NCBI GenBank assembly: GCA_007922225.1
Contig: ML679954.1
Location: 27,260,240-27,324,239 of the forward strand
Direction of reading: 5' to 3'
Length of the DNA: 64,000 bases
From: Emydura subglobosa
Taxonomy: Eukaryota; Chordata; Testudines; Chelidae
Below, piece by piece: positions 1 to 64,000 of this stretch; positions within the stretch are counted from its first letter, which is position 1; the number at the start of each line of letters is the position of its first letter. The position numbers were made by a program, and so were the translations under genes. The notes beneath the pieces are model-generated. The model ran no database searches. It was not told where the DNA came from and saw only the letters and a program-made list of their open reading frames with translations.

Positions 1-779
1 ATTGGCATTGCTGCTCGTCTGAGCCCTGCCTGCTCCCTGTCAGAGCCACTTGCTCCTCCACCACATTCCTCCACACCCCACTTTTTTTTAAAAAGTTGGC
101 ATTTGTCCCATTTGCAGAAAAGTTGGGACAGCCAAGACAGGGCAGTTGGATTACACAAATCACCTTGATTCAGTGTCCTGTGCTCATTTAGAGGTAGAAC
201 AAACAGAAAGACTCAGCATCTGCTGAGAAATCTTGAAACTTTCATGGAGCTATTCCACAATCCTCTCGGAAAGGTTTCTAGGGATAGCGGCCTTATTTCT
301 TTCTCCATGATAGGACACTTTCCCATGCCACTCTGCAATGAGTGTGGATGGCAGCATCTCAGCCAACAGGCTAGTGGCATATGAGCCTGGGCAGCTTCGG
401 GGTGCCAGTACCAGCTGGATTTGCTGTGCCTTTGTGACCCTCAGGCATGATATAGCCAAATCACCATTGCTTGTGAAAAATAATGCCAATATTCACTGCC
501 ATTGCCCTGTACTTGTGCCCATCGAACAGAGTCCGGAATGTTATAACTTCATACAACAGAAAATCTACCACCCACCCCACTCCTGCCAGGCTTTACTCAC
601 CATGGTTGGCGCTGGAGAGCAGTGCTGTGCCAAGGCAGTCCAAAGCTGAAGTGTCTATAAGCATTTTTTATTAAGAGTATTTATGGGAATAAGGGAAGGG
701 AGTTTTGAAATTTATTTTTCCCTTTTAATTGTGACTGTAAATCTAATGGCATATGTGTCTGTTTTTATAAGCAACTTCT

Positions 780-1263
780 GGTGTGGCAGCCTCAAAGGTG
801 CCCCCTCATACCTACAGAATGCCTCACCCTGATGAGGAGGAGAAAGAGGAGGCATGATATATTCTGCAAGATCCTACAGGCTAATGCTGCATCAGACCAG
901 GAATAAAAGGCTTGAAGGGTCAGTATGATGGAGAGCATTGAGAAAGACAGGGAGAACAAGCAAAAGACCTGGGAGTCCCAGCAGGACAAGGAATAGAAAA
1001 TTCATGAGGGCATAATGGGTCTATTCAGGCAGCAAACCCAAATGTTGCAGTCTGTTGACCTGTATCCAAAAATCCTGGACTCAGCCTTTGAATTTCATGG
1101 AGAACTCCATGGTCATTGCACCCTGCACACCCAACATACCACGTGGCATCATGAAACAGATTCTAACCCCTCCCACTCCATGCTAGGTGCAATAAGGAAA
1201 ACCACAGCTTCACATATGCTGACCTGTGAAAATCACAAATTGGTATATTTGCAGCAACAATGA
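780..1263 (+). pseudogene. Harbinger accessory (Myb/SANT-like) protein, 3' remnant
   Basis: Across shifting frames this reads as an acidic, Glu/Gln-rich segment followed by a tail that stays open from about 1015 to a stop at 1261-1263. The tail begins MGLFRQQTQMLQ, a Gln-rich helical stretch like the one near the C terminus of Harbinger Myb-like proteins, and ends in KLVYLQQQ. The family protein binds element ends and imports the transposase into the nucleus. The N-terminal trihelix DNA-binding domain is not recognisable, and there are stops and frameshifts between 840 and 1000. The assignment rests mostly on the adjacent transposase and the tail, so it is less certain than the transposase. 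Confidence 0.5.
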
Positions 1264-1689
1264 ACTATGCTGAATTTTAAAAGTTTCAGTCCGTTAAGTT
1301 GTTAAAAGTTGTATAACATTATGAGTGTTTATTTGCACTCTGATTTTGTGCATTGAATTTTTGCACTTGTTAAGGTATTTTTGGAGAATCAAAGTATCTT
1401 TATTCATTCACAACAAATATTACAGAATGCACAGTGGCAGTCAAATCAAACAGGATTTATAAATGCACACCAGGCACCAGAGAATTCATAGCATCAGGAA
1501 AACACCCAGCCATATTTCTAAATGTACAGCAAGCATCACACAATTCATAGCAGCTGGCAAAGCCCCAGGCCCAGCAGTATTTATAATTGACAGCAGGCAC
1601 AACAGAATAGATACCAGCAGGCAAAAACCAAAAAATACATTATTTAAATTACACAAGACAAACACTAGAGAACATAACTGTGGCTGACT

Positions 1690-2690
1690 ATGACAATAAG
1701 TCTTTAAAGCATCCCTCAATGCTCTACATTGACTTCTTCTAATAGCCTGATGTCTGGCTGTTCAGACTGATCAGACAACTGCTCCACCTCTCTGCTGGAG
1801 GTAACGTCCCCTCTTTGCCTCACAGATATGCAGCACATAACAGGCAGCTATAACCATTGGGATGTTTTTCTGACTGAGATTTAATCTAATGAGTAAACAA
1901 CACTAGCATCCCTTCCGTCTACCAACGGCATATTGCACAGTCATTCTTCACCTACTGAACTAGTAGTTAAATCTTTTCTTGGTGCAATCCAAATGGCTAG
2001 TGGACAGCAGCAAGAGTGATGGGAGCAAGGGATAGGCTGAATACCCCCAGAATCACCATTGGTATTTCCACATCACCAGTGTTAATCCGCTGATCAGGAA
2101 AGAATATCTTTACTTGCAGCTTTCTGTAGTCATGTGTTCTTAAAGATTCAAGCATCATGCACCTTCCCTGCCCATCCCACATTGATATCAGAGAAACATC
2201 CTCAGTAACCCACTAGCACTTGCATAATCACAGAAAAGTAACCCTTTCTGTTGATGTACTCAGTAGCAAGGTGGGTTGGTGCCAAAAATGGGGAAATGCG
2301 TTCCATGTACTACCCCAGTGCAGTGCATTGCTCCAAATCCATTCACTCTTTGTTGCACATTGCCAAGAATCACAGTCCTTCCAGTGTTCACCCTCTGGAA
2401 GTTTGCATTGCCATTCACTTGTCAATACACCTATCATTCTGGTGTCCCTGTGCAGGAGGTCTGGGGCGAGCTCAACACACAGGTTCAGGAATGTGGTCTT
2501 TCACATCCAAAGGTTTGACAGCCACTGCTTGTCATCTGAAGCTGTATTATAATGTGATCCCACTAGTCAATGGTCATTTCTCGGGGTCAGAAGAGGTGCC
2601 GCACCATCTGCAGTTGCTCTGTGACCACCACCAATCTAGAATTTTTTTCCCTTATATCCATCAACATTTTTCCCCATGTCAATAAAAAGG
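1690..2690 (-). pseudogene. Harbinger (HARBI1-like, DDE-type) transposase relic
   Basis: Read in three frames on the minus strand, consecutive blocks follow the order of a Harbinger transposase. INRKGYFS lies near 2227-2253. A decayed match to the DINVGW and H-D-A box is near 2160-2190. FPDQRINTGDVEIPMVILG lies at about 2040-2100. An A-P-L-P-like segment follows, then V-I-A-A-C-Y-V-L-H near 1830 and a terminal LRDALKTYCHSQ near 1690-1725. The family cuts and pastes its own element using a DDE catalytic triad. Several frameshifts and stops make it non-functional. The closest host relative is HARBI1, but the decay and the adjacent accessory remnant indicate a transposon copy. Confidence 0.8.
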
Positions 2691-2859
2691 AAGAACATAT
2701 TCCTATAGCATTGCCTACTTATTGCACATATTAGAGACAAAAGTGCTAATTCTTGGAAGTAGCCCACGAACATCAGAGATGTAATATTTAATATAAACAT
2801 TCCAAAAAATGCAGGGCATGTTTTTACAGTGTGCATTACTTCTTGTTTCTGTAGGCTTC

Positions 2860-3215
2860 ATCTGTCATTAGCACTTCCAACTTGGTTTCAGTTTGACTCC
2901 TCCCCTTCCCTCCTGTCTCCAGTCAATTCTGTTGTCACATTTTCTAGGGTTTTCCTTTTATAATATCTGTAAAATCCATCCTTTTCATTCCAATTGTTAA
3001 AGTCTTTGTCCCTGCCAGCCTTTCATATCTGTCCTTCTCTCATCACTATACTTGTCTTCTCTGCTCTCTTCAATGCCATCTTCAAAGCTTCGTTTCTACT
3101 TCTCCAATAGCCATGTATACACTTTCTTCTTTGCGTGCTTATGGCTACCCTTCCAGAGCTGGTTTGCAAAGCCATTACTCTTTCCTCATTTAAATCCTCC
3201 TGAAGACCCACTTCT
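2860..3215 (+). repeat. L2/CR1-type LINE 3' coding fragment
   Basis: The pyrimidine-rich plus strand encodes, near 3100-3215, a tail resembling the end of L2/CR1-type reverse transcriptases: a Ser/Arg-rich stretch, then LLKTHFF-H and a short remainder. It has stops and no clear borders. It may belong to the same insertion as the fragment at 5035-5265, from which the LTR at 3.6-5.0 kb would then separate it, although the order does not fit a simple split. Confidence 0.45.
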
Positions 3216-3435
3216 TTCATGGCACCTATAAGCAACTAGCTGGTTAAGTCATCTATTATTTATTTCATTTATTTATCCTGTGGCTTAAATGCTCATCTGT
3301 GTGAAGGAAAGAGGTTGAATGTTGAAAATGAACAGCATGAGGGCACTGGAATTGAAGTTTCAGATTGCTGTGGTGGGTGGGAAGGCAATTGTGATGAATG
3401 GTGGAGAGAAGATAAAGGAAGGTGAATTTACTGAG

Positions 3436-3503
3436 TAAAATCCTAGCCCCACTGAAATCAATGGCAAAACTCCCATTGACTTCAGTGGCATGAGGATTTC
3501 ACC
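3436..3503. repeat. Short palindromic (MITE-like) repeat
   Basis: The arms at 3449-3464 and 3473-3488 are inverted repeats with one internal mismatch, separated by 8 bases. The flanks (aaatcct and aggattt) extend the hairpin. It has clear sequence identity to the palindrome at 8149-8218, which marks a dispersed family. Confidence 0.75.
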
Positions 3504-3619
3504 CATTGTGTTTAACTCTAAAGGTGGGGGGGGGGGGTGGAGGAAGACATCAACAACCAAATGTGTACCTAATAAAATGTGGCCTAGTGTCCTCCTTATC
3601 ACTTTGTTTGTACAGTGTT

Positions 3620-5020
3620 TGTGACATTACCCAGGGTGCAATCTGGACCGATGAACAGCTGTGTCCCCTCAATTCTCCATCCTGGGGTGCCTCTTACACT
3701 GCTTCAGTGTGAGAGCTACCACTCCTGGTCTCCTCATACACAGCCTCCAGCACGTAAGTTAGTCCCAGTTATAGTCAGGGCAGTATTATCTATTAGGCAC
3801 AATAGGCACAGTGCCTAGGGCCTATGAAACTTTCAGGGCCTACGAAAAAAAATGCATATATAATTTTTTGTATTTATTTTAAAAACTATTTATTAATAGC
3901 TTAAAATCAAATTAGTTATTTCGGTTGGGGGGGCCTACAAAGGCAAGTGTGCCTAGGGCCTACGAAGGTCTTAAAACAACCCTGGTTATAGTATCTGAGT
4001 GCTATAGCCTACCACTCTTGAATTACACTGCAGAGCAACACCAGCAACTTCCCAGTCTCAGACTTTCCCCAGAAAAGTACGTCTTGTACTGCCCAGCTCC
4101 TTCCTGGACAAAAAGAGACCATATCAAGGCTGTCATTTTATTAATAGAAAATGATATGCACAATCCTGTTATCCCAAATGAAGTTTCTCTAACACTTCAG
4201 TCCAAACACACTAAATTAAATAAATCAGTAAAACAAGATTATTAACTACAGAAAAATAGATTTTAAGTGATTGCCAGTAATGAGGAATAAAAGTCAGAAT
4301 TGGTTACAAGAAAATAAAAGTAAAATAAAACTAATACCTAACTTAACAAGCTAAGTGAATTCAAAGCAAAGTCTCTCTCACCACAAGTTTCAGCAGTTTT
4401 AGTGGCTGAATCTCCTTCAGTCAGGATCCCTCCTCCAGTCCAATGCTCTTTTATTTGTTCTTCATGTGTTATGGATGCTATGGGTAGAGAAAAAGGGAGG
4501 AATCATTTGCGGCATCTGGTCTCCTTTCTTATAGCTCTTTCTCTTCTTTGAGAATCATCTCCAGCTGAGGTTCAGGAGATAGAAAGTCTGTGTGGATGGA
4601 ACCCCTAGCTATTTCTTTATCACCCCATCCTCTTTCCTGCAAAGAATTGCCACTTAACCAGCTGATTGTCTATTTTATTGTGTTGACACCTGGCTGAGAT
4701 GTTGACTAGCCTTTAGTCTCTAGGGAACTAGTTTGTGGCTGCTCTCCAGACTTGGAACATGTCTTAGTAATATCATGCAGTAGAATCTTAGAACTTTACA
4801 TACAACGTTGCCATTCATATTTTACCAAGATAATTATGATCAGCAAATTATAAGTTTTCAAATGATACCTCATAAGGCATACTTTGTACAAAATGTATCA
4901 TAATCTTGTAAAAGGGGTATACATACAAACTTTTAACTCACTCTTCTCTCTCACTCTTCATCCATCTTTGCCTTTTAAAACTGTTTGAAAATCACCTCGT
5001 ACATATTGGGAGTTGTCACA
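3620..5020 (-). mobile_element. Retrovirus-like LTR, split by a hAT element
   Basis: On the minus strand the block starts TGTGACAACT (5020) and ends ...TGTCACA (3620), the TG...CA ends of an LTR. Inside are an AATAAA-like signal near 4130 and the AT-rich stretch usual around LTR polyadenylation sites. About 1.2 kb remain once the nested hAT element (3776-3984) is removed. No matching target duplication is visible (cagtgtt at the left, aactaa at the right), so one border may be truncated. No gag or pol lies next to it. Confidence 0.55.
3776..3984. mobile_element. Non-autonomous hAT element with 8-bp target duplication
   Basis: The element begins CAGGGCAG and ends AACCCTG, and is flanked on both sides by the identical octamer GTTATAGT (3768-3775 and 3985-3992). 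Eight-base duplications and CAGGG-type termini are characteristic of hAT transposons. Internally the motif gtgcctagggcctacgaa and a close variant occur in direct orientation near each end (3810-3850 and 3948-3966). At 209 bp it carries no transposase, so it must have been moved by a protein supplied elsewhere. It sits inside the LTR at 3620-5020 and is therefore the younger insertion. Confidence 0.88.
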
Positions 5021-5034
5021 AACTAAATAAAAAT

Positions 5035-5265
5035 AATGCCTTCATCATCTCTTTTCTGAGCCACGGTAGCATATGCCCCTTTGGCTTTCTCACTTTGCTG
5101 CCCTCTAGTCCTTCCAAGATATCGCTGCCAAAACAATCTTTTTCTCCTACTTACGCTATGTCATTCCCCTCTTTGTATCCCTTCATTGGCTTCTATTTTC
5201 CCGCTTCATCAAGCTCAAGTTTCTTGTCCTCCAAATCAAAGCTGTGCACTATTCTACTCTGGATA
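5035..5265 (+). repeat. L2/CR1-type LINE reverse-transcriptase fragment
   Basis: One plus-strand frame reads IAAKTIFFSYLRYVIPLFVS then LHWLLF and IKLKFLVLQIKAVHY. This is the thumb region of L2/CR1-clade reverse transcriptases (A-A-K, then P-L, S-L-H-W-L-P, K-F-K-L-V). It is a short, old piece without its catalytic domain. Confidence 0.6.
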
Positions 5266-5840
5266 TATCTTAGGAACACTGAATATGAACTGCCATACCA
5301 AATCAAACCAACGGCCTATCTAGTCTCGTGTCCTGCATCTAATGGTATCCAGTATCAGATGTTTCAAAAGAAGGTATAAAATCCCCATAATATGTTATTG
5401 TGTAGTAAAATGCCTCTGGGGGAAATTTCTTCCTAATCCTGATTTAAAGTTTTGAAGATTGAGGATTTATATTCTTTATCCATGTTTATTCTACCTGAAG
5501 TAACTGTGGATATTCTTATAAATTATTATTCATATAAACATCTGATTCCTCATGCTAATCTCATTGACTCAATAATAACCTGTGGAACTCTCTTCCACAA
5601 AATGATTATCTGTATAAAAATCATTTCCTTTTATCAGTCATATATTTATTTCCTTTTAGCTTCATTGGTTGTTTTATTTTTCTTGGGTTTGGAGAAAGGA
5701 TAAATACCAACACTTAAGACTTCCATCTCAATGTTATTCACTATTTTATATACCTTTAATATACCACTTCTCATTTGTCTCTCCTTTCTAAACTAGCTAG
5801 CTCCAATCCTCCTAATGTTGCCTCATATGGAATTTTAAAA
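5266..5840 (-). mobile_element. Old, divergent CR1 LINE 3' region
   Basis: The plus strand carries, in order, sequence resembling the complement of the amniote CR1 3' region: a gccataccaaatcaaacca box, a ctagtct...cctg box, an aatttcttcctaatcctga box and a tggaactctcttccacaaaatgatt box, ending near a cctcatatgg motif. Coding is lost. It is much more diverged than the CR1 at 54.2-55.4 kb and so belongs to an older wave. Confidence 0.6.
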
Positions 5841-8148
5841 AAAATATTCATTCTATACAATGAAACTTCTGAATATTAGTTTAGAGGTAGTCCATTCAGT
5901 TCACCCATCTTTCTTCCTCTAAACTGTATTATTCAGTCCTAAATCATCAATTGTTACCAACTAGGGTTTTATAAAATTCCCTAGTTGCCGTGTGGTTAAG
6001 TTCTGTCTATTATTAACAGATAGTCAGTATTTTGTGAGCCTATAAACAATGTCCTTCAGCAACATTTTGTTTCCAGTAGCCTGGTTTATTTTGCCTTGCT
6101 TTATTGAACTGAAGTTGGCAGCTGCCAGAGTAGTTCTGACAGATGGTACCCCCACATAAAGGTCTCCTTTTTAAGTTCAAATCAGAAGTTCTGGATCTAG
6201 TGCAATGGAATTAAAGATGACAATGCTGAGTCCTACAGGCTATTCTCTGGCGTTTTATTTCTAGCAAGGAAAGTCTCCCCGAAAAAAACAGAAAGATTAT
6301 TCTCTGGAAGTGTGCTGCTGTTCTCTACCATCTCAAATGCCTGAACATGTGATTTAGCACACACTGCACCTTAGCAAGACTCCGCATGGGTTAAGAGGTC
6401 CAGCTTTAACACCCAGATTATTTGGCTGGCTGGCTGCCTACCTCCCTTCTTGCTTCAAATGCATTCCACCTAAAACTTTATTTTCCTGAAGATACACACT
6501 TTTTTCCCATCATGATTGTTTATGTGCACATTTCCCTTCCTCAGGCCTGGAGTTGAGTTTACTTTTTGTGTCAAATATTACACACCAATGACTCGGGCCC
6601 CAAGATAAGGGGGTCCCACAGAACATCTGTAACTGCTGAAATCAACCACATACATATTTTAATCCACAGTGTTTGTTTTGTCCCTATCAGAAGAAACAAT
6701 GTCTCAGCAGACGGGTAGTGGAAAAGATTCTTGCATCTATGGTTGAAATCTAGCCCAAGTTGGATTTGAAAGTTGTTTCTACACTGTGTTATGTTCTATT
6801 ATGTTAGAGAAGAGACAGGAGTCCATTGTACTGAATGCAAAATTGATTCTTTGTTGAGGCTACAGGACACTGAGTAGAAACCCTTCCTTTTTCTCCATTT
6901 CCTAAACTAACAGCCTGTAGAGCCTCCTATCTTCATGATGTCTTGTTAAGTGGTGGCCTGGATTTAGCAGTATAAAATTAACACTACAAAAGGCAGCTGA
7001 TATGTAATGGCATCAAAGCAAGCATAACAAAGTCTGTCTACATAGTTGGAAGGACTGGATTTATCACTTAGTTATAGCCCAACTGAGTTTGAATATAATT
7101 TGACTCTCTAGCCTGAAGAGGGAAAAATTGTATTGAAAAATTGTTTTAAAAAAATTACGTGGTCTGGATCACTACTTCATATAGAGCATGGTTGTTCCAT
7201 TGTGGTTGGGCTGGTCAAATAATAATAGAGTGCCAGTTGACCAGAAGTGATCTTAAATTATCTTTAAGCATAGTTTTTAATCTTATTTAGTCATTGTAAA
7301 CGTATCCCAGCATTGCAAGAATTGTCTGTCTTTTACTGTTGGAGCCAGTCAGTCTATTAGTCAGTATATTGCGGTTTGCCACCCCATATTGCAGGTAACC
7401 TGGCGCCTTAACTTGGTGGACTCCTACACCCCTGAACCCACGGCCAAGTACCCCACATACCATTGTAAGAGGGGGGTCACACTCTAACCCTGTGCCCACA
7501 CAGCATGACCCTGAGAGTGAAAGGAGCCCCACTGGCATAGATTTGGCGACAACATTTTGTCTTTTTTTTTTAATTTTGATACAGTGGTCTTATTTTCAAA
7601 AATCAGATTGTTTAATGTCAAAGCAATATCTTCCATAGATGTTGTATTCTTACATTGTAATAAGAAGGTACACAGTGATTCTTTTTTAAATGGCAAGTTG
7701 AAAAGATTCAGCAAAAAGTCTCATAAAATATTTCTTTTTAAACTGAAAAATTTAGAATGGTCCCAAGGACTCTGCATAGAAACGATCTGGGGGAAGAACT
7801 CACTATTTGAAACACTATTTCATTTACTAAGACTAATACCTTGTTTTTAGAATCTGAGACTTGGGCAGTTGTATTACCCTACATGCAAAACCTTCATGAA
7901 ATGCAATAAAAGGCTTTAAGGCCTCAAGGTCGCTTATTTTTACAAATGTTATTCATTGTAATTAGTAAAAATGTATATGTTGTCTTCACTGTGCTGGTAC
8001 CAATGTCCTAAAAAAAAACTAGCAGTGGGTTCAGCAGCAGTAAAAAAAATCCCCATAATAAAACAGTATATAAAAGTTATATATACCACACTGTATAAAT
8101 CAAAGAAAGCACATCAGCTTCAAACATTCTTATTTTGAAGACCTGGAA
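5841..8148. other. Non-coding, no recognised feature
   Basis: AT-rich sequence with only short chance frames. The part at 7290-7540 is somewhat richer in G and C and has an open minus-strand frame of 83 codons, but it resembles no family I know. I see no exon or RNA gene. Confidence 0.5.
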
Positions 8149-8218
8149 TAAAATCCTAGCCCCACTGAAACTAATGGAAATTTTGTCATTAACTTCAGTG
8201 AGACCAGGCTTTCACCCC
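8149..8218. repeat. Second copy of the short palindromic repeat
   Basis: The sequence aaatcctagccccactgaaa is shared with the copy at 3436-3503. Imperfect arms at 8162-8177 and 8186-8201 form a hairpin. No target duplication is evident. Confidence 0.7.
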
Positions 8219-8417
8219 ATAACTTTTAGATTATTAAAGTTTTTTTTTAAAAAAAAAGCTTTTCTATGGTAATCCTTAAAATGTCACATCACTGACTGAT
8301 ATCCTTTTCTCTTCAACTCTTTGATTTTGGGGAACACGTTTACACAGCTTCCCAAAAACCTTATTGTGAAAATGTTCACTTATAGTAGGTACCACCACTA
8401 TTAAGTTTTTTGGAGAG

Positions 8418-8690
8418 TGTCACAGGGTGGCTGGGCCCAGGAAATGAAGTAGGTCCAGCCCCTTCTGCCCCGAACAGGTGCTATCAGTTGGGCTAATTAA
8501 GGGGAACGGCTGTACCTGGGCTATAAAATGATTAGAGGGCACCCTAATGAGGGAGCACTGGGCAGGGGGAGGAAACTGTACGCAGCAGACTGCCAGAGTT
8601 TCCTGGGAAGGGAGGCGTGAGATACCAAGTTGTAAAGGGTGAGCTGAGGAATTGTTTGTTTCTTTAAGTTTACCTACACCACCCTGCAGT
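8418..8690 (+). repeat. LTR-like fragment (gypsy type)
   Basis: It starts TGTCACAGGGTGGCTGG, has a ctataaaatg TATA-like box at 8520-8530 and then G-rich leader-like sequence. This is the layout of a Ty3/gypsy LTR promoter half. The 3' border is not clear and no internal region follows, so it is a solo or truncated LTR. Confidence 0.5.
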
Positions 8691-8945
8691 TTGGCCTATG
8701 GTGGTGTGAACTTCATCATGCACTAGCATGGTGCACTTTCATTGCTTTCTGTGGATGCTGCTGGTGCAAACTAAAATATACCTAATTTACTTCAATGTAG
8801 TCCTATTGAAAGAGGATGCAATGTAATGTAACAAGTTTAGTTTATGCTAGCAGCATTTGCATGGGGCAGCTAGAGCACAATTTGGGGCACTCTGCAATTT
8901 GCACCACTGTAGTTTGCCCTGCAGTGCAGAATAGACATATCCTGC
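8680..8945. repeat. MITE-like repeat with inverted ends
   Basis: The left part (cacc-ctgcagtttggcctatggtgg) is complementary to the right part (ccactgtagtttgccctgcag), giving a long imperfect hairpin that ends in cagaatagacatatcc. It probably belongs to the hAT-related MITEs that end in a tagacatacc motif. It has no coding capacity. Confidence 0.5.
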
Positions 8946-8981
8946 ATTTATTTTTAAACAATAAATGTTCCTAAGACTGAG

Positions 8982-9270
8982 GGTATGTTTACAGAAAAAT
9001 TCAACACCTGCAGCTAGCCTGTGGCAGCTGACTCAGGCTCAGTGGGTTCAAGCTGCAGTACTATAAAACTGATGTGTAGGCATTCAGGATCAGGCTGGAG
9101 TCCAAGCTCTGGGACCTTGCAAATAGAGAGGTTCCCAGAGCTGAGGCTCCAACCTGAGCCCAACACCTTCACAACAATTTTTAGTCTGGCAGTCTGAGCC
9201 CCAGTCAGCTGATCTAGGCCAGCCAAGGCTATGCGGTGGGTCTTTTATTCCAGTGTAGATGTACCCCATG
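8982..9270. repeat. hAT-like palindromic MITE
   Basis: The ends ggtatgtttacag and cagtgtagatgtacc form terminal inverted repeats. The centre is a further palindrome, where gctggagtccaagctctggga pairs with tcccagagctgaggctcca. An 8-bp duplication is not obvious. The open minus-strand frame of 70 codons inside it is incidental. Confidence 0.65.
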
Positions 9271-12200
9271 GGCGTGGCAAAGTTCTTAGCAAGCTGCCTT
9301 GTGACAGCAAGTTGGGGAGAGGAGCGGTTGGGTTTGGTTTACATGACTCATTTTATGAACTCTTACAAGTTTTTCTGTAAATTATCAAAAAGCATCCATT
9401 TCAGCAGTGTGAAAATATTCAAATGGGAAATCATTTATGTGGGTAGGGGAGAGAAAGAAGCTTCAAAGATACCCAAGCAATGGGGCTATTTTTGAACATG
9501 ACTATTTTCAAAGGAGGCATCACTTTTGTGTGTGAAAATCCTCAAAGGGGGATCCCTGAAGGTGAAATTTTTTCAATGTGAAAACTTTTAAAGCCATAAA
9601 TCTTTCCCAAATTTTGAGGCTGAATTTCCTTAATATTGTGCATTCTTCAACAAAAATTACCCTAGTCATGTCACTTCTGGAAAAGTGATTATCCCTATCA
9701 CCCTCTCTCAGTAAAGCAGAGATTTAAAGTGCTTGTCAACATCAGAGCAAAATTATTAAAATAAAATGGTAAATAAATAATATGTGATGGAAAAGTGTTC
9801 TGCCACCAAAGTTTTCCATTACATGGTAGGTTACTTAGCACTCATAGATGTTTTAAAAGGGGTATCTAGATTTAAAAAAATATTAGAGATAAAGGCCATA
9901 GAGTAAAGTTGGTCAGGAATTTTTTGACAAGCCACCAAGTGTTCATCAGAACCTTCTCAGGAAAAGGTTGAATTTCAGTTCAAATTTTTGGAAAAAGTTT
10001 TTAAATTCACAAAATAGGATATTTTGACATTTTTAAAATATGAAAAATTTGTTTCCCTGTTCAAAAAAACTGTTTCAAAATTTGAGCCAATTATAATTAT
10101 TAAAGTTGGCCAAAATCAAAATGAAACGTTCCAAAATCAAAACAAAAATATTTCAATTGACCCAAGCCAATTTTTTTTTATTTGGTTTGCTGGTTCATGA
10201 ACATTTGAGATTTCAACTTTTCATCCTGATTTGCAAAGGGAAATTTTTTTTGAAATCTTGAATAGTTTCCTGGGATAGGAAAACTGTCTCCTGCCCAATT
10301 CTACCAAACTGAATTGGACAAGAAACAGGAACCCCTTGGATTCACTTCCTAGATGTCATCTAAAAAGCACAGGTGTGACAATAAAGCGAGGATTTTTATT
10401 TAAATAACTTTTATATAAAAGCCACATTTAAAACACATCATTATACACTGTATAACTTTAAACAATTTTGGCTTTAATGATTAGTTCTCTTGAAACATCT
10501 ATTTGAGTAATAAAGGGAAGTTTGTCATGGCTGTTGTTTAAAAAGTGTTTTCTGATTACTGTGTAGCTGTAAATGTCAGTGACTTGAGGCAACCCCAAAA
10601 GCCATGGCAAGCTAAAACATTCTGTAGGGAAACTCAAAGTCTGACACCGTTTGGAGAGACAAAGCTTTTTTGAAGTGAAAAAAAAAAAACCCTCAGAAAT
10701 CGAAAGATAAAATATACTTGAGTGGGTATTTTACCCTCCTAGCTATGTGCATCTTGAAAATAATATATTGACTAACTACTTATTTGTCCTGGTTGTGGGA
10801 ACCTAATGGTACCAAATAAAGACAATTAATAAACTTTCATATGCTAATATGCACAAGGGGCACTTATTAAATACCACAATATTTCTTACTCTTTCTGGTA
10901 TTTCTAAAGCTCCCCTCACTTTAGTATGTAGCCATCATATAAATCATTAAATATATATATATAAATAGTGGGAAATGTACAGTGTATTCCATTAAAAAAG
11001 AAAATCAACATCTTACCACTTGCTTGATTGAGTAACAATAGTCACATAGGGTCTGACTTTAAACATTCTTGTACTCTACAATACAAGTGATTTGGGGCAC
11101 AATTTTCCACTCAAGTCTGCACAGCATGTCTCAGTTTCTATATGCTGGTATATATCACTTTCCCATCACTAGAATGTCCACACTGAAGGAAAAATCCATT
11201 GTGTGGATATAGGAGACAGAACTGAACAGAAAACAATTTTCTCATCCTGTGAAGCTTTAAAAAAACCCCAAAACAACTCATTCCACATTGGGATAAATTC
11301 TAGACTTTTCAGACCAGGGATCTGAACCCAAATCTCTCATAGGCAAAGTGAGTGTCTTAACCTAACCAATGTATTTGCTATTCTGGGGTAGGGGATACTC
11401 GCTCACACACACACCCTCGATCCTGAACCTGAGTAATCTTGCCCAACTAATATTTCATCAAAATCAATATATTCCCAGAAAAAGTTTTAGTTTCAACAAA
11501 TCAATGTTTTCCAGTGAAAAACCATTTTGCTAAAATATTCCAAACCAGCTCTAATAGGAGACAAAATCTATCCCAAGTGTGTACCTTAAGGTATGGGGGT
11601 ATTTTGCCCCTTAGGATTAAACTATGGTCTGGTTTTATGTTCTGGAAAAAACAACTTCAACTATTTTAAATTGCTGGTACAACAGTAAAGAGATGTGTGT
11701 ATTTTTTCCTCTCTGAAATCACGAACAATTAAATCCAGATTTCTAAAACCCATTAGGACTACCAATTCCACTATAAGCCCTCACTCTCTGAACAGATGTA
11801 GTCAGCTCCTCTGAGAACCTGAATAGGGAGTTTTAGTGCAAGTTACGCCACCTATTTTATACCATTTCAAGATCCTCTTCTCAAAATATCAATAAAAATC
11901 TTTCAGTGCTCATCCTGAGAACATCTTCACAAGTCACCCACACCCCCAAAATTGGGGGTCTATTTCCTCCCCCTCCCAATTAAAGAAATTCCCCAAACAT
12001 CACTTCAATTACTCAAAATGGATCAATCAATATCCGTCCTGCCACTCTCTCAAAGATCAGACCTATCCACCCACTCCATGCAGCTAAGAATCCCTAAAAC
12101 ACCTGTGACCTGTGATCATCTCCCAGTGTGTAAATGTCCCTTCCTGGTCATCTCCCAGGGAAATGTCCCTTAACCCTCTTAGCCAGGAAAGCCAAAGTCA

Positions 12201-14695
12201 ATGAGTTTTTCCTTCCCTAAACATTCCCAGCAAAGTAAAACGTTCCCTGAGGATGGGGAAGTCAGTGTCCTTTATCTGTGCTGCTGTAGCATTTCTAGTA
12301 TAGACATACCCTTAAACTGACAGGGTAATATCCTTTCAGCTCCTGTTTCATTAAGGCCAGATGTGGCAAATTTAGAACATTTCCTCATACTCCCATCTTG
12401 TAAATGCCTAAATCATTGATCGTTCCAGCATTACATGTAGAAGCAGAGACTTCCATTGCATGCTAGGTTATTAGGTTTCAACAGCATATTAGAGCACTCC
12501 ATAATTAAATGTCTTTTCCTATCTAATAATTCTTTGTACGCCATTGAATTTGCATGATATATTAGCTATAATTTAAGATCATTGCTTCAGACACAAATGC
12601 CACTTATGTCAAAGGAAGGGGTACAGATCAAGGGCACTATAGTAATTTTCCTAGACATTCCTTGTCAGAAGGTGTTTTTAGAAGTAGAATATTCTGAATG
12701 TCTCTGAAGACACAAATATTCTTCTGTATGTTGAATGGAAATTTTGCTCTTAAAAACCATTATTTGTTATATCTACAGCTAGAGCAAGTGTGTTTTTCAT
12801 TCCTCATGGTGGCCTTCGGTTTGCTGAGTCAAAGACAAGTACAGCCATAGATGCTGGAACTAAGGATGCAGGGGGTGCTGCAGTATTCCCTGGCTTGAAG
12901 TGGATTCCATAATAAACAGAGTTTGCAGTTTGGTTCAATGGCTTTCAGCACCCCCATTATACAAATTGTTCCAGCACTACTGAATACAGCTTATAACTGA
13001 GGATAATATATGTAATCCATAGCTGGTTAAAGGACAACTGATATAGCTGAAGATCAATAGTAACTCAGTTATTTGTATTATTAACTGTTTCTGTGCAAAC
13101 TTGGGAGAATTAATGGCAGCATGTCATTTAGTGTCTCATTGTCCTTTTCCAGTATGTAAACTCAAAACAGATTGATGTACATTCAGAAAATGTAGCAATT
13201 ACCTGTCACAGCAAAGATTAGACAAATAAATAGCTGCTTGCAACATAGTTAAAATCCAGGTCTGTTAAACCACACAACCCTTGCCGTGCAACTGAACTCA
13301 GACTGGACTATAATGGAAAATGGCTTCTTCATTCAAGTAAATATCACCTCTGTATCTTTTAGGCTATAATGACACACTCACATTGATATTGTAGACCCTA
13401 ATTAGTTTGTTTGATTTAGGGAATATCAAATGTAGGGTATGACTTAACAGCATAGAATAAACCACATTCTCACCACTAAACCTTTCAGATAGAGATCATT
13501 ATCCTGTCACACCAAGCCAAAATGTTGCTTCAGTCCTTAAATAAGCATTAGATTGTCCTGGCCCTTACACAAGTATTCAAGGGGAAAGAAGGATCACAGG
13601 AGGATTATTTGCCTTGCTTCTCGCGCATAATCAACCATAGGGGCTGGGAAGAGGCAGGACATTGATGATGGAGAGGTGAGCTTAGGGAATGATTGTGTAT
13701 TCTGAGGCACAAACTCGCACACCTGAGGCAATGCAGCTCCATGCTATTCCAAACATGAACAAGTGTACAGAGTGTGATATACAGCCTGAATTATGTCTCT
13801 ATCCCTTTAGCCCAAACCCTTCTTTCATGATTCTAAAGTTACCCATTGCTCCTCTCTACCCCGTTATCTTACACCAATTTTCATAAATGGTTGTATCCAT
13901 GTTCCAAGATGTGATCAAGATCAAGATCCATTCCAGGAATATAGCTTAGGGACCAATGGCTCTGAGGCTTGAAGACTTTGTTTATTGGGAATATAACCAT
14001 GTCAATACCTATCAACAAGTAGATACTTCTCTGACAATGAGTATATCAGGTATATCATTAGCAACTGAAAGTATGACATCTCAATTCATAACAGGCTGTC
14101 GATCAGCAGGTGGCATGCTTTCTGCACTGTCGAACAAAGAGAAGAAAGTCTCATGCTATCATTGCAATATTCAGGGGCAGGTCTACTCCTTGTAGATGTT
14201 CTATAGTTGCTGCACAAATTTCCTCACTCTTGGATTCAGATGTGACTCCCTTTGTGCAGAACTGTCAAACCCACAGTTAATGCCATCATGTAATAATGTA
14301 GATGTTGAATTACAAAACTACAAAGCCAGCAATAGTTTCAGGAGTAATTTTCACATAATTCCATACTCCTCACTCTCATTTGTTGACTCCATTATTCTTC
14401 ATCTAATGATGCATTTATAACAAGGCTGGATTTTGCCAGTGTTAACAAGCTCATAATATTAATGTATTGGAAACTGGTTTTGGGGATTTTTTTTGTTTGT
14501 TTTTTCAAGGCAAACTAATACAACTATTAAGCTAAAGCGTATGGTACTGAGATAAGTACAGTGAAACTCTATGTGCAATACTGTGTCCTTTATGAAGAGT
14601 TTCCACAAGAAATGTTATAATACAGACATGTATTTGTCACTAGCACCTTTCAGGATCACAGAATGCTATACCAGCATAAATTAAGTCTCACAAGT
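9271..14695. other. Non-coding, no recognised gene
   Basis: AT-rich sequence. A homopolymer-rich block at 9900-10260 alternates A-runs and T-runs and contains several near-complementary stretches; it may be an old palindromic repeat. A tagacatacccttaa motif near 12300 looks like a lone MITE end. Short open frames, such as 11952-12173, show no recognisable protein. Confidence 0.5.
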
Positions 14696-14699
14696 ACCT

Positions 14700-14880
14700 G
14701 GTAAGAGATGTAACTATTACATGTATTTTAAGGTGACACTTTGAGCTACAGAAGAGTTAGATGACTTACCCAAGGTCACAGAACAAAGCCATACAGTGGC
14801 AGAGCAGGGAACAGAGTGCAGGAGTCTGAATCTCCAGTTCTCTGTTGGGACCATTAGACGACACTACACTCAACATTACT
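14700..14880 (+). repeat. MIR/L2-like SINE tail
   Basis: It contains the diagnostic string acccaaggtcacagaac followed by a gtggcagagcaggga box and a cagttctctgttgggaccatta box, the 3' core shared by MIR and L2-like repeats. It is heavily diverged. Confidence 0.6.
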
Positions 14881-17140
14881 GGAATGGAAACAATTGTAAC
14901 TGGTTTCTCTCCTAACAGAATATGGCCAGATTTTTAGTTTAATTTATATAGCTATAAAAATTTGCATTGCTTGGAGAAATTTATGAAAAGAAACTTACAT
15001 TCTTACTGGTGTGATTTAAAAGAAAGCCTTTTTGCAAGAGTAATATGCAGGGTTTCACATGTAGCCATAGAATTTGCTACCAACTTGTACAACTTCTACC
15101 CCTTGTAGCAGAATTGTATTCAAGAATCTCAGCTTCACGTGAAAATATTTTTCCAATCTTCATGGGTTGGAAGATAACTTTGAAAAATTCATTGCTAGGT
15201 TTTCAGACACCTTGAAACCATAGTTGTCTGAGAGGTGTGACCTGCCCTACTCAACTAAATGGAGAGCTAATGCTGAAAAATTAAGCATGCCAATATTTAA
15301 CTGTATTACAGGGCCTAATCTACTGATTGTCTTATATCTTGTCATATTTAACTGTGATAAGTCTCCATTTATATATTTAACTGATGCTACTACCAAATTT
15401 TTATCAGAGTGCGAAGAACCCAGGGAACTTGCTGCTGACTTTAGGTCCACCTTGCTGCAGAGTACATAAAGCCTTGATTAAGGCCACAGTGAAGGGCAAA
15501 TGTATGCAGTTGGAGACCTGCCTTTCTATTCAGATGTTTAATTACATTAATTCATGCCTTGGTGATTCTCTAACATTGTTTGTAATGTGAATACAGTATG
15601 AAGTTGATATACTGCACTTCTCAGACAAAATTAAAACTGTAAAATATGGCCCAACGCTGCCCAAGAAGGACCAGAAGGGGGAAGGGAGCCTAAGACCCCA
15701 ACACCACAGAAGTCCCACTGTGCAACCAGTACACAGCTGAGGCTGTGGTTTGCAGGGGTAGGATTTCTGACCATATAGGGAGGGGAGAGCTGGTGAACAG
15801 ATATACCAGCTAAGGATGATGCCATGGAAGGTTAGTCAGCAAGGGTTCAAGGGAGCTACTTCAGTTTACATGAGCTGAGGACCTGTCTTCACAACTTTAA
15901 ATTTGTAGCATTTTCTGACTGATATTGTGTCTCCCACAGGTTTCTCCATGGGAAAGGGTGATATAGCCTTATTATAGTCAGTGCAGAAAGCATCATCTAT
16001 AGCTAGATTGCCTGACATTTTCCATTACAATCTCCTGTTTTCAGTTGCTTATAATTTTTTTCAAACTAACTATTTTCCATTCAGCGTGTGTCTCAAACTG
16101 TTTTGTTTTTGTTTTTTTCCTTCCAGTAGAAGCAGTTCAGCTGTTTCATTGAACGAGGTCAGGAAAAATACATTATTTTGCTTATATTAAAAAAAATTCT
16201 TAACTGTTCAAGAAGCTCTAAGGCCTCCAAGCTTTGGAGCAAGGTCTTAAAATTTGGCAGGGGGGACAGGTCACCCTCATGTCAGGGATATGCCTTTCCT
16301 ATCCCAGTGAAAATATACTCACCAAGTTATAAGCCATTGGAAAAAAACCCAAAAAAACTGTTTGTGCATTGTCAGCAGAGCCTTGTTAGAGTTTGGCTGC
16401 TAAATTCTTTGAAGATACTGTCTGCACTGACCATGGTCTAGCCATGGCTGCAGAATCTGGCACCATTTCCCTCCAATTGCTCCTTCCCACTGCTGGGGCT
16501 GCTGAGATGCAGTACACAAGAAATGGCTCCCCCTGCTAGCACTCAGACAGCAATGAGAAGCAGATTGAGATGACTCTATTGCTGAAGATTAAGGAGTTTG
16601 ACAAGGAGTGAGTTTTGCTACTGATTTAAATGAGAGCAGGATCATATCATATTCTTTGTGCACAATCTTGTTTCATTCCCTGAGCACCATCCACCTTGTG
16701 CACTGAATTAAAGAAAAAAAAGTGTGATCATGAAATTAAAGACTGAATCATAATGCACAAGCGGGTCAAATTAAGGTGACACAAGCAACCTTAATTCAGG
16801 AATTTCCTTTTTTCTTAAATTAAGTATTTTTGTCTGTAATATATATTAAATGTAGATTAGATAGATACACATTTGGTTTGCCTTCTCATGATTTCAAACA
16901 CTACAGAAGTTTAGCAGTGTACTATTTGGGATTTAAGGAGCTGGATTGCACCAAAGGTACTGAAGTTGAGGCTTAGAAGGGGGTCCTTAAATTGTGTGGG
17001 GAAAAAAAGACAAGAAAGCTAGCATGTATAAATTAAGTAGACAAAATCAGCTAGTGGTTTGTAACAAAAATACTTAAAATAATGTGAAAGGGAGGGCAGA
17101 AGTGTTAATTATTTATCATTCATTTTAAACTAACAGCTGA
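14881..17140. other. Non-coding, no recognised feature
   Basis: No repeat family or exon recognised. The open frames on both strands at 15224-15469 overlap each other and look like chance. Confidence 0.45.
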
Positions 17141-17144
17141 GGTT

Positions 17145-17370
17145 CCAGTGAAGATCTGGGCCTTATTGTGCTAGGCCCTGTTCAAAACATAGTGGTAGTC
17201 TCTCCCCTGAAGATCTTACAATTTAAACACAAGAGAGAAAAAGCATGGGAGGGTACACAAAGGCACAGATAGTTGCAGTGGTTTGCCCAAGGTCACATAA
17301 CAAGTGAATAATAGAGCTGACCCTTGAATGCACGTATCCTGACTCCCAGTCCAGCACACTGTCTCACACT
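17145..17370 (+). repeat. MIR/L2-like SINE copy
   Basis: It reads ggccttattgtgctaggccctg, then a gatcttacaatttaaac box, gcccaaggtcacataac, and ctgactcccagtccagcacactgtc. The order of boxes is the same as in the tails at 14.7 and 18.4 kb, with more of the 5' side kept. Confidence 0.6.
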
Positions 17371-18344
17371 GATGTCAAGCAATCTAACCATATATTTCAA
17401 GATGCAATATTGCTTCATTTGTGTTGCCCTCCCCCACAACACCAAAGGTTCTTTTTCAGACTTCTTGCGATCTTCTGCATACACGTGTATTGTCATACCC
17501 CTCAGGTACCAGCTGGAGTGATGTGACGCACCAGCCTTTAAAAATGCAGGATACCTCTTTTATAGAGTGTGCGCACATCATGCTATAATACTTTTCATTA
17601 AATGTAAGTATTATTTCATCCTGCATCCATAATGCTTAATTTTAAACTGTCAAATTCTTTACCAATTCATAAAGTAAAGCAAGTATATGCATTTTTGCTA
17701 TAAGAGCTTCATTACTGAATTCCTCAATTTGTTGAGGAAGTCATTCTTGCCAAAAAAAGGCAGCTTGACACTACTCTACTGTTGTCTTCAAACTCGATCT
17801 CTCAAAGCAAGTACAAGTGCTCCTTATTTTAAGTAGCAGTAAATTTCTTTTCTGCCTCAAGCAAGTCTTTCGGATGTTGCACATCAAAATACAGCTTTTC
17901 TTCACTCATCTTAATAGGTAGCAAAGAGTTCTGAGTTTTTAGGTTCAGAGACTGATGTAGTCTTGCTTTGACCTTTCTCAACATGCTAAATGCCCTCCAG
18001 TGCTCTGCACTGGAGTATGGCAGTCACAGCAGAATTCTCATCAATCTCCTGAAGAGAGGCAATACATCTGTTCTATAGCACAGCTTAAGAATGCTGCTCC
18101 AATAACTCAAAATATGTTGTTGTCATTCATTTGCTGCAATGGGGGATGCATCAGTACCTGCAGTCTGGCACACTGAATATTCAGCAAGCAACTAATCCCT
18201 GTCTTCTTCAGTATCACAAGTTCCCGGTTTACTTGCAATATCATGGATATCCTTTAATCGAGAGGGAACCACAGTAGCATATATCTTAGCAAAATTTCAT
18301 CAACAGAAAACTTAAGTATCCTTTTTGTTTCCGTAATTAAATAT

Positions 18345-18510
18345 AATAATAAATAATATTTATCTCTGATGTAGTACTTTTCATCTATAGATCTCAAGGC
18401 ACTTTACGAAGGAAGGTAGGTATTATTACCACTATTTTACAGATGAGGAATATAAGAAACTGAAGAGATTAGCTCAAGGTCACACAACTGGTCAGTGGAA
18501 GAGTAGATTT
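18345..18510 (+). repeat. MIR/L2-like SINE copy
   Basis: Boxes in order: cttttcatctatagatctca, aggcactttacgaagg, ttttacagatgaggaa and aaggtcacacaactggtc. These match the amniote L2/MIR 3' end. It is non-coding. Confidence 0.65.
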
Positions 18511-19699
18511 CTCAAAATATCTGGGGTTCCCCAGATCAGAATCATCACAACACATGGAGTCACAAGTATGAACTAATAGTACAAGAGATCATTAAGACCC
18601 AGCAGAGGCTATGGACAGACTTAAGACCCTGGATCTATTTGGCTGGTATTTTGGAGGCATAATAGGCCTTGGATCAGATGGGAGAGAACACATCATATCT
18701 GAAGCCATCTAAAATGTGAACAAGTTTAGCAGAATCTGCCCCTAAATTTGAGGGCAAATAAGTGTAAAAAATCCTGTATTAATTACTGAATCTAAAATAC
18801 TTCCGTAGAGCTTTGATTTGCTGTATCATTAAGTTAATGACTGCATGCAGCCTGCTGTCTCAGTCTTACCTTTTTGATTTACACATAACATAGATCAGAT
18901 TTTGACTTGATTCATCTGTGTGCATTATGTCTTCAGGTATCACTGGTTAAACATTCTTTAGTGTTATAATTTTAAAAGCAGGATACTCAGCTACAACCAA
19001 AAATATAGACAATGTGTATTCAAAGCTCACTTCTGCAGTCCCCTGATCCTGCAGCAGCTCAGTGGAGGCCAGTTCCCCCGCGGCATAACTGCCCAAGATC
19101 AGCAAGACACAAGAAGTACTCATCACACCTTTCATCCATCTGTAGAGCCAGGCTATGCTGGTACCTGAGTACAAAACAGCCATATCAGAAGCAGAGAATC
19201 TGTCCTTCAGTATTCAAGACAATAAACTGTAATATAGAAGTACCTCATGGTTACCACTTCAAAGCCATATAAGACTACTTTGATGGAAACTAAAATTAAT
19301 TTTTCTGATAGTGTTAATGATGTATCATTTGTAAGTTTGTTACAACTACACCTCAAGCATTTCTCCAGATCTTAATTCAACATTCCAACCCATTTAAAAA
19401 AAAATCTTATCATAGAAATCATTTACAGACTTCATAAACACACTTTCATATTATTAGTGAAGGATCTTAAAAAAGAGCAATTTCCATGCCAAAAATGCAC
19501 ATGTACTGTAAGTTGTTTATAATAAAAACCAACTAAATTGGCATTTGCTTCCAGCAAAACTGACTATTTTCTTCATTTTGATTAGAAAAAGATATCACTC
19601 TGTAAAACCTTGTGCACTTGGTTGAATAGTAAATTCTTTATATGTTAATTTTCCCTTTTTTAATGGAAGCATTCACCAATAGTATCCATGTAAATGATA
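18511..19699. other. Non-coding, no recognised feature
   Basis: AT-rich sequence with short opposing open frames at 18947-19272 that overlap and resemble no family. Confidence 0.45.
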
Positions 19700-21440
19700 C
19701 TTATAAAAATAACAGTACAAACAAAAGCCCTGCTCCTACAGAGCCCCACAGTAGTCATCGAGCATAGCATGGACATCATCTTCATCTTCCAGTGTTTGCA
19801 GTGCTTGCTGAGCCACCCAAGAGCAGCTTCATCAGGAGAATGAAGAGCCCTAAGGCCACCATGAAGTCTGGTTGGTTGACATGCGTCAACAACATGCACC
19901 ATTGACTGACGGAGACCATATTGACAAAGTGGGTCACTGCACAGACCCCATGTGAAGAGGATGACTGTGCATATTCCTTGGCCAGATTGGAACCTGTTCA
20001 GCAGAGTCCAAATGTGACATGGCAGGTCTAGTCCCAGCGGTCAGATCAGCGACAAGGAAGAACACTTATCATGCTGCTGACAGATTCTGATCTGGCAGTT
20101 GAGACCACAATTGATGCCTTTATGTAAGTCATGCTCTCAGGTGATGGAAGATGTCCATGTACAGTGGGAAACCTGGATTGGCACATAGCTTTTCCACTAG
20201 TGTGGAATGAATATCAATGAATATGTGGAGAAGTTATGTTGCTCAGAACTGGTAGCCATGAAATAGGACTGGGGCGCAGTATGCTTGTGATGATGCACAT
20301 GGTAGAGTTCAATTTGACATCGACCAGGTTAGTGTGAGGCAAACTACACCACGTAGGCACACAATATTCTGCTGAGCAATAAATAGCAAAGAGCCAGAGC
20401 CGATGCATGAAGTGCCTGTGTGGCTGCTCCCCATGTCAAACTGACTAATTTACTGATTAGTTTATTCCTGGTCCTGACTTTGGCAGCAGTCTTTTTTAGA
20501 TGGTCACGGTAAGTCAGAGTGGTCCAGTGTGACGCCAATATAGATCAGTTATGCCTTGTATTTCAGTCAGTCATTCTATGTAGAGGAAGATGTCTAACTC
20601 ATGTTTAACACTTGCTTTGAGAGGTGGAAGATGCTCGAAACCATTTTGGTCACACTTGGTTGGAAGCATCAACTGCTATGGTCATCTGCCAGCTTGGCCA
20701 GGTTGGCATTCAAGACGTTCTCCAATTCAGTGAAAGAGCATGACTGGGTACCACAGCAGATGTCATCTGCACAGATAAACTTGTGTGACTGAGTCAGTGA
20801 CAGGTCATTTGTGTAATGATTGAACAGGGTGGGTGCAAGCACAGTCTTGGGGTAAGCTGTTGGATTGTCTTCTCAATATACTTGTTCTATTTCCTACGTG
20901 TATCTGAAAATGCCTGTCATGAAGTAGAAGTTCAATGTCCACCACCCATGCTGGGAGAGCTCGACAGTTTTACCAGAAGACCAGTATGTTATACTGTATT
21001 GTAGGCCGCTGTCAGATGCAAGACAGCACCTATTTTGAAATCTGTTTTCTATATATGTAGCAAGGCTAGGACTTGGTTGCATGTGCTTCAACCTTTCCAG
21101 AAGCCAACGTTGTTGACACTGAGAGTTGCCTCCACCTCTGGAGATATATGCTGGAGAATAGGATTTTGAAGATGAAACAGAGAAATTGGTCAGTAGCTTG
21201 CTGCATTGTGGGGGCCCTTTTCGGGTTTTAGAAGGGCAATCACTTTTGACATTTTCCAGATCCTTGGCAGATTACCCTCATTGACAAACTATGTCAGGAA
21301 TTTGGATAACCATTGATGGGCATTGGTTCCACGGTGTTTCAGGGATTCTGGTGAAATGTTGTTGTATCCCACTGCCACTCTGGATTTGATATTGCTCAGT
21401 ACAGTGTCAGGTTCAGTGCTTGTGAATGGGCTACGCACTG
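19700..21440 (-). pseudogene. Jockey-like non-LTR retrotransposon reverse transcriptase, relic
   Basis: Minus-strand frames joined across many stops follow a LINE reverse transcriptase: NISPESLKH with N-A-H-Q-W-L near 21330; LPRIWKMSKVIALLKPEKGP then A-S-Y-P-I-S at 21190-21270; a decayed L-T-A-A-Y-T-V box near 21010; the A-D-D catalytic box at 20762-20770; T-L-T-Y-R-D-H-L-K-K-T near 20510; and a cysteine-containing tail with H-V-V-D-A-C near 19890. The enzyme copies element RNA at a nicked target. The spacing of the boxes and the Cys/His tail fit the jockey group, but I cannot fix the clade. Stops occur every 20-60 codons, so it is long dead. Confidence 0.7.
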
Positions 21441-23223
21441 AGAATTATATCATCTGAATTGCCACCATACATCACAAATCTGCCTATCTATGAACTTATT
21501 CAGTGAGCTTGTTGAGTGGACTCGTGCATCTAACATACTCACAAGCCCAGAGGTTGGAATTGTGTATTTGGATATGGATAACTGATAGTCAGCTATGCAT
21601 GCTTTATAAAAAATAGCGCTGAATCCTCACAGAGCTATTGTGATTATCTTCTGAGAGCCCAAGCTTTGACCAACTTAAAATACTGATCATTGCATATTGT
21701 GTATTAATCAGTGCTTTAATTTTATCTATTACTATTATTAATTAAGAGCTGACATCGTGCAGTAAAGTACCAGCATTATTCATTATTTGCTAAGCACTGT
21801 GTGCATATTTTAAGTAAATAAATAATTGTTAAACATGCAATATATTAACAGTAATTAGTGAATAATTTGATGTATCACTAAAATGGAAAACAGTAACATT
21901 TTACAATATGATCTGCATTCTATACTGACAGTATTGCAGTTGCTATTCATAACAGTAAATTATTTGTATTCTTCCTGGTATTTGTATTTTAACTGCCTGA
22001 AGGACATTTATCTTGTGCTTTTAATATTGTACACTGCCTAGGGATCAGGTAGTTGCTATATTATGATCTTAACTAACTAAAGTTGGTAATTGGACTAATA
22101 CCAAAAAATGTTAATGTGCAGATCCCTAATTAGTCAATTTTTATAGTGAACAAAATCAATGCAAAAGGTCAACTAAGTCTCATGACTGTGGATTGATCAC
22201 AAAATTAATTTTGTTACTCCTCTGAAACTGTCTGCAATAAAAAAAAGACTACTATAAATTCTGCCCATTAATACTTAATACCAAGTAGAAGAGGGTATTG
22301 GTAGCAGCTAACTAATGTAAAACACTGGAATTAATCCTACATGTAATCAGATTTCTTTTTTCTTTTTTTTTTTAAACACAAACACCTAATTCTTCAGATG
22401 ACGTGGAACTTCCACTAATATAAGTGGGAGTTAAGCAAACTGAGATCCATTATAGGGATCCTTAATCCATTAAGTAATCCTCCAGTAATGAGCTAGATTG
22501 AACTAGATGAATTAGAACTAGTTTAGCCAGACCCAGCTAAGGTTTCTTATTCCTCTCTGTTTCCTGCTATCCCCATCTCCATTTGACAAATCTTCCCCAA
22601 CCTCTCAGAATCTCAGGAAGCTAATCAGATAACTGAAGTCACACAGGGCTCCCTGCCCATAGATTCCTCACTTTAATTCTGTGTGCAAATTTCCACTTAC
22701 CAGCCACCATAATGACATTATAGCTCACTGAGGACCAATCCTAGTCCCACACTTATGCCAAATAGCTGAGCTGGGAACTGTGCAGAGGAGGAATTCTTCC
22801 CCCCAAGCTGTGGATCCATTCTGCAGAGTACTCCACCATCAGCTGCATGAGCAGTGATAGATCCCTGCTGGCCCCAAGAATCACTGCACACTGTGATGCA
22901 AGGCCTCCCGTAGAGGTGGTTTTGTAGAATACATGAGGTTCATTTTCCATTTACAGGCTCCTGAAATCCTCCACACACACACACCTCCTAGCAGAACTGC
23001 CGTGGCTTTAGGGTCTGTGATCATCTACACCTAAGAGAAAAGGAACAGGATTTGCTCCTGAGACAACAAAACCCCAAATACTGTGTTCAATAAACATTGT
23101 TTCTTTTAACAAACTTTCTGAAGCAGTGTTGTATGCTTATTTTAGTGCTATGTTCCATAGTGCATTAGCTCATGTCCCTTTCCTTTATCACAGCAATAAA
23201 TCTCTCATTTACAAGCACGGAAG
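21441..23223. other. Non-coding, no recognised feature
   Basis: AT-rich sequence with a short (CA)n run at 22970-22983. No exon or repeat family recognised. Confidence 0.5.
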
Positions 23224-23279
23224 ACTTAAAAAGAACTCTTAGATTTTTTTTTTTGTGTGTTTAAGAGTTCTTTTTAAGT
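23224..23279. repeat. Perfect 18-bp inverted repeat (hairpin)
   Basis: acttaaaaagaactctta at 23224-23241 is exactly complementary to 23262-23279, with a 20-base T/G-rich loop. It abuts a compound microsatellite. It could be a small MITE or a hairpin formed by local template switching. Confidence 0.85.
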
Positions 23280-23282
23280 GTG

Positions 23283-23322
<40 letters not shown>

Positions 23323-23372
23323 AACACACACAAATCTATCTATCTATAGATAGATAGATAGATAGATATAAA
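23280..23372. repeat. Compound microsatellite (TA)n(CA)n(TCTA)n(TAGA)n
   Basis: About 12 TA units are followed by CA units, then TCTA units that turn into TAGA units across a self-complementary centre. The right half is itself a palindrome. Confidence 0.9.
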
Positions 23373-24726
23373 ATATTCCATTGATGCTCTCATTATGGGT
23401 TTTCTATTGCCTTACCCCAGTGCAAATATCAGATCAAAAAAAAAAAAAAAGGTAAAGACCACCTAAAGGATTACCTAACAAAGTAGCTTTGTTTGCCTTT
23501 AGCAATTTAACATGGTTTCTACCTAGAACTTTGCTCACATGCAGATGAAAACACTTCCATATATCTGAATGCAGTGCTGAGCTGACTGTCCTCTGGGCTG
23601 ATCCAAATGAAAAGTTCCTGGTCATCTTTTAAGTACATAGTCACAAAGTTTGAGTACAATTGATGCATTGCATTTTATTACAATTTGAGTACAATTGATG
23701 CATTTGTTCAAGACAAAAATGGAAGTAGTAGAATTCTGATTTTGTACAATACCTGTTAGCAATTGGAGTTTGAAGAAACATGGGAGAAAAGTTCATAGGT
23801 GAGTTCCTTCCCTGTGATCACATCTATTCTCCTGTATCTCTGTAAATGCCTGATATTTAATAAAAGTAATAAACATTCATTCCCAGTACCTTGATTTAAT
23901 ACTATGTACCAGAAGAGCACATTTCAATCACCAAGGACACATTATCTCAAGAAAATGTTGCAAGGTTCTGAATAGAATGTTGAACTCTTCTAGGGTATTT
24001 GATATGCTAACAAATAGATTATCAAGTTTCTGGTTCCTACTATGACATGCCAATACTAATTATATTACTTCTAAAAATTCTATAACAGGATGTCATTCAC
24101 TGCTAATGTACTTTGTTTCATATAAATGCAGAAAGAAAATATGCAATAGGCTGCAGTGTACCACCCTCTTATTGTAACCCAAGTACATCCTTTACCTTAC
24201 TTTTGGCATAGGAGCTTCACAACTGATCAATTCAAGAGTTGTGATAGTGACTCAAATCCAGTATTTGCATTGCTCTCTGTACACGTCATCCACCAAAGAC
24301 ATGGGACACGATTTAGCTGATGGATGAGGGTTTGGGATACTTTTATTTACAGTTCACTCATTCCTAGTAATGTTATGTTAGATAAGAAGCAGCTGTTTTT
24401 CTGGTAAATTTAAAGACACAGGGGCAATTGCCATCTGGTGTACACTGACGTAGCACTATTGAAATCAGTGGTTTGGAAATCAGTGTAATTTAATATGACC
24501 ATTTAAATAACTACTCATTTCCTAAAGTGGTTCATTGTACAGCTACCACATCTTTACAGGCTAAAGAAGTTTCTTTCCTTTTTTGACTTTTAAATGTGAG
24601 ATATTTGGGATCATAATTTATTTACTACACTCACTTTCTATAATCCAGTCAAATGATCCCTTCTAAATGCTCTCAGAGCAAAGTAAATCTTTTCTAAACC
24701 ACTGGCCAACAAATGCTTACTGTTCA
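23373..24726. other. Non-coding, no recognised feature
   Basis: Contains a 14-base A-run near 23435 and a direct repeat of tttgagtacaattgatgcat at 23650-23700. No gene seen. Confidence 0.45.
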
Positions 24727-25345
24727 TTAAAAAAAAAACCAAAAACAAAAACAAAAACGAGAGTCCTGTAACTTTAAAGACTAACAAATTTAATTTCTGC
24801 AGGCATAAGCTTTCGTGGGCTGTAACCCACTTCGTCAGATGTAAGGAATAGAAATCAAATAGGGGGTATATATATACATCTAAGGGTAAGGAACAACAAT
24901 GGGGAAGGTAGGTATAAGCAAAGTCCATTCAGTTAGAGTAGTTGAGGCGTATTTACAACCATTGATTAGGAGGTGAGAATGTGTGAACAGTGACAATTAC
25001 TTCTTGTAATGAGATAACCATTCCAAGTCCCTATTCAGACCCAGTTGATTGTGTCAAGTTTGCAGATGAGTTCCAGCTCTGCAGTTTCTCTTTGAAGTCT
25101 GTTTTTGAAGTTTTTTTATAGAAGTATGGCAACTTTCAAGTCAGCTACAAAGTGTCCTGGGAGATTGAAGTGCTCTCCGACTGGTTTATGGATGTTACCA
25201 TTTTTTATGTCTGATTTGTGTTGATTTACTCTTTTGCGTAGTGACAGTCTGGTTTGGCCAATGTACATGGCAGAGGGGCATTGCTTGCACATGATGGCAT
25301 ATATTACATTAGTAGATGTGCAGGTATCTGTAGATCATCAATTGA
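24727..25345 (-). mobile_element. Penelope-like element, 3' part with GIY-YIG endonuclease
   Basis: The minus strand from about 25330 to 25130 is open and encodes a GIY-YIG-type nuclease core: V-I-Y-A-I-M-C-K-Q-C (25280-25307), then MYIGQT (25250-25268), R-L-S-L-R-K-R-V-N-Q-H-K (about 25215-25250) and an H-F/L-P-G-H stretch near 25160. Penelope-like elements join this nuclease to a telomerase-like reverse transcriptase. Here the reverse transcriptase is missing, so the copy is 5'-truncated. Downstream is a 3' untranslated part with a small gtgggctgtaacccac hairpin, ending in a (GTTTTT)n-type tail, the complement of 24727-24757. The final ~350 bases are non-coding. Confidence 0.8.
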
Positions 25346-25516
25346 AAAGTTATATGTTACAGTTATACAGGAAATTTATTAAGATATTTAAGGGCATTTT
25401 GTAGACAAATATAGAAGGATAGTAAAGTCTGATAACAGGAAACAAATCCTAGAACCAGATGCAACCATCCAATCCACATAGCAGATTTCATATCAGTGGG
25501 TGAAATATTTGAGGAC

Positions 25517-25795
25517 TAGGAACTTGTCTACACTTAAAATGCTACTGCAGCACAGTTGCGCTTCTGTGGTGCGTCAGTGTAGACACTATATGTGTTGATG
25601 AGAAGGATTCCCGTCAGTGTGGTTAAGCCACCTCCGAGAGGCAGCAGTTAAGTTGACGGAAGAATTCTTCCATCGATCAAGCAATGGGGTCTTAGGTTGG
25701 CTTAACTATGCTGCTCAGGGCTATGGATTTTTCATACCCCGACCTACCATAGTAGGTCAAACAGACATAATTTTTTTGTGTAGACCTGACTTGAA
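25517..25795. repeat. hAT-like MITE
   Basis: The outer ends cttgtctacact and gtgtagacctgac form terminal inverted repeats. Internal boxes (cagtgtagacacta, tgacggaagaattcttcc) match the layout of the large reptile MITE family with tgtctacac ends. The centre gaagaattcttc is a perfect palindrome. The 75-codon open frame inside it is incidental. Confidence 0.7.
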
Positions 25796-25934
25796 ATGTA
25801 TAACTAGCAATTCCCAAGTTTCTTGTACTCCAAATAGTTTTTAATATCAGATCAGCCCCTCTTCCATGTCAGAGCAAATAAATTCCAATATTTGATCAAA
25901 TAAAATAAAAATACAATAAATGAATAACTACTAA

Positions 25935-26110
25935 TAATGTTGCTTTGCACTTCTCCAGTGCCTTTCATCCAAGGATCTCAAAGCATTTAGTAAAACCCTA
26001 ATTAAGTCTCACAATATCTCTGAGGTAGGTAAAGAGGATTTCCTCCCACTTTACAGACAGAGAAACTGTAGAACAGGGAAATGTTGCTGTCAACTACATG
26101 GCTACAGAAA
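25935..26110 (+). repeat. MIR/L2-like SINE copy
   Basis: Boxes ctttcatccaaggatctcaa, agcatttagtaaaa and ctttacagacagagaaactg occur in the same order as at 18.35 kb. Confidence 0.65.
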
Positions 26111-26987
26111 GCCCCTTCATTGCATGCACTGTGGAACTATGCTGCTCAAGTTGAAAGAGGTACTGGGGGATACAAGCTGCTGGTGCATGACTCCTGCATA
26201 ACATGGCATCAGGCTCTCAGAATGGCAGCACACAGGGAGCAGATAGGAGCAACGTGAACAGATAATAGGATGTCTAAGTAGTTAAAATATAGGATGGACT
26301 CAGGAATGATCTTTAAAGATTTCACCTTTTCTCAGTGTAGGTTACTTTGTCTGCACTGAAGTTTTGAGAGAGAAACCAGTTCAGTGTAACTTTTGTAAAT
26401 TAAAAGATTAAGGAAGCAGTTACAAAGCAAATATGAGTTTAAGCAAAATATGTCTGAGTTAAACTAACTTACAAGTTTAACCTAGTTTACAATAATACAA
26501 TGCAATAGTGAAATCAAGGTTATAATTTAAATATAATCAATAAGTCAGTAGTTCAATGTTTCTGGCTCTTCAGTTACTACAATTGGAAATTATATCACAT
26601 GGCAAACAAGTTAACCTTCCTGTAAGCCCTTACGTGAATTGTTTAAGGGGAGAATCCATTTAAGCATTTAGCTGAGAGTCTGCTAGAGGCAGAGACTATT
26701 CCTTGCATTTGGTTTTGAGAAAGTACAGCTCTTAAAAGACTTTCCGGGTAATGTCATCTTTTGGCTGCTCTGTCCCTTAAACAAAAGTTTGATGCAATTT
26801 ATGTGGACAGTGAAGCTTATCTAGTCTATTTTCCCTCCCCACTTAAACACAATGCCTCCATCTTTCTGGCAGTTTTACACAGATTCAAAAGGATTTCCAG
26901 AATCCCAAGTTATAACAACTTTAGAACACTCATTTAACCTAGAGATCTTATTGTTTAGACAACAGATTTAAGGGTTTAGTGTTTGTG
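26111..26987. other. Non-coding, no recognised feature
   Basis: AT-rich sequence directly 5' (plus-strand sense) of the solo LTR. No gene or repeat family recognised. Confidence 0.45.
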
Positions 26988-26993
26988 ACAATC

Positions 26994-27989
26994 TGCTGAA
27001 GTCCCCACTGTGTTACCCTCTCAGCCTCAGCAAGTGAGAGCTTTGTTGCTGCTAAGCTGCGTGTCAGGGAGCTGACACACCTGCTTGTGTGCCTTGCCAA
27101 CAAATCTTCAGGACTCTGCCAGTCAAAACCTTGCTCTACAGGTAATAATCCTCTCTGTCCCCCAATTCCTGAGTTCCTCGGAGATGTCTTTCTCTGCAGT
27201 GCTCAAGTGCTCAGCCCCTCTTACTGCAGCAACTACAAAACCTTATCATGTTTGCTGCTCCTTTAAAGAAACAATACCATATTAGCGCAACTGGGGTGGA
27301 CATGCCATCCATTTCACTCAAAGCATTGAGTTGGTTTTATGGTAAAAAAAACCAAACAAACCACACGTTTATTAACAAAAGGTCATAGATTTAAGTGATA
27401 CCAAGTATAAGAAATAAGGTTAGAAATAGTTACCAAAAGTAAAATATGCTTCAAAGACCACAATTCTACAAATTAGAGCCTTCCTTCAAAGAAGTTTCTC
27501 ACCAGAGTCTTTCAGCGTGGCTGGCTAGATCTTTAGCCAAGACCCAACACATGGAGCTCAAAGCACTGGGCTTCTTTGACTCTTCAGGTGAAGGATAATT
27601 TTGAGGTTCTCTCCCCTTCTTATAGTCTGGTAAAACTTTGAGATGTAATTTTTTTAGTAAGCCCAGACAGTTTCTCTCTCCTGCTACCTTCTGCCTGGCT
27701 TGATAGCTTGATACATTTATGTATAAGGTAAACAAAGCTATTATCAGTATCTCTGCCTGACTGCCAGGCTGGTCAGTCACACAAATGCACATTCCTGTAT
27801 CTCCGGCAGATGAGATTTGCCAGACACATTTTAAGAACATAATTTTAGCATGTTTAAAACTTTGTACTCACCCCATACAATTTCAGGACCACTGTATTAC
27901 CAGTTTGTATACGATACCTTCCTTGACACCTTTTAGACACTGATTATGACAACTGTATGTTAGATGTAGTGATTATGTCAGGCCTGACA
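26994..27989 (-). mobile_element. Solo LTR with 6-bp target duplication
   Basis: On the minus strand it begins TGTCAGGCCT (27989) and ends ATTGTCACA (26994). The hexamer AGTGTT flanks it on both sides (26988-26993 and 27990-27995). A taataaacgtg polyadenylation signal lies near 27360-27370 (minus). The 996-bp length, TG...CA ends and 6-bp duplication fit a retroviral LTR left after recombination between the two LTRs of a provirus. No gag, pol or env is present. Its 26994 end shares the string tgtttgtgaca with the LTR end at 3620. Confidence 0.85.
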
Positions 27990-27995
27990 AGTGTT

Positions 27996-29799
27996 GCAGA
28001 CACAGAGTAGTGAACCACCAATAAGCTTCTGTGCGAGTGTCTCCTTTGGGGAACAGTTAGTGATAGACAGATGACCTCTTGCACTAATAGGTTTTGGAGC
28101 AATTTTAATGTCCTCAAATTGGTCTACAGAAGGATTTTCACCTCCTCAACGTCTTAGCTCATGTAATTTGAACATGGTCTTAGTTTGGAGCTCAGTTGGT
28201 ATTTACCAGCATTGCTTTCAATGATAGGATGCACTTCAGCTTTTCACATGGGGGAGGAAAGCTTGGTTTCTTCTCTCAGAGCTGTAGACTTCAGGCTTGG
28301 CTTAGCCAATGATCAGAGTCGGTCACCTCTCCTTCTTTAGGTGGCTGGCCGAGAGAAGAGAGCAGGATACAACTTTGGGTGTTATCATCAATGCAAAGAC
28401 ACATCAATTCCATAATTAGGGGCTTTTGTAGGGATCAGTTTCCCCTTGCTCCTCCTCAGTAGACACCCTGATATCCTCAAAGATCAATTAGGTGTTAAAA
28501 GCCTGGTAGCTATAATTTGATGAGAGTCACTGATCTGGCATCTTGAAGTCACATTGATGATTCTAAATTAGCTGTGTGTGTCTTGTAACAATTCACAGAT
28601 GTCTCTCAAAAACAGGATACAAGAGTGTACCATGTGAGAAGGAGCTGGTAGACAAGCTTCTCCTTAGGCCCAAGATATCTGTATTGTCATTATTTAAATA
28701 TAATTAATGACTCCTCACATTTGCACATCCACCCATTCCTGCAATTCCTCATTTACTAATGAGGACAGTAGTAAAGCAACTCTGAGGAATGGAGGCAGAG
28801 ATTAGGGCAAATAGATTACCTTACTCTAATATCCATTGGTCTACAAGTCAGAAACCTGCTTCAAACATCTTTTAATGCTGCTAACTTTCATTGATCATTT
28901 GGCCAACTAAAGTTTCTGAGGCTTAAATCCAAATATGGCCTATGTTCCCTACAAGAGTAAGGGATAGAGGATATGCAGATTCCTGAGATCTCTATATTGC
29001 TGTGTGGGGTTAAGAAGAGCCCTCAATAACTACTCCTACTACATGGCTGAAGTATCTTCCCCAGAGCACCTCTATGGTTCAAGGGCCAAGATGGCCCTCT
29101 GCCCCTCCATATATCTTACAAGCAGTTGAACTACATGGCTGAGAGTGCTGCACATTCACATTTGGCCACAAGTGACTTGCAGACTCACATTTCCAAATTG
29201 CAGAAGTCCTCCCCAGCACAGGTGAAATCAGGAATACACATGAAAGCTCATTTGGCACTGCCATTTGAAATAAGACTTCTGGGATGAGCAAATTGTTTTC
29301 TTTTAACTGTTTTAATGCCACAGACTCAATTTTCAGAGAATGCAAACAAACATAAAAGTAAAGTCATTTTCACGCACAAAATCTCCATTTTTCCAGTTGC
29401 AGAGATTGCTTTAATGAAAATATTTTGTTTATTGGTAAATATAATTGTGTACTATGTGTCATTACACCTTACTAGGATTTGAGGGCTAACATTTCAGAAT
29501 GATCTTTAGTTTTGAGCATGCACTACCATTTATATACATAGAATCTGTGTTTTATGCATTCAGAGTCATTTACATTCACAGATCAAGAAATGCAGAACTT
29601 AGGTAACCCACTTGATAGATATTAACATGGTGTGTGTATGCATATAAAATTGAGATTAAATGATATTTTAACCCTTAAATTATATTATTTAGCACACGAC
29701 ATTTGCATTTTTAGCTACCTTCCTCTCCACCATTCTAAAGCCTCTCAGACAAACTAGATTTTGTGCTGAAAGGTTATTAAAACCAAAAATCACCTCCCA
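27996..29799. other. Non-coding, no recognised feature
   Basis: No supported gene. The 88-codon minus-strand frame at 29079-29345 resembles no family I know. Confidence 0.45.
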
Positions 29800-30015
29800 A
29801 TATGTTATTCCCAATCCCAAAGGATCGGTGATTTACCCCTGAATCTCACACCAGAAACAATGCTGGCAGCCAATTTCTCTAGTAAACTAACTAAAGATTT
29901 ATTAACTCAGAAAAAAGAATGAGCGTTAGAGAGATTAAAGAGGGTAAAATATGTTAACAAGTGAGTCCAAGTTTGTAAGTCCAAAGTGATAGCAGAGATG
30001 TAGTAATTGGCTAGT
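29800..30015 (-). repeat. LTR fragment related to gypsy element 2
   Basis: In order it shares with 40490-40740 a cccaaaggatcggt-like box, aatgctggcagccaat, a tttagtaac-like box and aaagatttatta. These are the parts around the polyadenylation signal of the element 2 LTR. It is strongly diverged and has no visible ends. Confidence 0.5.
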
Positions 30016-30204
30016 TTTCCATAAATCTTTCAGCGTTATCCAAAATAACTTTGGATATCTCTGCCTGGCATCTGGAATGCTTCCTGAAAGTGTCCAAGCA
30101 GCTCAGGGATACTGCCAGCCTGTTACATGGAGTCACACATCTCTTGGGGGTTGCATTAGAAGCAGTAGTAGTGGGCCAAGTATTAAACAACAATACAATG
30201 GTGT

Positions 30205-30480
30205 TAATACAAACACTCAAAGATAAGGTTCAAGCCCTAGATCTACAACTAATGAGCTGTGTGACCATGGGTCAGTCATGTAATCTCTGTAGACCAAATT
30301 CTGCTCTGTCTTAAACAAATGCAGCACCTACTAACCTCAATAGGCATTGAATCTGCTTAAGCCAGAGCTGAAGTTGCTCCAGTGCAGCCCCCTCTGTATA
30401 ATGGAAATAGTACTTATCTGACTCACACAGTTGTTGTGAAAAATAGTTAAAACACTTTGAAGATATGCTTTGGGCTATGC
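30205..30480 (+). repeat. MIR-like SINE interrupted by another repeat
   Basis: The left half has gagctgtgtgaccatgggtc and agtcatgtaatctctgta. The right half resumes at about 30385 with ctctgtataatggaaatagt, cacacagttgttgtgaa and acactttgaagat, all MIR/L2 boxes in the expected order. The 30296-30384 part between them (ccaaattctgctct...gctccagtgcag) resembles one arm of a palindromic MITE and looks like an insertion. Confidence 0.55.
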
Positions 30481-31620
30481 AAGTGCTAAATTCAGGGTGC
30501 CTGAGATAATGAGCAACAGCTGTTCTCATTGATTTCAATTGCAATTGTGCAAGCGCTTATAATCGCTGAAAAATCAGACTCAGTGTCAGTTTAAAAAAAA
30601 TATGCACTTGTTATTTACAACTGGTACATTAGATTGAATTCAATCTTAGCCTGTATGTTCTTTGGGACATGGGCTAAGTCTTAAGTGTTGACAGCACTTA
30701 CGACACTACCACAACACAAATAATATTAACTTAATAGTTCTTTATTCAGTACAATGTTCTCAACTAAAAAGAAATACTGCCCAGCAATCAGTAGTAGAAT
30801 TTTATCAAAGTCTGGGTTCCTAGCACAAAGATCATGGAGAAGAGGTTCCCCTGTAAGTATACAATTGTAATATCCATCCCTAATAAATCATTATATTTTA
30901 ATCTAATGCTATCAGTGATTTTTTTTATTTATTTATTGGAGATTAATCCTTCCAATGTTGGTGTAAGGACCTCTCTTCTGAGGGAAGATTTTTATGAACA
31001 GCTGGAGTAATATTTTTAACTCCAAATAAATTACTTAGAATTCCAATTTGTCCTGAATTCTCCTGAGTTTCCCCAAGGTCATACCCTGTCAATCTTGCGC
31101 AACATCTTTGACTGAATCTGTCTCAATAAGGAGGAGACGGTGCACTAGGTCAGATATGATCACCAGGTTGCTCCTGTTTATTATGGCAGAGGGCATTCTT
31201 AACCTGAGGGAAATGTGGATTGTCACTGTTTTCATTTTCTCAGCATGTGCATGATAAGCAGCAAAGCAGATGAACTCTTAAGAAACAAAGACACTTTTTT
31301 AATGCAAATGTCTGCGCTTATACAGAATAAGGATAAAGAAATATGGAAAACATAGGCTGTATAAGCAGAATTGTTTCACCACAATAAAGTGTCTAGCAAA
31401 GCTTTCCATAAGGCAGCTGCAGCTCTGTAAAGTCAGCAAAAGTGTAAAATGACAACTTCCAATGTTTTATTGTTTATAATTAGCGATTTCTCTCTCCACT
31501 TCAAATTCAGTGTCCATATTACTATGTAGGAACTCAATCCAATTATTTTCATTTATAGATAGTTCAAAATTATCCTCTTCCAGAGGTTATAATTCAAAAT
31601 TATTCTGTTTAAAACACATA
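30481..31620. other. Non-coding, no recognised feature
   Basis: AT-rich sequence, no gene recognised. A (CA)n microsatellite follows at 31624-31651. Confidence 0.45.
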
Positions 31621-31886
31621 CGTACACACACACACACACACACACACACATATTCTATCTATTCTGATAATTTCAAGAAGCAAAGGGATAGCTTTTTCAT
31701 AAAATAGCTAAACTTTCTAGGGAGAGCATTCCTAATATCTTATAAATTTAGAGCAGGAATTGCATGTTTTTCAATTGTGTAATAATGGAACCCAGAAACT
31801 AAACACAAGCTAAAGCGGGTGTGCCAGTACATTGATCATGGGAAACCACTGAGGAACATTGAGGTGTTTTAGGAAGTGGTGCTGAA

Positions 31887-32003
31887 GATTCAGGAAAGCA
31901 TCTTTAATCAGGAAAGCACATAAGCGCATGCTTACATCCCACTGACTTCAGTAAGACTTAAGTTCCGGTGCTTGAAGTTAAACACATGCGTGTTTCCTGA
32001 ATC
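31887..32003. repeat. Palindromic MITE-like repeat
   Basis: gattcaggaaagca at 31887-31900 is the near-complement of 31991-32003. The next internal bases also pair (gcgcatgctta against acacatgcgtg). The centre contains cccactgacttcagt, the core word seen in the palindromes at 3.4 and 8.1 kb. Confidence 0.7.
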
Positions 32004-32039
32004 AGGGCCTTAATACAGTCAGGTAAAGAGGGTATGACT

Positions 32040-32150
32040 TTCAAACGCACTCAGCAATGGCTTAACTCTGCTCTTATTGAAGCCAATGGAAGTTTTACCA
32101 CTAACTTCAATTGGAGCAGAGTTAAGCCAATACTGAGCAGTTTTGCAAAT
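32040..32150. repeat. Palindromic MITE-like repeat (near-perfect hairpin)
   Basis: ggcttaactctgctc at 32059-32073 is exactly complementary to 32114-32128. The inner bases pair with few mismatches, and the flanks pair less well out to about 32040 and 32150. The core is related to the other ttgacttcaatgg palindromes. Confidence 0.8.
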
Positions 32151-32222
32151 TGAACCCATAACATGATAGGCATGTCCTGTGCACTAGGTTTCTTTATTAA
32201 CTTTATTTCCTAAGTTTAGCAT

Positions 32223-33713
32223 TGTAGGCTGGTGGCACGGTCCAGCCAGCGGCATCGCGACCCTTCCTCGGGTCCAGGCTCCGAGGAAGGCCACAGCACC
32301 TTTTGCCGAGGGAAATAAGCTTCTTGTTTATGAGTCTGTAGCCCCGGCCCCCAGGCAGGGCGGGCTTCCCTGGCAATCTGTAGCCCCCTGGCCCTCATGG
32401 AGGGCAGGGCTGGTAACAGGTATGTGGCTCCCGGCCTTCCAACAGGTGGGATGGACCAGTAGTCTATTGCTCCCAGCCGTCAGACAGGGCGGGCAAGCAA
32501 GGGAGTCTTTAACCCCTGGCTCACAAGCGGGGCTGGAAAGTACTTAGGTCCTATGGCTCCCGGCCCTCAAACAGGGCGGGGTAGTGGTGAGTAGTCTGGC
32601 GTCCCCAGCCTGCAGGCAGGGCGGGGCAGGCAAGCAGTCTGTTGCCCCCGATCCTCAGGCTGGGCAGGGCTGGCAAAGGAGTCAGTAGCCCACAGCCCTC
32701 AAGCGGGCAGGGCACGTAAGCAGGTTGCAGCCCCCGGCCCTCAAGCCGGGCAGGGCTGGTGCATCAATCAATAGCCCCTGGCCCTCAAGCGGGCGGGGAA
32801 GGTATAGTTGTCTGTAGCCCCCAGCCTTACAGTCAGGTGGGTCTGGCAAAGCTCGAGGTCCTCTGGCCAGCAGTGTAGAGGATGCCAAGCACTCCCGGGG
32901 TGGTTAGGGAAGAGGGGAGGGGGACGCAGGCCCACCCGACTTCACTGCGTCCCAGCCCAAGGTCCTATCAGTGGCAAATGTTTTGCCACTATGTCAGCAG
33001 GGATCCAGCCACAACACGTTAACTGACTCAGTCACCCTCAGCCACTCTTTGGTCGGCTATCCCTGGGCTACTTCCTCCCACCCAATCCCCGGGTACCTGC
33101 ATCCACGTAGCTCCCTCTGGGTCGCTGGGGGAGGTGGCGAGCGGATGTCCTGTGAGTCCCTCATTGTCAGCTGGTGGCAGGTCCGGAAACTCCTCCGGGT
33201 TGTCCATGGAGGGTAGCTCCTCCAGGTCACAGGGCCCCAGGGGTTCCCCCAGTCCATGGGGTTCGGTGCACTCTGGTGGGTCCTTCACGTCAGGCAGCTC
33301 CTCCAGGTCAGGGCCGGTCTTAGGGGGTTTCTCCCACCCAGTGGGCTCGGGTAGCTGCTCCCAGCTCCCAGGGTCCAGCAGCCCTACCCAGTCACTAGGG
33401 TCTGTCAGCCCTTTCCAGTCACTCGGCAATTTGGGCAGGCTTTGGAGGCTCCGGTCGGCTGAGCAGTTGCGCTAAACAGCCGCAGGGCCTGGTTAGGTCT
33501 AGACTGCAGCCTCTGGGAAGACACATTTGCCTCCAGCGGCAGCTTCCCCCTGACTGAGCTGCTAGGCCTGCCTTTTATACTTCCTTCCCTGGCCCTGGCT
33601 CCACCCCTCTGCTTCCAGGTGGCTTGGCCTGCAGGGCCTGGTTCTGTCCAGCAGGGATGTCGCGACGCTTTCTCGAGCCCAGGCTCCAAGGAAGGCCACA
33701 GCGCCTTGTTACA
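32223..33713 (-). repeat. Element 1 3' LTR with internal minisatellite
   Basis: 1491 bp on the minus strand, from TGTAACAAGG (33713) to AGCCTACA (32223). A TATA box (gtataaaag, minus) lies at about 33571-33580. The middle holds a 133-codon open frame (33028-33429, minus) of low complexity with repeated L-E-E-L-P and D-P-x-x-W units, probably not a gene, followed by a GC-rich minisatellite. The outer ~60 bp match the 5' LTR. Confidence 0.9.
32330..32860. repeat. GC-rich minisatellite in the 3' LTR
   Basis: About ten diverged direct copies of a unit of roughly 50-57 bp, each built around agtctgtagcccccggccct then caagcgggcagggctgg. Confidence 0.85.
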
Positions 33714-33726
33714 CACCCTCTCCTCA
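33714..33726 (-). promoter_or_regulatory. Element 1 polypurine tract
   Basis: The minus strand reads gaggagagggtg immediately before the LTR TGTAACAAGG. Its position and purine content fit the primer for plus-strand DNA. Confidence 0.75.
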
Positions 33727-33774
33727 AGTCCAGCTCCCGGTCTCCTGGGCTGGCCTGCTCCCCTTCCCCTAAGC

Positions 33775-34006
33775 AGGACAAGGCATCTGCGTTCGCGTGC
33801 TCTTTTCTGGCCCAACGTTGGACCTTAAAGGCGAAGAGTTGTAGGGCGAGGTACCAGCGCATGATCCGGGCCTTAGTCTCCTTCATTTGGTGGAGCCAGC
33901 CGAGGGGTTTGTGGTCCGTGATTACCACAAACGGGCTGCCGAGGAGGTAATACCGAAGGGTGTCCAGTGCCCACTTCACGGCCAGCACCTCTTTCCTGAT
34001 GGTCAC
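33775..34006 (-). pseudogene. Element 1 RNase H
   Basis: E-V-L-A-V-K-W-A-L-D-T-L-R-Y-Y-L-L-G (about 33935-33992), then V-I-T-D-H-K-P-L-G-W-L-H and K-E-H-A-N-A-D-A-L-S (about 33780-33810). These are the standard gypsy RNase H blocks, including the catalytic E, T-D-H and the final A-D-A-L-S. It degrades RNA in the RNA/DNA hybrid. It is the last domain before the polypurine tract. Confidence 0.85.
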
Positions 34007-34239
34007 GTATTTCTGCTCTCAAGGAAATAGTTTGCAGCTAATATACAGAATGGGGTGCTCTTCTCCATCAAAATTCTAGGTGAGAATGGCCCCCAATCCG
34101 ACAGGCGAGGGGTCCGATTGAACCACGAAGGTGCGGTTGAAGTCAGGGCTGTAGAGAACAGGCTCGCGGCTTGTTTCTTCAAGGCTGTAAGAGCCTGATC
34201 ACACTCCGGGGTCCACCGGACTTGGAGTGGCTGGTCCTT

Positions 34240-35173
34240 CCTCAGCCGGTCTGTGAGGGACGTGGCAATGGTGGCAAAGTCTGGTACAAAGCGCCGATAG
34301 TATCCGGCCAACCCCACGAATTGCCTCACCTGCTTCTTGGTAGCTTGGTTTGCCAGTCTTGCAGAGCTTGTACCTTCCTGACCAGGGGCCTCAGAGTCCC
34401 CCGGCCTAGGGTTATACCCGAGGTAGGTGGTCTCCCGCTACCCTATGCGGTATTTTTGGGGGTTCGCTGTTAGCCCCGCATTTCGCAAAGTCCCCAGGAC
34501 GGCAGCCACCTGCTTCAGGTGGTCACTCCAGAGGTGCCTATATGACTACGTCATCCAGGTAGGTGGTGGCCTAGTTTACATGGGGGCCCAGGAGTTGGTC
34601 CATCAGCTGCTGGAAGGTCGCAGGTGCCCCATAAAATCCAAAAGGGATTCTTACAAATTGGTACAGCCCACTGGGGGTTGTGAACGCGGTCTTCTCCTTC
34701 GAGCTGTCATCCAGGGGGATTTGGCTATACCCCTTTTTGAAGTCAAGTGTGGTAAAGTATTGGGCTTCTCCAAGCTAATCGAGTAGTTCATCGATCCACG
34801 GCATGGGGTAGGCGTCGAACTTGGAGGTGATGTTGTTACGCCGACCGTTGATACAAAATCGACAGGACCCATCGAGTTTTGGGACCAGCACAATGGGGCT
34901 TCGCCATTTGCTGGCGGAAGGTTCTATCACCCCAAGTTTCAACATCACACAAACCTCCTCTTCTACTGCAGCCTGTAGATGGTGGGGGGGATGATCTTGC
35001 ACCGGTCCGAACCACCTCAGTGGGGCAAAACTGGATGGCATGGTACACCCGGTTGGTTTTTCCAGGGGTGGTGGTAAATGTGATGGCAAAAGTCTCCACC
35101 AACCCGTTTCGCCTGTTGCCTCTGGGCGTCTTATAGTTTGGCGCCCAACTGGAACTCCCTGGGGTCTTCCCAT
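34240..35173 (-). pseudogene. Element 1 reverse transcriptase
   Basis: It begins right after the integrase GPY/F module with no LTR between them. Linker and fingers: V-M-L-K-L-G-V-I-E-P-S, then SPIVLVPKLDGSCRFC (34850-34895), with N-G-R-R-N-N in place of the usual D-Y-R-x-L-N, and Y-P-M-P-W-I-D-E-L-L. The catalytic YLDD is at 34550-34561. The connection to RNase H is F-V-G-L-A-G-Y-Y-R-R-F-V-P (about 34280-34318). Motifs are of Ty3/gypsy type. Frames shift near 34775 and 34330. Confidence 0.85.
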
Positions 35174-35228
35174 TTGGATATCTGTGATCCCAGATCCAGA
35201 TCCGGCAGGTGAAGGTTGATGAACAGAC

Positions 35229-36290
35229 CCATGGCTTCAGCAGGTTAGTGTGGTACACCTGCTTCTTCTTCCACCGGTTGGGTTGTCTGACCTCGTAGTT
35301 TACCGGGCCGACCTGGCGAATGACCTTGTACGGCCCCTGCCATCGGGCAAGGAGTTTGGACTCGGCGGAGGGGAGTAGCACGAGGATCCGATCCCCTGGT
35401 TCAAAGGAGCGGGTGCGCACAGCCTGATTGTATGTCCAGGCCTGGGTGGCTTGGGCAGTTTGCAGCCTTTCCTGGGCTAGAGTCCCTGCCCGTTGAAGGT
35501 GCTTTCACAGGTCCAGGACATACTGTAGCAGCCCCTGCATGAGTGAAGGGGCCTGCTCCCATTACTCCCGCATTAGAACGAGGATCCCTCTGGGCTGTCG
35601 GCCATACATCAGTTCAAAAGGTGAGAACTGGGTAGAGGCCTGCAGAACTTACCAGAAGGCTAAGAGTAGGGGTGGGATCATCTGGTCCCACCTCCGCAGA
35701 TCCTCCGGGGGGAAATTCCGGAGCATGTGTTTCAGAGTCTAGTTAAACCTCTCGACCAGCCCATCAGTCTACGGGTGGTATATGGAGGTCTGTAGTTTCC
35801 TGATCCCGGGGACCTCACATACCTCCTGGAACAGCTGGGAGGTGAAATTGTTTCCCTGGTCTGTGAGAAGCTCTTTGGGTAGCCCCACCCTGGCGAAAAC
35901 CTTAACGAGCTACCCCATGATGGTTTGGGCGGTTGTGTTCTTCAAGGAGATCACCTCTGGGAAGCGAGTGGAGTAGTCCATTAGGATGAGGGAGTAGCAG
36001 TACCCGGCTACACTCCACTCCAGCAGTCCCACGAGGTTGATAGCCACCCTTTTGAAGGGTGTTCCGATCAGTGGGAGGGACACTAGAGGGGCCCACAGAA
36101 TCTCAGCTGGAGCTGCTAATTGACATGCCAGGCAGGAGGCACAGTAGTACCAGACTTCCTGGTATACCCTGGGCCAATAAAACCAGGCCAGTAGTCGGGC
36201 CAGCGTCTTGTCGAGGCCCAGGTGGCCCATGGCAGGAATATCGTGGGCCAGTCTCAGCACAGCCCTTCAATAGATGCAGGGCACGCCAAC
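35229..36290 (-). pseudogene. Element 1 integrase (lies upstream of RT)
   Basis: Zinc-binding head: AHDIPAMGH (about 36218-36244) then C-A-S-C (36129-36140), giving the H-H-C-C pattern. Catalytic core: the first aspartate is replaced by Asn in RVAINLVG (about 36037). The second remains in T-D-Q-G near 35857 and the glutamate in T-D-G-L-V-E-R-F near 35745-35760, with stop codons on both sides of that block. C-terminal GPY/F module: Q-G-P-Y-K-V-I-R-Q-V, ending Y-H-T-N-L-L-K-P-W at 35229. Integrase joins the cDNA ends to target DNA and makes the 5-bp duplication seen here. Loss of the first Asp alone would abolish catalysis. Confidence 0.85.
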
Positions 36291-36639
36291 TGGGCGTGGT
36301 GGGTCCGCGGCCGGGCATCCCGCTCCACATGGTATATTCGGTCGTGGTGAAGTTCAAACCATGGCCATTGGGTCGCCCGTTGGGGGTCGGTGGCCACCTC
36401 GTCCACTGCAGCCAGTTGGTCATAGGTGCGGCTGAGGGTGGGTTCTTCCTGCTAGTCCCTTCAGAAGTCCTCCCCCGGCTCCCTTGGGTTGGTCGGGTAC
36501 ATTCCTGCGGCAGACCCTCTTCTGCTGGGGTCCCCGTCTCTCCGGGGGGATCCAGGGGCGGGACCCAACCGCTCATCTACGGGGGGTGGCTCCTAGCCAT
36601 CTGGGCCCTCTCCCTCTGGGGTCCCCTCACCTGAGGCTC

Positions 36640-36930
36640 CTCAGCCTACCCTCTGGAGGACCCCTGCAAAGTCCAGCCAGTCCCGGCCCAAAATAACGGG
36701 GTACGGGAGATGGTGTGCGAGCCCCATGGGAAGCACCCGAGTGACCTGTCCAATGGTCAGGGGTAGCAAAAGTGTAGGATAGAATTTTAGATCCCCATGG
36801 ATACAGGCCAACCTGCCTGAGAACCCACCCATCCTTGGGGACCAGCCCCCTCATAATGAGGGTTTGGCCACACCCCGAGTCGACAAGAGCTTCCAGGTGT
36901 CGCCCCACAATGCTGATGGTAATTGTCACT
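36640..36930 (-). pseudogene. Element 1 aspartic protease
   Basis: The active-site motif is LVDSG (36873-36887), preceded by a beta-rich stretch (V-T-I-T-I-S-I-V-G). The second signature, VILGRDW, lies at about 36677-36697 in another frame. The enzyme would release mature Gag and Pol proteins. At least one frameshift separates the halves. It follows the zinc knuckle by about 40 codons, the usual gypsy arrangement. Confidence 0.78.
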
Positions 36931-36994
36931 TTCAGGGTAGTCGGGCCCTGGGCTTGCCCCACTCTGGCGTAGATCAGGCCGAAGGTGAAGTCCA

Positions 36995-37890
36995 TCGTTG
37001 GGCACTGGTGCCACAGGTGTCCCATTTGGCTGCATATAAAACAGGGGCCCGTGCTTCTGGAGGCCCTCCCGGGGCAGGCCATGAGGGTCCGGGCCAGTCA
37101 CCCCTGGGGCCCCAGGGATTCCACGGGTTGCGTGGGCCTGAGCCAACTACAGCCTGGTTCCTGGGTCTGATGGGGCTGTGTCATCCGTGAAGCTGGGTGC
37201 AGGGCCGTCACCCCAGAGCTCGTCCACCAGGGGCCAGTTGGAGCGGCCGGTCTCTCAACAGCCAAGAAGTCCTCCATCAGCTGTACGGCCCTGGCCAGAG
37301 TGGTGGGGCAATGCCTCATCACCCAAGTTTTGCCCTGGGGAGGCAGAATGTGTACGAATTGCTCTAGCACCACCTGCTCCGTCATGGCAGGTGCGGAGTG
37401 CTGCACTGGCTGGAACCATCGCCAGCAAACGTTCTTGAGCTCCAGCACCACCAAGGGTGGTATTCTCCCAGAACCAACTCTGGAAGGTCTCAGGGCTGAT
37501 GTCCAGAGCATCCAGAATGGCAGACTTCACGGCCTGATAATCGTGTGCTTTGTCATCGGCCAGGGCCCAGTAGGCCGCCTGGGGAACCCCCATCAGGTAG
37601 GGGGCCAGAAGGACTGCCCATTGGTCTGGGGCCCAGCCTGTGGCGGAGGCTACCCATTCGAAGGTGGTCAGGAAGGCCTCTGGGTCATAACTGGGTCCCA
37701 ACTTCGTGAGACATAGTTGGGGCGAGGTCGCTTGCGGGGATTGACCCCGGGGTTCATCTGGGCCTGCCAGTTTGGGCAGTAGGACCCCTAGCTGCTGTAC
37801 GTACTGTCCTGTTGCTGGGCCCCCAAGACCCTGGTCGGTCCACCACTTCATAAACTCGTTGAAGTCCATTGCCCGGCTGGTCACTGGCAT
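36995..37890 (-). pseudogene. Element 1 gag with SCAN-like segment and CCHC knuckle
   Basis: The start is taken as the ATG at 37890, 75 bases inside the LTR. The first 140 or so codons are open, with a capsid-like part (D-P-E-A-F-L-T-T-F-E, then P-Y-L-M-G near 37590). A frameshift near 37440-37480 leads into a SCAN-like part and then a second shift. The zinc knuckle CFICSQMGHLWHQC (about 37001-37043) keeps the C-x2-C-x4-H-x4-C pattern. Gag forms the particle and binds the RNA. Vertebrate SCAN domains are believed to derive from gag of Gmr1-like elements, which fits the domain order of this element. It is dead through frameshifts. Confidence 0.82.
37262..37500 (-). other. SCAN-like domain inside element 1 gag
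   Basis: ISPETFQSWFW (37500-37468) corresponds to the first SCAN helix. After a frameshift, V-C-W-R-W-F-Q-P (about 37411-37434), TEQVVLEQFVHILP (37343-37384), W-V-M-R-H-C-P and V-Q-L-M-E-D-F-L (to 37262) match the rest of the fold in order. SCAN domains of zinc-finger proteins dimerise through these helices; in gag the same fold is the C-terminal capsid domain. There are no downstream C2H2 fingers, so this is not a SCAN-ZNF gene. Confidence 0.78.
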
Positions 37891-37946
37891 TGAGGGGTCA
37901 ATGGATTATCCAAGCGGGCAGTCCCCCTTTTGTCAGGGGTTGGCTG

Positions 37947-37963
37947 CCTTCATTCTCCACCAC
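37947..37963 (-). promoter_or_regulatory. Element 1 primer-binding site (tentative)
   Basis: One to two bases inside the 5' LTR the minus strand reads TGGTGGAGAATG. The first nine bases equal the complement of an alanine tRNA 3' end (…TCTCCACCA), after which the match fails. Minus-strand DNA synthesis would start here. Confidence 0.4.
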
Positions 37964-37964
37964 A

Positions 37965-38251
37965 TGTAGGCTGGTGGCATGGTCCAGCCAGTGCCGTTGC
38001 GACCCTTCCCTGGGCTCAGGCCACAGGGCCTGGGTCAGGCCTAAACCGCAGCCTCTGGGAAGACAACGTCTGCCTCCGACAGCAGCTTCCTCCTGACTGA
38101 TCTGCTGGGCCTGACTTTTATACTTCCCTCCCTGGCCCTGGCTCTGCGCCTCTGCTTCTGTGTGAACCTGCCAGGCCTGGTTCTGTCCAGTGAGGGCGTC
38201 GCCACCCTTCCTTGGGTCAGGCTTCGAGGAAGGCCACAGCACCTTGTTACA
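37965..38251 (-). repeat. Element 1 5' LTR (internally shortened)
   Basis: 287 bp, starting TGTAACAAGG (38251) and ending CAGCCTACA (37965) on the minus strand. A TATA box (gtataaaag, minus) lies at about 38114-38123. Both ends match the 3' LTR, but roughly 1.2 kb of its middle, including the minisatellite, is absent. The join lies in the ccaggccctg / ggcctgagccc area near 38010-38030. Confidence 0.9.
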
Positions 38252-38256
38252 AGCAT

Positions 38257-39214
38257 TCTTTCTTCTCTGAGGACTATGAACATGGAAAGTCTCATGTTGT
38301 AATCCCAAATCATTTTGAGTTATCTGAGCACAAAGAGGCACTTGGATAGGTTCTTAAGTAGAGTGTGTGTGGGGGGAAATTTTCATGTTTGAAAAAAGTA
38401 ACTGAATATATTTCAAGACACCTTAGTTCCCCACCCAATTAAAAATGGAATCTGTCCTAAGAATTAACATGAGTCATGTCCATCAGCCTTTGAAAGATAT
38501 TTTGAGGACGAAAGTTAAAAACCACCAACCATAGGGAGGCTCAGTTGAAAGTGCTGCCAAGTTCCATAGCAATAGCATTGCTAGTAAACTCTTGTAATAA
38601 GAGAACACTCATGCAATGGAAGGGAAATCAGAAAAAAATAAGATGGGTGTGATTTGTTAAAAGATTAGGCACACAAATGTCTGCTGAACAAGCATGAACA
38701 ATTGCATGTTTAATTTGCACATCCAGTTACAGTCATTGTACATGGTAATTGAATAATTATGTATAAAACTAATTATGGTTATTTGCCTGCATAATTACTT
38801 AATTTGCACACAGTCATGATAATTAGGCACACAAATTAGTCACAATTGCATGCCTAATCTTATTCAAAATCAAGCCCGATGTATTAATTTCAAATTGTAC
38901 TTCTCCAACTTTGCTGAATTATGATTTTTACTACCGGTTTTGGATTTTATATATGTGCCATGGGCCAAGCTCTCTGCTGACCTCAGTGGAATTGCACAGG
39001 ATGTAAATCAGTGCTGAATCTGGCTCCATCTGTTAAAGAAGGGTTGTGAGGTATAAACCTGGCCAAGTAAAATTTCACTAGTTGGGAGAAATTGGGACAA
39101 CATGCAGATTTTGACTGGTTACAGCTTCTTTGAATGTAAAGTGAATGAATGAAATTTTGATTCAAGCCTCAGCAACTTGGGTTTGGGAACTAATAAGGGG
39201 GTAATTTAAATAAA
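38257..39214. other. Non-coding spacer
   Basis: AT-rich host-like sequence between gypsy elements 1 and 2. The motif ttaggcacacaaat occurs twice (38664 and 38823) around an AT-rich, partly self-complementary core, possibly an old MITE. Confidence 0.4.
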
Positions 39215-39440
39215 TAGTTAGCACTTCCCTACCACTTCTCCAAGAGGTATCCCTAAGAACTTTACAAACATTGATGGATTAATTTTTACCATAGTCCAGG
39301 AGTTAGAGAATCATCCCCACTTCACAGATGAGGCAGCTGAAGAAAGAGGAAATTAAGTGCCCGAGACCATACAAAAATTAACCCCTCCCCCTCCATTCTG
39401 CTGATTCCCAGACTTATGCTTTAGCCACTAGTCCATGTTT
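39215..39440 (+). repeat. MIR/L2-like SINE copy
   Basis: Boxes aactttacaaacattgatgg, ccacttcacagatgaggcag and gattcccagacttatgcttt, then agccactagtcca, in the family order. Confidence 0.6.
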
Positions 39441-40217
39441 CCTCTAATAACTGTCCTACCTACAGGTATTGTAGGAGATTTTATTCAATATAGGCAATCA
39501 CAAATTTTGATAAGAAGTTCAATAAAAGCCGGGGGGATTTATCAGTAAAATTATGACCCTTCTATAACAATAGATGAATGGGTGCTTTTAATTAGAAGTT
39601 GGTACAATCTCCATTTGAAGAGGAAAATCTATGGAAGATCAAAACAATACAAATGCTGACTCATTTTCCTTGCTATAACTTTGTTGACTGCAATGGGGTT
39701 GGACTTAGATCAGCGGTAACTGAGAGGAGAATCTGGCTTCGCTTCTTGAAGTTATTGGATGGGCTGTGTGGGGAAGGCTAGTATGCTCACACCTATACCT
39801 AGCACTTGAATGAATGCCCAGTTAGTTGATGCTGGTGGAAATATAGGAGTTAAAACATTTTCTCCTGGATATATTTATTGTTAGTTATGTCCCTTAATTT
39901 TGCCTTGCCTAATGCACTTTAGAATGAAGTATAATTCTTGTAACTGCTTTAGTACTTGATATTAAACCTTATGTTAAGCAATCAAAATGATATGGCAGGA
40001 TGAACCAGAGAAGATGATCAAATATAGTGATGATGAGTTTGCATCTTTAAGGCATTCAGTTTGTACCCACCTGCCAGAGGCATTTTAGGACTAGAGTTGC
40101 CTTACTTTAGATTATAGATTACCAAAAAAATTATGAATGGGCAGCTAGTTTATTTTTTCATCTCTCATTCCTTTTTGTCGGTGTTTTAATTTTGCACATT
40201 TAATTATAAAATAAGTC

Positions 40218-41453
40218 TGTGACCCGTCCATGCCTAGAGTAGCCACCTGAAAATGCCAAAGTCAGGGCAGGCTGCAAACGGAGAGCAGATTCTCCCAACA
40301 CTGGTGGGTGACACTGAAGTCAGACTTCCCAACCAGCCACAAACAGTGCTTCTGATTCCCCACACTGGTTATCAAGAAGCTAAAATAAAAATATACACAG
40401 CCCCCTTTACTGCATTTCAGTCTCTGGTTCCCAATCAGCCCCTAGGTCCAGTAAAGAGATAAGTTATGTAAAAATCTCTGTTCTTTACCAAAAAGGTTCT
40501 CCTGACCCCAAAGGGTCAGCCACATTACCAGATCAATGTAAGTTTGGATCTTGCCGAAAATACCATGCTGACAGCCAATCCTTTAGTAACCAAAACTAAA
40601 GGTTTATTTTAAAAGGAAAGAAACAAACCAGAAGGGAATTGTTAAATGATTAAAGCAATCACATACATACAGATTATTGGAAAGTCCATATACATCAGGT
40701 TTCTAGTAGAAATGTGGAGTTTCAGTTCATCTATAACTGAAGCTGTGACTCAAAGGACTGAGACTCATCCGGTCCTTTGATTCACAGCTTCAGTTATAGA
40801 TGAATTGATCCAGAGGAAGGAAGACTAAATAGTCCATGTGCCAAGTTTGTTCAAATTTTCCCATGAGAATTACAGGGTGATTCCAAGCTGGTTTGCGATC
40901 CAAACTTTCCCTGACACGCTTGGACAGATTTGAGATAAAAGGATCAGTCCACTAGAGTTTTTTATAGATCCATGCAAGCTGATCGATACCTACTGTCAAG
41001 AAAGTATCTCTTTGAACAATTAATAGATGATTACTTGGGACTCTGAAGTATCATCTCCCATGTCCTGAGCTAGCTAGTAACTAGTTACTTTAGCATAAGG
41101 TCATTGGCCATTTACAAACCGTTCACAAGTGTTTACTACTTAAACTTCAAAGAGAAATACAAACAATAGTATTGTTATATTCAAAGTTCCATCTAAATTT
41201 TCATATATTCCTTTTGAACTCTTAATCAATAGAACAGTGACAGACAGGAAAGCAGTTTATCTACCTTGTAACCTCTAACAAGAGATATGTAAATAACATC
41301 AAATAACTATCAACAATACATTTGCATATCAAAGCTCTAGTCTACTTCTAAGGAATTACCTTCACTACCATTGTATTTTCCTATAATATACCTTGAAAGG
41401 TCAGAGTTGGGCCCTGCAACTTGCAAGTTGCTTGGCTGTTTTAGGCCGTCACA
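40218..41453 (-). repeat. Element 2 3' LTR
   Basis: 1236 bp on the minus strand from TGTGACGGCC (41453) to ACGGGTCACA (40218). TATA-like ctataaaaaac (minus) lies near 40960-40972 and a polyadenylation signal (aaaataaacc, minus) at about 40602-40611. A 33-bp hairpin lies between the two. Confidence 0.88.
40726..40804 (-). repeat. 33-bp hairpin in the R/U5 part of the element 2 LTR
   Basis: The arms 40726-40758 and 40772-40804 are complementary at 32 of 33 positions, with a 13-base loop. They lie about 160-240 bases downstream of the TATA-like box and upstream of the polyadenylation signal, so they would be transcribed and could fold in the RNA. Confidence 0.85.
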
Positions 41454-41464
41454 CCCCCAATGCG
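41454..41464 (-). promoter_or_regulatory. Element 2 polypurine tract
   Basis: The minus strand reads cattgggggtg directly before the LTR start TGTGACGG. It is short but correctly placed. Confidence 0.6.
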
Positions 41465-41506
41465 AGATCAGTGTAGAAGGGAGTAATCAGAGCTCCTAAA
41501 TACACC

Positions 41507-42539
41507 TCAAGGGCCAGCCAGTCTTGACACGGCATCAGCTAAAAGATTCTCTTTGCCCTTGATGTGAAATATGTTCATATCAAATTCCTGTAAGGCCAAA
41601 GTCCAATGGAGTAACCTAGAATTCGTTCCTTTGGCTTTGTGTAACCATACTAATGGAGCATGATCGCTGAACACAGTAAACTTCCTGTTATACAAATAGG
41701 GTTGAAGTTGCTTTACAGCCCAGACAATTGCATAGCTTTCTTTCTCTATAGTAACATAGTGTCATTCAGTGACAATACAAGCTCTTTAGATAAGGCTTCT
41801 TTTGTTCTTTGGAAACCCTGTTCACAGGCCTCAGTCCACTTTACCTTGTCTGGATTTCCTTTTTTGGTAAGGTCTGTTATGGGGGCTACGATGTCACTAA
41901 ACCCCTTTATAAACCTGCGATAATAATGGGCCAGCCCAATAAAGGATTGGACCTGCTTCTTTGTCTTAGGCTTAGGCCAGCCCTTTATGTCTTCTACTTT
42001 TAAAAGATCAGGGCGTACTAGACCACTGCCTACCCTGTGTCCCAGGTATGATACTTTTGCAGCTCCTAATATGCACTTGGAGACTTTGACAGTTAGGTTG
42101 GCCTCTCTGAACCTTTGTAACACAACTCTCATATGGTACAAGTGATCTCTCCAAGAATTGCTGAAAATAGCCAAGTCATCTATATAGGCTCTGGCAAAGG
42201 TTGTAACCCATCCAAAACCTCATTAATGAGCCTCATGAAGGTAGCTCTAGAATTTTTTAGTCCAAATGGCAATTGGCATTGGCAATTTGTCCAATGAATT
42301 CATATTGACCAGAATCTACTATGAAAGCACATTTTTCCTGGGCATCAGCGTCTAAGGGTATTTCCCAATATCCCCGAGTTAGATCTAGTGTGCTTATGAA
42401 TTTTGCACCCCCCCAACAGTTCCAATAAATCTTCTATGCAGGGTGTGGGGTATGGATCAGGTGGCATGATTGCATTCAGCTTTCTGTAATCTACACAAAA
42501 CTTCAAGGTTTTATCCTTCTTGGGCACCATTACAATGGG
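41507..42539 (-). pseudogene. Element 2 reverse transcriptase (main part) and RNase H
   Basis: It resumes after the solo LTR at the fingers block VPKKDKTLKFCVDYRKLN (about 42475-42530), then P-Y-P-T-P-C-I-E-D-L-L, P-F-G-L-K-N near 42250, and the catalytic YIDD at 42175-42186. V-S-Y-L-G-H-R-V-G and S-F-I-G-L-A-H-Y-Y-R-R-F-I follow. RNase H has F-S-D-H-A-P-L-V-W-L-H-K-A and G-K-E-N-L-L-A-D-A-V-S-R-L, ending at a stop at 41507. The frame breaks between 42345 and 42174 and near 41700-41746. All motifs are Ty3/gypsy type and better preserved than in element 1. Confidence 0.87.
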
Positions 42540-42543
42540 ATAA

Positions 42544-42650
42544 TGTTACACTTATGAAATAAACAACAGGATCTTATTCAGGGGATAAGGCAGTATACCA
42601 CGTTTATTATGAATACAGAAAATATTTGAAAAAGCAATTGCCTAACACAC

Positions 42651-42700
<50 letters not shown>

Positions 42701-43733
42701 CTGCAGGAGGGATATAATTACCAGCCTCTGTGCTGCTCGAGCTGAATCACTGGCCAGGTGACTCAGACACAAGGATGGAGCCAGGCACTGTCGGTCACGA
42801 AACGATGCTCCTTGGGGTTTGCAGAACAAGCCCAAAATCTAGGTTTCTTCACCCCATTTTTATACTTATACATCCCCATTCAGGTTATGGATCTTGCCAG
42901 GTCAGACAGTCTCCTTGTTTGATGTAATCGTCAATGACGTTTGATATTGCAAGTGTGACAGCTTTCCCATTCTTCTTTCATTCCTGTTTCACACTTTGTC
43001 TTGTTCCTGTCCTTGGGTGTTAACCCCAGAAAACAGGGGAGTTATCTTGATCTTCAGCCATCTGGGTTGTAAAAGTTCTTTAAACAAAAGCATCTTCTCT
43101 CCCTCCTGCCCTTGGAGACTGAGAACTATTACCTCAGCAATTACTTCCTCGCTGTCTTATCTCAGCAGACTCAGACTGCATTCACTCCTCATTCATACTT
43201 ACCAAAAATCATTACATTCTTATCCCATTACATTGGTACATTATCTTATACTTACTTACTAACATAATAAATCCTCATACCTACACCAATTTTAATACCA
43301 ATTTTATTAAAAGGAAATAAAAGAAATCTTATTTGCCCTCTCATTGCCCTATGATTTACAACATCAACCACATTCCTGATACTCACTGGGCACTAACCTT
43401 CACTTGTAAATTATCACAATTAGATTTCAGGATGTTCCCAAACATTCATACCTAGATGTTTACAAACAGGGCCCCAATGTGTCATAAATGTTAAATTCCA
43501 AAATGTTTAGGCAGGATGTGTCCCACTCATATGTTCAAGCAGTCAATTATCATAGTGCAGCCTGGGGTGGCATGAACAAACAATCAATGTGTCTGGAACA
43601 TCCCTATCTATAATGCCTAGTTTTGTCCCTTCTCAGTGTGAGGATTAACCCTTAAGTTTCAAATATGTATTCACGGTCCGGACCTGCTCTGGTTCAGGCC
43701 TACATCACAGTGCTCATAGTGCTGAGGCCTACA
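42544..43733 (-). mobile_element. Solo LTR nested in element 2 RT
   Basis: 1190 bp on the minus strand, starting TGTAGGCCTC (43733) and ending AGTGTAACA (42544). TATA-like gtataaaaatgg (minus) lies near 42855-42870 and a tcataataaacg polyadenylation signal near 42598-42612. The flanking tetramers are ATAA (42540-42543) and AGAA (43734-43737), a 4-bp duplication with one substitution. It separates the N-W-A-S block from the VPKKD block of the reverse transcriptase. A (CA)n run lies at 42655-42699. Confidence 0.75.
42655..42699. repeat. (CA)n microsatellite
   Basis: About 22 CA units inside the nested solo LTR. Confidence 0.95.
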
Positions 43734-44080
43734 AGAAGCCCAGGGATTGTTTGATTTAGTAATTACCCTCATTTCCAACATGCTTGCTACCTCCTCCTGG
43801 ATTTGTTTTTGCATTTCCCCCTTGGCCCGATATTCTCTGCTTGGCATTGGATGGAGTCCTGTGGTTTGAATGGAATGCACAATCTTGTCAGTTAAGAGAA
43901 TGCTTGCCTGTGGTGCTTTAACAGGGCTACCATCTCCTGTTTCTGGGCAAGATCCAAACCTTTCCCAAACGCAATGCTCTCCAGTGGAGTTTCTCCTTTG
44001 CTTTCTGCAGCAAAAGCAAAGGGACAAACAATGTTCCTTCATCAGCACAACAAATCATATTGACAGTTGCCTCTTCTTTC
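43734..44080 (-). pseudogene. Element 2 integrase-RT linker and RT N terminus
   Basis: Directly after the integrase GPY/F module comes E-S-K-G-E-T-P-L-E-S-I-A-F-G-K, a leucine/histidine-rich helix (V-A-L-L-K-H-H), then Q-I-Q-E-E-V-A-S-M-L-E-M-R-V-I and N-N-P-W-A-S. This is the segment that normally precedes the VPKKD block in gypsy reverse transcriptases. It is interrupted at 43734 by the solo LTR. One frameshift is visible near 43890. Confidence 0.8.
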
Positions 44081-45165
44081 ACAATAAACTTTCAGTCTGT
44101 TAGCATGAACCAGTTGCCTAGCTCCTCTTCCATGGGGCTTTCTGACATTTTAGGTAACTTCATTAATCCTTTCTACAACCTCATACGGTCTGTCTCAGAT
44201 ATCCTGCATTTTATTTTTCCTCACTGGAATTAGTACAAGCACCAGATCCCCAATTTCAAAAGCTCTTTCCTCAGCATGCTTGTCATACCAAGCCTTCTGA
44301 ACACCCTGACTTCTTTTAAGGTTCTGCTGAACCAGACCCATCATGTCTTGCAAGTTCTCTTTAAACTGTAACACATATTCCACCACTGGCTGTTCTGTCA
44401 CCTCTACATTACTCTCCCAGGAATCACGAATCAGATCCAGGGGTCCCCTGACCTGCTTCCTGTAAAGCAGCTCAAAAGGAGCAAACCCTATAGACTCTTG
44501 GGGTACACTCCTATATGCATACAGCAAATAAGGCAACAAGCCATCCCAGTCATTCCGGTGTCTGTCCACATATATCTTTAGCGTAGACTTCAATGTCCCA
44601 TTAAAATCTTTCTACCAAACCATTAGTCTCTGGATGGTAAGGGGCAGCTTTTAGATGATTTACCCCACACATTTCCCATAGCTGCTTAAATACAACTGAC
44701 ATAACATTGGCATCACAGTCTGACAAGATTTCCTTGGGAAAACCCACTTTGCTAAAAATAGTAAACAGAGTGGTGACCACTGTCTCAGCCGCAACTTTAG
44801 ATAAAGTTACAGCTTCAGGGTACCTGGTGGCAAAATCCATCAACACCAGAATATACTTTTTCCCATTTCTGGAAGGTTTAGGGAGCGGCCCCAAAATATC
44901 CACAGACACTCTGGCAAACACCTCCTCAATAATGGGCAAAGACTGTAGGGGTGCCCTTTTGGGACCTTCAAACTCTTGCGCTTCTGACACAAATCACAGC
45001 TTCTGCAGTAATTCCTCACTGTGTCACACATATGAGGCCATAGAAGTTTTGCTTCAGCCTGTCACAAGTTTTTTTCTATGCCCCGATGTCCTGCAAAGGG
45101 ACCATCATGAGCCAACTTTAATAACTCACTTCTATATCCCTCAGGTACCACAAGCTGCTTGCAGT
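44081..45165 (-). pseudogene. Element 2 integrase (lies upstream of RT)
   Basis: Zinc head: L-A-H-D-G-P-F-A-G-H-R-G near 45090-45125, then CRSCDLCQKRK near 44975-45010. Catalytic core: D in S-V-D-I-L-G-P (44900), D in L-S-D-C-D (44720) and E in N-G-L-V-E-R-F (44612). The second D and the E are 35 residues apart, the standard D,D35E spacing. The 44195-44593 frame covers L-L-P-Y-L-L-Y-A-Y-R and F-E-L-L-Y. The GPY/F module follows at about 44081-44199 with a stop just before it. The coding sequence begins at the junction with the inverted LTR end, so its first residues and all upstream pol are absent. Confidence 0.87.
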
Positions 45166-45372
45166 TTGGGAGCCAGAGAGTGAAATGCAGTAAAGGGGGC
45201 TGTGTATATTTTTATTTTAGCTTCTTGATAACCAGTGTGGGGAATCAGAAGCACTGTCTGTGGCTGGTTGGGAAGTCTGACTTCAGTGTCACCCACCAGT
45301 GTTGGGAGAATCTGCTCTCCGTTTGCAGCCTGCCCTGACCTTGGCATTTTCAGGTGGCATGGACGGGTCACA
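45166..45372 (+). repeat. Inverted LTR 3' end at the right border of element 2
   Basis: It reads in plus orientation and matches the reverse complement of 40218-40434 with four substitutions and one 10-bp deletion (tactctaggc, between two ggc words). It ends ACGGGTCACA, exactly at the AAGTC duplication. At its inner border pol and LTR share the near-identical words ttgggagccagagag and ttgggaaccagagac. Confidence 0.9.
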
Positions 45373-45406
45373 AAGTCAATGATAGAATATAATGCTGGTG
45401 GGTGGC

Positions 45407-45790
45407 TGTAACAGGATGGACTTGCCTCTACCTACTGTCTAGCCCACAAATGGCTTGGAAATCTTCTTCTGTTAAGATGCCTCATGCAATTTACAGTGTT
45501 CTTTTCTACCAACTTAATGGACTGCACAGCTTCTTTCCAACAGTAACACGTAACTGTCAGCTCCTTAGGCAAGAACAGGAGGAGTCACTTATGATTCTGA
45601 CTCTAAAAGCCTGCTTCTCTCTCTTCCCTCACCGCTTTCCTCACCCCCCCCCCCCGCGCCCCTTCATACTGGCTTCCTGTGCCTTTTGTACAGGAGCAGT
45701 TCTCAGTCAGTCCCCCAAACACACCTGACAAATAGGAAATACAGTGATCAGACTGCTAGCTCAGCAGCTGTTACCGAGCACTCCGTCACA
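45407..45790 (-). repeat. Element 3 3' LTR
   Basis: 384 bp on the minus strand, TGTGACGGAG (45790) to CCTGTTACA (45407). It aligns along its length with 48135-48551. It contains a C/G homopolymer near 45643-45655. Confidence 0.85.
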
Positions 45791-46299
45791 TATCTTGCAC
45801 CTTACCTGACAGTCAGCTTTTTCTTTCCCTATGCTCTAAGCCCTTCAGGGTGGAGGCTCAGTCCCTGGGGTGATCATCTAAGTCACTGTGGTGCCCCCTC
45901 ATTTTCTACCCACAGAAATCACACTCAGTGAGCAGAGGCCACCCCCACAGCTCCATTTCATCCCACAAGTCATCACACCATGGGAAACTGCTCTCCCTAT
46001 TCTCCCATTGTATCTGGTGTTAGATTGAGGACACTTCCCCAGATTGCTCAGGTCCTTGGGTTCTCCCAACCATACCTTGGCTTCTTCTCCTTTGGGGCTG
46101 CATTGTGAAGGTTTCCCTGGATCCCAGTGTCTAAGGATCTCAAGTTGTCTATACCCTCCTGCTCAATTTCTTGGTAGACTCTTTCTTCCCCTTTCAGCTG
46201 AGTAGGCTCTATCTAGGGTTTCTAAAGTTGCCCCCACCAGTTTGATTTCCCCCTGCCTGCTCCATTTCCTACTCAAGGTTTCTGTTTCTCCATCTGGAG

Positions 46300-48083
46300 C
46301 TCCCAACACCACCTTTCCTCCCTCCCCACTTCCAATGGGCAGGGTCTCCGATCAATGTAAGTAGGGGTAGTCTCTCCACTACCCCAATGCATTTCCAATT
46401 AAACCTCCCTTGGATTTCCAGGGGTACCTCTGCCACAGGACAGTGCTTTTTATCCTCATGGATACTCTAGTCTTACACTTGACCCTGGAATCATTGGGGT
46501 TTCACCAATTCCCTCCTGACCAGAAAGCAAGTGAAGGCATGTCTACCAGGCCTCTTGGGCGTTTCCTTCCCCCCATTACTGCAATGGTGGACAACTGCTT
46601 TCCTTTGGCCTTTCATGCAGTCCAACCTAGCTGCAAAACTTAGCAAAACTACATTCCGTGTATGGGCAGTCTTTCATGTATCCCTGATGTCCACACTGGA
46701 AACGTGTGTTGATTGAGCCTCACCTGGAGCTCTTCTGGGCTCTTTCTTCTGCCCTCTTGCCCTTGGTGGCTGTGGGTTCCCCAAACTTTTGACCCTTTAT
46801 AGGGTCAGCCCTCTTGCTTGTGGAGAGCAATCTTCATGAACTCATCCATCATTTTACAGAGTGTGGCTGATGGCTGGCTTCCCTCAGTGGGTCTCGCACC
46901 TTCCTGCTTGTAGTGGGCCAGGAAGTTGCCCGTCACCCCATCTTCCCACAGGGAGGGGGTAGGGACCCGGGCCCACCCGCTCCTCCGGGTCCCAGCCCAG
47001 GGGCCCTATAAGAAGCAGCTATGTGCTGCTGGTACTGCTTTCCAGACGGCACACTCTTCCCCTGGGCTAATTTTCCCCCTCCTTCTGGCTTCTGGAGCTG
47101 GTACCTTCCTCCTCACTGCTCCACCACAGCGCTCTGCTCTCCAGCTCGTTCCTTTGCACAGCTCCGTACTCCTATCACCACCGCTCAGCACTCCTATCAC
47201 CTCACCACAGCACTCCTACTTCCTCCAGCTCATGCACTGTGTGTTGGGGGGGGGGCGGAGCCTTTTTATGGAGCACCTGGCTGATCACTAATCAGCCTCA
47301 GCTGCTCCTAATTGCCCCCAGTGGCTCTGAGTGAGTCAGCAGGGAACAAAGCCCGGAGCATTCTGGGGCTCACATATCTCCCATCCAGCACTCTTCTACT
47401 GCCTTCTGCCTTCACCATATCACAAGAGGTATCCATAGTGGCAGGTTGATGCTATCTACTCCACACTCATATAGTCTCAGGGAGGCCCTGAAGGAACTGT
47501 TCCAGCACCAGAGCATTCATTATCTCCCACACCATTTGAGTGTCTGGCCTCAGCCAATCTATCAACTTTTGATCAAAGGCCCAGGGCCACACCATGCCAG
47601 TCAACCTCGCACCTCAGAGTTTTTGTCAGTATTTCTCACTGGAGAGACTGACTTGATTTAGGATGGCTGCCTTGACCCCCTTCATGTCTGGGCTGCTCAT
47701 CATTCAGGCACACACACACGTTATTTGAGATCCCAAGTCAAATAAGGGGCTAGTCACAGTGCGGAGGTTGCCCTGTCCCAGTCTGCATCCATAGCCACCC
47801 TCTCAAAATTGACCAGGAATGTGGCAGGGTCAGTTGCAGGGCCCATCTTACAGATTCCCATGATCTGTGCCCAGTTGCAATTACCCACTGCAGCACTTGC
47901 CAACTACTGTAAAAGCTGCTGCATGTTGGCTTGTTCTCCTATGAAGTCCTGCAGGCTCTTCTGTTGCTTAGCCTGCCTGGTGAGCAAGGCCTGCCTCACC
48001 TGGGGGTAGGACTGCTAGAAGCTTTGCAGAGTCTTCAGCAGCTCCTCCTGTTGTTTTACAAGCCATTGCAGAGGTTCCTCCAT
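46300..48083 (-). pseudogene. Element 3 gag and partial protease
   Basis: Start taken as the ATG at 48083. It opens with a Gln/Leu-rich coiled-coil-like head (L-Q-W-L-V-K-Q-Q-E-E-L-L-K), then a capsid part with F-L-V-N-F-E-R-V-A (near 47805) and A-P-Y-L-T. A SCAN-like part has L-I-D-W-L-R-P-D-T-Q, ALVLEQFLQGLPETI and R-Q-H-Q-P-A (about 47440-47590). Gag then breaks at the nested LTR and resumes near 46925 with F-L-A-H-Y-K-Q-E-G. A zinc knuckle lies at 46664-46700 (F-Q-C-G-H-Q-G-Y-M-K-D-C, first Cys replaced and His changed). A protease C-terminal stretch (V-A-E-V-P-L, V-V-E-R-L-P-L-L-T-L-I-G) lies near 46330-46430. There are many stops. Confidence 0.75.
46925..47420 (-). mobile_element. LTR-like insertion inside element 3 gag
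   Basis: A block unrelated to gag lies between the words M-V-K-A and F-L-A-H-Y. It has a TATA-like ccataaaaagg (minus) at about 47260-47270. Its gcccacccg...gggtcccagcccagg block (46970-47005) is shared with the element 1 3' LTR at 32927-32965. Short tgagctggagg-type and gtgctgagcgg-type repeats follow. Exact ends and duplication are not resolved. Confidence 0.55.
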
Positions 48084-48116
48084 TGTCCAAGCCACCAAAT
48101 CCTCACACCAGCTAAG

Positions 48117-48134
48117 ATCCCAGAAAAGCCCCCC
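48117..48134 (-). promoter_or_regulatory. Element 3 primer-binding site (proline tRNA type)
   Basis: Directly inside the 5' LTR the minus strand reads GGGGGGCTTTTCTGGGAT. It matches the classical proline tRNA primer site at 14 of 18 positions, the changes being mostly of the C-to-T kind expected from CpG decay. Confidence 0.7.
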
Positions 48135-48551
48135 CGTGGCAGGATGGACTGTCCTATACCTTCCCTCTAGCCCACAAATAGCTTAGTTTCTTCTTCTGGT
48201 AAAAGATCTCATGCCATTTATTTACAGCATTCTTTTCCGCTACCTTTACAATCTATGCAGCCTTATCCCAACAGTAATATGGAGTCCCTAACTCCTGAGG
48301 CAAGAAGGGGAACTAACACTCACAGCTCTGATTCTACAAACGTATCCTCCTCTTTTCCTCCCATTTATACTGCCTTTCTGTGCCTTTCGTACCATCTGAG
48401 CTAATGAGTTAATTAGCCTTTAAAACCCTTCAGCTCGGCCCAGTCTCTCAATTGGGTGCAGTTCCCATAGTCAGGTGTGCTCTGGGTAACTAATTGGAAT
48501 TGCAGTGATCAGAGTTCTGGCTCCAGTGCTATGGCTCTGCACTCTGGCACA
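48135..48551 (-). repeat. Element 3 5' LTR
   Basis: 417 bp on the minus strand, from TGTGCCAGAG (48551) to CCTGCCACG (48135; the final CA has become CG). TATA-like agtataaatgg (minus) lies near 48365-48375. aaataaatgg near 48215-48224 may be the polyadenylation signal. Confidence 0.85.
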
Positions 48552-48556
48552 GTGGC

Positions 48557-51217
48557 ATGATGTGATCATACAGAGATTTGAGTAAAAATAGTTGTGTGTG
48601 TGCATGCATGCCTGTGCACATGCACATGTGTAAAAATACATTTGGAGGTCAATGACAAAAATGCTGCTGTAAAATTAAGGCCTGCATACAATAGTTATCT
48701 CCAAATACCTAAAATTACCCATAGTTCTAGGTGTCAAAATATGTCAGAAAATGTAGTGTCTGCAGACTACATGCCCATTAATGCTTTACATGGAGATCGA
48801 ATCTTAAAATTCCTCCACAAAATGAATTCCAGAAACCTGATCATCAGCAATTTAGTAGAAATAAGTCCGGAGTTCTAAAGTGGCTGTTGCCACTTCTTAT
48901 TAGTTTTATCTTCTCGGATGGCTATTTTTATAAATCGCAAGTGACTGATGATTTATAAAGTGTGGTTGCAGCCAATCTGAAAATGAAAGTCAAAAAATTA
49001 GATAGGAGATATTTTAAAGTATTTGTTCTGTAAAACAATGGTCCTGCTCTCCTCTGACAGAACACTGATTTGGTGTGGTAAGTACCTGATCAAGCACTAA
49101 AACCATATAGGAAAAGGTTTTTATTTACTCACATGCATAATGTTAGTTGTGGGGGGAATCAGTAAATTTAGTGAAGCTAAGAGGATATTTGTGCAGTTAA
49201 TGTAGTATTTTCTATAATGAGTTCTGATTACCAAAATGCATAGTACAAATGGTAATCAGTGCCCCTTTCAAAGCAAGTGCTAATGCTGAGTACCTCCTAT
49301 CAGTTTAATCACAGTGTGTGATTCACACAGTAATGTGTCATAATTGCCCCCCACAAAGCTGGCTTGAGGGTCCCATTTCATTTTAATATCACTGGACTTT
49401 ATAAACTACTGAAACTCAACATGGTTTCCTTAAATGTTGCATCCATCGTTGAGAGTTCTACATGCATAATGAATCTTAAATAAGGTTATCATAAGAAGGG
49501 TGAAGCTTTTTTTTTTTTTTTTTTAATCCCTTTTCTGGAATAGAATAAAAAATTAATAATAATGCTTTTAAAATTTCATACTGCTAGGCACTTTTCTTTT
49601 ACCTTAAGATCTATTCTGATTGCAAGCTCTTCAGATAATTAAATCTATTCTTTCAACAGATTAACAGAAATAAAAAGCTTTCTAATGTAACTGTACATAG
49701 TTTTAGACACCAGGGGGTTTATTCTCATTTTGATGCACAGGGAGTTGCACATATAAATCATTGCACATTGAGATGAAACTATAACTCTTAATTTATTTTT
49801 TATTTTTTGAACAAACTTTTTAAAAAAAAACCAGAAAGATAGACAACATAAGAACTTGAGGCTGTTAATTATTTTGAAAAACCACAGCCAAAGAGGTGAT
49901 TTAAGCCATCACTTGGAGTGCAAAATTTACTTGACATTACTAAATATAAAGTCCTGGACTTCAATTTTTATATCCGTTCACAGAAGTTAGTGTATAGTTA
50001 GCTAGAGCAGCTTGAATTATTTATTGTGAATAAATTCTCCCACAAACTGAATCCTTATTGCCTGGTTATGAATTATTCGCTAACCAGTCTTGGATTTTTT
50101 ATTAATGTGTTTGTTTTCACAAAGTGTTCACTGAATACTTTATGGGAACAAATTGTTTGGTTAGCTGTACATTTTGGCTGCATGCTATTTGTGGTGTGTG
50201 ATTGTATAGTTTCTATTCCTTGACTGAGTAACTGAAGCTTTCTGAGCAGGAGAGTAATGAATGATCGAATGCCCTTCCTGAGCTGTTTCAAAAAGCCATA
50301 GCCCTCTCTTTATTTATATCACTCCTGAAAACCTGCTTCTTCCAGGGCTACAAGATACTGGCTAAGGCCCTCAGCTGTAATGTGTTCTGTGTGAGCGGAT
50401 ACCTGAGCCAGCCTGGAGCCCTATTGATTTCAAATAGAAAATGTGCAGGGGCCCCAGTCTTTGTGGTGCTCATTGCAGGGTTGGGGTCTAAGTCATCTAC
50501 TTATCCACTTCATGTGTCCTTAGGAGCCAGAAGAGAGAAGGCCTTTGGGAAGTTAGTGGTCATTGGAATAGCTGACCTAGAGCTGGATGAAAGTTTTCAT
50601 ACAAAAGCTTTTTTTTTTTTTTTGCCAAAAAACCACAGATTTGGGTTGACAGAAACAATAAATATGGGTTTAATTTGCTGCATTGTCTTCACTAAGGATG
50701 CAAGTAGATTTAGATTTAGAACTGGTACAATTAAATCACTGGTAGCACTGGCTAGAGTTTTTGGTGAAATACCCTGGAGTAGTCACAACACAAGACTTTT
50801 TTAATAAAACTGCTGAACCATTCCATTATTTTATATTGCCTCTCTGAACTCCCTCGGGGAATTGCCTGTTTGCAGTCTTCCTTTTCAGTGGATTCACTGT
50901 TATACCAGATTCAGGTCTGCCCCTCATTAACAATAATTCAGAAACCTCTGGCTGTGTTCCTAACCCTGACACAGAGCTGCCAAACGAAGCTTGTTAAATA
51001 GATCACCAACCAGTTTTTTAAAAAACCTCAGCTCTTGTTCCAAAAAACACTCAGCTCACCAACCATCACTTGGTTTCCAGCAATGCACTGCAGAATCTAG
51101 CACAGAATCTGTGCCTGTTTCTGCAAATCCTCAGGAATTCACATGGTATCACACTCTGTTGCCTTTCAGTCCTGATCTTTATTCAGCCTTTTAATGAAAA
51201 TATTGTACATGAAGACT
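48557..51217. other. Non-coding, no recognised gene
   Basis: Contains T-runs at about 49507-49525 and 50609-50625 and a (TG)n/ATGC-rich stretch near 48590-48630. The 140-codon plus-strand frame at 50382-50804 runs through the second T-run and resembles no protein I know. Confidence 0.5.
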
Positions 51218-51376
51218 TAGTGTTTGTCTTACACTGCCTCTGGGGGTGAGCATCCCAGTCTGGGTCACAGATTTGCATTACTGGGGCTCAAGTTGGCGTG
51301 CTAAAAATAGCTGCGTAGACTTTTTTGACATATCATTGGGAGGCTTGCTCCCGGATGCATTGTAGACATGCCCTTA
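51218..51376. repeat. MITE-like fragment
   Basis: It runs from tgtcttacactgcctctggg to cattgtagacatgccctta, with an internal ctgcgtagactt box. The ends resemble the tgtctacac/tagacatgccc inverted repeats of the other hAT-like MITEs in this window. Confidence 0.5.
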
Positions 51377-53399
51377 TTGCTATTAATTGTACTGTGCAAC
51401 AGGCAGTTTTTGCATCAGAGCTTTTTGAATGGTGAGAACGGTGTTTTTACTAGTGAAGGTGAATTGTGTAGTATGCAAACGATCACTGGAAAGTTACCAG
51501 TGAGGGTTCAAGTTGTTTTTGATCCCATTAAAGAATTCTCCTAATGAAAGCTTTACAAAGTAAAAGACTTATTTCCACAGGGTGTTAGCGTATGAATAAG
51601 GAATATGTATAAAAAATAAGAACAGTGACATTAGAAAGCAGGAAAAAAACTCACATGAAAATAAGAAACCCCAGAAACTAATCAGTTTTGGTTTCTTGGG
51701 AAGACCACTTCCAGATTCATGAACAAGACTTTAGAACAAATGAAGAAGAGACACATTTTACCCTGAACAATGAGAATTTTCAAACGCAGAGTCTCCTATC
51801 AAGGAATGGACTGGACCATGCTTATGCAAGGAAAGGGTTGGGGTTAACAAGTTGATGAAACCATCAAATTTAATTTTCTACCACAAGTTAATGTACAGAA
51901 TGAATGCAGCATCTGAAAGAGCTCTATCCATTGGGGTTTGGGTGACTTTTCTGGTGTCTTGTCAACATTGCCTTGCCTGTCCTGAAAATTAACTGTCATC
52001 TCAAACATCCATCTTAGACAAGAGAGAGGGTGCAGATTAGGTCAACCAACACGGTACTCAGCCTTAAGATTCTAATATTTGAGGACAGATGAAAAGATTT
52101 GGACTGATTCTCGCTGAGAAAAAAGATGACAATACACATTTTCAGCCTTCAAGATTTACACAAAATGCAGAACATATGAGTAGAAAGCTGAGCTTCCACA
52201 AAATAGCAACTCCTGTGTCTTCACAGTCTCTTTTAGTATATTACAACTGGGCACCTTGCTCAGTCTGAGTCATGTCTCAAACCATGCTCCTGATGATCAT
52301 GCACAACAATAACCTCTACAAATAGAAAGGCAACCAATTCATTTCCACAACTACTGCACATCTCATGATCAGAAGTCAGGTTTTCTTTATGCTAAAAAAA
52401 AGAGGGATTGGTTGTCACTGTAAGATTTGTTGTGCAGAGGCTGTTCCCTAAGTTGCCCAAAGTTAGTCTGTTACATAAAATTGTTCAGAAACGTCAGGGA
52501 AAGTTAAAGACAAACAGTTGGATACAAAGTGGACTGCTTAGGTTAAAAGGATTTGCAATAGACAGGGGAATGAGAGAAAATATTCATAAATGAAAGCACC
52601 AAAATGTGACATGAATGGTTTATGTTAATGAGATTAGGCTGTGATCCTTTCCTGGAGATTGTTTAGCTGAGGATCACTAAATGGAAGAGAAGTGACACAT
52701 AGACTGGATGCAGCAAGCTTTACCATCATGACTGACATCCCCACCATCTCCTGGGACCCTGGAATCCTCCATGACTCCAATAGGCCTTTGGCATCCTGAT
52801 CCTGAAAGGCATCCTGACCAGACTAGGCAAGAAAGAAGGAACTGTTGACATCACCCCTTACACCGGCTTTGGCCAAATCCTGAACAACACTTAGGTTCCT
52901 GTTGTCACCAACCCCTCCCATTTAGTAAGCCCCCATATAAGAAAGGCCCCCCACCTTATTTTATATTCCATGAGCCAGCCAGGACAACTCCATCTTTGCA
53001 ACACTGCTGTGAGCCTATGACCAAAGAGGAAGCAAAAGCAGCACCATAACAGCCCAATACATTGGTACAAGTTTACTAGGTCTTGGAATGGCTGATAAGA
53101 CCATTCTCCAGCAGCAAGGTTGTAAGGGAAAATTAGCATCAGAGATAAAGCTGCATTCTCCCTCTTTGCTATTCTATTTTCCTCCCTTTTTGTGTGTTTC
53201 TTTTGTTTTGTCTTGAAGAAAAGAGGATCAGACTTCAGCAACAACTGCTCTAGATAATCTCCAGATCATCTTAACTAGCATTTTCACTCTGCCCAAAATA
53301 ACAAATAGTATCATCTTTAATCACCTTGATCGATTGGTCCTTCAGCCCTCATATAGATTGCGCTGATAACAATATGTGTTCTATTCTTCTTTTATCTTG
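51377..53399. other. Non-coding, no recognised feature
   Basis: No gene or repeat family recognised. Short open frames only. Confidence 0.45.
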
Positions 53400-56110
53400 G
53401 CCTTCCTTCTCCATGTGTGGCCATGTCTTTTCACAACAAAGTCTTCCCATCTCTTTGGAGGTCAGCTGAGTGGTTGTTTCAATTCCCGTGGGTACCACTC
53501 GGCGACAGCTGCAGTCCATTGATTGTCAGTGAGCCTAGCTTTATGCCCAGCTCATCACATTTTATTGCATCTGCTTTCAGCAACAGCATCCTGCACTCCA
53601 TTGAGCAGTCTGATGACTTCATTGGGGATTCAGTCGCAGATTGAAATACCCAGAATCCTTCTCTCCATTGCCCTCTCTGTGATGGTCAGTTGTTGTTCCA
53701 CTATCTTCATCAGCGCCCATGTTTCGCTGCTGTACAGCTGGCAGTACTGTTGAGTTGAAGAGGTTGGTGCATGTTGCCTTATTGATTTTTCCTTGGAGGA
53801 CATCCTTGATAAAATTAAATGTGCACCAACCAGCTTCCTTTCTTTGTGAGAGTTCGCCTTCCTGGTCGTAGCACATATTAATTTCTTGGCCCAAGTAGAT
53901 GTATTGTTCAACTTCTTGTATTTGTTCTCCCTTAATTCTTATTGGGCTTTTGGCAGGGCATCAGACCACATAAATTTCATTTTGGAGCGGTTCATTTTCA
54001 GTCCGACATCACTGCTTTTTGTGTTGAGTTCTTGCAGAATTTTGTGTAGTTTGAGTGTATTCGGCAATCAATACGATACTGTCTGCAAATCTGAAATGAT
54101 TTAACTGCTGTCAGTTGACGGTCATTTCACCCTTCCAGTTCATCCGCCTCATTATAGAATCATAGAATATTAGAGTTGGAAGGGACCTCAGGAGGTCATC
54201 TAGTCCAACCCCCTGTTCAAAGCAGGACCAACCCCAGCTAAATCATCCCATCCAGGGCTTTGTCAAGCCGCAGCTTAAAAACCTCTAAAGATGGAGATTC
54301 CACCACCTCCCTAGGTAACCCATTCCAGTGCTTCACCACCCTCCTAGTGAAAAACTTTTTCCTAATGTCCAACCTAGACCTCCCCCACTGCAACTTGAGA
54401 CCGTTGCTCCTTGTTCTGTCATCTACCACCACTGAGAACAGCCTAGCTCCATCCTCCCTGGAACCCCCTTTCAGGTAGTTAAAGGCTGCTATCAAATCCC
54501 CCCCTCATTCTTCTCTTCTGCAGACTAAACAAGCCTAGTTCCCTCAGCCTCTCCTCATAAGTCTTGTGCTTCAGCCCCCTAATCATTTTTGTTGCCCTCC
54601 GCTGGACTCTCTCCAACTTGTCCACATCCTTTTTGTGTTGGGGGGCCCAAAACTGGACACAGTACTCCAAATGCATCCACACCAATGCCGAATAGAGGGG
54701 AATAATCACTTCCCGCGATCTGCTGGCAATGCTCCTACTAATGCAGCCCAATATGCTATTAGCCTTCTTGGCAACCAGGCCACACTGCTGACTCATATCC
54801 AGCTTCTTATCCACTGTAACCCCCAGGTCCTTTTCTGCAGAACTGCTGCCTAGCTCGTCGATCCCCAGTCTGTAGCTGTGCATGGGATTCTTCCGTCCTA
54901 AGTGCAGGACTCTGCACTTGTCCTTGTTGAACCTCATCAGATTTCTTTTGGCCCAATCCTCCAGTTTGTTTAGGTCCTTCTGTATCCTATCCCTACCTTC
55001 CAGGGTATCTATCACTCCCCCCAGCTTAGTGTCATCTGCAAACTTGCTGGGGGTGCAATCTACCCCATCCTCCAGATCATTGATGAAGATGTTGAACAAA
55101 ACCGGCCCCAGGACCGACCCCTGGGGCACTCCGCTTGTGACCGGCTGCCAGCTAGACATGGAGCCATTGATCACTACTCGTTGAGCCCTATGCTCTAGCC
55201 AGTTCTCTATCCATTTTATAGTCCATTCATCCAACCCATTCATCCAACCCATACAACTTGCTGATAAGAATACTGTGAGAGACCGTATCAAAAGCTTTGC
55301 TAAAGTCAAGGTATATCACATCCACTACTTTCCCCACATCCACAGAGCCAGTCAGCCAGTCATCATTTCAAGGCATGCTGTGAAGAGTTTCAATGAAATT
55401 GTGTCTCCTTCCTTCACACCTTTTTTGACTGGGATGTGGAGGGGAGTGTCAAACAAAGTTATATCCATAGTACAGTCAGAGTTTGCTTCCTATAATCATT
55501 TGATGTAATTTATGCTGATGCCCTGCTCTGCAATAGCTTTCAGCACTGCATTGATCTCAACGCTGTCAAATGCTTTTTCATAGTCGATGAAGGCAATGCA
55601 TAAAGGGAATTTGTATTCCCTTGAGTGCTCCAATAGTTGCCGTATAGTGAAGATATGGTCTATTGTTCTGCAATTCCTTCAAAAACCTGCCTGCTTTCTT
55701 GGTTGCTGCTCATCCAGTCTTTGTGAGAGTCAGTTTGTTATTATTTTAGTGAATAGCTTGTAGACTTGTAAGAGCAGGCAAATTGGACAATAGTTCTTTA
55801 GATCTTCATGGTCGCCCTTCTTGTGCAGCAAAATGGTGTTAGACTCCTTCCAGCTAGATGGTATCTTTTGCATTTCCAAGTAGCTGCTAAACCTCTGAGA
55901 AAGGATTTCCCAGAGGTCTTGGCCTCCAGCTCTTATCATTTTGGTTGTCAACAAGTCTTTTCCTTGGGCTTTTCCTTCCTTCATTTGGTGAACTGCATGT
56001 CGAACTTCACTAATGAGGACTGGGAATATGCGCTTATTGGTCTGTTAAAGGTTGTTGAACAACAAGGACAGAAAAGCAGTAATAAATCGAAGAGGGATGG
56101 AAGCGGTCTG
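53400..56110 (-). mobile_element. RTE-like LINE, split by a CR1 insertion
   Basis: Two minus-strand parts, 56110-55363 and 54152-53400, join into one RTE-type reverse transcriptase. Part one: M-K-E-G-K-A-Q-G-K-D, then KIPSSWKESNTILLHKKGD, N-Y-C-P-I-C-L-L, Y-K-L-F-T-K-I-I-T-N, a V-K-K-G-V box and L-F-T-A-C-L-E-M at the break. Part two resumes at R-R-M-N-W-K-G, then H-F-R-F-A-D near 54085 (the second catalytic Asp has become Ser), I-Y-L-G-Q-E-I-N-M-C-Y-D-Q-E-G-E-L, E-R-A-M-E-R-R-I-L-G-I-S and a tail W-T-A-A-V-A-E-W-Y-P-R-E to 53405. Several stops and frameshifts. The endonuclease is missing, so the copy is 5'-truncated. Confidence 0.82.
54153..55362 (-). mobile_element. CR1 LINE, 5'-truncated, nested in the RTE-like element
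   Basis: Reverse-transcriptase C-terminal half: [12 protein letters not shown] near 55300, [20 protein letters not shown] (about 55070-55130), the catalytic F-A-D-D-T-K near 55040, then [33 protein letters not shown], and in the 54238-54495 frame [15 protein letters not shown]. The 3' end is the short agaatcatagaat repeat usual in CR1. One long frame (54479-55309) remains open over 276 codons, with a frameshift near 54490. A tandem copy of ccattcatccaac near 55220-55250 disturbs the frame upstream. Confidence 0.93.
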
Positions 56111-59100
56111 CAAAGGTTTTGACACCAAACTGTTTGCATCCCAAATTAATGTCCCATTATCATCTTTAATACCATCTAAAACAGCCTACAGCAGGTTTTC
56201 CCTACAAAAGATGCTGCACAATAAAAGGAAAAGGGAATGAGGAATACCATTAAATTGAAAGCCTTACTTAATACTTTACATTTCAAATGTTTAACTGTTT
56301 GTCTTCTTTTTCTGTATCTTTAATAAAGAATTTTTTTAAAAATGGTGGTTGTTAAGATGAGAATAAAGTGGCAATAACTTGACACAAAATCCTGGAACAC
56401 ACTTAACTGTTTAGTATTGTAACAGTGAACAAACAACTTCATTAACATCTCCCTAGAAAACCTTCAACCTCCCTTATCAACACAACAGATCCCCCCACCT
56501 CAGATTTTAGAACAACCAAAAAGACAACCCTTAAGGAATCCACTTCAGGATTTACAATGTGCTTAGTACATGGGGAAGTTTAAGACAGGACTTTATGAGA
56601 GTTGTTAATACTCTGTAGAGACCCAGGAAGCATGTGCAATAGAGATGACATTAGTATTGATTCTTAGTTCTTTTATTTATGAAACCCTTAGTAACCTGAA
56701 ACAATATACAAACATGCCAGTTTTCTATTTTAAGAAAGCACAGTTCAATACATAGATGTGTACATTTTAAATTTCAAACCGAAGGACTATTTAAAATGTG
56801 AACTTCATAAGAAATATTCCAGGGATCTCATAATCATTGTCATAGAGCATTCATGTTTCAAAAATAATTAAAGCATAAATTCTTGGGTATATCTTGCCAA
56901 GGTCATCTAAAGATTATTCCCTGAGCTGATTTTCTGAAAGAAATAAATAGCAGTGTGAATTGTAATTACTCAGATTACTGCAAAATAAAACTACAGTAAA
57001 TTCCTTCACAGTTGAACTGAACTGTTTAACACATGGAAACTCTAATTGACAATTCTGTACCAAAGTGTAAATTTGTCAAGGAAGGATACACAACAAGTTT
57101 TTTTTTTAACATCTCAGTGAGTGCTGTTGTGATTTGGATCTATTACTTCTGAATATTGCATGAAGCTGACAAGCACTTGTCATTTAAAGACCACATGGAG
57201 GCATTTAGTTTTCCATTTAGACATAATAACACATTATGCAAATAAGCTTGCCAAGGAAAGCTGGAGGCTTATATGAAATAAACTGTCAAACACCAGTTGC
57301 TAATAAATGAACATTTCTGTATAGATTGTCTTAATTTGGGGAGCTGAAAAATAAATGTGGTAGATAGAGAATCTTAGTATTGTAAGTTGTATAGAAATGC
57401 AATGCAGAATTACATGTAGTGACATTTTAAAATTAACACTCTTTGACCGTGATGAAATTTGTCTTTTCTAGAAATAAGTGGAAATTTTAATAAGTCTGTA
57501 AAACACTTCAAATACATGACAACCTGCATAAAACAAAAAGCATTTTGAGTTCATACCATGTGAATAAGAAAATCAGGAAATCACTGGGTACATCAATGTT
57601 GCTCAGATAGGACCTAGGTTAGCTAGTCCTGGATGAAGCCACTTTGGTGATCTCTCATTCCTTTATAAACTACCAGCACATCATCATTTTTTCCAACTAA
57701 TAAGACAGGATCCTTTTCCTTTTGTTATTTTAAAAAAAATTCTGTCAGTGTTTTCAGTGCTAATGGAACTAGCAGGATCAGGCACTATGTCTGGCTCATG
57801 CAACTTGAAAGCCAATGGGAGTTTTTTTCCAATGACTGCAGTATAAGCAGGAGCAGCCTCATCGTGCACGCAGGTTTAGGTGATGTAAACTGTCCCACAG
57901 TTTTTCCCAATGCACCTTGATTCTAACCACCACCATCTCTGCTACTTCAGTCTTTGGCCTTTCTTGAGCAGAAGACTGCCAGCCATGCCTAACTGCATGG
58001 CATTTGTATGATAAGTTTCATCCTAGTCTCCATTGAAGCAATCAAACTCATTTTCACTTGTGACATAAGCAGAATTCAAGAACTCAGGTGACCAGCACAC
58101 AGACCTCCATCTACCTTGCTAATGGAGAAATCAGATAAAATGATTTAAAATAAACAACATGGATCATAAAGAGTTCTGGAAATTTGTAATGGGATCAGAG
58201 TCTTTCAGATGCAAGTAAATGGTATATATCCAGCCCACATCAGTAGTCAATGAATGAATGTTTACAGAAATTAATCAAAGATAGAATAACTTTAAAATCC
58301 TGGCATCCTAACCTAACGAATGTATTTCATTCAAAACCAAATACCTATCTATAGAAATGTGGCTTGCAAGAATAAGAGAATTATGGTACACTAAGAATGA
58401 CTTACTTCCCATTAGCCAGATTATGTAATATTAAAGTGCAGTAGCTTCCTTCATATTTGTCTTATTGGTTAGTAAAAGTTCACAAAACTGAATATTTCTC
58501 TAACGTCAAAACACTGAGGCATTAAACTTATTACTGAAATGCTTTGTGTATTCTATAATTTAAGAAGAATATTGTTGTAGATTGCTCTCTGAATTCAGGA
58601 ACATTCTATGTCGTTAAATTTGTATTTTGGAGCATAGTGGTATCTCATTTCAATTATTAGCCTTACTCTCAAAGCGGAAGTTGCTAAAGAGCAGGTTTTA
58701 ACTAAAACCAGGCAGTTGTGATCAGGCTCTATTCACGCAGGGCAAAAGCTTATTGAAGGATATTGATTTTCCAGCTCATTCATTGCAGAAACAGCCTACT
58801 TACTCTAAATGTTTAATCTTGCTTTTGAAGGCAAATTCAATTCAACAGACAGTTTCAGTGCTAAATTTAGAACTCCTCTCCTTGTTTCTATTTTTAATAA
58901 TGAGAATAAAACAGTTGTTTCCATGTTGGCACCTTCTTCACCCTTTAGGAAACTACATTCTAAATTAATACTGTGTCAGAAATCCAGTCTTAATTAGCCT
59001 TAATCAAATAACATTTCCACTTTAGGGAGGAAGGATTAGAGTCTAATCTGCTAAAAGGTTCCAGACGTTTATATTTGAGTAACTGTTTGGGATGTGACCA

Positions 59101-62100
59101 ATTTTTCTTTTTTTTTTCTCTTTTTTTGCTTCTTTTTAATTAATAGTTCAAGGATATTTTCTTCTTTTTGGAAACTGAACTGAAGAATTTGATTTTCCAC
59201 TGATCATTTATCCCTTAAAAAGGGAATTCATTATATTTTGCTTTATAAACTGGTGTCCATGTGGTTTAAGGTATGTACAGGTGACACTTTACCTAGTAAA
59301 CAGCATGCCTCCTCTGCTCAGGCAGCATGGTTTGGGGAGGCAAATGGTTTGCTAGTTATTTTAAGAGGATATCACATTATCACATGAAGAAATTGATGCT
59401 CAAAGTGATCGAACCAATCTTTAATCACTAACAAAGTTCAGGATTACACTGTATTCCATTCTGAATGATTGAAGAAGATGTTAGCTTTCATTTGAAACCA
59501 AGCAGACTACACATTTTAGAATCCCATTGCAGGGAATTTTGACACAGTTTTGTCAATTATCCGTACATTCATTCATCCCCGAATTGCATAGGATTTAAAA
59601 AGAAAAAACAAAACAAAACCCAGCCTGCCAACTATTAGCAATAGGAACTTATTACACAACTGGAACAGGACATTTTTGTTTTATCAAGTGTATTGTTTGT
59701 GGACATCATTAACACTCAAAGACAGTTGAAAATATATTTCCTTGTGGAGACTTATCAAATAAGCAGGGAATTAGCCCTGCATTATAGCTTTGAAGGAAGC
59801 CTCCATCAAATTGAGTCAATAAAACTATACCCATTTGTATAATATTCCCACCACTTTGGGTTCAAAGCCAAAATTGTCTCATGAGTTTCATTCAGCTACT
59901 CCAGCTGTTTCTCATTTATTCTGAGATAACAATCCACTCCAAACTAAATAATCTTATCAGAAAATGCTTTCTAAATTTTAAAGTTTTCTATTCCATATAA
60001 AATTTTAACACTCCTATTGGCCGGCCTCCTGAAGAATATCTGATGTGACCAAAATACATGTCTAGAAATGTAAACAAATGGCCAAATACAAGACTGGAAT
60101 GTTCATGCATCTCTTGTGAATCCCAGTATTTATTATGCCAAGATGTTGCTTAATGTGTTTATGTATAGGCTACATATTGTGTACATGGTAGTAGCAGCAT
60201 CACCAGTCTGAACACAAGGAGGAAAATGCTGATATCAAGAGATTCATGCAAGAGGCACCTAAATAAAACTGATGTAGTAGTGAGGGGAGGAGAGCAAATT
60301 TTCCCAACGTGTACAACATGTAATATGCTGTTCATTTCACTCATGTGACAGCTGATTTTAGACAACTATCAGCAGCTTCACTAACCATAATCCTCCTCAT
60401 TGTGTAAATATTGCAGAACTGCTACAGGCTTATATGTAGAGCAGTGCTGACATTATCAACTCTCTGATCAATGAACAGAAAGAGAGACTATCCTAATGGA
60501 ATACTAAAGCTTGTTTTTATGTTCTTAGCAAAACTGCACTAGAATTTAGGAATTAGTTGATAAAGTGTGGAAAAATAGATCTAATGGTTTTCTCAACCTA
60601 TCATCTGACAAGAGCATCCTTGGTAGAGGTTTATTAGATTATCATTTCACTACTCTACTCCTGATACAGCCAATTCTCCTGACAGGGTTTATTTTAATAA
60701 ATAATTGTCTGTGACATGAGGGAAGAGATGCATAAAAGACATACAAATATTTTTTTACTGAAGGCAGCATTTTAATAAACAAAGAGAGAATGGAAAGTTG
60801 TGTTAATCCCAGCCTTCTCAATTAGAATGCTATTGCTATAACCCCCTAAAGCACTGTTGAAAGGCACAACAGAATTGCACATAAGAGGATCAATTGACTT
60901 CTAGATTATACTGTTTCTCCTTCTAGGACATATCTTCGTAACATAAAGATTTAAAAGAGGATGTGTCTTATACAAGTGCCATTCAGCAATATTTTTGTGA
61001 TGTAAAATGTATTATTAATGTGTTATTCTTTCACATTTTACATTTATAAAACACATATAGTGGAAAAAAGTCAGTAGTTCTCACAGTCTAAACAATAACA
61101 AAGTGCCTCCAGGATTCATTTTAATGAGAAATGCCAGTGTTGTACAGCAGAAGTCTTGGGATGGGCAATGCACACAAGCAGATTAATTATAATTTAGGAG
61201 ATAAGAAACGTGTGAATTTTATAACAGCTCTTGTAGAAAATAAATATACAGTTAATCACTGACAGTTTTATGTCCTCAAAGGTACTGTTAACCTATAAAT
61301 ATATGTCACATATATTTAGGAGTTTAAAATGCTGGATTTTTATTTATTTATTTATATTTGGCAGGCTGCTAGTGTTTCTCCTCTTATAGGTCTTTTTTAG
61401 TGTGGAATTAGAACATAGTGCAGAATGCATCAAATATGCAACATGATTACCTATTAGTCCTGTGCACATCTGAATAATAGATCCATTATCATCAACATTT
61501 TAGCTAAACTACAACTCCAATCTGTGCTGCAACAGTCATTTTGACTTTTATGATAGTTTTATGGATCATGGACTAAGGGGTTTCTCCAAATACCTCTACT
61601 GGATTTCTTGAAGTGTTTGCAAGTTAAAAAACTTCTTCTCCGCCCTGAGGTGGAATTTCTCTGCTGAAGAATTCACTTCTCAGCTGCTTACAGCAAATCC
61701 AGTTGGTAGCTGATTGCACTACCAACATCAGACTATCTATAGCCTTCAAAGTGGTAGGTGATAATAGACTAGAATTTTAATAGCATAAGGAATTCATATA
61801 CAACCTACTTGGCATACATAATAGCTAATCTATAACTTCTGCTTGCAATTCAGAGATGGACTGCATTGTTTTACAAGATAAATTTATTAATCCCTGTTTT
61901 TGTATGATGGGTATACAGGAGATTTACCAAATTGCTCTGGGTGAATTTGTCTGTGACCAAAACCTGCTGTGGATACAAACTAGATCAATGATTACCTAAA
62001 ATATCTTATTATGGAATAACCTCTAGATGCAGGTCCACAACATCTGGACAATTATACCGGCAGAATTCCATTATTCGGAACTACCAACCGCCCAGAGTAA

Positions 62101-63640
62101 AACTAACTTTACTAAATCCATTTAACTTGAAACATTTCTCCTGTTTGTTCCAACTAAACTTAAGTCCTTATTTTCCCTGATGTTGTAACCATTCCATAAA
62201 GACCTTCAGAGGATTCAGTCACCACTGATGTCATTAGGATGTCATTACAAGTTGAAATACATAGTGCACCTTTTAGACTAAGACTGTGGGTTTAAAATTA
62301 TATGCTTTTATGGATTTCCACAAGAAAACAGCTCTTGTGAAGTAAAAGTATTTTCCATTTGCCAGCAGAAAAAGAAATTTGAACGTTTTTCCCTATTGAG
62401 TCAAATCAGGCAGACGTTGCTCATACTAATCTCCCACTGAAATACATAGGTTAGTAAAACATGTCTGGCATAAGAAAATGCCCTAACAATGAGTGACCCT
62501 CTTCATGTGCTCTAGTAACCCTGCTGGACCATGAAGGTACAAATTGTACCTCATTGAGCCAATGTGGGCTGCTCCTTAGGGCTGGCTGTAAGCCCCTTGG
62601 TGACAGGGAGTTTGTGGGTGCCTTGTAACCATCACGAGAGGCTCTGTGCTCTATGTTATGCTGGCAAAAGACAATGGGTCAGAACAGGCTCACAGCACTG
62701 ACTTCCAACTCTTTGCTGCTGCTATAAACTCCCATTGTTGTGTGGTGGAATTATAACATCAGAAACAAAATACTCACCCAGTCATAACAGTACACCTGAT
62801 TTTAGTTCAGTGGTAGCCTTCAAGAATTGCAATTTGCAAAAAAAAATAAAAGAATTACAGTTATTACGGAGATTGGCTGGTCTTGCTGCTAATGCCCTAG
62901 ACTATGCTTCCCATCAGTTCAATTCCCTGGTCTTCCACAGTCTTCCTGTTAGATATTAATTAATTCCAGCTAAAATAAAATAAATAGAACAAGTTGGAAT
63001 TAAATAGTTTGACAGCACATAGGACCATTCAGATAATACAAAAAGTGATAGGTGAATAGTTTCATGAAACCCCAAGTTTGGTTCACCCTTATTTTGGGGG
63101 ATATTATTATTCATTATTTACAAGTAATAGGAGAGCCAGTAAGGGGTTGTGAGCTAATCACTTCCTCACTCTGTGTTCAGTTCTCCATCCATAACATTTT
63201 CCCACACTTTGTCCATCTCCTTTATTTCATTTGTAAAATCTTCAGGATGGGCATAACATTTTCAGTAGCATCTAAGTGACTTCACTCCTACATCACATCA
63301 ATTTTTTTCCAATAAGACTTAGTCTGCTACGAGCTGGATTCACAGAAGGGACTTAAGTGCCCTGCCAAATCAGTGGACTTCACAGTCATGAATTAGGCAC
63401 CCAGGGTCCCCATGCATTGTCTGGGGAGAGTTAGATACCTAAGAAAGTGATTCAAAGAAGTCAGAAAGGAGCTGCCTAAAGTAGCCAATAGGAAATGCTA
63501 AGGAGAAGGCCGGGCCCTCCGAGGTAATTAGGCTCCTAATTTTGGGCCAAACAGAGGTGCTTCCCTGTAAACATGATTCTCAGCTGTGAGCCCTCGCCTG
63601 GAATTCAGGCTGGCCCAGATAAAAAGCCTGTCTCACAAAA
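56111..63640. other. Long non-coding stretch, no recognised gene
   Basis: AT-rich sequence with short chance frames and no recognised repeat family. A (TTTA)n run lies at about 61340-61355. From about 63310 the sequence becomes richer in G and C and resembles the body of an unidentified reptile repeat running to the window end. Confidence 0.5.
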
Positions 63641-63659
63641 AGACAGACCCACCTCGGTA

Positions 63660-63895
63660 CAGCCAAAAGCCCAGTGGTTAGGGCACTTGCCTGGGATGTG
63701 GGAGAAACAGGCTTTAGTCCCAGCTTCAACAGGAGAGACCTGTCCCAGTATACTCTACTTCCTGAGCATAAGTCCCTGCTTCAAAATCAGGGATTCAAAT
63801 CTGATATCCCACATCCAAAGTGATATCCCAATCTGATATCCCACATCTGGTATCCCACATCCAAAGTGAGCGCTCTAACCACTGGCCTATTGGGG
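63660..63895. repeat. Inverted pair of tRNA-like SINE heads
   Basis: gcccagtggttagggcactt (from 63669, plus) resembles a tRNA D-arm/A-box. Its near-complement, agtgagcgctctaaccactg, lies at 63864-63883. The arms 63667-63702 and 63856-63889 pair with about six mismatches over 34 bases. Between them the word gatatcccacatc is repeated three to four times. Confidence 0.6.
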
Positions 63896-63908
63896 AAACT
63901 GGCACATC

Positions 63909-63922
63909 CACCCCCCCCCCCC
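63909..63922. repeat. Poly-C run
   Basis: A run of about 13 cytosines; length may be unreliable in sequencing. Confidence 0.9.
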
Positions 63923-64000
63923 TCAACAAAGGCTTGGCCCAGGTGTCTTTTGTGTAAGGTAGGCATGCTCAGAGCATGTCTACTGGATCAGGCCCCTTAG

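Follow-up and report, generated by a model that had tools for sequence, protein, structure and literature searches.

Both borders of the insertion described here are formed by one and the same LTR terminus, and the question raised by the locus is how an LTR element, which normally has one U3 and one U5 border, came to lie between two U5 ends. All positions are those of the window, i.e. the whole stretch of 64,000 nucleotides that was analysed.

Borders of the insertion and the two U5 copies

The features at the borders are the following.

40213-40217, no strand: left copy of the target site duplication (TSD), AAGTC
40218-41453, minus strand: complete LTR, the 3' LTR of the element, 1236 bp, TGTGACGG...GGGTCACA, with its U5 end forming the left border
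40218-40419, minus strand: 3' portion of the LTR with an inverted copy at the right border, 3' of the sole AATAAA
45180-45372, plus strand: inverted LTR 3' (U5) end, which makes up the right border and lacks 10 bp relative to the left copy
45373-45377, no strand: right copy of the TSD, AAGTC

AAGTC adjoins both termini and bounds the insertion exactly, as had been stated in the sequence-only reading, a note made earlier from the letters of this DNA. Given the local base composition, the chance of a 5/5 match is 0.0011. On either side the likeness ends precisely where the LTR does, the flanks beyond the two AAGTC copies having no inverted similarity. A short TSD abutting TG...CA termini, as in LTR elements, is found at both borders (AAGTC with TGTGAC/GTCACA), and the ends of the LTR form a 6-bp inverted repeat, TGTGAC/GTCACA. 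The normal pairing of one U3 and one U5 border is missing, the U5 end ...GGGTCACA being present at both. The left border had been recognised from the start as the 3' end of a minus-strand LTR and the right border as an inverted copy of that end, and both descriptions agree with the limits given above. The LTR starts with TGTGACGG at 41453, where a run of five G adjoins it on the internal side. Its only AATAAA sits 391 bp from the LTR end, and the repeated part at 40218-40419, being 3' of this signal, is therefore placed within the putative U5.

An inverted-repeat search gave arms at 40242-40439 and 45161-45358 (198 nt, 97% complementary). Up to the junction with pol the U5 copies differ by two substitutions, both A/G transitions (40260 and 40342), and by one 10-bp gap in 192 ungapped sites; a third listed mismatch, 40420, falls at the junction itself. 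The copy had first been described as about 207 bp with four substitutions and a 10-bp deletion. The inversion and the gap stand, while the substitutions are reduced to 2/192, the rest being at or inside the word shared by pol and U5 at the junction. A second copy of the LTR was not found in the window, where the best LTR matches elsewhere were at most 29 bp with E values of at least 0.21, in line with the earlier statement that the true 5' LTR is gone. A candidate 5' LTR remnant at 45783, where CCGTCACA recurs, was rejected because the adjacent sequence is not LTR-like.

Pol and the class of the element

Between the LTR and the inverted piece, fragments of pol were identified.

41507-41761, minus strand: open frame with an RNase H fragment (PF17917)
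41746-42219, minus strand: open frame with a reverse transcriptase (RT) fragment (PF00078)
44601-44993, minus strand: open frame with an integrase core fragment (PF00665)
44972-45148, minus strand: integrase zinc-binding domain (PF17921), split by one in-frame stop into two pieces

The order on the minus strand is PF17921 and PF00665 (45148-44601), PF00078 (42219-41746) and PF17917 (41761-41507), followed by the LTR. The PF17921 piece beside the junction scores 24.2 bits, just below the Pfam cut-off of 25.5, and the other piece 32.5. In pol, integrase thus precedes both RT and RNase H, and an integrase upstream of RT is described for the Gmr1-like Ty3/gypsy retrotransposons (PMC3587641, PMC8220671, PMC2774666). 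By the order of its predicted domains the element is a Gmr1-like Ty3/gypsy retrotransposon, and because integrase precedes RT the earlier label of provirus has to be given up, the element not being a retrovirus. The same order had raised the suspicion of a rearranged pol, which was rejected since it is the normal one for Gmr1-like elements. The best matches in the protein searches with RT and integrase were turtle proteins, none of them named Gmr1. Unlike Gmr1-like Ty3/gypsy elements, the turtle copy has no normal direct pair of LTRs, no gag and no protease; the loss of the two genes had been seen at the outset, and the region lost is the one holding gag, protease and the primer-binding site. 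In comparison with DNA transposons with terminal inverted repeats (TIRs), the pol of the element is that of a retrotransposon. A scan of the integrase core fragment against viral contigs gave 18 pattern-matched stretches and no relative, and Rfam and tRNA scans of the window found nothing.

The junction word and the proposed U5/U5 cDNA

The insertion has one internal junction only, and it lies at a word shared by pol and U5.

45161-45179, no strand: junction word linking pol to the inverted U5 piece, 16/19 identical to U5
40421-40439, minus strand: U5 side of the junction word

The alignment of pol TCTCTGGCTCCCAAACTGC with U5 TCTCTGGTTCCCAATCAGC has 16 of 19 positions identical. A near-identical joining word of 15 bases had been proposed at this place; the word is retained, and its extent is here given as 19 bases. 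When 2 million pairs of positions were drawn at random from pol and the LTR, a fraction of 3e-6 reached 16/19, so the match is not a chance one at its register. Over the whole element, words of this class are not rare between pol and the LTR. With scoring of 1/-2, 28 peaks score at least 9 and the junction word ties with three others for second place; with scoring of 1/-1 it is one of three at fourth place among 132 peaks, and a perfect 14-base word exists elsewhere. Base 45180 already deviates from U5. From 45172 the word is in frame with the integrase zinc domain, which is entered at 45148, four codons past the word. Because this frame runs into the domain, the word is probably pol sequence retained up to the switch, which is the expectation if the 3' end of the minus strand was the primer.

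The origin given most weight, with a probability of roughly two in three, is an aberrant cDNA that carried an inverted U5 fused to pol at the word and that integrase inserted by its two U5 ends. It is the best reading because the TSD, the two exact LTR termini and the sole junction would all follow from one event. The sequence-only reading had likewise proposed integration of such a molecule, and it holds in this respect, with corrections to the provirus label and to the argument from an exact breakpoint (below). The proposal builds on the observed structure, word and TSD, from which we infer the order of the events and which strand switched. Minus-strand DNA would have grown in the direction of gag, starting in the 3' LTR and copying RT and integrase. 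Just past 45161-45179 its 3' end may then have annealed to antisense U5 DNA at the near-identical word, this DNA being either the 5' end of the minus strand itself or another strong-stop DNA, and synthesis would have run along this U5 strand to its 5' end, i.e. the LTR terminus. The same product could have been formed by microhomology joining of two broken cDNA fragments. In both cases the product would have U5 at each end and be without gag, protease, primer-binding site and 5' LTR, and integrase would have taken both U5 termini as attachment ends in a normal 5-bp staggered insertion. The copied piece, being 3' of the only AATAAA, lies within the part that strong-stop DNA carries, which supports the cDNA route. 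Completion of the second strand at the right end would require an additional, unobserved priming step, and this counts against it, as does the presence elsewhere of pol/LTR words just as strong. In assays in vitro, MMTV integrase carries out concerted insertion of both ends when supplied with mimics of the U5 end; this is a retroviral enzyme and not one of the Ty3/gypsy type (PMC9410886).

If the integration reading is true, the locus is a natural in vivo test in which a Ty3/gypsy-type integrase completed a two-ended insertion with two U5 ends, the U3 end being dispensable, and an LTR element can gain TIRs in a single step. It is very unlikely that U5/U5 molecules recur in the Gmr1-like family, with integrase inserting any U5-flanked DNA in the manner of a DNA transposon; this would give several genomic insertions, each with a TSD of its own and with interiors unrelated to one another, and a possible bridge from LTRs to TIRs. 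The cDNA reading is drawn from one copy. As the copy is single and dead, no function is expected.

Other origins and known comparators

A rearrangement after integration is unlikely, and of the other origins it survives best. A normal insertion would later have been rebuilt by replication-type template switching, once from pol to inverted U5 at the word and once within the shared GTCACA, where it passed from the U5 end to the U3 end of the right LTR; gag and the 5' LTR would thereby have been deleted and the original TSD kept. The sequence-only reading had argued that an inversion after integration needs a breakpoint exactly at the border of LTR and TSD. This is wrong because of the terminal 6-bp inverted repeat: a switch anywhere within it restores the border, so that the exact TGTGAC repeat frees the second jump from an exact position, and there is microhomology at both junctions. 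Nevertheless two linked junctions are required, one of them within a 6-bp stretch at the extreme U5 end.

The decay of pol bears on the same question. The homology-supported lesions, six frame changes outside a nested insertion and one in-frame stop, fit the age of the U5 pair (P 0.61 for frame changes and 0.42 for stops), which speaks against a later rearrangement; the single stop is a reading by inspection, the HSPs holding up to two, partly beyond frame changes. With the integrase-RT linker included, which is without homolog support, there are four stops in all and pol appears older than the U5 pair (P 0.019), in favour of the rearrangement. Such a count, if valid, would agree with a template RNA that was already defective, or with an inverted copy that arose later. 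In these calculations the counts of six frame changes, one stop and four stops were entered by hand, a substitution was assumed to create a stop with probability 0.045, and the coding sequence was taken as 1.7 kb, the union of supported segments being nearer 2.0 kb.

Two separate insertions in opposite orientation, with a deletion fusing pol of one to U5 of the other and AAGTC matching by chance, are highly improbable. Among the complexes found in some 7 Mb of Triticeae DNA, those from recombination after insertion do outnumber those from template switching (20 versus 2; Table 1, PMC1950507), but the chance of a 5/5 match beside both exact termini is about 0.001 and no LTR remnant above chance was seen in the flanks. 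An assembly or library artefact, with the inverted end made by a fold-back chimera, is scarcely credible, since it should run on into the inverted left flank, while here the LTR terminus is followed by AAGTC and an unrelated flank, and the copies have already diverged by two substitutions and a 10-bp gap. Autointegration, the products of which are circles with an LTR terminus joined to an internal site, was rejected because the internal junction here is about 193 bp inside the LTR end.

The turtle insertion looks like a variant of the already known inverted partial LTRs (human HERV-K), a neat accident rather than a new system. HERV-K124 (human chr4:161579938-161582439) is a HERV-K element with three LTRs and two internal regions, in which the 5' LTR is full and the internal and 3' LTRs are truncated and inverted; the authors who describe it consider, speculatively, an inversion of the LTR combined with template switching and regard the mechanism as unresolved (PMC3625200). 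As far as HERV-K124 is described there, the two have in common a single LTR-retroelement locus with a full LTR and, inverted relative to it in the same insertion, a partial LTR. The turtle element differs in that its two U5 ends abut an exact TSD and that it has a single full LTR, a single inverted piece and a single junction. An ERV-related human element of Hughes and Coffin 2002, which according to the title 'resembles a DNA transposon', is cited for the LTR-inversion mechanism; judging from the title and this citation it is probably an LTR element with inverted-repeat-like ends, and it may be a closer parallel. Among the literature matches listed, at the level of title and abstract, there was no integrated U5/U5 Ty3/gypsy element, which is not a claim of absence from print.

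For complexes in cereals, abnormal template switching before integration has been deduced from the intact TSDs that flank an abnormal LTR element; these complexes have a normal LTR pair outermost, three LTRs and two internal regions, and no inverted LTR is described in the passages concerned (PMC1950507). Inversions are also found among HIV-1 proviruses, where two U5 termini are not described in the passages on inversions; one inversion alone and one inversion with a deletion of >1 kb make up 1.3% each, which works out at 2/78 proviruses with clonal duplicates removed (PMC9278108).

Borders of the insertion and the left LTR

The motif AAGTC flanks the insertion 40218-45372 on either side, and the chance of such a match of five bases in five is 0.0011 under the base composition of the window. 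On the left the insertion is bordered by the 3' end (U5) of a minus-strand LTR and on the right by the same LTR end, inverted. The end-to-end likeness breaks off exactly at the LTR terminus, and the flanks past it are unlike except for the direct AAGTC repeat. Both the exact bounding by AAGTC and the inverted LTR 3' end on the right, as proposed in the sequence-only reading, were thus found. The parts referred to below are:

40213-40217: AAGTC, left copy of the target-site duplication (TSD)
40218-41453, minus strand: left LTR
45161-45179: junction word, where pol joins the inverted U5 piece
45180-45372: inverted U5 copy forming the right border
45373-45377: AAGTC, right copy of the TSD

The left LTR is complete (1236 bp) and begins at 41453 with TGTGACGG, read on the minus strand; a run of five G adjoins this start on the internal side, as a PPT would. 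At 40722-40808 the LTR also holds an almost perfect inverted repeat of 37 bp around a loop of 13 bp (fold -58.1 kcal/mol, z -10.8); it sits between a TATA-like word and AATAAA and therefore perhaps in R, and may either be characteristic of the family or have arisen as a separate fold-back duplication.

Pol and the junction word

Starting at the junction, the minus-strand order is integrase zinc domain, integrase core, RT, RNase H and LTR. The zinc-domain piece adjoining the junction scores 24.2 bits, slightly below the Pfam cut-off of 25.5, while a second piece is above it (32.5 bits). A gypsy-type pol in Copia-like order is described as the mark of Gmr1-like elements (PMC3587641, PMC8220671, PMC2774666). 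The best protein matches are from turtles, Chelydra serpentina for the integrase fragment (57% identity over 94%) and Natator depressus for the RT fragment (71% over 89%), and by domain order and similarity the element is classed as Gmr1-like and its host is probably a turtle. Gag, protease and the 5' LTR, already read as lost, are missing from this copy, as is the PBS. Pol is dead; six frame changes lie between homology-supported segments, leaving out the gap occupied by a nested insertion (about 1.2 kb), and a single in-frame stop was seen on inspection, within the zinc domain. The nested insertion (about 42540-43735) breaks RT and contains a 44-bp AC run (42655-42698). It has two unconvincing 5-bp candidate TSDs, and 18 nt of the adjoining RT sequence (42526-42543) recur in inverted form within it, at 43220-43237, with an 83% match.

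Aligned from terminus to junction (192 ungapped sites), the U5 copies show two A/G changes and a single gap of 10 bp. The gap had been noted before, but of the four substitutions then counted only two precede the junction, the others being at or in the word. In the word, the pol side (45161-45179) is identical to U5 (40421-40439) at 16 of 19 positions, which at a fixed register far exceeds chance (a fraction of 3e-6 among 2 million random pairs). The word is not unique among pol/LTR word pairs, being joint second with three others among 28 peaks (scoring 1/-2) and one of three tied fourth among 132 (scoring 1/-1). If the present left LTR is taken to represent U5, the word's right-hand bases are probably pol, because they differ from U5 and read in frame with the zinc domain, which starts four codons past the word.

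Origin of the two U5 borders

Strong-stop DNA has U5 at its 5' end. The inverted piece is located 3' of the only AATAAA of the LTR and therefore within U5. Minus-strand synthesis would have switched once at the word, or two cDNA pieces would have joined there by microhomology; the product would be a linear DNA with U5 at either end, which integrase would then insert in the normal way. Such an aberrant U5/U5 cDNA followed by normal integration is the most likely origin of this one locus, as a single abnormal step accounts for both exact termini as well as the TSD. The template-switch origin first suggested, with both U5 ends used by integrase, is thereby retained, with microhomology joining as an alternative for the abnormal step. 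Concerted two-ended insertion by MMTV integrase is reported from assays with U5-end mimics (PMC9410886), and by analogy a Ty3/gypsy integrase may do the same.

The main alternative is a double template switch after integration, at the word and in GTCACA, which would convert a normal insertion to the present structure with the TSD retained. It had been argued that inversion after integration needs a breakpoint exactly at the border; this does not hold, since the LTR ends are inverted repeats, of exactly 6 bp here, and imperfect inverted repeats are said to be general at retroviral ends (PMC1180852). The double switch is nevertheless less likely because it requires two junctions, one of them within a fixed 6-bp stretch. 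A weak clock test gave results on both sides: frame changes and stops in homology-supported pol fit the divergence of the U5 copies (P 0.61 and 0.42, respectively), but adding the stops of the linker, a stretch between integrase and RT without homolog support, gave P 0.019 and favoured the double switch. The divergence itself is loose (2 changes in 195 sites, 95% range 0.0012 to 0.037 per site).

This kind of structure is already known from human HERV-K124, cereal complexes and HIV-1 inversions. HERV-K124 is described as having a full LTR and, opposite it, LTRs that are truncated and inverted; its describers propose LTR inversion and template switching, call the mechanism unresolved, and cite a 2002 report, by its title on an ERV-related element resembling a DNA transposon (PMC3625200). 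The present insertion likewise has an inverted partial LTR opposite a full one, here with an inverted U5 piece. Template-switching complexes with intact TSDs are reported in cereals (PMC1950507), and two HIV-1 proviruses with inversions work out at 2/78 (PMC9278108). Within the reach of the literature searches, a Gmr1-like element bounded exactly by two U5 ends is new.

Other repeats in the window

Open frames are dense in the region 33000-38400, which also has an integrase C-terminal domain at 34836-35504 (minus strand) and a direct repeat of 238 bp (33479-33713 and 38020-38251, 82%); it may be a further old LTR element, lying 2 kb to the left of the U5/U5 insertion. A 278-aa open frame with a reverse transcriptase domain (PF00078) at 54479-55315 (minus strand) is another retroelement. 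A repeat at 45412-45506, which begins about 35 bp beyond the right TSD copy, has a 78% copy at 48140-48237, and 32619-32826 is a degenerate, G- and C-rich tandem array of 43/86-bp units.
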